A stretch of 64,000 bases of DNA from Owenia fusiformis (Eukaryota; Annelida; Polychaeta; Sabellida; Oweniidae). The translations under genes were made by a program, and so were the position numbers. Below the pieces are notes generated by a model that made no database searches, had not been told where the DNA came from, and saw only the letters and a list, made by a program, of their open reading frames with translations. Location of the stretch: positions 36,304,166-36,368,165 of the forward strand of contig CAIIXF020000011.1 of the NCBI GenBank assembly GCA_903813345.2. Direction: 5' to 3'. Shown here one piece after another: positions 1 through 64,000 of this stretch (position 1 is its first letter; each line of letters begins with the position of its first letter).

Positions 1-308
1 GATTGATGATGAACAAATTCGAAACCAGAAATCTTGTGTAAAATTCGTACACCATTCAAATAATTTCTGATCGCTTGAGTTGTCTTAAAAGATCTGGCAA
101 GAAATTGAATATTATCTGAGAGTATTCTCTAATGACAAAGGCATACTCTCTATTTCTAAATAAGTACAAAACAAAAAGTAAAGATTCTATTGGACCTTCA
201 AATCCTCCCTCGTACCTTTTGCAAAGCCAGCTCTTTGAGTGTCCCTGATCTCTTTGTCAAGTCTTTTAATTTCAGACACTGCAATATAAATTAAATGAAT
301 AATTTACC
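1..308 (-). pseudogene. DIRS-type tyrosine recombinase fragment (N-terminal part)
   Basis: Minus-strand translation near 1-125 gives a readable stretch containing ARSFKTTQAIRNYLNGVRIL, which resembles the N-terminal (core-binding) part of the tyrosine recombinases of DIRS-like retrotransposons. The preceding part (130-310) has LDKEIRDTQRAGFAKGTRED in another frame, so the piece is frameshifted. It lies downstream, on the same strand, of RNase H and gag fragments, which is the DIRS gene order. The window edge cuts the catalytic half off. Family assignment rests on motif recognition only. Confidence 0.6.
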
Positions 309-311
309 AAT

Positions 312-744
312 AACCCAGATGCGAGTAGAAATAATCTTGATTTAGGTCATTAAAAATTCAAAATTCAGTCAAAGTAATATCATATTTGAAATCTACATGT
401 AAAATTACATCTAGAAATGTGGTTTTAAAAAGTGTTTATCAACTTTGAAAAATTACTTTTCTTTGAAAATGGGACTTCTGGCTCGGGGAGATTCCCCATA
501 GACCCCATGCTATAAAATCACAAAAAATGAAATATCTTTTCTTTTAGTGGACAGATAATATTTTGCTTTACTGGACATATTTTCATTAGTATAAGTATTA
601 GACACATAAGGGTTATATGGAAATTGAGCCACTTAAATTGATAATATTCAAGTTTAAGGGAACTTTCTTATATACCTGCCATGTTAATTGACCCGAATCA
701 GCCACCTGGTGGTGAAACTGGTAACTACCTACTCGCATTTGGGT
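312..744 (+). mobile_element. MITE family A, copy 1 (433 bp)
   Basis: The terminal inverted repeats are AACCCAGATGCGAGTAG at the left and the complement of ACCCAAATGCGAGTAG at the right, flanked by AAT on both sides (309-311 and 745-747). Three more copies lie at 9814-10887 (inverted, interrupted), 41714-42152 and 54596-55036. All are about 433-441 bp without insertions and contain no coding capacity. This copy sits between the RNase H and recombinase pieces of the DIRS relic. A 3-bp AAT duplication does not by itself name a superfamily. Confidence 0.8.
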
Positions 745-752
745 AATTGTGT

Positions 753-1260
753 AAAAATTCAAATAAATATTTTGAACAATACCTTTCTTTAACCGAAGAC
801 CCTTTAACAGAGTCAAAAAACTTTTCTGAATTCTTTCTATCCCATCTGGATAGCAAATCAGGCAATCTGTTGTCGATTCCAGCAATGTGCACAGCTTTAA
901 TCTTAAATTTATGATGAGCTTGTACAAATAAAGCTTCTCTTAAACATTTTTGCATCATTTCAGATTTCGCTCTACCTGAGTTCAGAGCTAGAACTGACGT
1001 ATTATCGTCGCAATTCATTAACACTCTTTTACCTCTTAGGTTTTGGGCCCATAATTTCATGGCTACAATAATGGTCAAAAGTTCCAGTTCATTGATGTTC
1101 AAATTCTGTTCTGAAATGAAACTTGGAAATTCAGTGTGAAAAAATTCACAAAACGCGTATCCGCCGCATGCAGTCAAAGTAGCATCTGTAGCTATTATGA
1201 CGTCGGGTTCAGACCACGGTTCAACCGGAATGCAAGAAATTCCGTTATATTCATCTAAAA
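753..1260 (-). pseudogene. DIRS-type retrotransposon RNase H domain
   Basis: The minus frame from 1177 reads TACGGYAFCEFFHTEFPSF, then NINELELLTIIVAMKLWA, MNCDDNTSVLALNSGRAKSE and IAGIDNRLPDLLSRW. This is the RNase H-like domain that follows the reverse transcriptase in DIRS/Ngaro elements, with the N-E-L-E motif and the DNxxxV motif. The upstream part (1180-1260) continues in frame as WSEPDVIIATDAT. The linker toward the recombinase follows LLSRW and is then cut by MITE copy 1. One part of a multiply interrupted relic. Confidence 0.75.
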
Positions 1261-1560
1261 AGATTTCCTACCACCTGAGATCCTTTGATATTTCTTCAGG
1301 GATAATTTTGTTCGGGTGTTACTTTCAACGTCATGTTTTCTATGTTAACCAAAATTCCGAGAAATGGCATGGTGGACATTCTTTTGATGTTGACATTTGA
1401 ATATTGAGATTGTCTAGAATCTGTTTTAGGCTTGTTAAACTTGACGCGATATTTTCGCGCGTATCTACACCTGCTAAATCGTCCAATGCTTTGAAAGCCT
1501 TGTTGGTGATGTATGTGAGTAATTGCCGTAGTGGTTTTTTGACACACGAGAGCGCCTTTG
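1261..1560 (-). pseudogene. DIRS-type reverse transcriptase fragment (palm/thumb end)
   Basis: Minus-strand frames contain CQKTTTAITHIHHQQGFQSI, then in a shifted frame LDDLAGVDTRE, where the YxDD-type catalytic motif of the RT would be, and then MPFLGILVNIENMTLKVTPE before the RNase H domain. At least two frameshifts separate these pieces and the first residue of the YLDD-like motif is altered, so it cannot encode an active enzyme. The fingers and N-terminal palm are not recognisable upstream (1560-2620). Confidence 0.65.
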
Positions 1561-2629
1561 CCTTTGGCTGATGACCATTGTGAATTGTTGTGTTTTATGG
1601 ATTATGATGACAGCTTTGCGAACGGATGTTGACCCTTTGAATTGCCTATGGACTTTGAGACTGGATTTTATCTATCCCACATCATTTGAGACTGAATACT
1701 CTATCTTTTATGAGTATTAGTATCTACAACTATTTTTGATGTTATGAGTATTGGCTACCAATTTTTTCATTTTTTCTTCAACATGTATTGTAAATTGTAT
1801 TGACTTCAGTATGAATGAAATGTCCCTTGGTGTTCTGGTCCTGGATTGTGATATTGGTTCTCGATTGGAGGGGGAGGGGGATGTTAAACATTGTTTCTTT
1901 TCACGTTAGATCATGGTTTTGGGATATATAGGGTCTACTTTTCTTATGACAGATTTACACTTACAGTTTTCTTTTCTTGTTGTGTTTCTTTAAAGTTTTT
2001 AGTCACCCTCTCCTTTGGCATTTGTGCTTATATATTTATGATTGACTTCCTGTAGGGAATTGTTTATTAGTTGATCTTTATCATGATAGTCTTCAAGCAT
2101 TGATTCAAGTTTATCGGTATTGATTTTGGTATTGACTGGTATTTTACAACCATCAGCATTAGCAACACGTGAATTGACTATTTCATTGTGATCCTGAATG
2201 ATTTTTTTGAAGCAATGCTTGCTATCAGACAGTAGTGAATGTTCAAGTATATCAGAACAATGTTATCACTACACTCTTCTTGGTATTGTGAGATATCTGA
2301 AACAATTTCTCCTGTAACACTACCACAATCAGTTTCAATACCACTGTCAGGATTTAACGATAAGACTGAAGTGTGAATCTAATAAATCCCACTCCCCATA
2401 GTAACTACTGTCTAGTCATGCCGTCTTACTAGTGTGTAGAGGGCAATTATTGTCATTTTCTGGATGTGCCCACTCTTTTTTATCAGTAAGCCAGCATTTA
2501 CCACAAATATGTTTGACAGACACAGTCTTTATTGTTTACCTTACTTGAGTGTGTTTTCTCGCTAGACTTGCATTCACCACGATTAAAAAACCTACAGAAA
2601 AACACTGATTCTGAATTATTTGATGGATA
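1561..2629. other. no recognisable gene; gap inside the DIRS relic
   Basis: This stretch lies between the RT fragment and the gag-like frame, where the N-terminal RT would be expected. It has no long open frame and I recognise no motif in it. It may be decayed retrotransposon sequence or a foreign insert. Confidence 0.4.
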
Positions 2630-3746
2630 TTAAGTTAAGGTACTGGCCATTGGGTGTGATTGTGTTGTGTAACTTAAATTATCTTTCCTCAAGGCTAGTA
2701 TCTGTACTTCATCACCCCATTCTAAATCACCCCTTTCAATAGAGTGCAATACATCCGCGTGGAAATCTCTGATTTTTGACCATTTATATCTTTGATTATA
2801 GGCATATGCTACCGTATTTAACAAATTGACTCTACCTTCTCTTTCTGCTTTGGAAATCTTTTCAGAGTTAATTATCGAAGTTTCCCCGGCCACAAACAAT
2901 GGAAAGTCCAAATCAGATGTTGTTTTGTATTTTCTGGCGAATTTTATTTTTAAACCACTGTGAGGCCAGATGAGTTGTTTTTTCACCTTATCCGTTGATT
3001 TCTTTGTAGACCCAGATTTTAAATGTTTCTTACCTCGAGTTTTATTCTTCTTGGAAGAATGTTTATTATGGTGATCAGAGTCAGAGTCTGACTGGTCTGA
3101 AGATTTCTCTGGTTCAGTTGAAGTTGTGCTGGATTCCGATTCACTGCTATATTCAAATACCGTGGGTACTTTGGATTTGACGACCTTTTTTAAGCTGCAT
3201 TTCTTCAAATCACTGGCATTTAAATTGTCAATGTGCGAAGTTTTGGGATTTTTTGAAATGGCTCCCCTTGCTTTGTCCGTGATGTTGTTCGAGGGAAGAA
3301 AACATACTGCATTTCTTTTCCTTTGTCTTTATATTATCGCCCGATTGTCTCTGGTCATCTATGCATGTAGACTTGGAAGATTTTCCAGGGATTGAATGGC
3401 GAGGTTGTCCATTGCGTCGCCAATTATTCTTTTGATTAATGGATTCAGTCTCTGTTTCAAGATTTTCGATTGAATTTCTGATATCGGATATTTCTCGCCT
3501 AATCGCTTTAATCTTGTTTCTTTTGCATTTTTTCTCCAGTTTGCGCAATTTGATCAGTTCTAATTCGATTGCTTTATCGTCATCTCAAGAATCAACTGAT
3601 GACGTAATATTGAGGTCACTGTCAATGTTTGGTTTAGAAATTCGTTGAGCTGGTCAGAATTTGGTGATTGTTCAATACTACATGTACCTTCTGGGACTTC
3701 TGTTTTAAGTTTTGGAGGTACCTGCCCAGTCAAATGGAGTTGTTAT
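2630..3746 (-). pseudogene. DIRS-type gag-like ORF1, main part
   Basis: The minus frames 3548-3228 and 3208-2630 form one gag-like protein broken by frameshifts. It starts with a basic, coiled region (MRKLEKKCKRNKIKAIRR), followed by an acidic serine-rich and lysine-rich linker, then a globular C-terminal part with PLFVAGETSIIN, SKAEREGRVNLLNTVAYAYN and FHADVLHSIERGDLEWGDE. That last part resembles the conserved end of ORF1 in DIRS-like elements of marine invertebrates. Its start lies beyond the repeat inserted at 3747-5205. Confidence 0.6.
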
Positions 3747-5205
3747 CCCATCGAACGAAGTTCGGAGGGATATAGGGAACGCCTCCGTCCGTCCGTCCGT
3801 ATGTCCGTACGTCCGTCCGTCCGTACGTCCGTACGTCCGTCCGTCCGGGCAATAACTCAAATACCGTTGGCCCAATTTTGTTCATATTTTGTACACATAT
3901 ACCCTATGGGGGTAGAAGTTCTGCTCGAAAGCCGATTTTCAAAATGGCCGCTCATTTCAAAATGGCGGCCATTTTAGTGCCGATTTTACAGTAATTTAGG
4001 TGTAATATGTAAAACTGTAATAGCAATATGTTTTAAATGTAAAAAAATTATAAAGGACATTAATAATGCTACAAATGTAGATATTAAAGAAGCACATGGC
4101 AGCCATCTTGAAAAATGGCGGCCTTTACTTGCATTTTACGATTTTTGCTATAACTCAAAAAATAGTGGAGCAATTTTGTTCATATTTGGTATGTGAATTC
4201 TATAAGCATTGCACACTCTCTAAAAACACTTTTGGTAGAAGGCGGCCATTTTTCAAAATGGCCGCCATTTTAACGTATTTTACTATAACTCGGAAAGTAG
4301 TGGAGCGATTTTGTTTATATTTGGTATGTGAATACTATAAGCATGGCACACTGTCCTATGACACTTTTGGTAGAAGGCGGCCATTTTGAAAAAAAAAATT
4401 GAAAAATGGCCGTCATTTTAACGTATTTTACTATAACTCGAAAAGTAGTAGGGGCGATTTTGTTCATATTTGGTATGTGAATACTATAAGCATGGCACAC
4501 TGTCATATGACACTTTTGGTAGAAGGCGGCCATTTTGAAAAAAAAATTGAAAACGTATTTTACTATAACTCGAAAAGTAGTGGAGCGATTTTGTTCATAT
4601 TTGGTATGTGAATACTATAAGTATGGCACACTGTCCTATGACACTTTTGGTAGAAGGCGGCCATTTTGAAAAAAATTTTGAAAAATGGCCGCCATTTTAA
4701 CGTATTTTACTATAACTCGAAAAGTAGTGGAGTGATTTTGTTCATATTTGGTATGTGAATACTATAAGCATGGCACACTGTCTATTTCTAATGACACTTT
4801 TGGTAGACGGTGGCCATTTTGAAAAATGGCCGCCATTTTAACATATTTTACTATAACTCGAAAAGTAGTGGAGCGATTTTGTTCATATTTGATATGTGAA
4901 TACTTAAAGCATGGCACATTGTCTAATAAAACTTTGGGGAGTAGTTTGCCATTTTGAAAAATGGCCACCATTTTTATGTGTGTAATTTTACAAGTACGTG
5001 TGAGATTTTTCAAAAATTTTAGAGGTGGCTACTTAAAAGCATATTATTTCTTCTGATGACAACTTGGCTAGTGAGCAACCATTTTGAAAATGGTGGCCTT
5101 TCTGGTGTGTTGTTTTATGATATTTGCTATTCGTTTGTAAAAATGCCAGCCATTTCTGTTCGATGGGATTCGCTACGCTTTGGCGTTGCCGTTGTTCTGG
5201 TTATA
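3747..5205 (+). repeat. palindrome-led CCGT repeat with tandem ~140-bp units
   Basis: The element starts near CGAACGAAGTTCG (3752-3764, a 5-bp palindrome with a 3-nt loop), followed by a CCGT tetranucleotide tract (3784-3847). Six or so diverged tandem units of about 135-150 bp follow (about 4140-5000), each with ACTATAACTCGAAAAGTAG, TATGTGAATACTATAAGCAT and paired AAAATGGCCGCCATTTT. It ends TTGCCGTTGTTCTG. GTTAT occurs at both flanks, a possible 5-bp target duplication. It interrupts the DIRS gag between 5206 and 3746. Open frames inside are repeat artefacts. Confidence 0.65.
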
Positions 5206-5261
5206 ATCGACTCAATCAATGTCCCTCTTTGAAGTTCTGGTGGGACTTTGGAGTCTGCCAT
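5206..5261 (-). pseudogene. N-terminus of DIRS-type gag, cut off by repeat insertion
   Basis: The minus strand has an ATG at 5261 followed by MADSKVPPELQRGTLIESII, after which the CCGT-led repeat interrupts the frame. Sequence on the other side (3746 downward) continues with gag-like proline-rich coding, GQVPPKLKTEVPEG. I infer that this is the first exon-like piece of ORF1 of the same relic. Confidence 0.45.
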
Positions 5262-5598
5262 TGTCACTTGTGGGCTAAATTGTATACCCTTTGCTGATAT
5301 ATTGGACTGTAAACTGATACTGTATGAAGACTTATTTAATTGACCAACTGCTTATACTCAAACTTTGACTCAAAGGAAGAAAATCTGACTTGTTACTTCT
5401 AAATCGGAAGGTACAATGAACACAATCATTTACGCGGCAATTTATTATAGTACATGCTATTTTCTGATACAAAATAAAGTATGAAGGCATGTGTCGATTT
5501 CCTTAATTTTTTTCAGGAAAGTATCATTACATTGTCTTCTTTTACAATATCTGGTAGGAGCTCCAGGAAAAATTCTGATATTTCACACTTTCTTTTTT
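5262..5598. other. no recognisable feature
   Basis: AT-rich sequence upstream of the DIRS gag start. It probably includes the retrotransposon's left end or leader, but I cannot identify terminal repeats. Confidence 0.3.
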
Positions 5599-7340
5599 AG
5601 CTCACATGGTGAGCTTTTGCAATCACTCACTTGTCCGTCTGTCTGTCCGTCCGTCCGTCCGTCTGTCCGTCCGTCAACAATAGTGGCACGTTTTAAAACC
5701 TCTGTCGATAGGATTCCTGTTTTAAGTTATTTCTGTTCAAGATCAATACTGAAAACTCCCCTATGACTCCTGGTTCAAAAGCTCGCCTATTTTCAAAATG
5801 GCCGTCACTTTTGTCTCGCGAAATTCACTTTTGACCCATTTCCTTTAAAACCTCTGTCGAAAGGATTCCTGTTTTAAGTTATTTCTGTTCAAGATCAATA
5901 CAGACAACTCCCCTATCACTCCTGGTTCAAAAGCTCGCCTATTTTCAAAATGGCCGTCACTTTTGTCTCGTGAAATTCACTTTTGACCCATTTCCTAGCT
6001 TTACAAATAATTTCAGGTGTCCTACACTGTAAAAATCCATGTCAATGTAAAGGGTAGATATATGTTATAATATTGTTACAAAAAATCAGCGAAAAATTAT
6101 ATGCATTTTTTTTATTTTCAGCCATTTTAGTTAACATTGATTTGTCTATCTGACTCGCGAAATCCACTTTTCGTCAATAACAGTGGCACGTTTTAAAACC
6201 TCTGTTGATAGGATTCCTGTTTTAAGTTATTTCTGTTCAACATCAATACAGAAAACTCCCCTATGACTCCTGGTTCAAAAGCTCGCCTATTTTCAAAATG
6301 GCCGCCATTTTTGTCTCGCGAAATTCACTTTTGACCCATTTCCTAGCTTTACAAATAATTTCAAGTGTCCTACATTGTAAAAATCCATGTCAATATAAAG
6401 AGAAGATGTATGAAATAATTTTGTTACGAGAAATCAGCGAAAAATTATATCCATTTTTTTATTTTCAGCCATTTTAGTTAACATTGATTTGTCCATCTGT
6501 CTCGCAAAATCCACTTTTGGACCATTTACCTTAAACCCTCTGTCGATAGGATTCTCGTTTTAAGTTAATTTTGTTCAACATCAATACAAAATACTCTCCT
6601 ATGACTCTTGGTTCAAAAGCTCGCCTATTTTCAAAATGGTCGCCATTCTTGTTTCGCGAAATTCACTTTTTGCCCATTTCCTAGCTTTACAAATAATTTC
6701 AGCTGTCCTGCATTGTAAAAAGCCATGTCACTGTAAAGAGTAGTTGTATGAAATAATTTTGTTACAAAAAATCGGCAAAATATTATATCTGTTTTTTTAT
6801 TTTCAGCCATTTTAGTTAACATTGATTTGTCCATCTGTCTCACGAAATCCTCTTTTGGACCATTTACTTAAAACCTCTGTCGATAGGATTCCAGTTTCAC
6901 GTTATTTTTGTTCAACATCAATACAAAAAAACTCCCCTTTGACTCCTGGTTCAAAAGCTTGCCTGATTTCAAAATGGTCGTCATTTTTGTCTCGCGAAAT
7001 TCAATTTTGGCCCATTTCCTAGCTTTACAAATAATTTCAGGTGTCTTGCATTGCAAAAAGCCATGTCACTGTAAAGAGTAGTTGTATGAAATAATTTTGT
7101 TCCAAATAATTGAAAAAAAATTATATCTGTTTTATTTTTCAGCAATTTTACTTAACATCGATTTGTCCATCTGTCTCTCCGTCAGTCCAAAATAGTGGCA
7201 AGTGGCTTGAAATAATTTTGTTACAAAAAATCAGCAAAAAATTATATCCGTTTTTTCTGTCACCATGTGAGCCCAGTACCCACGGTACTAATTTTTTCCA
7301 AATTTTTCTTTCAAAGTTTCCAGACAGCACAGGAGCTACC
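5599..7340 (+). repeat. palindrome-led CCGT repeat with tandem ~330-bp units
   Basis: A perfect palindrome AGCTCACATGGTGAGCT (5599-5615) precedes a CCGT/CTGT tract (5631-5675). Four or five tandem units follow, each containing CCTCTGTCGATAGGATTCC, ACTCCCCTATGACTCCTGG, TTTTCAAAATGGCCGCC, GTCTCGCGAAATTCACTTTT and TCCTAGCTTTACAAATAATT. The first two units are short and later ones are about 330 bp. No coding region is supported. Confidence 0.65.
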
Positions 7341-7400
7341 TTACTATATTTGCACATAGCCATCTTTAGATTGATGGCTATGTGCAAATATAGTAAGGTA
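7337..7400. repeat. perfect 28-bp hairpin with 8-nt loop
   Basis: Arm 7337-7364 (begins TACCTTACTATATTTGCAC, ends CATAGCCATC) is an exact reverse complement of 7373-7400; the loop is TTTAGATT. A diverged relative with the same core (ATTTGCACATAGC) lies at 42851-42920. It could be a miniature fold-back transposon or an inverted duplication; a precursor RNA hairpin is possible but unsupported. Confidence 0.8.
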
Positions 7401-7587
7401 AAACTTGATATTCCCAGTCTATTTTAAAGGACTCTTTTGTAAAAATGTAAGAAATCTTGGAAACACTCTACTTCAATCGATGCATACCATTCTAAAGTAT
7501 TGTTTTTCTAACCATATCAGGCTATCCGGAGTTGAAGAGCAAATATATCGACGAAAATCTGATCGGAGTTGATCATTTCAATATGGC

Positions 7588-7945
7588 TTTTCAGGAAGTT
7601 GAGTAATGCGCATACGCCTCCCATGAGACTCTTGGTAGAAGGTGGCCATTTTTCAATATGGCCACCATTTTATCCAATTTTACTTTAACGTACTATAAAG
7701 TAGTGGAGTGATTTCGTTCATATTTTGTATGTGAATACTATAAGCATGGCACACTGTCGAATGACACTTTTGATCGAAGGTGGCCATTTATCTATATTTT
7801 ACTATAACTCTAAATGTAGCAGAGCGATTCTGTTCATATTTTGTATGTGAATACTATAAGCATGGCACACTGTCTTATGACACTTTTGGTAGAAGGTGGT
7901 CATTTTGAAAAATGGGCACCATTTTTGCAGGTTTCCATTTTTGGC
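7588..7945 (+). repeat. further copies of the ~140-bp AAAATGGC unit
   Basis: Two to three diverged units of the family found at 4140-5000 occur here: GTGAATACTATAAGCATGGC appears twice and the block ends TTGGCGTTGCTGTTGTCTAG, like the end of the element at 5205. This is a truncated copy of the same repeat lacking the palindrome and CCGT tract. Confidence 0.6.
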
Positions 7946-8085
7946 GTTGCTGTTGTCTAGTTTCAGCCCCATTTAAATTATAAAATGATTGTTGCTTCTG
8001 CACCAAACTCTCATTTCTGTTGCACCAAATATTTCCCTGAGGCTCCGTCTGCATATGGTAAATCAAGGTATAAATGTTTCCATTA

Positions 8086-8147
8086 AACACAAATAGAAGA
8101 TCCTGAAACTTCACCAATAAAAGGTGAAATTGGTTCATTAAAATAAA
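8086..8147 (+). repeat. dispersed repeat shared with the window end
   Basis: The core ACAAATAGAAGATCCTGAAA followed by CTTCACC recurs at 63945-64000 with high similarity; the window ends inside that second copy. Full extent unknown. Confidence 0.5.
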
Positions 8148-8929
8148 GATTTCCTTTTTACAAATTTGTAGTGATTTATACTTCACTATTACAAACAGGT
8201 AGAGGTATTTACACATTGACCTAAACCTGCACACCCTTGAGTATTATTCCAGGATCATGCCTTTTATATTAAATGGTGAGCAACGCCAGAAGGGAGTGTT
8301 TGATTTGTTAAACGATATGCGTCACCCTTTAAGAAAAAAAATTGATTTAGACTTGCAACTGCAGTCCCAAGTTATTTTCAGGATCATCATCATTCCATAT
8401 ACTCTAAGAGCGAGGAGGAAAATTCTTAATAAATGGAGTATAGTTGGTTTGGCAGCATTTTCAGTTAGAGCGAAGTCTTGGATGAAAATTCTACCTAGGT
8501 GATAGCTTCACAGAGTGGTACATAATTCTTTTTTTTCAGGGGTTAGCCCCCCACCCCCCAAAAACACCCCACCCCCGGAAAATAATTTTTTCATTCTCAA
8601 TAATTTTAGATATCTTGATGTTTGTAAGTTACATACATAGACATTATATATGTGAATCATTTGCAAAATAAATAATGCCAATCACTCCTACAGAATTTGG
8701 AAAATACTACAAAGTATGTACCCCAGGGGGCAAATTCGTGACCCATTTTCTTACTATTTAGAGCCTCACTTTTCAATCAGACACTGGAAGACATTGAAAA
8801 ATTTCATGTGAAGTGCTCAGGAGCAGGGCTATAAGCCCTGAAAGGTTCAAACTAATTGAATCAGTAGGAGCCGAGAAAAAAATTGTTGATTTTTTGAAAA
8901 ATTTGACATTTTTGAGAGGGGTGATTTTG

Positions 8930-9813
8930 TGTATGACTATAGCTGATGCCTATGGTTTCCAGATCTATCCCTCTTTGATGATAAATATGGTTTCGAAGTA
9001 TGGAACTAAGATGTAAAAAATAATTAAAATGGGTTTTAAGGAAGTTCCATGTTTTAAACAAGTTCAAAATTCCAAGAATTGTACAATATCAGGTCTGAAT
9101 TTACAAATTTTAGGTAAGACCTTGGATGAGCCTTAGATTTTTTACATCTGTCCCCCTTTGATGATATTTATGGTTTTGTAGTAAGGAACTAAGATGTACA
9201 AAATAATTTAGATGGGTTTTAAGAAGGTTTAAGAATTTTAGCAAGTTCAAAATTTGAAGAATTGTATAATATCAGGTCTGAATTTACGAATTTCAGGTAA
9301 GACCTTGGATGAGCCTTATATTTTTTACATTTGTCCCTCTTTGATGATATGTATGGTTTTGTGGTGTGAAACTAATTAGTAAAAGATAATTAAGATGGAT
9401 TTGAAGAAAGTTTAAGGATTTTAAATGAGTCCAAAATTTGAAGAATTGTACAATATCAGGTCTGAATTTATGAATTTCAGGTATGACCTTGGATGACCCT
9501 TATGTCTTTTAAATCCTTCCCTCTTTGATGGTATTTATGGCTTTATAGTGTGGAACTAAGATGTAAAATATAATTTAGATGAATTCTAAGAAGGTTTAAG
9601 GATTTTTAACAAGTTCAAAATTTGAAGAATTGTACAATATCAGGTCTGAATTTACGAATTTCGGGTAAGACCTTGGATGGCTCTTATGTTTTTACATCTG
9701 TGACTCTTTGATGATATGTATTGTTTTGTAGTGTGGAACTAAGATGTAAAAAATGGTTTAGATGGTTTTGAAGAGTGTTTAGGGATTTCTATGAGTCCAA
9801 AATTTGAAGAATT
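8930..9813. repeat. tandem array of ~182-186-bp units
   Basis: About five units carry GAAGAATTGTACAATATCAG, TCTGAATTTACGAATTTCAG, GACCTTGGATGAGCC and TGTGGAACTAAGATGTA. The array sits in the loop of the 8400-11499 inverted repeat; its last unit is interrupted by MITE copy 2 at 9814 and resumes at 10888. Confidence 0.75.
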
Positions 9814-10887
9814 ACCCAAATGCGAGTAGGTAGTTACCAGTTTCACCACCAGGTGGCTGATTCGGGTCAATTAACATGGCAGGTACATAAGAAAGTTCCC
9901 TTAAACTTGAATATTATCAATCTAAGTGGCTCAATTTTCATATAACCCTTACGTGTCTAATACTTATACTAATGAAAATATGTCCAGTAAAGCAAAATAT
10001 TATCTGTTCACTAAAAGAAAAGATATTTCATTTTTTGTGATTTTATAGCATGAGGTCTATGGGGAATCTCCCCGAGCTAGAAGTCACATTTTCAAAGGAA
10101 AGTAATTTTTTCAAAGTTGATAAACACTTTTTAAAACCACATTTCTAGATGTAATTTTACATGTAGATTTCAAAGGTAACTGGTCAACTCGTACCCAAGA
10201 CAAGTCGTACCCAAGACAATTCGTACCCAAGACAACTCGTACCCAAGTATATATTTTGTTTTGAATCAAGCATTGGACTTGGAATGTGAATAGATATACA
10301 TATTATAATTGTAACATACTGTTAAGAATAGTTTAAAGTTTGAAGAAGAATTTTCGGAAGAAATTGATTCAATTTTGTGACATTTTGAGCTGAGTGTCAA
10401 TTTATATTGACTTATATTTTTTTATATTGGTCACAGATTCAGGATGTTCGAGTGAAGAGACATATGTTTATTCCACATTTTCATAATCATTTTTCAAAAT
10501 ATTGTATGTTCATGAATGTTTGGGACAAGTGTCATTTCTAATGTTGTAATTATATTTATTTATATATATGTGTGACAAAAAAATGTTGAGAACAAGCGCT
10601 TCAAGCACTTCTTTTATTTAATAAAAAATGCTTTACTGATCCATTGAGAAAAAATGTCATCTAAATTCAAAAAAATATTGAGGCTTATTTGATTCACATT
10701 ATAACATGAAATTTTTTCCCTAATATGCACCCATAATACTGAAAATAATCTTGGGTACGAGTTGTCTTGGGTACGAGTTGTCTTGGGTACGAGTTGACTA
10801 GGAAGCATTTCAAATATGATATTACTTTGACTGAATTTTGAATTTTTAATGACGTAAATCAAGATTATTTCTACTCGCATCTGGGTT
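9814..10887 (-). mobile_element. MITE family A, copy 2, with nested insertion
   Basis: This is the reverse complement of copy 1. The host unit reads GAAGAATTGTACAATATC when uninterrupted; here ATT is present on both sides (9811-9813 and 10888-10890), so a 3-bp duplication is seen directly against an empty site. Removing the nested element 10175-10806 and one 8-bp repeat leaves about 434 bp. Confidence 0.85.
10175..10806. mobile_element. hAT-like non-autonomous element (632 bp) nested in MITE A
   Basis: The flanking 8-bp direct repeats ATTTCAAA lie at 10167-10174 and 10807-10814, while MITE copy 1 has a single ATTTCAAA at the corresponding place (in complement), proving the insertion. The inverted ends share GTCAACTCGTACCCAAGAC, and subterminal tandem copies of CTCGTACCCAAGACAA occur at both ends (10183-10245 and 10750-10795). 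An 8-bp duplication fits the hAT superfamily; no transposase is encoded. Confidence 0.8.
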
Positions 10888-11499
10888 ATTGTACAATATC
10901 AGGTCTGAATTCTCGAATTTCAGGTATGACCTTGGACGACCCTTTTGTTTTTTTAAATTCTATATATAATTTTATAAATTCAGACCTGATATTGTACAAT
11001 TCTTCGAATTTTGAACTTGTTTATACATTCAACTTCCTTAAAACCCATTTTAATTATTTTTTACATCTTAGTTCCATACTTCGAAACCATATTTATCATC
11101 AAAGAGGGATAGATCTGGAAACCATAGGCATCAGCTATAGTCATACACAAAATCACCCCTCTCAAAAATGTCAAATTTTTCAAAAAATCAACACTTTTTT
11201 TCTCGGCTCCTACTGATTCAATTAGTTTGAACCTTTCAGGGCTTATAGCCCTGCTACTGGGCACTTCACATGAAATTTTTTAATGTCTTCCAGTGTCTGA
11301 TTGAAAAGTGAGGCTCTAAATAGTAAGAAAATGGGTCACTAATTTGCCCCCTGGGGTACATACTTTGTACTATTTTTCAAATTCTGTAGGAGTGATTGGC
11401 ATTATTTATTTTGCAAAGGAAGACTTCCCTCTAACTGAAAATGCTGCCAAACCAACTATACTCCATTTATTAAGAATTTTCCTCCTCGCTCTTAGAGTA

Positions 11500-12211
11500 A
11501 TACATGTCCTACACTTTTCAGTGTCACAAAGTGCACAGATATATCTAAGATTATCAGTTGACGATTAGATAAATATTCTAGACAGTTAAAAAAGGTGAAA
11601 AATCAGTGACCTAATTTTTAATACTTTAACTCCAATAACAATTGGAACTTTTTGACTCAATTAGGAAGCCATCAGAATTTTTGAATATACAGAATAACCT
11701 ATGCTTTGATGTTTCAAAATTGTATCAATATCATCTACAACCTCAAAACTTTTCATGTTTTTAGGTTCCATTCATCAGATTAAATCCAACATGCAGCAAC
11801 AGAAATATGCCTGAGTATCCGCTGAGCTATCCTCAAAGAAGTTGATGACCTACATCTGTATCTAACATCAGGTATGATTTTGATCTATATTTATAAATTC
11901 CATGTACAGGTTGTCTGAAAAAGTTTTGTAGGTGTTTGCATCATCAAAAATATGATATATTCTTCAAATGAGTCAGCTGATAAGTTGCTAATAAACAAGG
12001 GTGTTTTTTTTACATTTTTGCAGACAAAAACAGTGAAATCACATTAAAAATACAATACTAGACTCTAGTTATTACAGCTGTGACGTATGGGCATGTTTTA
12101 ATCAATTATTTCCCCAAGTCTTTCAAGCAAAACAAGTATATCTTCCAATTTTCAGAAAACCTCCTCCTCATCATACAAATCTTCATCTATGTCAACTTCA
12201 TCCTCATTTAA
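11500..12211. other. no recognisable gene
   Basis: AT-rich sequence with no long frame or repeat partner that I can find in the window. It may hold the 3' flank of the decayed hAT transposase gene that follows. Confidence 0.3.
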
Positions 12212-12432
12212 TCATACATTTTCACTGTTTTGCTCTGTTTGTGCGAGGGGTCTCCTATCACAATCGAGCCACCATTTCATTACAGCTGATTGTGGGTCAA
12301 AATCTAACACTTCATCTGAATGTTCTTTAACTATTATGATATCATTAAGTGTTGTCTCATTAAGTCCTGTGTACCTCTTTGTTTTGGTTATCTTCAGGTT
12401 GGACAGACCACCTTCACATTCAGCTGTTGCCC
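12212..12432 (-). pseudogene. hAT transposase, C-terminal dimerisation region
   Basis: The minus frame gives ATAECEGGLSNLKITKTKR, then LNETTLNDIIIVKEHSDEV and DFDPQSAVMKWW. This matches the C-terminal hAT dimerisation region (small-residue ATAE motif, then the L-K-x-K stretch, then LN-x-L). The frame is cut exactly where the 1480-bp element begins at 12433 and resumes beyond it at 13913. Confidence 0.75.
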
Positions 12433-13912
12433 CAATTGAAAAAAGCCTATGGAAAATCATCTCCAATTATCACCTAACTTACTATTGATAATTAGTTGAA
12501 AGTTAGGTGTAAAAATTCACATGCAAATGAGCTAATTATCAACTTAATTAACGCTTAATTTGCAACTTAATTAACGATTAACTACCATCAATATGCAAAT
12601 GAGCTATTTACGTAAATTAGTTGAAAGTTAGTTGTAAGTTTGATGTAAGTTAATCTCTAATTATCACCTAACTTACTATTGATAATTAGTTGAAAGTTAG
12701 GTTTAAGTCAGATTTGTGACATCTCAAAAATGACTCGCTTCTTTTTTGCTTCTCTTCACTCGGAGATTTTTGCTTCATCTTGAACTATTTTGTGACGGAA
12801 TATTCATCTTAATTAGGATCTTTCAGAACAGACAACATTGAACTTGAACTATTGAAATTTCACAGCAAGAGGAGGGAAAACCCCATGATTCAATTGATGA
12901 CATATGATTTCCTCCTTCGCACACCTCCTTTTGTCGAAAACGTACCCTCCATCTTGGTTTTCAAAGTTTTCAAATTGACCTAGTTTTAAGCCAATCAACG
13001 ATCGACTCACTAAACCAATCAGCGACGATGTCATCTCAATACAGATTTACATTATAAGCGTATGTCATCTTTGAACAATGGGGTTTCTCCCCCTCTTTTT
13101 TAAAGCTATTCTATTTTGCAAATTTTTAAGATTCATGAAAAGCATGTGAAAACATCATTATTGCCATCAACAACTAAAATCAGAACACAAACATTAGATT
13201 ATAATGTTACATAATAAGGACGTAACAGATATAATCAAAAATATGTTTTGAAATGTCTTTGATCTAACAATCATTATTTAGAAGAGCACATTTGGATTAC
13301 TTGTGAAATATAGGTAACCCATGTTAGTACCTAAATTGCATTCTAGGATTAATATTATATGATCTGATTCAAAAAGATTTTTAAATTCATAAACATTTCA
13401 GACAGAAGTGTGAATAAGATTTAACATACATTGTATTCATGTTCTACATACCCTTATAATAATGTTGACCAAATTTCATGGTAGTATAGGCACCATTCAC
13501 GTTGTAATTCTCAATTTTATGAGAGAAATATCTCTCACATGTTTTCTTTTTCCACCATCTTGAAATTAAATTTAGGGGGTTTGTATTTCTAAATCATGGG
13601 CCTAATTTACTACTAATTATCACTATAATCATCCTATGTTAACTATCAACCAATAATCTACTTCAGAACAAAAACGTTTTAATTTACCACTTACTATCAC
13701 CCTCAAACATTTCATATCTTAATTATCAACTAAAAATCATAAATCAGCATTATTGTAAGTTAATTTACGTTGAACTTGCTACTGATAATTAGGCCATAAT
13801 TATCATTGATTTAATTAACGCTTAACTTTAATTCCAATTGCCAGCAGAATTGTTGATAATTAGTTGTAAATTAGTTGGTAATAAGTTGGTAATTAGTTTT
13901 ATTTTTCAATTG
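12433..13912 (+). mobile_element. 1480-bp element, left copy, inside hAT transposase
   Basis: It begins CAATTGAAAAAAGCC and ends TTTTTCAATTG, so the ends form an 11-bp inverted repeat. Subterminal regions are rich in TAATTAGTTGAAAGTTAG-like motifs at one end and TAGTTGGTAATAAG-like motifs at the other. An inverted copy of identical length lies at 15131-16610 and appears identical throughout; a 61-codon frame is the same in both (12849-13034 minus). No transposase is visible, and no clear target duplication is present at either copy. Confidence 0.8.
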
Positions 13913-13990
13913 GGTGGGATGGTTAGAATTAAGTCAATCATATCAAGTGCCTTTGGTAGTAAATATTGAATATTTCAGGCCAATTCAGCT
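13913..13990 (-). pseudogene. hAT transposase piece upstream of the insertion
   Basis: The minus frame reads QYLLPKALDMIDLILTIPP and stops at the border of the 1480-bp element; the C-terminal ATAECEGG piece resumes on its far side. Together these are the characteristic junction before the hAT C-terminal motif. A stop codon precedes QYLLP, so the relic was decayed, or this is an exon edge. Confidence 0.6.
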
Positions 13991-14094
13991 TCTGTACACC
14001 TTTCTTACATCTGAAAATAAACAATATACATGTATAAATTTACTCATATTTAGACTGTATGTCTATGTCAATAATATATTAATGTAGATGTAGA

Positions 14095-14215
14095 TAGAAA
14101 ACAGGCCCAGCTCTTGACAAGAATCAAACAGAAATGTTGATAATGGACTTTCATAAGTGTTTGACACAGTGGCCCACCAACGCCTCTCTGCTCCTGCTCA
14201 AAATTCTTTACTTGA
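14095..14215 (+). pseudogene. short fragment of non-LTR reverse transcriptase
   Basis: The plus frame reads QTEMLIMDFHK, then after frameshifts matches the F-D-T-V-x-H-Q-R-L block of LINE reverse transcriptases (the sequence has GACACAGTGGCCCACCAACG). Only some 30-40 codons are recognisable, with frame breaks. Assignment is tentative. Confidence 0.4.
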
Positions 14216-14424
14216 AATAGGATTTGGAACAATCTAGGATGTGGTCTTTGCTTAATTAAGACATTCAGAATGTTACAAACCTTATACCCGGGAGTTGCAC
14301 GACCACTTCTTGAGCCAGTATTTGTGAAGGGTGATAATAGACATTAACAATTTTAACACGGTAAAATTTACTGTCCGAAATACACAAAGTCATCGTCTCA
14401 TTCAAGAGGCAATCAAATCAATTG

Positions 14425-15130
14425 TCTTAATCCCGTTGGGGAGTCATCTTCTTCTTTTTAGAAGATTTCCCAGGCTGCAGTGAATTATTTTTCAGTGAAG
14501 ACTGGGATTTACAAAAGTTGGCCCAATGACCAACACCTCCACATTTCTGGCAACAGTTGGATGCTGCTGGACACTTCTGCTTAGAGTGAGGATCATTGCC
14601 ACATCAAAAGCACTTCAGATAAGATCTATTTGATCTTTTAGGACTTTTATGATCATGATATTTAGTGTGACGTTGATGATGTTTTTCAACTCTGGACACA
14701 TCAGCTCCTGTAGTTGTAGGACTGATTGGTTCTTCTGATTCCAATTGGGACTGTTGCTTTTTAACTTGTTCATTTAGTTTTGCTGATGTCTTTGCTTTGC
14801 TTAGGGTGAGTTCAGCATCCAATTGTAGCTTACTTCCTAGGCGTTTGTCTCAAATACCTACGACAAATAAGTTTGAATAACTGCGCACGCTCATAGATTA
14901 CATTGCGCCGCGCTATGAAATGTGTCTGGAACAAGTCCTTAACACACTCATAAGTAGGCCATGGATTAGGAACAGGATCTACACTGGGAAGTGGTGGAAT
15001 TGTAAAACTGTTATATATATCCTCTGCCCTTTCTCCCATACAATAGATCAAAGTATCAATCTGTATGGATGATGATTTCTCAGTTAAACCACTGGCTGAT
15101 CGAAACCTTTCAAACCTCCTTATCCATGCC
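14425..15130 (-). pseudogene. Ty3/gypsy-type gag with two zinc knuckles
   Basis: Reading the minus strand from 15130: WIRRFERFRSASGLTEK, LIYCMGERAEDIYNSF, then FIARRNVIYERAQLF, a break near 14825, a linker, and two CX2CX4HX4C zinc knuckles close to the C-terminus (14450-14625). The second, CQKCGGVGHWANFC, is intact; in the first a TGA stop sits between its first two cysteines. A TAA ends the frame near 14425. This is the capsid-nucleocapsid layout of Ty3/gypsy gag. The N-terminal part lies beyond the right 1480-bp element at 16611. Confidence 0.8.
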
Positions 15131-16610
15131 CAATTGAAAAATAAAACTAATTACCAACTTATTACCAACTAATTTACAACTAATTATCAACAATTCTGCT
15201 GGCAATTGGAATTAAAGTTAAGCGTTAATTAAATCAATGATAATTATGGCCTAATTATCAGTAGCAAGTTCAACGTAAATTAACTTACAATAATGCTGAT
15301 TTATGATTTTTAGTTGATAATTAAGATATGAAATGTTTGAGGGTGATAGTAAGTGGTAAATTAAAACGTTTTTGTTCTGAAGTAGATTATTGGTTGATAG
15401 TTAACATAGGATGATTATAGTGATAATTAGTAGTAAATTAGGCCCATGATTTAGAAATACAAACCCCCTAAATTTAATTTCAAGATGGTGGAAAAAGAAA
15501 ACATGTGAGAGATATTTCTCTCATAAAATTGAGAATTACAACGTGAATGGTGCCTATACTACCATGAAATTTGGTCAACATTATTATAAGGGTATGTAGA
15601 ACATGAATACAATGTATGTTAAATCTTATTCACACTTCTGTCTGAAATGTTTATGAATTTAAAAATCTTTTTGAATCAGATCATATAATATTAATCCTAG
15701 AATGCAATTTAGGTACTAACATGGGTTACCTATATTTCACAAGTAATCCAAATGTGCTCTTCTAAATAATGATTGTTAGATCAAAGACATTTCAAAACAT
15801 ATTTTTGATTATATCTGTTACGTCCTTATTATGTAACATTATAATCTAATGTTTGTGTTCTGATTTTAGTTGTTGATGGCAATAATGATGTTTTCACATG
15901 CTTTTCATGAATCTTAAAAATTTGCAAAATAGAATAGCTTTAAAAAAGAGGGGGAGAAACCCCATTGTTCAAAGATGACATACGCTTATAATGTAAATCT
16001 GTATTGAGATGACATCGTCGCTGATTGGTTTAGTGAGTCGATCGTTGATTGGCTTAAAACTAGGTCAATTTGAAAACTTTGAAAACCAAGATGGAGGGTA
16101 CGTTTTCGACAAAAGGAGGTGTGCGAAGGAGGAAATCATATGTCATCAATTGAATCATGGGGTTTTCCCTCCTCTTGCTGTGAAATTTCAATAGTTCAAG
16201 TTCAATGTTGTCTGTTCTGAAAGATCCTAATTAAGATGAATATTCCGTCACAAAATAGTTCAAGATGAAGCAAAAATCTCCGAGTGAAGAGAAGCAAAAA
16301 AGAAGCGAGTCATTTTTGAGATGTCACAAATCTGACTTAAACCTAACTTTCAACTAATTATCAATAGTAAGTTAGGTGATAATTAGAGATTAACTTACAT
16401 CAAACTTACAACTAACTTTCAACTAATTTACGTAAATAGCTCATTTGCATATTGATGGTAGTTAATCGTTAATTAAGTTGCAAATTAAGCGTTAATTAAG
16501 TTGATAATTAGCTCATTTGCATGTGAATTTTTACACCTAACTTTCAACTAATTATCAATAGTAAGTTAGGTGATAATTGGAGATGATTTTCCATAGGCTT
16601 TTTTCAATTG
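15131..16610 (-). mobile_element. 1480-bp element, right copy (inverted), inside gag
   Basis: This is the reverse complement of 12433-13912, with the same CAATTG ends and length. It interrupts the gag frame: EEWES is read on its right side (minus, from 16640) and AWIRRFERF on its left. With the left copy it forms a 1480-bp palindrome arm pair around 1218 bp. Confidence 0.8.
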
Positions 16611-16680
16611 GGTGACTCCCATTCCTCGCTTTTAAATGTTAAGTTTGCAGGTAGTGTAATTTAAATAGGGTAGCCATTTT
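16611..16680 (-). pseudogene. N-terminal piece of the gypsy-type gag
   Basis: The minus frame reads LPANLTFKSEEWES and runs straight into the right 1480-bp element; the motif EEW followed by WIRRFERFR beyond the insertion is the usual start of the gag capsid domain in this family. No start codon is identifiable. Confidence 0.55.
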
Positions 16681-17027
16681 GCAGATATGCAGTATAAGTC
16701 AATAATAGAGTACCCTGTGTATAATATTCAGTATAATTAAGATTCAATCCAACAAATACACATATGATGCAGTGTCAATCCTGTGTATACATGGTATACA
16801 TACAAATCAAGTCTATCCAGGCAATATTGAAATCCAGTTTGAGAATAACAAATGTCACAATCGGTATTACAAAGTCACAGTTGGTGTCAATCTCCATGAA
16901 TATACAGTATGATGTAGATTTATGCTTACATTTCATAAAGTTCAGCTTTAAATTATGTTGAACAATTCCACAGTAGGCTATCACTCCGTGAATATAATCC
17001 AATTTGTTTAACTTCAAAATCAATCCT

Positions 17028-17965
17028 CCAGGAATAGTCTATACCGATCCTGAAATTTGAACTGTTTCGAGGAATAGCTGATCTACAGCTCCTGTGATTG
17101 GAACAGTTATGAGGAATATACCAATCCTTAGTGCAGGAATATACAGATCCTGTGATTGGAACAGTTATGAGGAATATACCAATCCTTAGTGCAGGAATAT
17201 ACAGATCCTGTGATTTGAACAGTTATAAGGAATATGCCAATCCTCTAGTCCAGGAATATACAGATCCTATGATTTGAACAGTTGTGAGGAATATACCAAT
17301 CTTCTAGTCCAGGAATATACAGATCCTGTGATTTGAACAGTTATTAGGAATATGCCAATCCTCTAGTCCAGGAATATACAGATCCTGTGATTGGAACAGT
17401 TATGAGGAATATACCAATCTTCTAGTCCAGGAATATACAGATCCTGTGATTTGAACAGTTATTAGGAAAATGCCAATCCTCTAGTCCAGGAATATACAGA
17501 TCCTGTGATTTGAACAGTTATGAGGAATATACCAATCCTCTAGTCCAGGAATATACAGATCCTGTGATTGGAACAGTTATGAGGAATAAACCAATCCTCA
17601 GTGCAGGAATATACAGATCCTGTGATTTGAACAGTTATGAGAAATATACCAATCCTCAGTGCAGGAATATACAGATCCTGTGATTTGAACAGTTATGAGG
17701 AATATACCAATCCTCTAGTCCAGGAATATACAGATCCTGTGATTAGAACAGTTATGAGGAATAAAACCAATCCTCAGTGCAGGAATATACAGATCCTGTG
17801 ATTTGAACAGTTATGAGAAATATACCAATCCTCAGTGCAGGAATATACAGATCCTGTGATTTGAACAGTTATGAGAAATATACCAATCCTCAGTGCAGGA
17901 ATATACAGATCCTGTGCTTCGAACAGGTTTGAGGAATATACTGATCCTCATTGCAGGAATATACA
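17028..17965. repeat. minisatellite, 57-59-bp units, ~16 copies
   Basis: The unit contains GGAATATACAGATCCTGTGA, TTTGAACAGTTATGAGG and AATATACCAATCCTCTAG. Two variants alternate: CTCTAGTCCA (59 bp) and CTCAGTGCA (57 bp). The array ends about 120 bp before the assembly gap, which may reflect collapse of a longer array. Confidence 0.85.
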
Positions 17966-18088
17966 GCCTCGCCTCATCTAAAGGTGGCGTAATTGAACGG
18001 CGTGCTCGGAAATATCCTTGAGTCGGCTAAACTTTACCCCAATTTATTGGCACATCCTAGCGATTCCTGATTTAGTATCAATCTCCTA

Positions 18089-18588
18089 NNNNNNNNNNNN
18101 NNNNNNNNNNNNNNNNNNNNNNNNNNNNNNNNNNNNNNNNNNNNNNNNNNNNNNNNNNNNNNNNNNNNNNNNNNNNNNNNNNNNNNNNNNNNNNNNNNNN
18201 NNNNNNNNNNNNNNNNNNNNNNNNNNNNNNNNNNNNNNNNNNNNNNNNNNNNNNNNNNNNNNNNNNNNNNNNNNNNNNNNNNNNNNNNNNNNNNNNNNNN
18301 NNNNNNNNNNNNNNNNNNNNNNNNNNNNNNNNNNNNNNNNNNNNNNNNNNNNNNNNNNNNNNNNNNNNNNNNNNNNNNNNNNNNNNNNNNNNNNNNNNNN
18401 NNNNNNNNNNNNNNNNNNNNNNNNNNNNNNNNNNNNNNNNNNNNNNNNNNNNNNNNNNNNNNNNNNNNNNNNNNNNNNNNNNNNNNNNNNNNNNNNNNNN
18501 NNNNNNNNNNNNNNNNNNNNNNNNNNNNNNNNNNNNNNNNNNNNNNNNNNNNNNNNNNNNNNNNNNNNNNNNNNNNNNNNNNNNNNNN
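18089..18588. other. assembly gap, exactly 500 N
   Basis: A run of 500 N, a conventional placeholder length, so the true distance is unknown. Open frames drawn across it are meaningless. Confidence 0.98.
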
Positions 18589-18673
18589 AATTCGAAACGT
18601 TTCCTCGAAATTTGACGAAGCAATTCCCTCTAATTTCTAACGAATGATAAAGATATGGACATTGAAAGGTATC

Positions 18674-18888
18674 TAATTCAAAACTCTACCTCTATCTTAA
18701 TCTAGGACGGCTAACAGTGTAGTAATTTAGCTTAACTCCCTCATGCCTGAAATTTTTGGGGAAAATGGAAAGAAATGAAAATCAAAACTCTACCTCTATC
18801 TTTATCTAGGATGGCTAACAGTGTAGTAATTTAGCTTAACTCCCTCATGCCTGAAATTTTTGGGGAAAATGGAAAGAAATGAAAAACT
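18674..18888. repeat. tandem duplication of a ~106-bp unit
   Basis: The block AAAACTCTACCTCTATCTT through ATGGAAAGAAATGAAA occurs twice in a row with few differences, just right of the assembly gap. Confidence 0.8.
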
Positions 18889-19040
18889 AAAATGTAAATG
18901 AATCTAGAAGCAAGAAAAGGAAGCAACACCCAACAAGTTATATATCATTTTACTTTACGTTTTTTGAAAAAAAATGTGGATATGCAAATGAGATAGCGCA
19001 GTTAGATTTTTTTCAAAATGGAATTATTTTAGCATTTAAT

Positions 19041-19740
19041 TTTTTATTGAGACTTCAATTTAAAAATCTGAAAACGCAGAATTATAGTTCTTTTTATGCT
19101 GATTCCAGTGGTATTTGTGTCATGACATAACTCCTACAAATAATTTTTTTAGAGCTTCGAGACTGCAAATTCTCGGAAAATCCCTATGACTTTAACATGG
19201 GATTTTATCGTTTTCGATATTTTTTTGCGACATGTCAGATTGAAGTGCCTCTAACTTTGCTCAGAGTCATCAGATTCAAACAATGTTTTTTAAATGTTCC
19301 TACTGGTCCATACTTTTAGAAAATGCATTATTCCTGCAGTTTTATTGAAATGAGGCCCCTGGAGACCCCTTAGAATAGCAATAAAGCAAAATGGATCATA
19401 TATTTACTCCAAGGGACCCCTGATGATCAAAATGCATGATTTATCAATTTATTTAATCTTGAAGTCTGTACAAACATTTAAAAAAAAAGTTCATGACTTT
19501 TCGTTAAGTATTTACAAAGTTACAGTGATCCAAAGCCGGTGACCGCGCAAAAAATTGCGAAAACGATAAAATCCCATGTTAAATCGCCATAGGGATTTTC
19601 CTGGAATTTTCAGTCTCTAGGCTCCAAAAAATTTATTTGTAGGAGTTATGTCATGACAAAAATTCCACTGGAATCAGCATAAAAAGATCTATAATTCTGC
19701 GTTTTTCAGATTTTTAAATTGAAGTCTCAATTAAAAATTA
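19041..19740. repeat. inverted repeat with ~190-bp arms
   Basis: Arm 19041-19230 pairs with 19545-19740; shared blocks include CGATAAAATCCCATGTTAAA, TAGGAGTTATGTCATGAC and GATTCCAGTGG. An inner block (19311-19355) has a further inverted partner just outside the right arm (19787-19826), so two foldback units overlap. Probably a non-autonomous element; no coding region. Confidence 0.65.
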
Positions 19741-19852
19741 CATATTCACTTTTTTTTCAAAAAACATAAAGTATGGGTATAGCCCTTCAATAAAACTGTA
19801 AGAATAATGCATTTTCTAAAAGTATATATTTTGTTCAACTTCACTTTTACAG

Positions 19853-19955
19853 TGCTTCCGCAGGCCTAAGCCACACCAATTTCATCACTAAACTGTGCCC
19901 TCTGTAATAATGTTCATATCGAGGCATATAGATTGGCTTAGGCCTGAGGAAGCAA
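19853..19955. repeat. short inverted repeat
   Basis: GCTTCCGCAGGCCTAAGCC at 19854 pairs with GGCTTAGGCCTGAGGAAGC ending at 19954, with a loop of about 60 nt. The frame of 66 codons here is not supported as a gene. Confidence 0.6.
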
Positions 19956-20216
19956 TGAACCGTTAAAATATATAAGCAACCTCGATACAACAAGGAAGTG
20001 AAAAACACACAGCATGGTATAAAAAAGCAGGTCACATTTGATTGCATCCAATTGATATACGATTAGAGTGCCTCTAAACTATAAGGCATGAATAAATCTT
20101 GATATTGTTAGAATATTGAATGTGTGTTTTGCTTTATATTACAAGCCAATGAGGTGTGTAGAATCACGCCCAGTGATCGTACAAAATGGATGGAGGGGGA
20201 GTAGGCGATTTCTGCA

Positions 20217-20470
20217 AGAAAACTCAACAAAGGAGAACCCCCGATAAGGAGAGCTTTTTAGAAGGACATTGCTTTTTTATTCTGGATGTGATCATCATGG
20301 AAGTTTAACACTACATCAGAGATGATCTTAAATATTAGGTGATCTTAGATATTCCCAAAAACAACTTGTGTGATATAAAAATTGCTTTTTTAAGAACATT
20401 TTTTTTGCAAGGCAATGAACTCGTTTTTTAAGGTTAGACCCTTTATTTGTGCTTAAAATCCGTGTATGGC
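20217..20470. repeat. diverged direct repeat (partner at 22110-22330)
   Basis: AAAGGAGAACCCCCGATAAG followed by GAGA, CTTTTT, GAAGGACA and TGATCATCATG occurs here and at 22110. The two copies flank mariner copy A, so the mariner pair landed next to an older duplicated segment. Confidence 0.55.
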
Positions 20471-20501
20471 CTGATGGGATAAGAACAAAGTGTCACAGTT
20501 G

Positions 20502-21600
20502 TACGAGGGGTGATCAATAAGTAATGGACGCTTTTTTACACAGATGCTGTTTATAGACCAATCCCTTCGATTTTCTTACCAGTGATTCATCATTCAATTA
20601 TCTATCAACTCTGAAGATTTGAAGACATTATATATATTACATGTTGATATATCCTTATTTCCGTGAAGGAGGTACAGGTACCCCGGGACCGACATTTACG
20701 TCACATATTCTGAGGCTATTTAAGATTGTTTAACATGCAATGCAGTTGAATGCAGGCTGAATAAAACGAACCATTATGGTCATGAATTATCCCATTTTGT
20801 TATGCCATAGTTGATTTTGAATATTTTATCATCACTAGGTGGTATTCATGCCACATTCATTCCACAGGCCCCTCTAAATAGGTTCCATCAAGTGCTACAT
20901 CTACACAATCCTTCATCCTCTTAACTCAAGATTGTGAGACAAGGCTGAATCAATTCTCTAACATGGTAGCAAGATGCAGTTGCAGGGGTTGTTTTATTTC
21001 ATCAATGTCAATAAACGTCCATTCCATGCGTCCATTCTCTATAGGAATAAGTAGTATAGAAATAAACAAGTCACATGTGAGCAGATCTGGACAATATGGT
21101 GCATTGGCCAAGGGCTCAATTTTGAGGTCCAGGGATATTGTTTTCTGAACTTTTTGAGACCTGTGGGCAGGTGCATTGTCCATATGGGGTAGGGTGTTCC
21201 CTTCTCTCACCACCCCCTTCTTCCACAATGCTTTCTCAAATTGACCTGCAAACCCCTTCCATACAACACTCTGACATTACAATACTTTCTGTTTATGTGT
21301 TACAAGTCAGCAAAAAATTTTAAACAACACAACATGTGTTGCATATAAAACGTTCAAATGTAACTGAAATTTACCAAACTGGCTAAAAACTGAATATGTG
21401 ACGTAAATGTCGGTCCCGGGGTACCTGTACCTCCTTCACGGAAATAAAGATATATCAATATGTATTATATATTTTGTCTTCAAATCTTCAGAATTGATAG
21501 ATAATTGAATGATGTATCACTGGTAGGAAAATCAAAGGGATTGGTCTATAAAAAGTATCTGTGTAAAAAAGCGTCCATTACTTATTGATCACCCCTCGTA
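20502..21600 (-). mobile_element. mariner element, copy A (decayed transposase on minus strand)
   Basis: TA is present at both ends (20502-20503, 21599-21600). Ends CGAGGGGTGATCAATAAGTA in inverted orientation extend to about 205-bp terminal inverted repeats reaching ACGTCACATATTC. The minus frame 21228-20950 has MDNAPAHRSQKVQ and later YCPDLLTCDLF, the second and third acidic positions of the mariner DD34D catalytic domain (the usual SPDLAPCDF is altered). The N-terminal two thirds of the transposase is missing, so the copy is non-autonomous. Confidence 0.85.
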
Positions 21601-22541
21601 TAATCCTAATCTAATTTTCAAGGATTATCTATGGATTAACACCCAGGTATTGTTATTTTTGAAATTTCAGAGGGCCGGGAATCATTATATTACAATCACT
21701 TTTGAATAATATTAATATAAATATAAAAATATTAAATTATTAATGCTGTTTTAAATACTGTAAAAACATATAATTCCCCCCTCCATCCACTCCCCCCTCC
21801 ATCCAATATTAATTTATTTCGATTTTTTTTATACAGTAACGCATGGAAACTAACTTTAAAAAGTGAGCAATTTCATTAGTGTTGTGATAATAACGTTCCT
21901 TATTACGGGTCGAGGAGACCATTGTTTCCTGATTTATAGCAAAAACATTGACTTTTGCAAGTTGGTGATGATGCACCTTTTTTAATAGATTTCATATCTT
22001 AGAAGCGTATCAGTTCAAAAAAAATACTAGAAGACCTACATATTTTTTCATGCACTGCGCCTATTTATTTGGCATTTCAGTTGTAACTTTTCTCTAGAAA
22101 AATAAATCTTCCAAAGGAGAACCCCCGATAAGGAGACCTTTTTTGAAGGACACAACTATTTCATTCTGGAAGTGATCATCATGAAATTTAATATACTTTT
22201 AGAAATGAGGTGAATTTATACATCCTGATATATTTTCTTCGAATTATTAGAACTTGTGTTTGTAGAATGTTTTTTGTGAAGCGATAAAATTCAATTTTCC
22301 ATATTTAACCGTTACATTTTGCTTAAAATCAATAACTTTCCCATTACTGTGCGAGCAAAATAGTCTTAGTTTTCGTAAAGAAATCAATGGGCGCTCCACC
22401 AGAAATATATTTTAAGAATTTTTTACGAATTAGTTGCATTATTCCGTCATTCTCATGAGTGGAAAAGGTCTCAAAAACATATTTCTAGAGAAGCGCATTG
22501 ATTTATTTTTATTTTCTAAGAGTTCAGATAAAAAGGTATCT
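21601..22541. other. spacer between the two mariner copies
   Basis: Contains the second diverged direct repeat (22110-22330) and CCCCCCTCCATCCA tracts at about 21776-21810; otherwise no feature seen. Confidence 0.5.
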
Positions 22542-23640
22542 TACGAGGGGTGATCAATAAGTAATGGACGCTTTTTTACACAGATACTTTTTATAGACCA
22601 ATCCCTTTGATTTTCCTACCAGTGATACATCATTCAATTATCTATCAATTCTGAAGATTTGAAGACAAAATATATAATACATATTGATATATCTTTATTT
22701 CCGTGAAGGAGGTACAGGTACCCCGGGACCGACATTTACGTCACATATTCAGTTTTTAGCCAGTTTGGTAAATTTCAGTTACATTTGAACGTTTTATATG
22801 CAACACATGTTGTGTTGTTTAAAATTTTTTGCTGACTTGTAACACATAAACAGAAAGTATTGTAATGTCAGAGTGTTGTATGGAAGGGGTTTGCAGGTCA
22901 ATTTGAGAAAGCATTGTGGAAGAAGGGGGTGGTGAGAGAAGGGAACACCCTACCCCATATGGACAATGCACCTGCCCACAGGTCTCAAAAAGTTCAGAAA
23001 ACAATATCCCTGGACCTCAAAATTGAGCCCTTGGCCAATGCACCATATTGTCCAGATCTGCTCACATGTGACTTGTTTATTTCTATACTACTTATTCCTA
23101 TAGAGAATGGACGCATGGAATGGACGTTTATTGACATTGATGAAATAAAACAACCCCTGCAACTGCATCTTGCTACCATGTTAGAGAATTGATTCAGCCT
23201 TGTCTCACAATCTTGAGTTAAGAGGATGAAGAATTGTGTACATGTAGCACTTGATGGAACCTATTTAGAGGGGCCTGTGGAATGAATGTGGCATGAATAC
23301 CACCTAGTGATGATAAAATATTCAAAATCAACTATGGCATAACAAAATGGGATAATTCATGACCATAATGGTTCGTTTTATTCAGCCTGCATTCAACTGC
23401 ATTGCATGTTAAACAATCTTAAATAGCCTCAGAATATGTGACGTAAATGTCGGTCCCGGGGTACCTGTACCTCCTTCACGGAAATAAGGATATATCAACA
23501 TGTAATATATATAATGTCTTCAAATCTTCAGAGTTGATAGATAATTGAATGATGAATCACTGGTAAGAAAATCGAAGGGATTGGTCTATAAACAGCATCT
23601 GTGTAAAAAAGCGTCCATTACTTATTGATCACCCCTCGTA
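22542..23640 (+). mobile_element. mariner element, copy B (inverted relative to A)
   Basis: TA flanks at 22542-22543 and 23639-23640; 1099 bp, the same length as copy A and its near-exact reverse complement. The 92-codon transposase remnant (22914-23192) has the same sequence as in copy A, including the same internal truncation, so one is a recent copy of the other or both came from one source element. Confidence 0.85.
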
Positions 23641-23752
23641 TGCTGCATTCATATGTCAAAATACTCTTTCATGTTCAGTCCTTGTTTTGACATTACATAT
23701 AGCAGTTATTGCCTTCTTAAGGTCAGAAATTGTCTGAGGATTGTTTTTACAT

Positions 23753-25215
23753 CCCCACCACATAGTGTGGGGCCATATTGTCGGCCTAGGCGCGTCCATC
23801 TGTCTGTCCGTCCGTCCGTCCGTCTGTCCGTCCGTCTGTCCATCCGTACATCCGGGACTTTTCTCCAAAACCGCTACAGATATCACCTTCAAATTTTCAG
23901 GGATAACTTAGGAGTGCATACTGATGTGGATGAAAAAAATTTAACTCGATACCTACTTCCTGTCGGCAATTTTGAACTCAAATGCTAAAATCCTTGTCTG
24001 CAAACTTGAAGAAAAACTGCTTCACAGTTGCTTTTAAAACTTTAACATCTTGTTCAGCTCACTTCATTCTAGATCTGATTAGGTTTTGGACCTGTTAGCT
24101 CAGTCATGTCAGCCATCTTGAATGTCTTAAGAAAAGTTAGCGCACGATATACTTTGTATCATATTGAATGGTGTTTTTGAGTTTTCATACTTTAACTATT
24201 TAGTAGCTTTATACATAATTTCAGATGTACTTTGTTGTAAAAGCTTATGTTATTGTTAACAGTACTTACATGTGATAATTTTGTAAAAAGAAATCAGCAA
24301 AAACTCATAATCACTTTTTTATTGTCAGCCATTTTGGATTTTTCCGTCCTAAAATCTTGTCTGTAAAGTCTTGTCTACGCGTTTTCAAGTGAACCGTTTG
24401 GTAGATCAATTTCAAATTTTCAGGGATGATTCTTAGTATGAAAATGTAGAACTGATTAGTTTTTTGGCATTCTGGGTAAATGTCAAGGCAGCCATTTTGG
24501 ATTTTCCGTCCTAAAATCTTGTCTGTAAAGTCTTGTCTACACATTTCCAGGTGAACCGTTCTGTAGATCAATTTCAAATTTTCAGGGATGATTCTTAGTA
24601 TGAAAATCTACATCTTAGTAGTTTTTTGGCATTCTGGATAAATGTCAAGGCAGCCATTTTGGATTTTCCGTCTTAAAATCTTGCCTGTAAAGTCTTGTCT
24701 ACGCTTTTTTAGGTGAATCGTTTGGTAGATCAATTTCAAATTTTCAGGGATGATTCCTAGTGTGAAAATCTACATCTGATTAGTTTTTTGGCATTCTGTG
24801 TAAATGTCAAGGCAGCCATTTTGGATTTTCTGTCCTAAAATCTTGTCTGTAAAGTCTTGTCTACGCGTTTTCAGGTTAACCATTTGGTAGATCAATGTCA
24901 TATTTTCAGGGATGATTCTTAGTATGAAAATCTAGAAACAGATTAGTTTTTTGACATTTTGGGTAAATGTCAACGCAGCCATTTTTGGATTTTCCATCCT
25001 TAAATCTTGTCTGTAAAGTCTTGTTTACATGTTTTCTGGTGAACTGTGTTACAGATCAATTTAAAATTTTCAGGGGTGGTTCTTAGTTTGAAAATCTAGA
25101 ACTGACTAAATTTTTGGCATTCTGGGTAAATTTTAAGGTGGCCATTTTCGATTTTCCGTCCTCAAATTGTGTTGGTAAAGTCTTGTCTACTCATTTTCAG
25201 GATAACCATTTGATG
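23753..25215 (+). repeat. palindrome-led CCGT repeat with tandem ~163-bp units
   Basis: The near-palindrome CCCCACCACATAGTGTGGGG (23753-23772) is followed by GTCGGCCTAGGCGCG and a CCGT/CTGT tract (23794-23853). From about 24325 to 25210 come five to six units of about 162-164 bp with GCCATTTTGGATTTTCCGTC, CTGTAAAGTCTTGTCTAC and ATTTTCAGGGATGATTC. No coding sequence. Confidence 0.7.
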
Positions 25216-26590
25216 GGATCACCCATTGATGGGGACATTTTGTACACATTTGTGTTCTTGTGGTACACATTGTCTTTCAAATAGCCCCACGGAAACGTGT
25301 ACATGTAAGTACACTTTTATCATATTTTTAGACCATATACATGTATCTCATATATTTCATGAAATATTTCTTTTATGCAGGTCCTTGTTAGAGAAATTTG
25401 CACTTTTATGTCTCAGAAAATAGTGTGTCAATAGAAAATATAGACACTCATTAATTTAGTTGTGTAGCCTGAAACTGAAAAAAATTCTTTGAGACACAAA
25501 ATTGTAAATGAATAAAATATTTTATATCACTTCTACACATTGATGGTACAGGACAAGTTTCACAGAGATATAGTCTAAAAATATGTTAAAAGTGTACTCA
25601 TAATCCTGTAGTGCAGGCAAATCAAACCACCCTCACACAAAACAATGGTCACAAGACAGATGACATTCACTACTATAAGATGGATAGAAGGGACAGATAA
25701 GAGGACAGACCATTGAGTGTTTTGATGAGCTCAAAAATATACAAGTACTTAACGGAAAATCTAGTTTCAAACTTTAAGGGAGCACCTCAAAAGTTCAATG
25801 TAGGATTATTACCGTAACTGTATTTGCACAGTTAATCTGTGACCCCCTCCCTCCCCCTCATAGCTGTCTTCGAGTAATGTTGATATGCGTTATTTCGAAA
25901 GTCACTGTATCTAACGCAACATATAATATAATCATAACTACTGAACTCCCAGTTAATTTTGCAAGTATTCAGTGAATTTTGTAAAAACACAATTTTGCGG
26001 CTATTAAATTTAAAAATAAGTACCGCGATTTTACCACAATCGCGAAAAGCGTGAAACTAAATCTCACACTATAAAATACGGGGAGTACAATATTCAAATC
26101 GTTATTTCTGTGAAAATACTTTTCCGATACCAATCTATGAAATGCTCCCTCAGAGGATAATATAATTACATACAACTCCATTATAAGTGAACATCAAAAA
26201 TTCAAATTTTTATTGAACATACATAAAAATAAGTTTAAAATACTAACAAATGAATGTACTGAGTGGCCCCAAAAATGCAATCCTCTACCAGGATGATGTA
26301 GTTTTTTCAATTATTTAGACATTGCCATTAAGCCAGTCTTCATAACAGTAAAAGCATTTTCCTCTCGGGTTTGCTCCTAACCGAACTACAAGCTACATTG
26401 AATTTATTTATGATCTTATGAATTTATGAGAAAATGATATTAATGTTTTGATGAGTGTACTTTTGGGTGTACACATTTTAGGCTATCTATGAAACTTTTT
26501 TCAAGTGTCCAAGACATCCTCTCGTCCAACCCAACCAATTCATTATACTCATTGTCAGTATTGTTGATGAACAATATTTCTTAATGTTTT
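25216..26590. other. no recognisable gene
   Basis: AT-rich single-copy-looking sequence. Short frames have no recognised motif. Nothing further can be supported. Confidence 0.3.
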
Positions 26591-26760
26591 AATTAATTTG
26601 TTCAATATTTCTTATTTCCATTTTGGTATCTTTCTTAACAACTGGAAGGGCATTGAACAAAAAACATGTCATATATTTTGGCCACCATTTAATTCGCGAT
26701 TTTTTTAATTCGCCAATTTAAAACGCTCACCAATGTGAGATTAAGTTTCCCCTAGGTGAA
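26590..26760 (-). repeat. dispersed repeat related to HEI10 intron sequence
   Basis: In complement, this has TTGGCGAATTAAAAAAATCG, ATGACATGTTTTT and AAGATACCAA, matching the region 29140-29290 inside the HEI10 intron. Likely two copies of one family; ends unclear. Confidence 0.45.
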
Positions 26761-26927
26761 TTAATATTATAAACATTGATTGAGGGTTGCATTTTTGTTC
26801 AAGCTGTACGCATATATTCTACTTGTAAACAAATATTGTATGTAGATTATTAAGTTTTATATTCTTAGCCAATCGGGGTATAGTGGCAAGAGCATGACAT
26901 CCAACAATCAAATTGACTATGCAGTCT

Positions 26928-29826
26928 TTAAGGGTTGGAATCGCTCCCCCTATCAACACTTGTGGAAGACAGAAGATCCAATCCAAATTGTTGCTGTAAA
27001 TTCTCAACTGATGATCTTTGCCGTGAGATTAAAGGTGTACTCCTTGGTTGCAGGACAAAGTCCCTCTCAGGTGGAGATGTGGAATGTCTCCTATCAGTTT
27101 GTCTTGTAAATCCATCCCCACCCGAACCAATGCTTGTGTTGAATGAACGCTCATCATTATAGCTCATATCCATCTGATTTTCAAAATGAGATGGATTGAT
27201 ACTTTTCCTACGCAAAGCATCATAGAGGGCTTGAAGCTTCTGATACTGTCGTGATTTTTCCAAAAATTTCTCAGAGGCTGTTTGGTATTGTGTTTTCGTT
27301 GAATCAAGCTCCTTACGATTACTCGATATTTGGAGCTTTAATGCTTGGATTTCAGCTGATGACTTATTTGCAAGTGTTTCATAGCATTGCTCCAATTGAG
27401 AAATACGATCTTTTGACTTTTTAGCCACATACTCCTGATAGGCTCTCTCCTGATGGGACTGGTATGTCCAGAATGCCATTGATCTGGTGCAGATCTCCAT
27501 TATAGTTTCAGGCTTTAATCCAGACAGCACCATTGACTTGTATTGCTCTGAAGGTTGCAGGTCAATCCGAATGATATCAAGTTTACCTGAAAAATAATGC
27601 AGAGATTTGAAAATATATTTTATGAATCATTCAAATAATATTCATAACAATGTATGTACAGTAACATAATTCAGGAGTCATCTTAAACTATAATTAAGTG
27701 CTAATTACCACGATTTATGAAGCAATACAGGAAGACCTTTAAGATCCAAGGTCAAAGGCTAATCAATACTATAGATTATATAATTATTATAATCAAATAT
27801 TCAGGATAATATTAGTTGACAGTTATTAGATTATCAGAAAGGTCAAAGAGATATGTGTCCCTAGCAACATTTAGATCATCTTGGGTCAAGGTCACACTTT
27901 GCAGGAAGTGTCATCTCAAATGAAAATGAATGTAATTTCTAGTGTGTAAATCGTACATGTATGTAAAGATTAAGGACAAGATTCTTTGAAAGGTTAAAGG
28001 TCAATACTCTATTCGTCTTTAATTTGGCGAGTGTTTTAAATTGGCAATAAAAAATCGCCAAATTAAATACAGGGTGTTCCATATGTTTCAGGAATGATGC
28101 TGTATTTTATTGGTTTTCTGTTCAATCTAGCTGATATTTTGACAAAATGTGTCCAAATATGTTGTGAATAAGTTGGAAAAGTTTCATATCATGAAACTCA
28201 GTAGACTAAATAATATGGTTGCTGTAGTAACCTAGGGGTAGGGTAGGTGGAGCAGGTGAAACAACGCGCAAAACATGACATTTTTGTAAAAAAAATAGTA
28301 GTTTTTGTATTAAGTGTTCAAAGTATTAATTTGTCATAGTCGCATCAAATTTGTTGGAAATTAAAAAGAATAAAGGTGGATGCCTGGAAATTAAAAATGT
28401 TATCACACCCTTTATTAGCCATCATCGTTATTTCAGCATCTATCCCTTCCGCATTAGTTAGCGCTCTCATTGTTCTCGGATGTCCACATTTTGGATAATC
28501 GGTCTCAGGTTCCCTTCCAGATTTGAACCGCTTGTACCACTCATACACTCTAGAGGTTACCATCATTGAGTCCCCATGTGCATTCGTCAGGAGTTTAATT
28601 GTGTCTGCTGCAGAAAACTGTTATTCACACATGATCATGTCTTGTCACAGGTTGTTGTGTGTTGCCTAAGTCAAAGGTTTTCCTTTGCTAATGACCTTTT
28701 CACTTTTCAAGATGGCTGCTCGTCCAAAATGACCGGTGTTTATTCTCCTTTGTGACTCATGACATGACAGATGTTTAAATTGTGATGTGATCAAGGGTGA
28801 CGACATTCTTTACTTTCTTGGAATCCACCTTCATTTTTGTTTAATTACTGACAAGTTTGATACAACTCTGACAACCTAATACTTAGTCACACTTCCTACA
28901 AAAAAACTACCTTTACAAATATTTCATATATTTTGCGCGTTGTTACACCTGCTCCACCTACCCTACCCCTAGGTTACTATAGCAACCATATAATTAAGAC
29001 GACTGAACTTCAAGATATGAAACTTTCCCAACTTATTCAAAACATGTTTAGACACATTGTGCCAAAAATTCAGATAGATTGAAAAGAAAACCAATAAAAC
29101 ACAGCATCATTCCTGAAACATATGGAACATCCTGTAGTTGCCAAAATCCCTGGGAATATGACATGTTTTTCAGTCGTTGCACTTCCGGTTATAAAAAAAA
29201 GATACCAAGATGACTGGGCTGTTTAAAATAGAAACAACAAAAAATATTGAAGAAATTTATGGATGGGAGGATGTCTGGGACACTTAAAAAACGGCCAAAT
29301 TAAATAGATGCTAATAGGCCCAAAAACAGAAAATTGCCAAATAAAGTAGCACCAAATTAAAGAAAAATACAGTCACAAAACTATTTTCTTCTTTTCACAA
29401 CCTTTATTTTAACTATTTTCTTATTTTCACAACCTTTATTTTAACTATTTTCTTATTTTCACAACCTTTATTTTAACTATTTTCTTCTTTTCACAACCTT
29501 TATTTTAACATCACAGGAAAGGTTGTGAAAAGAAGAAAATAGTTTTGTGCTTTAATAATCCAACCTGAAGAAACATGTTAAGAATGACAAATACAGTATT
29601 TGAAAGGTGTAACGGTGAAATGAAAGCATATTGCTCCTTTAAGTACTAAATAATGAATAAATATAATACCTGAGAGACTGGTTTGACATGCAGGACAAGT
29701 GAATGCTTTGTTGAACTCCCTTGTTCCATCTTCATCACAGAAAATGTGAGAGCAGGATGTTATCCAAGCAAAAGTATTCAATCTTTTCCGGCATTTTTTA
29801 AAGTTACAGCACAAGTCTGCCTCCAT
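26928..29826 (-). CDS. CCNB1IP1: CCNB1IP1/HEI10-type RING E3 ligase (271 aa, two coding exons)
   Basis: Joined exons 29826-29670 and 27586-26928 encode 271 aa, close to the 277 aa of the vertebrate protein. Exon 1 carries a RING-type finger: C7 and C12, then C25-x-H27-x2-C30 in the block WITSCSHIFCDEDG, then C44-x2-C47 (CPAC). Codon 53 (Gly) is split G|GT by the intron, with donor GTATTA and acceptor TTTTTCAG, and exon 2 resumes KLDIIRIDLQPSEQYK. Residues about 71-100 include LSGLKPETIMEICTRSMAFW; a coiled coil covers about 100-165 (RQYQKLQALYDALRRKS at its end), followed by a Ser/Arg/Gln-rich tail ending before TAA at 26930. The family acts at meiotic recombination sites, promoting crossover formation through ubiquitin/SUMO ligase activity and through self-assembly along the synaptonemal complex. 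A 5' UTR acceptor (TTTACAG) is seen 12 nt upstream of the ATG, so a further upstream exon is likely. Confidence 0.92.
28070..29134 (-). mobile_element. mariner relic with ~205-bp inverted ends inside the HEI10 intron
   Basis: TA at both flanks (28068-28069, 29135-29136); ends CAGGGTGTTCCATATG and complement, with inverted arms about 28070-28275 and 28932-29134. A minus frame (28566-28345) has VTSRVYEWYKRFKSGREPE, the HTH region at the N-terminus of mariner transposases; the catalytic domain is absent. The surrounding GCCAAATTAAA-type sequence (about 28005-28067 and 29137-29370) looks like a second element into which it inserted. Confidence 0.8.
29374..29549. repeat. 37-bp tandem repeat capped by a perfect 32-bp inverted repeat
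   Basis: CACAAAACTATTTTCTTC opens a 32-bp arm (29374-29405) that is repeated exactly in complement at 29518-29549. Between them are about three more units of ACTATTTTCTTATTTTCACA plus ACCTTTATTTTA. It lies in the HEI10 intron, about 120 bp from exon 1. Confidence 0.8.
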
Positions 29827-29840
29827 GCTTCACTGCCTCT

Positions 29841-32015
29841 GTAAAGCAAATCAACAGTTATACAATGGGAACTGGGCTTATATGGTGGAGTGGTTTCAGT
29901 GGAATTATAAAGCAATCAACAGTAATACAATGGGAACTGGGCTTATATGGTGGAGTGGTTTCAATGGAATTATAAAGCAAATCAACAGTATTACAATGGG
30001 AACTGGGCTTATATGGTGGAGTAGTTTCAGTGGTATTGTAAAGCAAATCAACAGTACATGTATTACAATGGGAACTGGGCTTATATGGTGGAGTAGTTTC
30101 AGTGGTATTGTAAAGCAAATCAACAGTAATACAATGGGAACTGGGCTTATATGGTGGAGTGGTTTCAGTGGTATTGTAAAGCAAATGAACAGTAATACAA
30201 TGGGAACTGGGCTTATATGCTGGAGTGGTTTCAGTGGTATTGTAAAGCAAATCAACAGTAATACAATGGGAACTGGGCTTATATGGTGGAATGGTTTCAG
30301 TGGTATTGTAAAGCAAATCAACAGTTATACAATAGGAACTGGGCTTATATGGTGGAGTGGTTTCAGTGGTATTGTAAAGCAAATCAACAGTAATACAATG
30401 GGAACAAGGCTTATATGGCGGAATGGTTTCAGTGGTATTGTAAAGCAAATCAACATTAATACAATAGGAACTGGGCTTATATGGTGGAGTGGTTTCAGTG
30501 GTATTGTGAAGCAAATCAACATTAATACAATAGGAACTGGGCTTATATGGTGGAGTGGTTTCAGTGGTATTGTAAAGCAAATCAACAGTAATACAATGAG
30601 AACTGGGCTTATATGGTGGAATGGTTTCAGTGGTATTGTAAAGCAAATCAACAGTTATACAATAGGAACTGGGCTTATATGGTGGAGTGGTTTCAGTGGT
30701 ATTGTAAAGCAAATCAACAGTAATACAATGGGAACAAGGCTTATATGGTGGAATGGTTTCAGTGGTATTGTAAAGCAAATCAACATTAATACAATAGGAA
30801 CTGGGCTTATATGGTGGAGTGGTTTCAGTGGTATTGTGAAGCAAATCAACATTAATACAATGGGAACTGGGCTTATATGGTGGAGTGGTTTCAGTGGTGT
30901 TGTAAAGCAAATCAACAGTAATACAATGAGAACTGGGCTTATATGGTGGAGTGGTTTCAGTGGTATTGTAAAGCAAATCAACAGTAATACAATGGGAACT
31001 GGGCTTATATGGTGGAGTGGTTTCAGTGGTATTGTAAAGCAAATCAACAGTAATACAATGGGAACTGGGCTTATATGGTGGAGTGGTTTCAGTGGTATTG
31101 TAAAGCAAATCAACAGTAATACAATGGGAACTGGGCTTATATGGTGGAGTGGTTTCAGTGCTATTGTAAAGCAAATCAACAGTAATACAATGGGCACTGG
31201 GCTTATATGGTGGAGTGGTTGCAGTGGCTGTAAAGCAAATCAACAGTAATACAATGGAAACTGGGCTTATATGGTGGAATGGTTTCAGTGGTATTGTAAA
31301 GCAAATCAACATTATAACAATGGGAACTGGGCTTATATGGTGGAGTGGTTTCAGTGGTATTGTAAAGCAAATCAACAGTAATACAATGGGAACATGGCTT
31401 ATATGGTGGAGTGGTTTCAGTGGTATTGTAAAGCAAATCAACAGTAATACAATGGGAACTGGGCTTATATGCTGGAGTGGTTTCAGTGGTATTGTAAAGC
31501 AAATCAACATTATAACAATGGGAACTGGGCTTATATGGTGGAGTGGTTTCAGTGGTATTGTAAAGCAAATCAATAGTAATACAATGGGAACTGGGCTTAT
31601 ATGCTGGAGTGGTTTCAGTGGTATTGTAAAGCAAATCAACATTATAACAATGGGAACTGGGCTTATATGGTGGAGTAGTTTCAGTGGTATTGTAAAGCAA
31701 ATCAACAGTAATACAATGGGAACTGGGCTTATATGGTGGAGTGGTTTCAGTGGTATTGTAAAGCAAATCAACAGTAATACAATGGGAACTGGGCTTATAT
31801 GCTGGAGTGGTTTCAGTGGTATTGTAAAGCAAATCAACAGTAATACAATGGGAACTAGGCTTATATGGTGGAGTGGTTGCAGTGGCTGTAAAGCAAATCA
31901 ACAGTAATACAATGGGAACTGGGCTTATAATATATAGTGGAATGGTTTCAGTGGTATTGTAAAGCAAATCAACAATAATACAATGGGAACTAGGCTTATA
32001 TGGTGGAGAGGTTTT
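29841..32015. repeat. 66-bp minisatellite, ~33 copies, abutting the HEI10 start
   Basis: The unit runs AATCAACAGTAATACAATGG, GAACTGGGCTTATATGGTGG, AGTGGTTTCAGTGGTATTGT, AAAGCA (66 bp). The array starts 15 nt from the HEI10 ATG, right at the inferred 5' UTR splice acceptor. As 66 is a multiple of three, frames stay open for up to 659 codons on the minus strand and 474 on the plus; opening on both strands marks them as artefacts. Most units read TTTACAAT on the gene strand where the gene has TTTACAG; two units (about 31226 and 31886) keep TTTACAG. Confidence 0.9.
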
Positions 32016-32242
32016 GAAAGCCACATCTTGACCATCTTCATTAATTTGTGAACTGAATATAATGGCTAAGGTAGACATTTCTCTAATAGTAAAATAAAAT
32101 GTAATGTACAATCTAACAAGGAACATGTCATGAACTAAATAACAACACTGAAATTGAAATGTAGAAATCGGATGAGCATTTTCCTAATGGCAACAAAAAG
32201 ATTGATCAAAACACTTCTGAAGTACATGTTACATGTAGCTGA

Positions 32243-32862
32243 CACAAAACATAGATCCCGGCCAGATTATTTTGTAGTAGGATCAGTAGCTCAATAAATA
32301 TTCCTCAAGATGAGACACCTCAGAAAATTTCAAATTTTAAAATGACGATTATGGAGCCATTTCTGAAAAATATGAGACAAATCATACCTCATTCGAAGCA
32401 TCTTGTTATTCTTTAACTTTTTTATCACCAATGACCGTTATTCAAGCAATGCTGCGTTGATAGTAGGCCAAAACAGTGATAATTTATTGCCGGACTCTTG
32501 TCTGTCCAAATCTGAATGGTGCTCCCGTGGTTCCAGAAATGTGACGTCATCATTACAATGATATTTGGACACACAAGAGTCCGGATCTCGTGAAAAATAT
32601 TCGCCATATTAAAAGTCAAATAACTGCATCCATAGGTTATTTACTCGAACCAAACAAGTAGAAATAGGAAGATGAAGGTCTCAGCTCTAAAATAAGTTCA
32701 AAATCTGTCATGGGGAAGCAGGTACCATTTTGTATAAGGAACATTTTTAAAAGGTGGTCATATTTTTTTTAATTTTTCCAATTTAGTGTCATATCTTGTG
32801 AATTATTCTTTGGGCCTATGAGATCCTACTACAAAACAATCTGGCCAATATCTGTGACACAA
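32243..32862. mobile_element. inverted-repeat element (~620 bp), no coding region
   Basis: GGCCAGATTATTTTGTAGTA plus GGATC at the left pairs with GATCCTACTACAAAACAATC plus TGGCC at the right (about 40-bp arms). Inside is a second inverted pair, CCGGACTCTTGTC at 32492 and GACACACAAGAGTCCGG ending near 32586. Superfamily unknown. Confidence 0.5.
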
Positions 32863-32949
32863 AATGAGAAGCCCTCCCCAATCATAATGAACTTGCTACA
32901 GTAGCCGTACACATTTGCAGAAAATCTATCCCATAATAATCTTAGCAGT

Positions 32950-33279
32950 TAGAGATGTCATAGAACAAAAAGAATGGAACGGTTCCGTTCGGAACATTTT
33001 GCTTCAGAACGGAACAATTTTGGAACAGTTTGGAACAGAGTGACTGCAGGTTCAAAATTAAAATAATCTGATCATCTAGGTCTATTTGGTAGCGAAAAGC
33101 TCTTCAAAACTCTTCAATGAGAAGGAGTGAAAAGAATGAACCTCTTTTGGTGCAAAATATTGAAAGAAAAATGCTGTTTTGTGGCGATTCAAGGGCCGAA
33201 AGTTGTGAAAGGGTAAAATGTTCTTGTTCTGGAACCGAACCGAAATTCTCAATCTGTGTTCTGTTCCGTGATACCTCTA
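32950..33279. mobile_element. possible hAT-like MITE (~330 bp)
   Basis: Ends TAGAGATGTCA and the complement of TAGAGGTATCA face each other; the interior is rich in GGAACGGTTCCGTTC-type short palindromes. No convincing 8-bp duplication, hence moderate confidence. A related end, TTAGAGGTGTCACG, appears alone at 41333. Confidence 0.4.
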
Positions 33280-34053
33280 ATTAATCTTATAACCAGTCAT
33301 CCAGGGAAATCATATAAACTATATAACCAAAATATGGTTTCAAAATTATGCACATTACAATATATGACTACTAAATGCAGGCAGGGACTTTTAATTGCCA
33401 AAAAGTCGAGTGACATTTTAGCTGGCGAAGAACTTAGCCTAAGCTTAGTCTCACAAATGGTGTTCAGTGTTAGTATAGGGCAAATTGGTATAAACAACAA
33501 TATTCAGAAATCGAACATACCTCACCTATTAATCTACAGTTTAAGTCTATAATAGTATAACTAAATGATGCTTTTAGACTACGGTACTTCTTTCAGTTCT
33601 TCTTCAGTTCTGCCAGTTTTAAATTTAAAAATGGCGCTCGTAATACATGACAAACAATAAAAAGTATTAATATCTTGTACTTCTGTGTTGTACATATTTT
33701 TATCATCATAGCCCGATTACAAAATATTTATTTTCAGAATGATATAATTCCAATTGTCTTCTTAGATTCTAAAAGAGAAAATAAGTTGAACTCTTTGATT
33801 TAAAATATATTACTTAGGCCTAGTTTGTTTGATTTGTGTCATGTTGCACATGAAACTTCCGGTTGAGTTTTCCACTTTTGAAATTTCGATTTGTTTTACT
33901 AACTGCAATCGCATATTTAACCCGAAATCAAGGTAAGTTGTGATGTGCACATAATAAATAGTGTGGTAATTTTATCACCATAAGTTGGAAATAGTACATT
34001 TGTACTGATATTCTAGAAAAGTAATGAAAACATTACTGGAGTCTATAGACTAG
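33280..34053. other. no recognisable gene; possible promoter-like motifs
   Basis: A 98-codon plus frame (33256-33552) has no recognisable motif. ACTTCCGGTT (ETS-type) at about 33857 and AAAATGGCGC at about 33630 resemble elements of housekeeping promoters, and this lies upstream of HEI10, but no transcript start can be shown. Confidence 0.2.
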
Positions 34054-34055
34054 TA

Positions 34056-35945
34056 CAGTTGGGGACATAAATAAATGACAGGTGGATTTGCTGAAGTAGT
34101 ATGTATCCAACAGACCGAATATAATATTCGGTCTGTTATGATTGATATATTTCCTGTGGAAATCGCGGTGATATTTTTTGCACATTAATTTCTCGTTTAT
34201 TATAAGAATGTTCACCTTGAAAATTGGTGAATATGTAGTCATATAAATCCGACCATCGTATGCTTTATTTGTCATTATTTTTTGATAATTTGGATATTTA
34301 TTTTTTGTTATTTTCTTGCATACTAGGGTCGTACACACTTCCCGGTTGTAAATTGAGGGAAATGCTTTCCTGGCCTGTTTAGGCAACCAAAATCACACAA
34401 ATTATGTATTAGAATATGCTCTTCATCGATAATGTATTTAATCCTACCTTACACACGTCAAACGCTTGATAATTGAAGAAGTATAAGAATTTTTCTGGAA
34501 AAATTTTTTTCCCCCATGTGTAGATGCATTCTGGGTAATGATTGTGTAAAAGTAAAACTCTAGGTGAAGCGAAAAACGAAATTACAATAAATAACAGCAG
34601 CCATATTGAGATCGAGATTTCAACTCGAAAGTTTATCATCGTCTTATGACAATTGAATCGCCTTCTCAGACACCAAGGAGGGTGAAGAAACCGAAAACAG
34701 ATATGTTGGTAATAAATAATTACGATTTCGTTTTGGTTGCATGGTTTCACATTTAGACAGTATTCAGTGACCTTGAGTGACCTTGAGAACCATATTGGAA
34801 ATTGGTTCAAACATATACGAAAATGATTACATTTCTTCAATTATCAAGTATTTCCTGTGTTTAAGGTAAGAGTTAATACATTCTAGTTGAAGCATTGGAT
34901 CCATTATCTTATCTGTGTAACTTTTGTTGAGCATAGAGGGCAGAAAAGCATTTACCGCAATATACAGGGCTTAATATCCTCGACGCAAATGTTGAAAACA
35001 AAAATAAAAAACAAATATCCAAATCGTCAAAAAGAAACGTGAAACAACAACATTAAGTCGAGTTCACTTGACTAGTGAATATGTTGAAGAGATGTTCATC
35101 TTAAACTAGAAGCAAAAATATTTGTATAAGGCGGGTACAAGTTGATATAAAATAATGAAATGTTCAGACTCACCGAAACTTCAGGATGTGTTCATAAGTA
35201 GATCGCGAAATCAATGTCAAGGACGTTTGAGTTCACGAGATCCAAACGAGATATGCAAATTTTGAACTTTGACAACACATGACCACTTGATTACCTCGGC
35301 CTTCTTCATGAATATTTCCGCTCTATTTACTATAAATGAAGAAAATTAATCGGGATAATGATAATAAATGACTAGATCTAATAAATTCCCGCACAAATGG
35401 AATTTAGCAATACGCTTCCGTAATGTTGCTCCCGCTCCACGTGTTATTTGTTCACAAATAGACTGACGTCACTGGCTAAATCTCGTTTATCGTGAGAATT
35501 GGCATTGCCAAAATGGCTTGACCTAATCAATGGCTTCGCTACAAGAAGCGTCTGTACATTCTATGAATATCTTCAGTAAGAGGACAATATACGAAAAAAT
35601 AATATTGTGAGTTCTTTATAAGGTAATCATTCTATCATTAAACAAACTTATTTGTAACATTTATACAACACCACATTTTACAATAGGTGACTTACAGTCT
35701 GAATATTTATTCAGACGAAGGATACAGTCTATTTGCTGAAGTGAGGATTTCCCATGTTAAAAATAAGAGAATTTACAAGAGGCCATCAATCAGTGGATGC
35801 GATTATACAAAATGTAAAATATACAAATTTTAAGGGATATGTATCTAGACAATATTGGAAATTATGGGCTTTCAGACCACCATAATTAGGAAATGGTGAT
35901 CGAAAATCGACCTGTCATTTATTTTTGTCCCCAACTTTTTTTTTG
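34056..35945. mobile_element. Tc1-like MITE split by the 12-bp-TSD element
   Basis: TA flanks (34054-34055, 35946-35947) and inverted ends sharing AGTTGGGGACA, AAATAAATGACAGGT. Without the inserted element the MITE would be about 245 bp. The end sequence is typical of Tc1/mariner non-autonomous elements; no transposase. Confidence 0.7.
34098..35730. mobile_element. transposon with 12-bp target duplication, long copy (1633 bp)
   Basis: Flanked by ATTTGCTGAAGT at 34086-34097 and 35731-35742. Ends are AGTATGTATCCAACAGACCG and the complement of AGACTGTATCCTTCGTCTGA, i.e. imperfect ~23-bp inverted repeats. Just inside each end is a palindrome: ACAGACCGAATA with its complement at 34109-34136, and GTCTGAATATTTATTCAGAC at 35697-35716. 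Compared with the short copy at 37083 it has an extra 848 bp (34236-35083) bounded by GTGAATATG on both sides. Frames inside (34033-34386, 34409-34840, minus) match nothing I recognise. Confidence 0.8.
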
Positions 35946-35947
35946 TA

Positions 35948-37070
35948 GAGTCAATACGTCCAAATCCAAACAGGGGGGTAAACATGAACGGGTTCCAAAT
36001 AATGGCAAGCAGATCATTGAATTGAATAATAGTACCTCTACTACCTCTACATAATATTTATAGCCTGAAAGATACAATATAATGATGTATACCAACAATC
36101 TTACAATAAAATAATCAATTATGATGATTTAGGTGTTCGGAATTACCCCCATGCTAGTGTTTGGAATTACCCCCACAAACTCTGTGCGTTTAAATAAATA
36201 GATTTCAGTAATAAATGATTTAAATTTGGGTTTCTTGATATGCAGGGGTGACAGGATCAAGTATCATAAGTTAAGGGTATCATATAATGATATACCATCA
36301 ATCTAATAATTAAAACAATTAAGTTTAAGTTAAGTGTTTGGAATTACCCCCATGCAAGTGTACGGCAAATACCCCCCCAAAAAACTCCTGTTCGGAATTA
36401 CCCCCCTAAAATACCTTGTAGTAAAAATGGAATAACCCAGATATTTTTTACAATTTTTCGTAATTTTTTCTGCAAATGCATTCTACAGTGGATAATACTT
36501 ACTCGAGTCTTTAGCTTACAGCTAGACGAAACTTCATTGATTTCGTATGTACTGTGCTACACGCACCTAGAACTCATTTTTAATAAATTTTATAAATATT
36601 TTTAAGAATATTAATCATATTTAGGATGAAGCGTTGCTTGTCTGGATTTAGATATTTCAAAATTTCATTTCGGAGTTTTGACACATGGTGAAATCTTCTC
36701 GCTGTAGCTAAAAATGGCTTCCGGTTCTGGACGTGAATAACATTTGAAATTATTCTCGCTTAAAGAAATCAAATATAACAATAGATTCAGACGGGGATGT
36801 GAGCTGATGTTCTTCAAATATATACATAAAGGTATATTTCATATTATTATGCCATATTTACTGTGCGTGTGACACAATGATTTACAATATTTATAATACT
36901 AAGGCAGCTCAATCTTCCTCCTCAAAGCCGGAATATAGAGAAGGCTTTGGACCGAAGTAAGATAATACACATAATATATATAGAATCATAGCATAGATGT
37001 GCAGTACAGCCAAGCTAACTACATTTTTTGATGGGGGTGTTTGGAAATAGACGTACTGACTCTAGATCTT
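35948..37070. other. no gene; short dispersed GGAATTACCCCC motifs
   Basis: GTGTTTGGAATTACCCCCAT and close variants occur four times between 36130 and 36410. Otherwise unremarkable AT-rich sequence. Confidence 0.4.
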
Positions 37071-37082
37071 AGGGGTTGTACT

Positions 37083-37868
37083 AGTATGTATCCAACAGAC
37101 CGAATATAATATTCGGTCTGTTATGATTGATATATTTCCTGTGGAAATCGCGGTGATATTTTTTGCACATTAATTTTTCGTTTATTATAAGAATGTTCAC
37201 CTTGAAAATTGGTGAATATGTTGAAGAGATGTTCATCTTAAACTAGAAGCAAAAATATTTGTATAAGGCACAAGTTGATATAAAATAATGAAATGTTCAG
37301 ACTCACCAAAACTTCAGGATGTGTTCATAAGTAGATCGTGAAATCAATGTCAAGGACGTTTTTGAGTTCACGAGATCCAAACGAGATATGCAAATTTTGA
37401 ACTTTGACAACACATGACCACTTGATTACCTCGGCCTTCTTCATGAATATTTCCGCTCTATTTACTATAAATGAAGAAAATTAATCGGGATAATGATAAT
37501 AAATGACTAGATCTAATAAATTCCCGCACAAATGGAATTTAGCAATACGCTTCCGTAATGTTGCTCCGTCCGCTCCACGTGTTATTTGTTTACAAATAGA
37601 CTGACGTCACTGGCTAAATCTCGTTTATCGTGAGAATTGGCATTGCCAAAATGGCTTGACCTAATCAATGGCTTCGCTACAAGAAGCGTCTGTACATTTT
37701 ATGGATATCTTCAGTAAGAGGACAATATATAAATAAATAATATTGTAAGTTCTTTATAAGGTAATCATTTTATCATTAAACAAACTTATTTGTAACATTT
37801 ATACAACACCACATTTTACAATAGGTGACTTACAGTCTGAATATTTATTCAGACGAAGGATACAGTCT
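37083..37868. mobile_element. transposon with 12-bp target duplication, short copy (786 bp)
   Basis: Flanked by AGGGGTTGTACT at 37071-37082 and 37869-37880, again exactly 12 bp. Ends and inner palindromes are the same as in the long copy. It equals that copy minus 848 bp, with one GTGAATATG left at the junction, as expected for a deletion between 9-bp direct repeats. The pre-insertion site can be reconstructed because it lies in the terminal repeat of another element whose opposite end (about 39270-39303) is uninterrupted. Confidence 0.85.
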
Positions 37869-38226
37869 AGGGGTTGTACTAAGTACCACCTACAGTCATT
37901 TTTTTTAATTCTGGGAATCAGTTCATATGGTCAAAATAACAAAAGAATGTGATGTAACCACGTGTCTACTTACCGGCTTGTTCTATGTCATCCATCGGAC
38001 TAGGTTACATCGTGGAACGCAGCCAATGAAGCCAGTATTCTGAGGTTATAAAATCTAAATCTAAATAATTTCCCATTTGTAGCCCCTTGGAGATTTCCGG
38101 AATTGAACAAAGTAGCGAACGTTGCGATCTTTCAACTTTAGTTCGTTGTTTTTCACCACTTTATGTGTAGTGTTTTCATTTAAGTGGGCGGTCTTATTTG
38201 AATGCATCATTTCAGGTCTGTATGAA

Positions 38227-38424
38227 TCAATAGATCAATAAGCAGACTAAAAATACAATTGATTGGGAATACCCAGTGACTTTAGCAGCCCTCCCTACAA
38301 TGTTTGACATTCTTATCTCGGCGTGTCCTCTTCTATAATCAGTAGCAAATGCTCGCAAAACATTTTCCAAAATATTTACTACCGTTTTCCTTGAAGACAT
38401 GGTTGGGTGACTCGTCATTGACAC
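38227..38424 (-). pseudogene. possible transposase N-terminal HTH fragment
   Basis: A 65-codon minus frame reads RKTVVNILENVLRAF, then NIVGRAAKVTGYSQSIV. The pattern (VxNxxxxF..., then RAAxxTGxSxxxV) resembles the N-terminal helix-turn-helix of DDE transposases common in invertebrates. It lies between the ~140-bp inverted arms 37887-38032 and 38572-38713, as the remnant gene of that element would. Family unclear. Confidence 0.35.
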
Positions 38425-39305
38425 ATCATTGAGTCACATGATCGATACAGTAACTAGTCACGTGATCAGACACGTGTCACGTGTCAGTCACGTGAGCTTG
38501 CAAAATGGACGATCTAAATTTCCAAAGATTTGGCTAAGATCAAGATTGATAAGCTGTTGCCTTCAGTGTCCTGTTTGGCTGCGTTCCACAATGTAACCTA
38601 GTCCGATGGATGACATAGAACAAGCCGGTAAGTAGACACGTGGTTACATCACATTCTTTCGTTATTTTAACCATATGAACTGATTCCCAGAATAAAAAAA
38701 ATGACTGTAGGTGCCCCTAGGTGCCCCACATCTAGGTGTCCCCATTGAAATGCCTTATTGGCATATTTTACTACTTTATTTTAAACTAACATTTTTCCAA
38801 GTGTTAATAAGGTACAAAATAAAGTATTTTCATGGAGCTTGTGTAAATATTTCTGTTTGGTTAAGATATTTTTAATTTCTTAAAAAATTTTGATCGATGT
38901 CGAAAAGTCATTTGTTAGGATAATATTTCATAATTTGCTCACTATAAAATGCTACAAATTCACTATTTTAGCAACTAAAGTAAGACCAATGTATATATTT
39001 CAAATGTAAATGCACACTTTAGCATAAACAGTGTTTTATTACTACAAATAAGTGACCATACATGAGCAAAATTCCAGGTGCCCATTTTTCTAACAATAAA
39101 ACTTTGAACATTTTATTTTCGAATCTTCTTTGCAATATTCTCGACTACAAATTATTATTTCAAGCCTATTAATGTCAAGTTAATATGACAAAGGAAATAC
39201 TACTATATTTAAAATGTGTACGTGGTTTAAAATGAAATTAGAAATCCAGGTGCCCAAGGGGACACCTAGGTGGTATTTAGTAACACCCGATCTTAGACTA
39301 AGATT

Positions 39306-41713
39306 TTCTCCATCTAAAATGTCACTCGACTTTTTGTTATTATGAGTCAAAGAAAGCATTCTTGAGTTTCAAATTGACTTCTGTGGTAACTTGAAACCAT
39401 CTTCTAATTTATTCCACTTACCTTTTATTGTTTCTCCAAATATATTCTTTGAAAATCGGATTTTAAGGGTGTTAATCAGGGTAATTCTGTGCCATTTTAA
39501 CAAGAATCTTGTTGCTGTCTAGAAACGAGCAATTGTGATCTTGTTGTTACCTAGGAACGAGCAACTGTGATGTCACGTCACACTCATGTTGTTGTTGTGT
39601 TGCATAAGCCGCTTTTTCCTCGGCAGTTAGTCTCTTGTGCTTTTTTCTTGTATTTTCACTATGTACTTTCTCTTGTACTTTATTCACTTGTTGCGCAGAT
39701 TTTCAAAGTGTTATTCATTATTCATATTTACATTCATATTATTTCATTCATATTATTTTTGCCGTCTTGTAATTTGAATCTTATTGAAAATAACATGGCT
39801 GAAATTCTTCAAATTACAAGAAGGCACAGGCTTATTGTACATCAAACTAAAAAATCTGAAATATACAAATGTCATTCATGTACATTATGAATATACTTTT
39901 CCATATATTATTGCACAATGGTCTCCCAATTTCTTATTTTTGCCGTTCTACTGACGAAATGAAGCAGTGAAATGGACTCTAGGATATATCCTCTCGTCTG
40001 AAATTTTTTGAAATTTGGAATGAAAATATTCAGACTACTGACCTGTCAACCCTCACGCATTAGGCGTGATTGTCACGCATTTGCTGAAAAAATAGAAATC
40101 ACGCATCAATTTAGGGTGTATGATCAAATATCACGCAAGTCATGCATTTTGTTGATATTTTTAAAAATCATTTTTTGTGAAATGCCGACACGGTAAAAAA
40201 CCGAACGGCGAAAAAAAGCGAACGCATTCCGTTTGGTCTTTGCACGCGATTGCCGTTTATGTCACCCATTTGGTACAAAATATCTGTATATATCACGCAT
40301 TTGTTTCGAAAATATTTATTTGCATTACTTCCCCTAGCTTTATTTCTATTTGACAATATGTTGTGTTACTTTTTATAACATTTAATTTTACTACTTAATT
40401 GAATTGTTACAATGCTTATTTTTTGGAAGTGAAGTTTCCTAAAATTGATAATTGTGTGCAGGAAATTTCCTGTTCTTCCCACAGGAGAGACATAATGATC
40501 AATAGACTGAATTCTCAGGAATTTCAGTCTATTGGATATAGACTAGAGTCTATAGCCCGGCTTACTCTACCGAGCTGACAGAAGTCAGCTCTGGGAAGTT
40601 GGATCGAAAATCCTTGAAGAGGAAAAATTGAGCCCATTTTGAATAAACGTGCTGAGTAGCGTTTATAACACACTATATATTTGAATCAATACATAATTTA
40701 TTTGTTGTTACCTTATTTTGATCCTTCAACAGTCTGTTGTTGTAGTAAATCAATGTTCTATCAGACAACAAAACTTTTGAATTTGGATTGCAGCCATTTT
40801 AGGTCTCGCGAGATCTCTTGACTTTCGAAAGTTAAGATTTGCTACAAAATAACTCGCGTTAGCTAAATATGAATAGTCACGTGATCCTTTAGCGGCGATG
40901 CCCATGCACCTGTAAAGTATAATGCACATGTGCCCACATGCGCAAAAAGTTAAAAATGGTGCGAACCAGATCTGGAATTTCTCCAATTTAACTGCAAATT
41001 ACACAACAAGTAGGACTTATTGTCACCACGCGTCATGAAAAGGGCAAGTTAAATTCAATTATCTATAAGTTAACTTATTCCAGCGCGCCTGCTGGAAGTT
41101 GGAGTAAACCACTTCACAACACGGTATATTTGAACGGTCTGTCAGCTGGCTTTTCAGCCAGCTGTGTTCAGTAAAGCCCGGCTTACTACAGTAAAATTTT
41201 AAATGATTAGAACTGAGATAATAAGCAATCAAAGGACCATATTGAAACAGTATATGTAAAAATAGAAACATTTACACATATCCTAACGTTTGTATATTTT
41301 AGTTTGTTTTGTAGTTTAGTTATCATATCTGTTAGAGGTGTCACGTTTTCCCGATGTTGGACCGAATTTTGGTCCAGATGCTTCGGTTCGGGACACGGGA
41401 CAGAAAGGGTTAATATCGGTTTGGTATCGGTATATAAATTCCTTTCCTAAAATGCATTAAACGTGTATAAATAGCGAGGAACATCTCCGATTTCGTTCTG
41501 AAAAATAAAATTACATGTAAATATTATCACATACCTCTTTGTAAGGTATTAAGATGTAATAGTGTGAGATGTTTGGATTTACTTTCATAATTAGATTGGT
41601 TTAAAGTTAGTGAGTGAATGAATGGATTATTCAGTAATACATGAATGGGTTGATTTCAGGTTGATGATAATGCTTGTTCGTAAATTTCTTCATTGTCGTT
41701 CGCAAATCGAGTG
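39306..41713. other. dispersed repeats, no gene
   Basis: Contains AACATGGCTGAAATTCTTC (39793) with a diverged relative at 42670; a cluster of TCACGCAT motifs (40050-40300); small hairpins AGCTGACAGAAGTCAGCT (about 40574) and AGCTGGCTTTTCAGCCAGCT (about 41144), the latter shortly before AGCCCGGCTTACT (41176), which also occurs at 40555; and a lone TTAGAGGTGTCAC end at 41333. The 107-codon frame at 39567 has no recognised motif. Confidence 0.4.
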
Positions 41714-42152
41714 AATAGACTAGATGCGAGTAGAAATAATCTTGATTTAAGTCATTAACTATTCAAAATTCAGTCAAAGTGATGTCATATTCGAAATCTG
41801 CATGTAAAAGTACATCTGGAAATATGGTTTTGAAAATTGTCTTTCAACTTTGAAACTTTAAATTTTTTTGAAAATATGACTTCTTGTTCGGGTTGATTCC
41901 CCATAGACCCCATGTTACAAAATCACAAAAAGTGAATTATCTTTTCTTGTATTGGACAGATAACATTTTCTTTTACTGGACCTATTTTAATTTGCATAAC
42001 TATTAGTTACATAAGGGTAATATGAAAATTGAACCACACAAATAGATGTAATTTAAGTTAAGGGAACTTTCTACTATACCCGCCATGCTATCTGACCTGA
42101 ACGAGCCACTTAGTGGTGAATCTGGTAACTACCTACTCGCATCTGCGTTATT
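41714..42152 (+). mobile_element. MITE family A, copy 3 (~439 bp)
   Basis: Same internal sequence as copy 1 (for example TTCCCCATAGACCCCATG and GAACTTTCTACTATACCCGC) between GATGCGAGTAG and CTACTCGCATCTGCG. The left end differs (AATAGACTA), a feature shared with copy 4, so these two form a subfamily. Confidence 0.8.
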
Positions 42153-42850
42153 ATCAGTATGCCGGATGTAGGAAAGGAATTGAAAAATCGAGCCGGCATC
42201 TAAGTCGAAAAAGTCGGCAGTTTGGAAGTATTTTGGGACTCCGATATTACAAGGTAAACCAATTGGTGATAGTACACCGTGTGGACTGTGTGAAATGTTG
42301 ATCACATTCACGGCAGATGCTTTAAATTCGATTTTAATTGACGTTTGTTTATTTCTGAATATGATTTTGAAAAGTGAAACTGTCATCTATGTCTATAATA
42401 ATCTGCAAAAGGCTAATAAGCCCATATAAAGTAGATATATAATTTAACAGTGCACTGATAGAATTTGAATAGAATATAATTTAAAACCTTAACATTTAAA
42501 AATAGATCTATGGTTTACAACCATCAGACATTGCATCATTTTTTAATAATCTGTCCCATGCCGTTCTTAAAGTACCGTGGCCTGAGACCATTTGTACTGT
42601 TCCGTACCATACCAAAGTTATATTTTATATTTTGATGCTTCTCTGCCATGTTATTTTCAGAAAAATTAACATGGCTGAAACTCTCTAAATTACAAAAGTC
42701 TACAGCTTTACTGTACATTATACATAACTATCTGAAATATACAAAAGTTAGGACAAGTACATATGTTTCTATTTTTTATATACTGTTGCAATATAGTCAT
42801 TTGATTGCTTATTTTTTTTAAAATTCATAGTAGTTCCAAACATTTAAAAT

Positions 42851-42920
42851 TTTACTGTATATTTGCACATAGCAATCTTTAGAATCAATCTAAATGATGG
42901 CTATGTGCAAATATAGTAAA
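42851..42920. repeat. imperfect hairpin related to 7337-7400
   Basis: TTTACTGTATATTTGCACAT at the left pairs with ATGTGCAAATATAGTAAA at the right around a short loop; the same core as the perfect hairpin at 7337 with several mismatches. Confidence 0.65.
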
Positions 42921-44640
42921 GCCCGGCTGGGGTCTCTAGTAGTTCAACAAGTTTCAACAAAATTCGCAGGATTTTGCGGGACATCCACCTAAATTTGCGG
43001 GATTTCGCGGGACATTCAAGGATGTGCCTGATTGGGACTTAATGTTAAAGTACTCAAATCGAACTTTCAGATACTGATTAATCAAATTTTATGCACTTAA
43101 CTTAAACAAACAATATCACACAATACGCATAGGAATATTATTATGTATTTTCCGTTATATCTTGTCACACTATTGTAAAGATTATTGCATACAGGTTTTA
43201 ATAATGAATTAGTGATTACGAAATTCAGTGTAAGGCACTGACAACTTTTGTAATACTTTTAGATGAAGTTTGAGAGACTGGGAAATTATTAACATCAAAA
43301 AGTGGCGACATATTGTTCAAGTCATTAACAAAAAAAGTGAACGGCATTTGGTGTCTGTAACAAAATCTTACAAATGGCATTATTGGTGACATTTTGTGTT
43401 TACGCATTGTTGTCTAGGGCACGTAACGAAAAACAGTAATCAGTAATTCCTCCAAAAGCAAGAGCTCTAAATCCAATAGCAGTCCTCGCTGATCTGATGC
43501 ACTGGGAGTTTTGGCAGCACTTTTCAAATGAAGTAAACTTTACTCCTCAAAAGTGCAAATAACTCACAAGATAATCACAATATTAGCCTGGGGGATTGCA
43601 ACAATTTTGGAAATTCGCGGAGGTCAAAGCCGACGTTTGTGGGATTTTGCGGGACATTCCAGGTCATGTGAATTAGCCTAATTTTGATCAAAAAAAGTGC
43701 AGGGCACTCGACAGCTCTGTACTAAGCTAGAATATGATCCAGTATTCAACTTCAAAATGATGAATAAAAATATTCATGATTTGTTTGATAAAAATCTTTT
43801 GATTAAAACTGAATGCAGGTGTATAAATAATGGACATGTTCAGATGAGTCTTTACAAATACATAAACAAATTGTGGCAGCCATTCATCATTGATGTTTAC
43901 CAACTTAATAGACTAAGTTCACTTTCAGCCCATGTCATACAACATATCCTATATGTGCCAATGGAATTGTCCACTTGTCTGTCCATCTGTCAAGCCTTTG
44001 TATCGATTTATGATTTTTGAATTTTAAAAGGAAACTGCCATTTCTCTGATCATATTGGGGAGGGGGTCTCTACACTATTGGTTCCAACACCTAGCTTTAC
44101 CTCATTTTGGTTGTCAAATATCATATTTTTCAAAGTACACCATTTTAGCCCATTGAATAGTGTCACTTGTTTCAATCAAACAAGTCTGTCATCTGTATTT
44201 TAACTCTAGATTCTAGATATAGTAATCAATCAGTCTTGTCAATCACTTCATTTAACATTGTTTCTAGGTGTTTACTCACTGGTCAAAGCAGCAAGTCATT
44301 GAGATACAGTCATGCTGGCTGATTTATGTAAAACACTTTCATTCAATATACCTGCATTACTTGTTAATGTCATATTGTTTTATGTTATATTTGATCACCC
44401 AACTGGATATTTTCATGCATATTCATTATTTCTATTATGTTGGCTATGTGAATATACCTTACTAGTGTGGTGAGTATTACAATAATACATAATTTATTAG
44501 ATGAATGTTGCATTGGTAGATTCAGTGTAATGTTTTATCTTTTATCAACTTACATTGGCTTGGTGAATGCCACATCACATGAACACTAAATACAGACATA
44601 GCAGTAGTCATAGTCTTAGACTGCAAAATGTGGGAACACC
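42921..44640. other. no supported gene
   Basis: GCGGGATTTCGCGGGACATT-type motifs occur at 42955-43020 and again at 43610-43665, suggesting a repeat pair around 43 kb. The 107-codon frame at 43697-44020 has no recognisable domain. Confidence 0.35.
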
Positions 44641-44642
44641 CT

Positions 44643-44688
44643 AAGGTAGGACTTGTAGATTGAAAATCTGGCTATTTTGTCTTTAAAG
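44643..44688. repeat. isolated unit of the 42-bp minisatellite
   Basis: AAGGTAGGACTTGTAGATTG plus AAAATCTGGCTATTTTGTC is one unit of the family arrayed at 46425-48241, standing alone 1.7 kb upstream. Confidence 0.7.
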
Positions 44689-45761
44689 GGATCCAACACC
44701 TTACAAAACTTCTTAACGGAGAGGAATAAGGGAAAATGCTTGCCGGATTCTGAATCTGTGTATTTTTTAATGATTTTTCACCGTCTTAGAATTTCAATTT
44801 TTTCCTTTGAAAAAATGAGATTTGCATTGTTTTCCAATTAGAAAAATGAGTAAACATGAATAGCTCGAAATCTAACGGTGAGATTTTGTTTTAAAAAATC
44901 ATGGATATCAAGGCTAAATATAGTTATACAGTAAACTTAAAAAAGCAATGCTTGGACTCTTCATATTTACACAAAAAATTAATTAGTAAATGAGGTTTGA
45001 TATTTGTGAGAATAAGTTGTACGAGGTGCAATGCTCTACAAACACCAGACTACAGGGTGGATTAGGATCAATGACACACATAAAAATTGATTTAAAAATA
45101 TTTCATGATAATTATCTCAAACAAAAGCAGTTAGCGAAGGATACATTTCATTACACTCAATAATAGTTATCACTTTTGACTATATATACATATCTCATGG
45201 GAATGTATTTCCATCTGCTCAAGATATCATATTTTAGCTTCGAAAATCACGATCGTTGGATAATACATTTGTCTCAGAATGATAGGCCACCCTGTAGCTT
45301 TCACTTGAAGTGTACCCTTGAGAATAATGAACTTACTTTCAAATTGGTCTTGCTTTTGTGGTGTATGTGGCTTTTTAGCAGATCTGCCACGCTCATTTCT
45401 TTCCAGAACCATCTTGTTCAAATGTATCACTATATTATACGCGCATGTATAGACAAATGACATAGATATACATATAAATTATATATTGCACCTGTATTTA
45501 CTTACATGGGAATATATTCCCTTATGGAAAAATGCAAATGCATGAACATATATTTTCATCTTATACTAGTATATGACTTCAAGCTAACATATTATTTTAT
45601 ATTTATATTTTCATAGTTAGTTTAACATGAATAATAGATCCATGAGAACAATATTCTTTGTTTTTTTTGAATTGATGGGTTTACTGTGAATTCAATAAAT
45701 TACAATTTGCAAGGGGTAAGTATACTGTATGAGCTAGCTAGTGGCTTTGTATTTTATGTTA

Positions 45762-46186
45762 GGCCAGGGTAATTAAATTAGTTGTTTCTCTTTCTTCTAA
45801 TTTTCAAAATTGATATGGGAATGACGGTTTTCATATTACCTTTTTTGTCTATCTAAAATGCTGATGAGGGACGGGATGATTTTTTTCTTTAAAATAACTG
45901 TAAAAACAAATAACTGATTTTGAAGGAAATAAACTGAGTTTATGTTGAATTTATATGTTGAATTTAGCCTACTTTACTGGTATACATGTACATGTATTTG
46001 ATCATATATCAGTACCACGATATTGTCAATTATCCTGATCCATAAAAAGTAAAAAAAAGTGTTTCACACGCCATGGATGCGCGCGAGGTACGGTGTTTTT
46101 TCTCAGAAATGGCAGAAAATAAGTGGAGGGGGAATTGGGCCACACACGGGCAAGAATGAGAAACACCTAATTTAATTACCCTAACC
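45762..46186. mobile_element. TTA-flanked MITE (425 bp), Harbinger-like
   Basis: TTA at 45759-45761 and 46187-46189. Inverted ends share GGGTAATTAAATTAG followed by TGTTTCTC. A 3-bp TTA/TAA duplication and G-starting ends fit PIF/Harbinger-type MITEs; no coding region. Confidence 0.65.
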
Positions 46187-46424
46187 TTAGTTCATCCAGT
46201 AGTACGTTTTTACTGCAAAGTAGTGTTTTTATATGCAGCTTTATAGCATAAAATATGTTGAATGAAGCATATGGTGTGGATTAGTCGTGTGACACACAAA
46301 CTGACCAATACATGAGGGTATTAGCTACTTTTCACATAAACCAAAGGAGGACAATGCTTTTATTTCAACTGGGAGCTTACCTCCACACGACTGATCATGT
46401 GACCATGGTGGTGGTCCCCTTTAA

Positions 46425-48241
46425 GATAGGACTAGTAGATTGCATATCTGGCCCTTTTGTCTTTAAGGTAGGAGTAGTAGGCTGAAAATCTGGCCCTTTT
46501 GTCTTTAGGTAGAAGTAGTAGGTGGAAAACCTGTTTCCTTTGTCTTTAGGTAGGACTAGTAGGTTGAAAATCTGGCTATTTTGTCTTTAAGATAGGACTA
46601 GTAGATTGCATATCTGGCCCTTTTGTCTTTAAGGTAGGAGTAGTAGGCTGAAAATCTGTCCCTTTTGTCTTTAGGTAGAAGTAGTAGGTGGAAAACCTGT
46701 TTCCTTTGTCTTTAGGTAGGACTAGTAGGTTGAAAATCTGGCTATTTTGTCTTTAGGATAGGACTAGTAGATTGCATATCTGGCCGTTTTGTCTTTAAGG
46801 TAGGAGTAGTAGGCTGAAAATCTGGCCCTTTTGTCTTTAGGTAGAAGTAGTAGGTAGAAAACCTGTTTCTATTGTCTTTAAGTTTGGAGTGGTAGATTGA
46901 AAATCTGGCCCTTTTGTCTTTAAGGTAGGACTAGTAGGTTGAAAATCTGGCCCTTTTGTCTTTAAGGTAGGACGGGTTGAAAATCTGGCTCTTTTGTCTT
47001 TAAGTTTGGAGTGGTAGGTTGAAAATCTGTCTCTTTTGTCTTTAAGGTAGGAAGAGTAGGTTGAAAATCTGGCTTTTTTGTCTTTAAGGTAGGACAAGTA
47101 GGTTGAAAATCTGGCTCTTTTGTCTTTAAGGTAGGACAAGAAGTTGAAAATCTGGCTTTTTTGTCTTTAAGATAGGACTAGTAGGTTGAAAATCTGGCTC
47201 TTTTGTCTTTAAGTTTGGAGTGGTAGGTTGAGAATCTGACTCTTTTGTCTTTAAGGTAGAAGTAGTAGGTTGAAAACCTGTTTCCTTTGTCTTTAAGGTA
47301 GGACTAGTAGGTTGAAAATCTGTCTCTTTTGTCTTTAAGGTAGGACATGTAGGTTGAAAATCTGGCTCTTTTGTCTTTAAGTTTGGAGTGGTAGGTTGAA
47401 AATCTGGCTCTTTTGTCTTTAAGTTTGGAGTGGTAGGTTGTAAATCTGGCCCTTTTGTCTTTAAGGTAGGATGAGTAGGTTGAAAATCTGGCTCTTTTGT
47501 CTTTAAGTTTGGAGTGGTAGGTTGAAAATCTGTCTCTTTTGTCTTTAAGGTAGGAAGAGTACGTTGAAAATCTGGCTCCTTTGTCTTTAAGTTTGGAGTG
47601 GTAGGTTGTAAATCTGGCCCTTTTGTCTTTAAGGTAGGAGTAGTAGGTTGAAAACCTGACTCCTTTGTCTTTAAGTTTGGAGTGGTAGGTTGTAAATCTG
47701 GCCCTTTTGTCTTTAAGGTAGGATGAGTAGGTTGAAAATCTGGCTCTTTTGTCTTTAAGTTTGGAGTGGTAGGTTGAAAATCTGGCTCTTTTGTCTTTAA
47801 GGTAGGAAGAGTAGGTTGAAAATCTGGCTTTTTTGTCTTTAAGGTAGGACAAGTAGTTTGAAAATCTGGCTCTTTTGTCTTTAAGGTAGGACAAGAAGTT
47901 GAAAATCTGGCTTTTTTGTCTTTAAGATAGGACTAGTAGGCTGAAAATCTGGCTCTTTTGTCTTTAAGTTTGGAGTGGTAGGTTGAGAATCTGGCTCTTT
48001 TGTCTTTAAGGTAGAAGTAGTAGGTTGAAAACCTGTTTCCTTTGTCTTTAAGGTAGGACTAGTAGGTTGAAAATCTGTCTCTTTTGTCTTTAAGGTAGGA
48101 CTAGTAGGATGAAAATCTGGCTCTTTTGTCTTTAAGTTTGGAGTGGTAGGTTGAAAATCTGGCTCTTTTGTCTTTAAGGTAGGAGTAGTAGGTTGAAAAC
48201 CTGGCTCCTTTGTCTTTAAGGTAGGACTAGTAGGTTGAAAA
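46425..48241. repeat. 42-bp minisatellite, ~43 copies, upstream of DPY19L3
   Basis: The unit is GTAGGTTGAAAATCTGGCTC, TTTTGTCTTTAAGGTAGGAC, TA. A variant with AAGTTTGGAGTGGTAGG instead of AAGGTAGGACTAGTAGG is interspersed, forming irregular higher-order blocks; 46430-46860 shows a ~166-bp four-unit period. Unit length 42 is a multiple of three, giving minus-strand frames of 100 and 196 codons that are artefacts. The array ends about 500 bp before the DPY19L3 start. Confidence 0.9.
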
Positions 48242-48752
48242 TTAAGGCTAGCATATAATAAACAAGTAATTTATATCAATTACCTTATGCTTACTTCCTT
48301 TTCACATGTAGACAGTTTTATAAAATTAAGTAGAATTCAACTCCTTGCAGCCATCATTTTGTCATATGGCCAGTTTCCATCCAGTTTCCAGATGATCCAG
48401 TTTTCTGAAAATGCACATTCTCCATCTAAAACTAATTTTTGATGTGTCTTTTGAATGGTTGACTTATTTTTTTCTAAAATGATCAAATAATTATATATTT
48501 AGCAAAACATTACAAATTACAACAGTTCGAGTATTATATGTTGATAAATATGTTAGTAGGGGGAGTGAATAGATGTACCAATTTGAAATTATGGAATTGA
48601 TATTAAAGAGTAAACAATCTCAATGATTCCAGATCAAGACCAAAATAAACCATTCATCTATGTAAAATATAGAATGGCTGACTGTACACGTTCTTATTGG
48701 CTGGAATGTGATGCATTATTTTTAATCTACGTTTCAGCACATTCATACAAAG
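48242..48752 (+). promoter_or_regulatory. DPY19L3: 5' flank of DPY19L3 exon 1a with splice acceptor
   Basis: ACGTTTCAG at 48728-48736 is a plausible 3' splice site 17 nt before the ATG, implying an upstream non-coding exon that I cannot locate. No TATA box or GC-rich promoter is evident. Confidence 0.4.
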
Positions 48753-49037
48753 ATGAGTAATATCCGCCAGCGTCGCAGCAAACTCTCCAACTCAACCTCC
48801 AAGCAGACAAATGACACTCACACGAGAGAAGAGACATTAGATAAAGGAAAGAACAGAGTGAAGAAAACATGCGAAGAGGAATTAGAAACAGTTGAAGAAC
48901 AACGAGGATTAGTATGGAGGTTCCTGTTAACACCGAGTCTTGTGATTGGTGTGATATTATGTGTAGTACTTGGATGGGTGAACTCAAGATATATGTCAAC
49001 TCTCCATGAGAATGATATGTGGTTCTCCAATATACAG
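48753..49037 (+). CDS. DPY19L3: DPY19L3 coding exon 1a (residues 1-95)
   Basis: The exon encodes a cytosolic basic N-terminus starting MSNIRQRRSK, a transmembrane helix at about residues 56-78 (RFLLTPSLVIGVILCVVLGW), then the family signature TLHENDMWFSNIQ entering the ER lumen. It ends in phase 0 at ATACAG|GTAATC. DPY19L3 is a multi-pass GT-C enzyme that transfers mannose from dolichol-phosphate-mannose to carbon-2 of tryptophan in thrombospondin repeats in the ER. The first luminal loop, which starts here, contributes to the active site in this fold. Start chosen because MxxIRQRR is the usual beginning of the L3 paralogue. Confidence 0.93.
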
Positions 49038-49626
49038 GTAATCATCTAATCTAGCTCTGAAAGTCTAGAATAGAATAGACTAGAATTCAGGATGTCATAA
49101 TTAGAGACTTGTGAATTCATAAATTTAAGAATGTCTGTCTCCTATATGCATATCAGGAAATTATTTCACTACCAAAAAGTGGTGACATATTGTTGTGGTC
49201 TCCATTTTTTGTGGCGGCGGTTGGTGATTGGTGGTTGGGGGTTGGCACTTCCCATAACTTAACAAATACTGTTTGTACTGATCTCAATTTTTTCAAAATC
49301 ATCTACAAGTTGTCAGAAATTCAAATCTGACTTTAGATTTAAGATTTGACCTTCATTGACCTTCTCAAGGTCAAAAAAGGTCAAAAAGGTATTTTTTGAA
49401 TTTGCTTCAAATTGACCAAATTTGTTTTTCAAAAGCATCTATGAGATCTAAGAGGTTCAAATCTGACTTTAGGTTGGAGATTTTTTCCTTCAATGACCTT
49501 CTCATGGTCAAAAAGGTATTTTTTCAATTTTCAAATTGACCATTTTTTTAAAAAATTCAAAAATTCAAATCTGACTTAAAAACTCATAATATTGTGAGCA
49601 ACCTAGTGGTGACATTTTGTCATGTT

Positions 49627-50540
49627 TATTTGCATATCAGTAATAGCTTCCATAGGATCGATAGGTGATTATTTGCATATCATTAATAGCTTCGATAGGA
49701 TCGATTGGTGATTATTTGCATATCAGTAATAGCTTCCATAGGATCGATTGGTGATTATTTGCATATCAGTTATAGCTTTCATATGATCGATTGGTGATTA
49801 TTTGCATATCATTAATAGCTTCCATAGGATCGATAGGTGATTATTTGCATATCATTAATAGCTACCATAGGATCGATAGGTGATTATTTGCATATCAGTA
49901 ATAGCTTCCATAGGATTGGTAGGTGATTATTTGCATATCAGTAATAGCTTCCATAGGATCGATAGGTGATTATTTGCATATCATTAATAGCTTTGATAGG
50001 GGATTATTTGCATATCAGTAATAGCTTCCATAGGTGATTATTTGCATATCAGTAATAGCTTCCATAGGATTGGTAGGTGATTATTTGCATATCATTAATA
50101 GCTTCCATAGGATCGATAGGTGATTATTTGCATATCAGTAATAGCTTCCATAGGATTGGTAGGTGATTATTTGCATATCATTAATAGCTTCCATAGGATC
50201 GATAGGTGATTATTTGCATATCAGTTATAGCTTCCATAGGATTGGTAGGTGATTATTTGCATATCATTAATAGCTTCCATAGGATCAATAGGTGATTATT
50301 TGCATATCATTAATAGCTTCCATAGGATCGATAGGTGATTATTTGCATATCATTAATAGCTTCGATAGGGGATTATTTGCATATCAGTAATAGCTTCCAT
50401 AGGATCGATAGGTGATTATTTGCATATCAGTAATAGCTTCCATAGGATCGATAGGTGATTATTTGCATATCATTAATAGCTTCGATAGGGGATTATTTGC
50501 ATATCAGTAATAGCTTCCATAGGATTGGTAGGTGATTATT
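49627..50540. repeat. 43-bp minisatellite with an octamer motif in every unit
   Basis: The unit is GATTATTTGCATATCAGTAA, TAGCTTCCATAGGATCGATA, GGT; about 22 units, some shortened to 32-33 bp. Each carries ATTTGCAT, the reverse complement of the POU-family octamer ATGCAAAT, and most carry ATCGAT. It lies about 600 bp into intron 1 of DPY19L3. Confidence 0.9.
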
Positions 50541-50639
50541 TTAATCTATTTTTCTGTCCTCTGGAACTTTATCGCAGTATCTTCCAATCCACCCTGTCTT
50601 CTTTTTACCTGTTGTCCTTTTTATTTCACCCATAAACAG

Positions 50640-51600
50640 TTCCTTATTTTATATTGATCAAATTGGAATTGGTTCAAATTTTATATGCTGATGCCTAGGG
50701 ATAAAGGAGTTACGCTGAAGAAGAGATTTTTAGATTGGCTGCTATCAAAATGGCAGCCATTTTCATAAAAAAACATAATCTTTGATAACTCAAATATTAG
50801 GTTTAGGATTTGGTTATTTTAGATGCTGATGCCTAGGGATAAAGAATCTACCCTGAAGAAGAGATTTTCAAAATGGCTGCTAAATATCAAAATGGCCACC
50901 ATTTTTCGTAAAAAAATGTAATCTTTGATGACTCAAATATCAGTGAATGGATTTTTTGGAAATTGTATATGCTGATGCCTAGGGACACTGTAGCCTTGTA
51001 TGAGAAAGATTTTCGAAATGGCGGTTGAATTTCAAAATGGCTGCCATTTATCGTAAAAAAGGATTGTAATCTTTGATAACTCAAATGCTGATTGACGGAT
51101 AATAATGGTTTACATTTTATATGTTGATGCCTAGGGACAAGCAAGCTCTGCTCAATAAGGAATTTTCAAGATGGCCACTAATAAGCAAAATATGTTTTGT
51201 TCGGTGGGATTTGCTACTCCGTGGAGTTTGAACAGTCTGTCTTTCTAGTTTCACCTGCGCCGGCATCATTTCACAATAATACCCTTATTTTATACATGAT
51301 CCCCTTTAATTTTATATTAGTCCCCCATATTTTGCATTTATTTTATCTTCCTTATTTCACCCTAGTAGCCATTTTGTTTTTATTTCAACTTGACTGTTTT
51401 TCTAGTTTCACCTGCGTCGGCATCATTTCACAATAATACCCTTATTTTATACATCGATCCCCTTTAATTTTTTTATATTAGTCCCCCATATTTTGCATTT
51501 ATCTACCTTATTACACCCTAGTAGCCATTTTGTTCTTATTTCAACTTGATTCCCTTTTAACCGCCACTCATTTGCTGAATAGACAAATGAACAAGACTTA
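50640..51600. repeat. AAAATGGC-type tandem units and a 158-bp duplication
   Basis: Four units of about 145 bp share GCTGATGCCTAGGGA and TCAAAATGGCTGCCATTTT (50680-51190). They end at TTCGGTGGGATTTGCTACTC, like the end of the CCGT-led element at 5160. A ~158-bp segment (TTTCTAGTTTCACCTGCG ...) then occurs twice in tandem (51241-51397, 51398-51550). Confidence 0.65.
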
Positions 51601-51611
51601 ATTGTATTGTT

Positions 51612-52360
51612 GGCTCACACAGTGAGCCTATGGGATCGACCAGGCGTCCGTCCGTCCGTTTGTCCGTCCGTCCGTCAACATTGGCTGCACAAATTAAAAC
51701 TGCTATTCGGATTGAGTCATATCCACAGTCATTTTATGCATATCCATAATGCCTATTTGACCTATCATCGCCATTTCCTAAGTTCGCCCCGTTTCCGAGA
51801 AATTGCTGATTTTGACGTCAAAAAGTCAAATTTTCTGTAAATACTAGACACTTTGTTGAAGTAGAACTTTCAAATAACTTGTAGTAGTTGCTGTATATGC
51901 AACTTATGTCCTCTGAAGATTTCAAAGCTCTTGGAATTACAGTTTCTGGTGTTTACTCTATAAAATTTGACAAAAAGTAGGACTTGGGTCATTTTCAGGA
52001 AACTTTCTCATGTATTAGTCAATGGCAGGTTTTGTGATTGACAAGTATCTCAAAGTTTGCCTTATACTTCATCATTTCTTGCAATGAATTACATCATTAC
52101 TAGATTTAAGCATTCCCTACATATTGCTCAATATATGTCAGCATCAAATTTTTACCGTTTTTGAGATATTTGACGTCAAAAAACAGTAAAAATAAGTTAT
52201 TTTTTAACTTGCTTCAATTTGACCAATTTTTAATCTGAAAATCATCTACAAGTTACCAGGAGTTCAAATCTGACATTAGTTTTAGGATTTGACCTTTACT
52301 TGACCTTCAGTGACCTTTGAAAGGTCAAAAAAGTTGATTTTTCAAATTGATTTTTGGATG
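51612..52360 (+). repeat. palindrome-led CCGT repeat
   Basis: The perfect palindrome GGCTCACACAGTGAGCC (51612-51628) stands 15 nt before a CCGT tract (51643-51677). The following sequence has no long tandem structure here. GACCTTTGAAAGGTC-type stretches (52250-52330) resemble 49330-49600 and 53150. Confidence 0.6.
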
Positions 52361-53096
52361 CAAAGGATAGGTATCGATATGGAGAACTGAATTCAACAAT
52401 GTTTTTCTCTTAAACCAAACATTCTGTAAGAAAACATTGTATTTTATGTAATGTTAACTGATTGACAACAATTTAATGCAAAAATTATTTAGAAATATTT
52501 TATATAACTGTTTTTGTTAACATTTTTTGTTTTTTTAGTGCAATTGTTTTTGCTCCTTTCTACCAATTCTTGAGAATGAAATAAAATGTCTTTCCGAACC
52601 TTGTTGGAACAAAATAGCATATACAACATGTTTTTAGCCCTCTCAATATTAAAGTTATACAAAGGAATTTTTGGTTCATTTTAAAAAAGTATTCAAAAAG
52701 TATTCAAAACAAACTCCCCCCAAAATAGATAAAAATCAAGAAAAAACTTTTATTTCATTAACAAGATACTTTTTTAAAATCAACCAAAATGTCCTTTGTA
52801 CAATTACAATATTGAGAGACCTAAACATGTTGTGTTTATGTCTTTTTGTTCCAATGAGGTTCGGAAAGATGTTTCATTTCACTCTGGAAACATGATACCA
52901 AGAACAAAACAAGTGTTTGATGTGTTTTTTAAAACAATATAGATGAAAGTATATTTATCTATTTCAAATTATATTGTTACCATTCAAAAGATGGCCATTA
53001 AATTGACAATTTGTAAAATTTTCAGAAATTTTTGATGACTGGTTTAAGAGAAACGAATGTTCAAAAAGTTCGCCATATCGATACCCATTCTTTTGG
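52361..53096. mobile_element. inverted-repeat element (~735 bp)
   Basis: AAAGGATAGGTATCGATATGG at the left faces CCATATCGATACCCATTC at the right; further arms pair 52540-52680 (CTTTCCGAACCTTGTTGGAA, AACATGTTTTTAGCCCTCTC) with 52790-52925. A lone end with the same GGATAGGTATCGATATGG occurs at 61139. The 74-codon frame inside is not supported. Confidence 0.65.
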
Positions 53097-53404
53097 TCAG
53101 CTTAATCACAAAAGACCTTACTGAGCTCTGAATAAGTAAAATTTTCAAGGTCAAAGGTCATCAAACTAGGTCAAACAACTGTGCTATCTAAGTTTCTCAA
53201 AGTTTGAGACTACAAATCTAAATCAACATTTTTGTTTGAAAGTCAGGATATACATTCCTCTGAAGGTTCCAAATGGTGTGAGCACTGGACCGTGGGTCCT
53301 ATTTTTTATTTATTTTTTGGATGGACCAAATCATACATTTTATTACTTGTTCTATCATCTATAATCTAACATGCTAATGTAATATAGTAAGTGGAGTTTG
53401 TTTT

Positions 53405-54202
53405 GCCAGCCCATTGCCAGATATGGTTCAGTATATACTGACAAGTATACTTCAGTATATACTGACAGACCTACTTTTAGTCTAGTTTCAGTATACTTTC
53501 AGTCAATGTCCCATATTAAAATTGCATTGGCAGGTACATGTATGTTTCAACTATGGTAATTAGATCTACCAGTATGGTTTCAGTCTACTTTCAGTGTATA
53601 CCCATTGGTATACAGTCAGTCTAATTCAGTATATACGTAAAGGTATACTTTCAGTAAATTTCAGTCTAACCCAGGCACATTTCAATTGAGCTTATGTTTT
53701 AGTCGAGACCAATAGCTCTGCTTTCAGTCTGATTGAGTCAAGAACTTGTCTGCTTTCAGTCTAGATCAGTATGGAGGGTTATCTTATGATCCTACCAATC
53801 AGATACTTAACATTTAAAATCATTCTGCAGATGAAAAAAAATAATGCATGTAATTTGGATAGCAGTCTTACTTTACATTACATTATCTCATTAATTAGAT
53901 GCAGGTGTATGAAGACTTCTTAAAGACATACCACAAATGTAAAGTAAAACAGGTATACTTTTAGTCTATTCATTATTTATCAGAGTTTATTTGGTATGCT
54001 TTCAGTATACTATTGAAAATCATAAGTAAAACTGGTATACTTTCAGTATATTCAGTCTGTTTCAGTCTCTTCATATCTATTTACAGATCTATATTCAGTA
54101 TATGTACCTATTAATTGGTCTGGTATCAGTCTATACCTATCAACAAGGTATAATTTTAGTCCACTTTTGGTATATACTGACTAGACCTGGCAATAGGCTG
54201 GG
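53405..54202. mobile_element. inverted-end element packed with TTCAGTATA motifs
   Basis: Ends GCCAGCCCATTGCCAG and the complement CCTGGCAATAGGCTGG. The 800-bp interior is filled with irregularly spaced TTCAGTATACTTTCAG, TATATACTGAC and TTTCAGTCTA motifs on both strands. Reads like decayed tandem or subterminal repeats; superfamily unknown. Confidence 0.5.
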
Positions 54203-54595
54203 TTACAGGGAATCATGTTTTGTTCCTGTATCATGTATGTATGTTAAGCATTATAATTTTATGGATGTAAAATAATCCATTATATTAATTACAAAACCAT
54301 AAATGTAGAATATTTATATAAAAACCAAGAATCAATGGTAACCCAAAAAGAAAAAGCAGCATCAAGCATCAAATTTGAGTTTCAATCTCATGGAAATTGC
54401 ACAACATTATGAAGTAACCCGATTGTGAAAATGGAAATGATTTGAAGAAAAAATGATCTGGGAACTGGAAACATAAAATATAATTAATTCACCACCTAAC
54501 AACTACCTCATCCCATTCCATAACCTATCAGTATGACTGGTTATATGCATGAGACTGCCTGGAGAATGATTTGCCTCAGCAATATTTCACCTGAC

Positions 54596-55036
54596 AATAG
54601 ACTAAATGCAGTAGAAATGATCTTGATTTAAGTTATTAAATATTCAAATTTCAGTCAAAGTGATGTCATATTTGAAATCTACATGTAAAAGTACATCTAG
54701 AAGTATAGTTTCGAAGATTGTTTATCAACTTTGAAGTTTTTAATTTTTTTTTGAAAATGTGACTTCTAGTTTGGGTTGATTCCCCATAGACCCCATATTA
54801 CAAAATCATAAAAAGTGAAATATCTTTTCTTGTATTGGACGTATAACATTTCCTTTTACTGGACATATTTTAATTTGCATAACTATTCAATGCATAAGGG
54901 TTATATGAAAACTGAACCACTAAAACAGATGTAATTTAAGTTAAAGGGAACTTTCTACTATACCCACCATGCTATCTGACCCGAACGAGCCACCTGGTGG
55001 AGAAACTGGTAACAACCTACTCGCATTTGCGTTATT
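54596..55036 (+). mobile_element. MITE family A, copy 4 (~441 bp)
   Basis: Matches copies 1-3 (TTCCCCATAGACCCCAT, TGACCCGAACGAGCCACC) with the AATAGACTA-type left end and TTGCGTTATT right end. Confidence 0.8.
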
Positions 55037-55075
55037 GGTTGGTCATGAAATATTGACAGCAGGAGAGAAAGTTAT

Positions 55076-58000
55076 TACTCCAGTAAAACCGCTGTATATT
55101 TTCATAAATAAATGAAAAAATTGCACACCATAGCAAACCTGGTGTAATCAATAGCCATTGGTAAGTAAAACAACATATCAAAAATCTAGAAAAATCTAAC
55201 TAGTGGAAAACCTTAAAATCATCATTTATATCCCCTGGGGTAATTTTATGAAGGGGTACTGTGATAAACATTAATAATTCCTGTTATATAACTTCAATCA
55301 CAATGAAATCTTCAGAGATCATGCACATATATATAGTTAGTTGTCACAGCAAGTTTGATATCAATTGGTCTATTGGTTACTATATCAACACAATTTAATT
55401 GCTCAAATCTTTAATAGTTCAGGTAAATCCGAAGCTTCCTATAATAATAGATGTTGTCATTTCTCTTCAAATCATTTAAAAATGAACATTAAGTTACCCT
55501 AAAAACATATTTGGGGAGTGTTTAACAAGATACCATCATTAATATGATGAATTATATGATAACTTTGACTCTGTACTCTATTCTATTAGGTGACTACCAC
55601 TCTATCTACCCAAAAGTGGGCGTGGCACTTTTTGGCGATCAATTCATAAAAATTACATTTCTACAGGATCAGTCACTGTGATATTTATAGTGCTTATGGA
55701 TACTGATGTTATTCTTTAATATGGCGAGTCTGTACTTGATTGGTCAAGGGTTGCCATGGTAACAGACCATAATAAACGCAAATAGTGTACTGCAATATGT
55801 TATTTTATAACATGGAATATGATTCAACCCCCAGCATATATGATGTGCTTCAATACCAAGAACATATCATCCTAAAAAAAAATCTTAATCTATGATTACT
55901 ATAGCATTAAGAGCCTAGGATGGGTACAGCCTCTATGAGTCTAAGATGGTACAGTCTCCAGACCCCTAGATGATACAGCCTTTAGATATAACATGGGATC
56001 TGTCTCCAGAGATGGTAGACCCTTCAAAAGCTGATTGCTATAGCATTCAGAGCCTAGGATGGGTACAGTCTTCACGAGTCTCCAGTCTCAGATGGTGCAG
56101 CCTCCAGACATAATATGGGAGTTTCCAGGGTCTAAGATGGTAGAGCCTTCAGACCCTGAGAAGGTTCAGCCTCCAGATATGAGAAAATGGTTTAGTCTAT
56201 GAGTATAACAATCAGAGTCTAATATGGCTTTAGCCACGAGAGTCTAATGGGTACATCTTCTTCTATGATGGGTAGAACCTCCATTTCCAAGAGTAAAAGA
56301 TAGTCCAGCCTCTATCATCAAAAATTGACACAGCCTAGTGTCTACTTTCTAATATAGTACAACCTCCAGAGTATAATATGAATTCATCCTCCAGAGACTA
56401 ATATGGTGTAGCATCAATATGGATTCAGCCTCTAGAGTCAAAGCTGAAAGATGGGTAAAGACTCCATGAGTCTTACGATAGTATAGCCTACAAATGAGAT
56501 GGTATAGCGTCCAAAAGTCTAAGATGGTATAGTCTCCAGAGTCCAAGATGGTACAGCCACCAGAGTATAATATGAATTCAGCCTCTAGACTAATATGATG
56601 TAACTTCAGAGTATAATATAGATTCAACCTGTAGAACAAATATAGTACAGCCACAATAGTACCTGATTTCTATGACTGTCAGAGTCCAAGATAGGTACAG
56701 CCTCCAAGATTCTAAGATAGTACAGCCTATAAGAGTCTGAGTTGGTATAGCCTCCAAGAGTCTAAGAGGGTATAGCCTCCAGAGTCTACAATGGGTATAG
56801 CCTTCAAAAGTCAAAGATGGTACAGCCTCCAGAGCCTTTGATGAGTTCTGGGAATAGCCTTCAAGAGAAGACGGTACACTTTCCAGATGCAGTGTCTATG
56901 ATGGGCCTCTAAGAGTCTAAGATAGTACAGCCTCTCCAGAGTCTATGATATAGTCTCCAAGAGTCTAAGATGGTACAGCCTCTAGAGGCTTAGAGGGTTT
57001 AGCCTTAAGTGTTTAATGGGTACATCCTCAATAGTCTACAATGGGTACAGCTTTCCATAATCTAAGATTCATACAGTTTACAAAGTCTAAGTTGGTACAT
57101 CTTCTAGAGTCTAAGATGTCAAGAATCGACATTTTGTCACATATAACACCAATCTGTGGTTAATAAATGAGTCTAAGATGGTACAGTCTCTAGAGTTTCA
57201 GAGAATTTAGCCTCTAATTTTTAATGGTACATCCTCCAGAGTCTACAATGGGTACAGCATTCATAATCTAAGATTAATACAGCCTACAGAGTCTAAGTTT
57301 GTACATCTTCTAGATGTCAGGAATCACCATTTAGTCACATCTAACACCAATCTGTTATTAATAAATGGGTGTAAGATAGCACAGCCTCTAGAGTCTTAGA
57401 GGGTTTAGCCTTTAATGTTTAATGGGTACATCCTCCAGAGTCTACAATGGGTACAGCATCCATAATCTAAGATCAATACAGCCTACAGAGTCTAAGTTGG
57501 TATATCTTCTAGAGTCTAAGATGTCAGGAATCACCATTTAGTCACATATAACACTGACAAGCTGTGATAAATAAATGGGTCTAAGATGGCACAGCCTCTA
57601 GAGTCTTAGAGGGTTTAGCCTCTAATGTTTAATGGGTATATCCTCCAAAGTCTACAATGGGCACAGCATCCATAATCTAAGATTGATACAGCCTACAGAG
57701 TCTAAGTTGGTACATCTTCTAGAGTCTTAGATGTTACATATAACACCAATATGTGATTAATAAATGGGTCAGGAAATGCTTTGACAGACTGATGGGCAGA
57801 CAGACAAACAGAGCAGTATTATAACAAACAGCATTATTAGTTGTGTTAACACAGCAAACGCATATCAATATCATCCAAACTTGTATTTGTTGAAAAAAGA
57901 TTATACACTAAAACATTTCTTAAGGATGGATGTAATAAACAATTTGTTAAGGTATAAGGATTGCCTGAAATGATCTCTACCCACATCCTATTTACATACA

Positions 58001-58694
58001 TTATCTTGTGTTACTATGGCAACCAATCGACAAAACATGTTTAGACTCACCATACCAGATAATAACATATGTATCAATCTGTCAATGAGCCTTGTAAATA
58101 TGATTCTGTAAACATGGAATTATTTTGAAATGTAATAACAAAAAGCGCCAAGCCCACTTTGTGGTAAATCGCTTAGTAGTTATCAAACATGAATAGAGTC
58201 CAAAGCCAAATATGTCAACCTATTCATAGATTACTAGTAATCATGTTATCTTGTTGTAAACACCTTCAATATGTATTAAGCTCAACTTTGCATTCATTTT
58301 GAGAAATTAAAAATGACAAGCTACCATCCGTTTGTAGGGACACAGTTGATTTATCTTTAATATGTTCAATATTTTGCAGTTAAATTGTGTTGCCATGGTA
58401 ACCAATAGTCCAATCAAGATTAAACTTTCCATGACTACTAACCAAACATAGATGCATGATCTCTGAAAATTTGAATGTGATTGGAGGCACATAACAGAAA
58501 ATATAAATGCTTATCATAGTACCCCTCATAAAATAAGATCAGGGGGTACAAATAGTGATTTTTACATGTTTTCCACTACTTAGATTTTTCTAGATTTTTG
58601 ATATGTGTTTTAACTCATCAATATGCATTTGTTGCACTAGGTTTAATTAGGTGTGCAATTTTTTCATTTATTTTTGATAATTTTACTGGAGTAT
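55076..58694. mobile_element. large inverted-repeat element (~3.6 kb) with minisatellite core
   Basis: The left arm (55076 to about 55700) and right arm (about 58120-58694) pair in inverted orientation with moderate divergence: ACTCCAGTAAAA / TTTTACTGGAGT at the ends, AAATCTAGAAAAATCTAA, and GTGGGCGTGGCACTTTTTG versus CAAAAAGCGCCAAGCCCAC inside. The core is the repeat block 55905-57780. No transposase frame seen. Layout resembles the 8400-11499 element. Confidence 0.65.
55905..57780. repeat. irregular GTCTAAGATGGTACAGCCTC repeat array
   Basis: Short units of about 25-30 bp (GTCTAAGATGGTACAGCCTC plus CAGA) are highly diverged. From about 57110 they form four higher-order units of about 200 bp, each with GTCACATATAACACCAAT, TTAATAAATGGGTC and CATCCTCCAGAGTCTACAAT. 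Confidence 0.7.
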
Positions 58695-58965
58695 ATGTAA
58701 ATCAGCAACGTTTGAGATCATTCTGAATGCAAGCAGGAAAACTGTAAACCCGTCTGTAATATTTAGTGGATTTATGTAAATCAGCTACGTTTGAAATCAT
58801 TGTGAATGTAAGCAGGAAAACTGTAAACCCATCTGTAATATTTAGTAGATCTATGTATGTATGTATCTTTATTTCCCACATATGTGCGGATTTCATATGA
58901 ACTTATATTACAGGCGCATTGACACTAGTAAACTGCTAGTGTCATTAACAATAAACTTACAATTT
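58695..58965. repeat. 82-bp tandem duplication and small hairpins
   Basis: ATGTAAATCAGCAACGTTTG ... AACTGTAAACCCGTCTGTAA occurs twice in tandem (58695-58857), followed by GTATGTATGTAT, CCCACATATGTGCGG and GACACTAGTAAACTGCTAGTGTC. No gene. Confidence 0.6.
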
Positions 58966-59530
58966 TAAAGACAAGACAAGATTAAATGAGAGAATGAGAA
59001 AATATATCTTGCTTTTCCTAATTAGACTTTTTTGTTGTTTTATGATTTAAGATCATTTGAATAGGCACACATGGAAGTGTTAGGCAAATAAATTGATCCA
59101 ACAAAATCTTCTCATACATAATGAAACATGTCATCCAATGCAATCAAAACTAAATATATATATTAGTTTGATACAGGGAGTTGCTACTCAAATTTAGATT
59201 GATTTAATTGAAGTGAACATGTTTAAAATGTTGTCATTAAAGGATCAATAGCTGTAACTCTCATCCTAAATAACTTATTTGAAATTCATAATGATATGGG
59301 ACAATCAATATAGACTTGGACACAAAACTATTCAAAATTATAAAAACACTCAACGTTTTTAGGTTTTAAAAACAATTTTAAATTCAGCTTTACATGATAT
59401 CTATCTATAGTGATTGTCTAAGTTACATCATTATGATTTTAAGTGATTATTACAGCTATATGGAGCCTTTCATTTGTGCTTCTAATAAATTTCAGAATAA
59501 AAGAGACTGTATTGCCCAAAAACTGTCATA

Positions 59531-59755
59531 ATGGGTTATGGGTTATTGCGTCAACGAAGGAAACAGCAGCATTTCAAAACAATTAAACAATACAAGGAAA
59601 ATGAATCTAGAAATGATAAGATAGATGTATATCATAATATGTTTTGGATATTCTACAATATTGCTGGACTCATTGTACTTCTGCATCTAGCACAAACTAC
59701 TTTGAATTATTTAAAAGAGCTACATGAGAATTACAGTTACTTCTCACATATTAAT
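59531..59755 (+). CDS. DPY19L3: alternative DPY19L3 first coding exon 1b (75 codons)
   Basis: The ATG at 59531 opens a frame starting MGYGLLRQRRKQQHFK, then a hydrophobic helix (FWIFYNIAGLIVLLHLAQ, about residues 38-57), then YLKELHENYSYFSHIN. This parallels exon 1a: RQRR near the start, one membrane helix, then LHEN-x3-FS-x-I. It ends AAT|GTAATA, giving a donor in phase 0, the same phase as exon 1a, so it would join exon 2 in frame. An acceptor (AAATTTCAG) lies 37 nt upstream of the ATG, as for exon 1a. Inferred to be a duplicated, possibly mutually exclusive first coding exon; an inactive duplicate is possible. Confidence 0.65.
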
Positions 59756-59795
59756 GTAATAGACTAGGGATATCCATAATTTACATGACTTATAG

Positions 59796-60256
59796 TGTAG
59801 GTGTAGGTTTGCTAAGATATATGATATAACTCCCGCAACAATAAGATGACATTTTTATGAATAATACAGTATAAACTAAACAATATACTGTAGATGTAGT
59901 TTTTGTAAGATATATGATATAACTCCGGAAACAATAAGATGACATTTTTATGAATAATACAGTATAAACTAAACAATATACTGTAGATGTAGTTTTTGTA
60001 AGATATATGATATAACTCCGGAAACAATAAGATGACATTTTTATGAATAATACAGTATAAACTAAACAATATACTGTAGATGTAGTTTTTGTAAGATATA
60101 TGATATAACTCCGGAAACAATAAGATGACATTTTTATGAATAATACAGTATAAACTAAACAATATACTGTAGATGTAGTTTTTGTAAGATATATGATATA
60201 ACTCCGGCAACAATAAGATGACATTTTTATGAATAATACTGTATAAACTAAACAAC
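59796..60256. repeat. 93-bp tandem array, five copies
   Basis: The unit runs from ACTGTAGATGTAGTTTTTGT through AACAATAAGATGACATTTTT to AACTAAACAATAT; the middle three copies are almost identical. At 93 bp (31 codons) it yields open minus frames of 147 and 156 codons, which are artefacts. It begins 40 nt after exon 1b. Confidence 0.9.
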
Positions 60257-60644
60257 TCATGATTATATGAAATGTTGGAAGGTCATGTGCCCAAACCCTG
60301 AATATTCAATGTAAATTTGTATTAATGAAATAAACCTATTGATTAAAAAACTACTCCTGATATATTACTATGAAATAATGTTTGTACGCTTTGATTGCAG
60401 TAGTGTTTTCCATTTGTGTCATATGTGTGACTCATTTATTGCATTTGAGGTTTTCCACATATAGAGGTTCATTTAACATTAAGTTGAAAAGTGTTCCACT
60501 TGGTTGTTGTTCCACCAGCAGAGGCATTCCAATTTACAAGTTTTACTTTACATTATTTTCATGCAGAATGATGACTTATACCTGGTACATCATAGCAGTA
60601 TAACAGAAACTTCAATTCAACTTCAATTCATTTATGTTTTTCAG

Positions 60645-60735
60645 GAAGTTGAGAGGGAAATCTCATTCCGTACAGAACAGGGACTTTACTATTCCTACTA
60701 CAAACAAATGATCAAAGCGCCATCTATTCAGCAAG
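60645..60735 (+). CDS. DPY19L3: DPY19L3 coding exon 2
   Basis: Encodes EVEREISFRTEQGLYYSYYK and QMIKAPSIQQ (30 codons plus one base). Acceptor TTTTTCAG, donor G|GTATGT, phase 1. This luminal stretch, with its REISFRTExGLYYSY block, is the most conserved part of the DPY19 family. Confidence 0.95.
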
Positions 60736-61717
60736 GTATGTGTACAATAGCTGTTAACAAATTGATTACTGAAGAGGGTTTTCAGGAAGCGAACTGCTCA
60801 AACCAAATAGGTTTTGCAAATATTTAATATGCAATATGATTAGATGATGTTTGGAGATGTAGTTTATGGTTCATACTACTTTATTGTTATTAAATCCAGT
60901 TTTCATTCAATATATCGACAGTTTGGGCCAAAAAATAATCACAAGTTTAAAGATAAATATCATGTGATATATGATAAGCCATGCAATGTATTATATATTA
61001 TTTTAAAGATAAATCATATCCTAACAATATGACACCATCCGGTTGAAATGAAAAACCTTTCTTTTCTTGTGAAAAAGAGGCTAAAATTGACACCAGGGGT
61101 GTCATGAGTGACCAAAAATCAATAAATGAAAATCCCCAAAGGATAGGTATCGATATGGTTAATCTTCTTAACTAATGCTCATTTCCTACCCTTTGCATTC
61201 GTTTGACTTCACTTCTTAAAAGAGAGCTTCGTCTTCACTCTTTCAAACTAAAATAAACCTGTGAACTCACCGCGCCAATCAGTGTTCGTCGGCCAAAATT
61301 GACCGACGTTCTATATATGGTCATTCCTTCTGACGTCATCGTTGAGCCCGGAATTGACCAATGACATGCGCATATTTAATTAGAATGCATTGTTTCTTCA
61401 AGCTCGCTGACTGGTGGAAGAAAGGTCAGCGCGTAGGTCAAAAGTTATTTATTACACAAACTGTCACCGGTACCCGTCGTGGGGGCAGGGCTACTAAACT
61501 GTAATATGGTCTCTACTAGGCAGAGTGTAGTTTAACTAGACTCTGCACGCAGGGTACTCATTTCCATATTATGTGAGTACATATTGGTAAGTCCACAATT
61601 GGTTCTGGTGACACATTTATGCATGACATCAGATATACAAACCTATAATGTACAATGCCCAGTATAACTCACTAGTACTATGCCTGCCTTGTTTTTGAAA
61701 TAATTGATGTTTTGTAG
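60736..61717 (+). other. DPY19L3: DPY19L3 intron 2
   Basis: GTATGT...TTTGTAG. Contains a lone copy of the GGATAGGTATCGATATGG element end (61139) and a short ATGACACC/GGTGTCAT inverted pair (61029-61105). Small frames are not supported. Confidence 0.8.
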
Positions 61718-61839
61718 GTCTGTATGAGCTGACACATGATAATATCACAGAACATCTACGCACCATCAACATATTGCATAGATTTAATATTTACCAGGAA
61801 ATCCTTCTCAGCATTATATACAGACTTACATCAGTAAAG
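61718..61839 (+). CDS. DPY19L3: DPY19L3 coding exon 3
   Basis: Completes the split Gly codon, then encodes LYELTHDNITEHLRTINILH and RFNIYQEILLSIIYRLTSVK (40 codons). Acceptor TTTTGTAG, donor AAAG|GTGAGT in phase 0. NIT in this luminal segment is a potential N-glycosylation site. Its last 29 nt and donor are copied in the following tandem array. Confidence 0.95.
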
Positions 61840-62671
61840 GTGAGTGAAGGATACATTGATGGGATCAGTAAAAGTGAGTGAAGGATACATTGATGGGATG
61901 TTAGTTTCTCAACATTTATCAAAGTATTATATACAGACTTACACCAGTAAAGGTGAGTAAGGATACATTGATGGGATGTTAGTTTCTCAACATTTATCAA
62001 AGTATTATAAACAGACTTACACCAGTAAAGGTGAGTGAAGGATACATTGATGGGATGTTAGTTTCTCAACATTTATCAAAGTATTATATACAGACTTACA
62101 CCAGTAAAGGTGAGTAAGGATACATTGATGGGATGTTAGTTTCTCAACATTTATCAAAGTATTATATACAGACTTACACCAGTAAAGGTGAGTGAAGGAT
62201 ACATTGATGGGATGTTAGTTTCTCAACATTTATCAAAGTATTATATACAGACTTACACCAGTAAAGGTGAGTGAAGGATACATTGATGGGATCAGTAAAG
62301 GTGAGTGAAGGATACATTGATGGGATGTTAGTTTCTCAACATTTATCAAAGTATTATATACAGACTTACACCAGTAAAGGTGAGTGAAGGATACATTGAT
62401 GGGATGTTAGTTTCTCAACATTTATCAAAGTATTATATACAGACTTACACCAGTAAAGGTGAGTGAAGGATACATTGATGGGATGTTAGTTTCTCAACAT
62501 TTATCAAAGTATTATATACATACTTACACCAGTAAAGGTGAGTAAGGATACATTGATGGGATGTTAGTTTCTCAACATTTATCAAAGTATTATATACAGA
62601 CTTACACCAGTAAAGGTGAGTGAAGGATACATTGATGGGATGTTAGTTTCTCAACATTTATCAAAGTATTA
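61811..62671 (+). repeat. 78-79-bp tandem array copying the exon 3 end and its 5' splice site
   Basis: The unit: GTATTATATACAGACTTACA, CCAGTAAAGGTGAGTGAAGG, ATACATTGATGGGATGTTAG, TTTCTCAACATTTATCAAA. The first copy is the exon 3/intron 3 boundary itself (61811 onward); nine or ten more follow, most with intact CAGTAAAG|GTGAGT. A smaller ~30-bp duplication containing the donor alone occurs at 61862 and 62290. Confidence 0.9.
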
Positions 62672-63082
62672 GGAATGCTGGTAGGACCTTTTCAGCTTCA
62701 TCACTGCAACTGATCATATTTTATTCACTGTATTAGTTTAAACAGATATAAAATGACAAAGATATTAGGAAAATGGTGTTAGGGTTTCCAGTTTTTTTGA
62801 CCACCCTATTATATACACTGTATAAGTTTAAACATATATGCTATAAAACCTGTATATCTGAACACCAATTTTAATCTGAACACCTCTCAATCTGAAAATA
62901 CTGTTGGTCTTAGACTTCCATGTTAAAAAAATCAGTTGAAATCAGTGAAAACCTGCTAACCTGAGCAGTTGTTACCATACCCAGTAGTGTTTGGATGTGG
63001 CTTAAGATGAATGTCAATTTATATTAAAGGAAACTACATATAATTGAATGGTTTCTATAAATAAAATATCTTCTTGTTGCAG
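62672..63082 (+). other. DPY19L3: rest of DPY19L3 intron 3
   Basis: Single-copy-looking intron sequence ending with acceptor CTTGTTGCAG. Confidence 0.7.
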
Positions 63083-63228
63083 AACTATTTTGAGCCAGTC
63101 TATTTCTACATCAATACCATATTTGGTCTTCATGGGTTGCTTGTTGCTGCCATCTATGTGACATCCTGGGCACTAAGTGGTTCTTGGCTCAGTGGAGTTC
63201 TGACTGCATTGTTCTACATATTTAACAG
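63083..63228 (+). CDS. DPY19L3: DPY19L3 coding exon 4
   Basis: Encodes NYFEPVYFYINTIFGLHGLL, then VAAIYVTSWALSGSWLSGVL and TALFYIFN, ending AG|GTATGA in phase 2 (split Arg). Two membrane helices are evident (YFYINTIFGLHGLLVAAIYV; GVLTALFYIF). The SWxLSGxWLSG block is diagnostic of the L3 branch. The four exons together give about 214 residues of a protein expected to exceed 700, so the rest lies beyond the window. Confidence 0.95.
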
Positions 63229-64000
63229 GTATGACATGACATTGGTTTTAAGATGACATTGGTTATAAGATGACACTTATGTAAGATGACACTGACTCTA
63301 GTCATTAAAGGACATTGTTTATGTTTTGAGTCACAAAAACCTACTAAGAGCTGCTGTGTTAAAAGCTGTTTTTAAAAAACAAATGTTAAGATTTTTACAT
63401 TTAGATAAGATATGTATGTTTTGATTGTAGTTATCTTTTGTAATCATTACACGAGGGTTCCACAGCATTCAATGCATACCAAAATATAATCTACCAATCT
63501 TTAAAATCTACTAAGTATTCACCTTTCCCCAAAGTCCAAAGTGTACTCATTTGACAGCTGCGCTGATTGGTTGATGAAAATAAATGACGTCAAAGCAGGG
63601 CACATTTCGCGCTTAAAGGGTTCCGATTAGCATCCCGTATAAAAACAATATGGCGGCTCCAGGCGAATCAACTGGATCAGTCCATTTTTAAGAAATAAGG
63701 GGAGTTCTGTAAAATCCAGTTTATTGAAATTGTCTTTGAGATAAAGTAATCCGTTTATAATGATTTTGAAAACGTTATCCAAAGAGTGATTGCGTTCAAA
63801 GAATACATGTACAACAGCCAATATAAATCCTTGTATTAGAAACCGGTTTTTCTTGCTTTGTTTCATTTGTAGGATATTTCATATGCCAAGCTGTGTGCTA
63901 TTACGTTATGGGGAAATTTAGATGCCAATTTTTCCTTATTGTACACAAATAGAAGATCCTGAAACTTCACCCATAAATATGGAATTGATTTGTCAAAATA
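63229..64000 (+). other. DPY19L3: start of DPY19L3 intron 4
   Basis: GTATGA donor, no acceptor before the window end. Around 63580-63660 is TGACGTCA-like AATGACGTCAAAG and ACAATATGGCGGCTCC (YY1-like), a possible promoter-like island or repeat. 63945-64000 is a copy of the repeat at 8086. Confidence 0.6.

Follow-up and report, generated by a model that had tools for sequence, protein, structure and literature searches.

A transposon of Owenia fusiformis with a 10-bp target duplication and subterminal palindromes probably represents a young, high-copy, non-coding MITE family

The analysed window, a stretch of 64,000 nucleotides, contains two copies of one element, each lying between perfect direct repeats that differ in sequence from copy to copy, and each carrying a self-complementary sequence inside both ends. 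These features, recognized in the preliminary description of this DNA, were borne out. The locus raises the question of what kind of transposon this is, and whether its direct repeats represent a duplication of fixed length, which had been put at 12 bp. We searched the assembly (498 Mb in about 12 large contigs, 34% GC; contig 1 makes up one eighth of the genome). The element very probably belongs to a young, high-copy, non-coding MITE family, with a TAG...CTA unit; palindromes lie inside both ends, and the target site duplication (TSD) is fixed at 10 bp.

The two copies had been delimited as 34098–35730 and 37083–37868. In nearly all of the 30 full-length copies fetched from the genome, a T directly precedes and an A directly follows the corresponding limits. 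Because the other copies share both bases, the unit of this family (family 1) starts with T and ends with A, and the earlier limits were one base short on each side. The unit reads TAGTATGTATCC...GGATACAGTCTA, with TAG...CTA tips. Its terminal inverted repeat is imperfect and about 12 bp long (TAGTATGTATCC versus TAGACTGTATCC, 10 of 12 positions matching), instead of the ~23 bp originally proposed. The features of the two copies are as follows.

34087–34096: left TSD of copy 1, TTTGCTGAAG, 10 bp
34097–35731, + strand: copy 1 of family 1, 1635 bp, split by a nested 839-bp element; ends TAGTATGTATCC / GGATACAGTCTA
34109–34137, + strand: 5' subterminal palindrome of copy 1, AACAGACCGAATATAATATTCGGTCTGTT, 29 nt
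34236–35074: nested non-autonomous element of another family, 839 bp, TAGTCA...TGACTA, with long imperfect inverted repeats; flanks GTGAATATG
35697–35716, + strand: 3' subterminal palindrome of copy 1, GTCTGAATATTTATTCAGAC
35732–35741: right TSD of copy 1, TTTGCTGAAG
37072–37081: left TSD of copy 2, GGGGTTGTAC, 10 bp
37082–37869, + strand: copy 2 of family 1, complete, 788 bp
37094–37122, + strand: 5' subterminal palindrome of copy 2; DNA fold −12.9 kcal/mol, z −7.3
37835–37854, + strand: 3' subterminal palindrome of copy 2; DNA fold −6.3 kcal/mol, z −4.4
37870–37879: right TSD of copy 2, GGGGTTGTAC

Removal of the nested element and one copy of its 9-bp TSD (GTGAATATG) leaves 787 bp of copy 1, and the empty site of this insertion is visible in copy 2. 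The nested element has at least about 40 near-identical copies (97–100%) in the genome, and probably more. For copy 2 itself, the uninterrupted site was confirmed as the single-copy form AAGATCGGGTGTTACTAAATACCACC in the opposite arm of the host element. This host element also contains two 127-nt inverted repeats (37900–38026 and 38575–38701), which are 97% complementary and 548 nt apart. GC skew is strong at 30001–32000 (+0.42) and 46001–48000 (+0.32), clearly higher than elsewhere in the window. Another family-1 copy, L068 (3988 bp), carries ~3.2 kb of inserted DNA with many tandem CGTCAAATAGCGCCCCTCC repeats. This insert has an apparent 8-bp TSD (TTGGTGAA) and lies near the position where the 839-bp element entered copy 1. 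Copy 2 contains only short open reading frames (the longest below 60 aa in the ORF listing), and both window copies are without coding capacity, in agreement with the earlier report that no transposase was recognizable.

Duplication length was tabulated for 46 copies, nearly all from families 1 and 2 (788 and 357 bp), a check that had been proposed for 20 or more copies. In the TAG...CTA frame, the TSD was exactly 10 bp in 36 of the 46 copies and had at most one mismatch in 39. The earlier frame yielded a 12-bp repeat in only three of the 46, both window copies among them. Inspection of the 39 copies showed A before the TSD in 12 and T after it in 13, which is about the base frequency, and both together in three. 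The 12-bp appearance arose by chance, because flanking A and T bases match the tips of the element at about this frequency. A 12-bp duplication was thereby ruled out. Other copies lacking it had been named as grounds for rejecting the claim, and they do overturn the number; the claimed constancy of length stands at 10 bp.

Individual copies depart from this pattern. L016 has a 9-bp TSD, L008 sits in a run of G, the duplication of L011 is shifted by one base, and L013 and L051 have no recognizable TSD. In L069 and L056, six extra bases lie between the element and a 10-bp TSD (with one mismatch in L056), and the outer tip is again TAG or CTA. These two copies resemble what enzyme cleavage at a neighbouring TAG would produce.

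The genome search gave at least about 40 full-length matches to family 1. The 21-nt 5' end of families 1 and 2 had 645 matches with at most one mismatch, and the 3' end common to families 1, 2 and 3 had 734, with none for the reversed control in either case. With families 1 and 2 excluded, the TAGTMTRTATCCNND pattern had 465 matches versus 220 for its control. The copies are young, their mean divergence from the consensus being 0.8%. At least three related non-coding families exist (approximately 788, 357 and 370 bp), together with miniatures of 47–69 bp, and TAG...CTA tips, a palindrome inside each end and 10-bp TSDs are common to the families. Between family 2 (~357 bp) and family 1, identity is 82% in the first 87 bp and 80% in the last 60 bp; family 3 (~370 bp) has the ends TAGTCTATATCC / GGATATAGTCTA. 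Among the shortest copies, L056 is a family-2 copy of 49 bp, and L073 is a family-3 copy of 47 bp with a perfect 10-bp TSD, GAGTGTGGGA on both sides. Several 5'/3' end pairs of family 1 on contig 1 (C1) enclose just 51–69 bp.

C1:2236091–2236146: family-1 miniature
C1:8374456–8374523: family-1 miniature
C1:30684271–30684339: family-1 miniature
C1:33105122–33105177: family-1 miniature
C1:39436815–39436878: family-1 miniature
C1:40011742–40011795: family-1 miniature
C1:44270102–44270152: family-1 miniature
C1:44271346–44271396: family-1 miniature

Family 3 is also represented in the window.

39980–40545, − strand: family-3 member with TAGTCTATATCCAATAGACTGA ... ends, 566 bp, no matching duplication

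The flanks of this member, GGACTC and GAGTC, are inverted and not direct. Its flank GAGTCCATTTCACTG also occurs at L071, which suggests that the two share a host repeat or that the ends of some members are longer. At two further loci (G000:C1:22235533–22236112 and C1:42033754–42034315), the 3' tip of family 2 and the 5' tip of family 3 are separated by ~550 bp. The arrangement is the same at both loci, possibly reflecting a composite unit that moved.

The targets of these elements are GC-rich and weakly palindromic. The 10-bp targets have 60% GC versus 39% in their flanks (Wilcoxon p = 4.5e-7), and TSD self-complementarity is 0.33 versus 0.24 ± 0.03 after shuffling, a value reached in 4 of 2000 shuffles. 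Elements of families 1 and 2 occur side by side. The order at L011 is GGGGTTCGGG – family 2 – GGGGTTCGGG – family 1 – GGGGTTCGGG. The duplication of one element thus probably served as the target for the other.

The subterminal palindromes were compared across the families. AACAGACCGAATATAATATTCGGTCTGTT is found in both window copies, and these are the only perfect palindromes with 13-bp arms (loop of 1, 3 or 5) among the matches listed for the 64-kb window outside its N run. The 5' end folds into a 12–13 bp stem in families 1 (z −7.3) and 2 (z −5.7); the stem of family 3 has a single bulge (z −5.2). At the 3' end, the stem is 8–10 bp in families 1 (z −4.4) and 2 (z −4.0), and the family-3 palindrome, as seen in the sequence, is GTCTGAA...TTCAGAC with a long loop. 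For the 5' stems, the 11 outermost pairs were aligned by eye across the three families. In the order of families 1, 2 and 3, pair 3 is C-G, C-G and T-A, pair 8 is C-G, T-A and T-A, and pair 11 is A-T, C-G and A-T. This amounts to three compensatory pair changes and no broken pair; from three families only, short of a formal test, the pattern is suggestive. One family-3 copy (L070) has a mismatch within the stem. The outer 41 and 35 bases of family 1 diverge from the consensus by 0.08% and 0.19%, versus 0.84% in the middle, a difference due in part to sample selection, as the copies were chosen by full-length match. Such constraint would be explained equally by protein-binding sites with symmetry (CAGAC/GTCTG) and by extruded hairpins.

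No transposase gene was found between family ends among the paired ends examined on contig 1; TAGNNTRTATCC would be the end sequence for pairing ends across the genome. The contig-1 pairs of 3988 and 3345 bp are ordinary copies with unrelated inserts, and those of 1402, 1174 and 1700 bp, judged from their middles, appear to be ordinary copies with inserts as well. In a 1160-bp family-2-type pair on this contig, the 501 bp read contained no family sequence. Two of the ~14 unpaired 5' ends on contig 1 were read and are ordinary, L074 having a mutated 3' tip and L075 being truncated. Family 3 has no end pair longer than 1000 bp on contig 1. A pattern search without the known continuation, for copies departing from families 1 and 2 just past the ends, returned only degraded or interrupted ones.

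Candidate transposase genes were also approached directly. Ten PF10551 loci of ~10 kb each were inspected for a MULE partner, and none has TAGTATGTATCC-like ends on both sides within ~5 kb. Three of the genome's MULEs (L044, L046 and L042) have intact frames of 599–617 aa, with a FLYWCH domain shown in L044; their foldback ends consist of tandem CTAGTCAACTCGGACC-like repeats, and their TSD is about 8 bp. The P transposase profile PF21787 gave 13 matches, and two of these, on contig 2, lie far from the 5' ends among the matches listed. A genome profile search for DUF6589 revealed five genes with open frames of 1952–2641 aa.

C1:55249787: DUF6589 gene
C3:26995943: DUF6589 gene
C5:17848263: DUF6589 gene
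C11:14708020: DUF6589 gene
C11:19954101: DUF6589 gene

No family ends lie near the contig-1 gene, the sole one on that contig. A 393-aa piece of a DUF6589 protein was read, and a PDB search with part of the protein gave nothing significant. None of the Helicase_C matches coincides with a DUF6589 gene, and the searches for P-type transposase and Helicase_C showed no link to these ends. Helicase_C was found in uninterrupted frames at G000:C12:29035415 (3104 aa) and C12:1664126 (2559 aa), which are perhaps large helicase-bearing transposons.

With these results in hand, we attempted to assign the family to a superfamily. The earlier reading as a non-autonomous transposon whose duplication is fixed and unusually long holds, apart from the figure of 12 bp. 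The statement that the duplication exceeds those of the well-known superfamilies was too strong: TSDs are given as 4–10 bp for MuDR/IS256 and, in a remark on Kojima 2020, as 9 or 10 bp for AcademH and 3 or 4 bp for AcademX (PMC10045372). The title of Kojima 2020, as cited there, places AcademH in animals and fungi. Our literature search for a superfamily with a 10-bp TSD yielded mainly MULE work and this one AcademH remark. Among described lineages AcademH fits best because of the TSD length (10 bp, and 9 bp in the nested element), and the leading assignment, tentative and unproven as it is, is a non-autonomous member of AcademH that an Academ transposase would move. The nested TAG...CTA element would fit the same lineage, and the five DUF6589 genes might encode such transposases. 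DUF6589 itself we take, as a guess, to be an Academ-like DDE transposase, but none of its genes coincides with Helicase_C. The likeness to AcademH is one of TSD length, and no transposase, helicase or other coding copy was found between the ends examined. A divergent, non-autonomous MULE (Mutator superfamily) appears unlikely. MULE duplications are 8–11 bp, a range that includes the 10 bp found here, and complex subterminal repeats have been reported for MULEs. FLYWCH-type MULEs with intact frames are present in this genome, but the best of them have unrelated foldback ends (GGTTCC.../...GGATACC-like) and 8-bp duplications, and an end pair like that of family 1 surrounds none of the ten loci. 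A fixed 10 bp without a spread to 8–9 bp is also atypical of MULEs.

An undescribed DDE lineage with hairpins in its ends and a stagger of 10 bp is a rather doubtful alternative, to which several of the above results point. The MULE genes checked do not match, no such ends lie near the P genes accessible to checking, and nothing in the literature searched combines TAG...CTA tips and a fixed 10-bp TSD with compensating palindromes. On the other side, this lack of a match reflects an end-to-end survey of one eighth of the genome and gene searches for MULE, P-type, DUF6589 and Helicase_C domains. The fuller form of this proposal, in which the lineage combines the 10-bp stagger and TAG...CTA tips with obligatory compensated palindromes and derivatives of ~50 bp, we consider improbable. 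IS481EU elements of parabasalids also make long duplications, but these are ~4, 15 or 25 bp with TNT..AYA ends (PMC10045372), as opposed to a fixed 10 bp and TAG...CTA. The stable hairpins near each end could recall transfer as single-stranded DNA, in which a Helitron- or IS200-like HUH enzyme would recognize the hairpins. Helitrons and IS200/IS605 are not known to make target duplications or to have terminal inverted repeats. Both are present here, with the TSD fixed at 10 bp, and this reading is very improbable. P elements make 7–8 bp duplications, and hAT elements make 8-bp duplications and conserve a G as the fifth base of the inverted repeat. The 10-bp TSD fits neither, and the fifth base here is A or C.

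The MITE reading describes the family itself. Like MITEs, the elements are short, non-coding and high-copy, with terminal inverted repeats and target duplications; unlike MITEs in general, they have a 10-bp TSD, end palindromes with compensated stems, and copies down to 47–69 bp. We infer cut-and-paste rather than replicative movement. In the mechanism we propose, a DDE-type transposase acting in trans would bind the ends, with the palindromes serving as paired CAGAC/GTCTG binding sites or as extruded hairpins. The enzyme would cut at the TAG/CTA tips and join the ends to the two strands of a GC-rich target at positions staggered by 10 bp, and gap filling would then create the duplication.

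To our knowledge, few described eukaryotic superfamilies duplicate a fixed length close to one helical turn, and a duplication of this size constrains how the transposase holds its target. If the palindromes are needed for movement, the hundreds of young copies, the compensating stems of the sister families and the ~50-bp copies, which are little more than ends, would together map the smallest unit that can move. With the ends and TSD corrected, the hunt for the missing coding element becomes possible.
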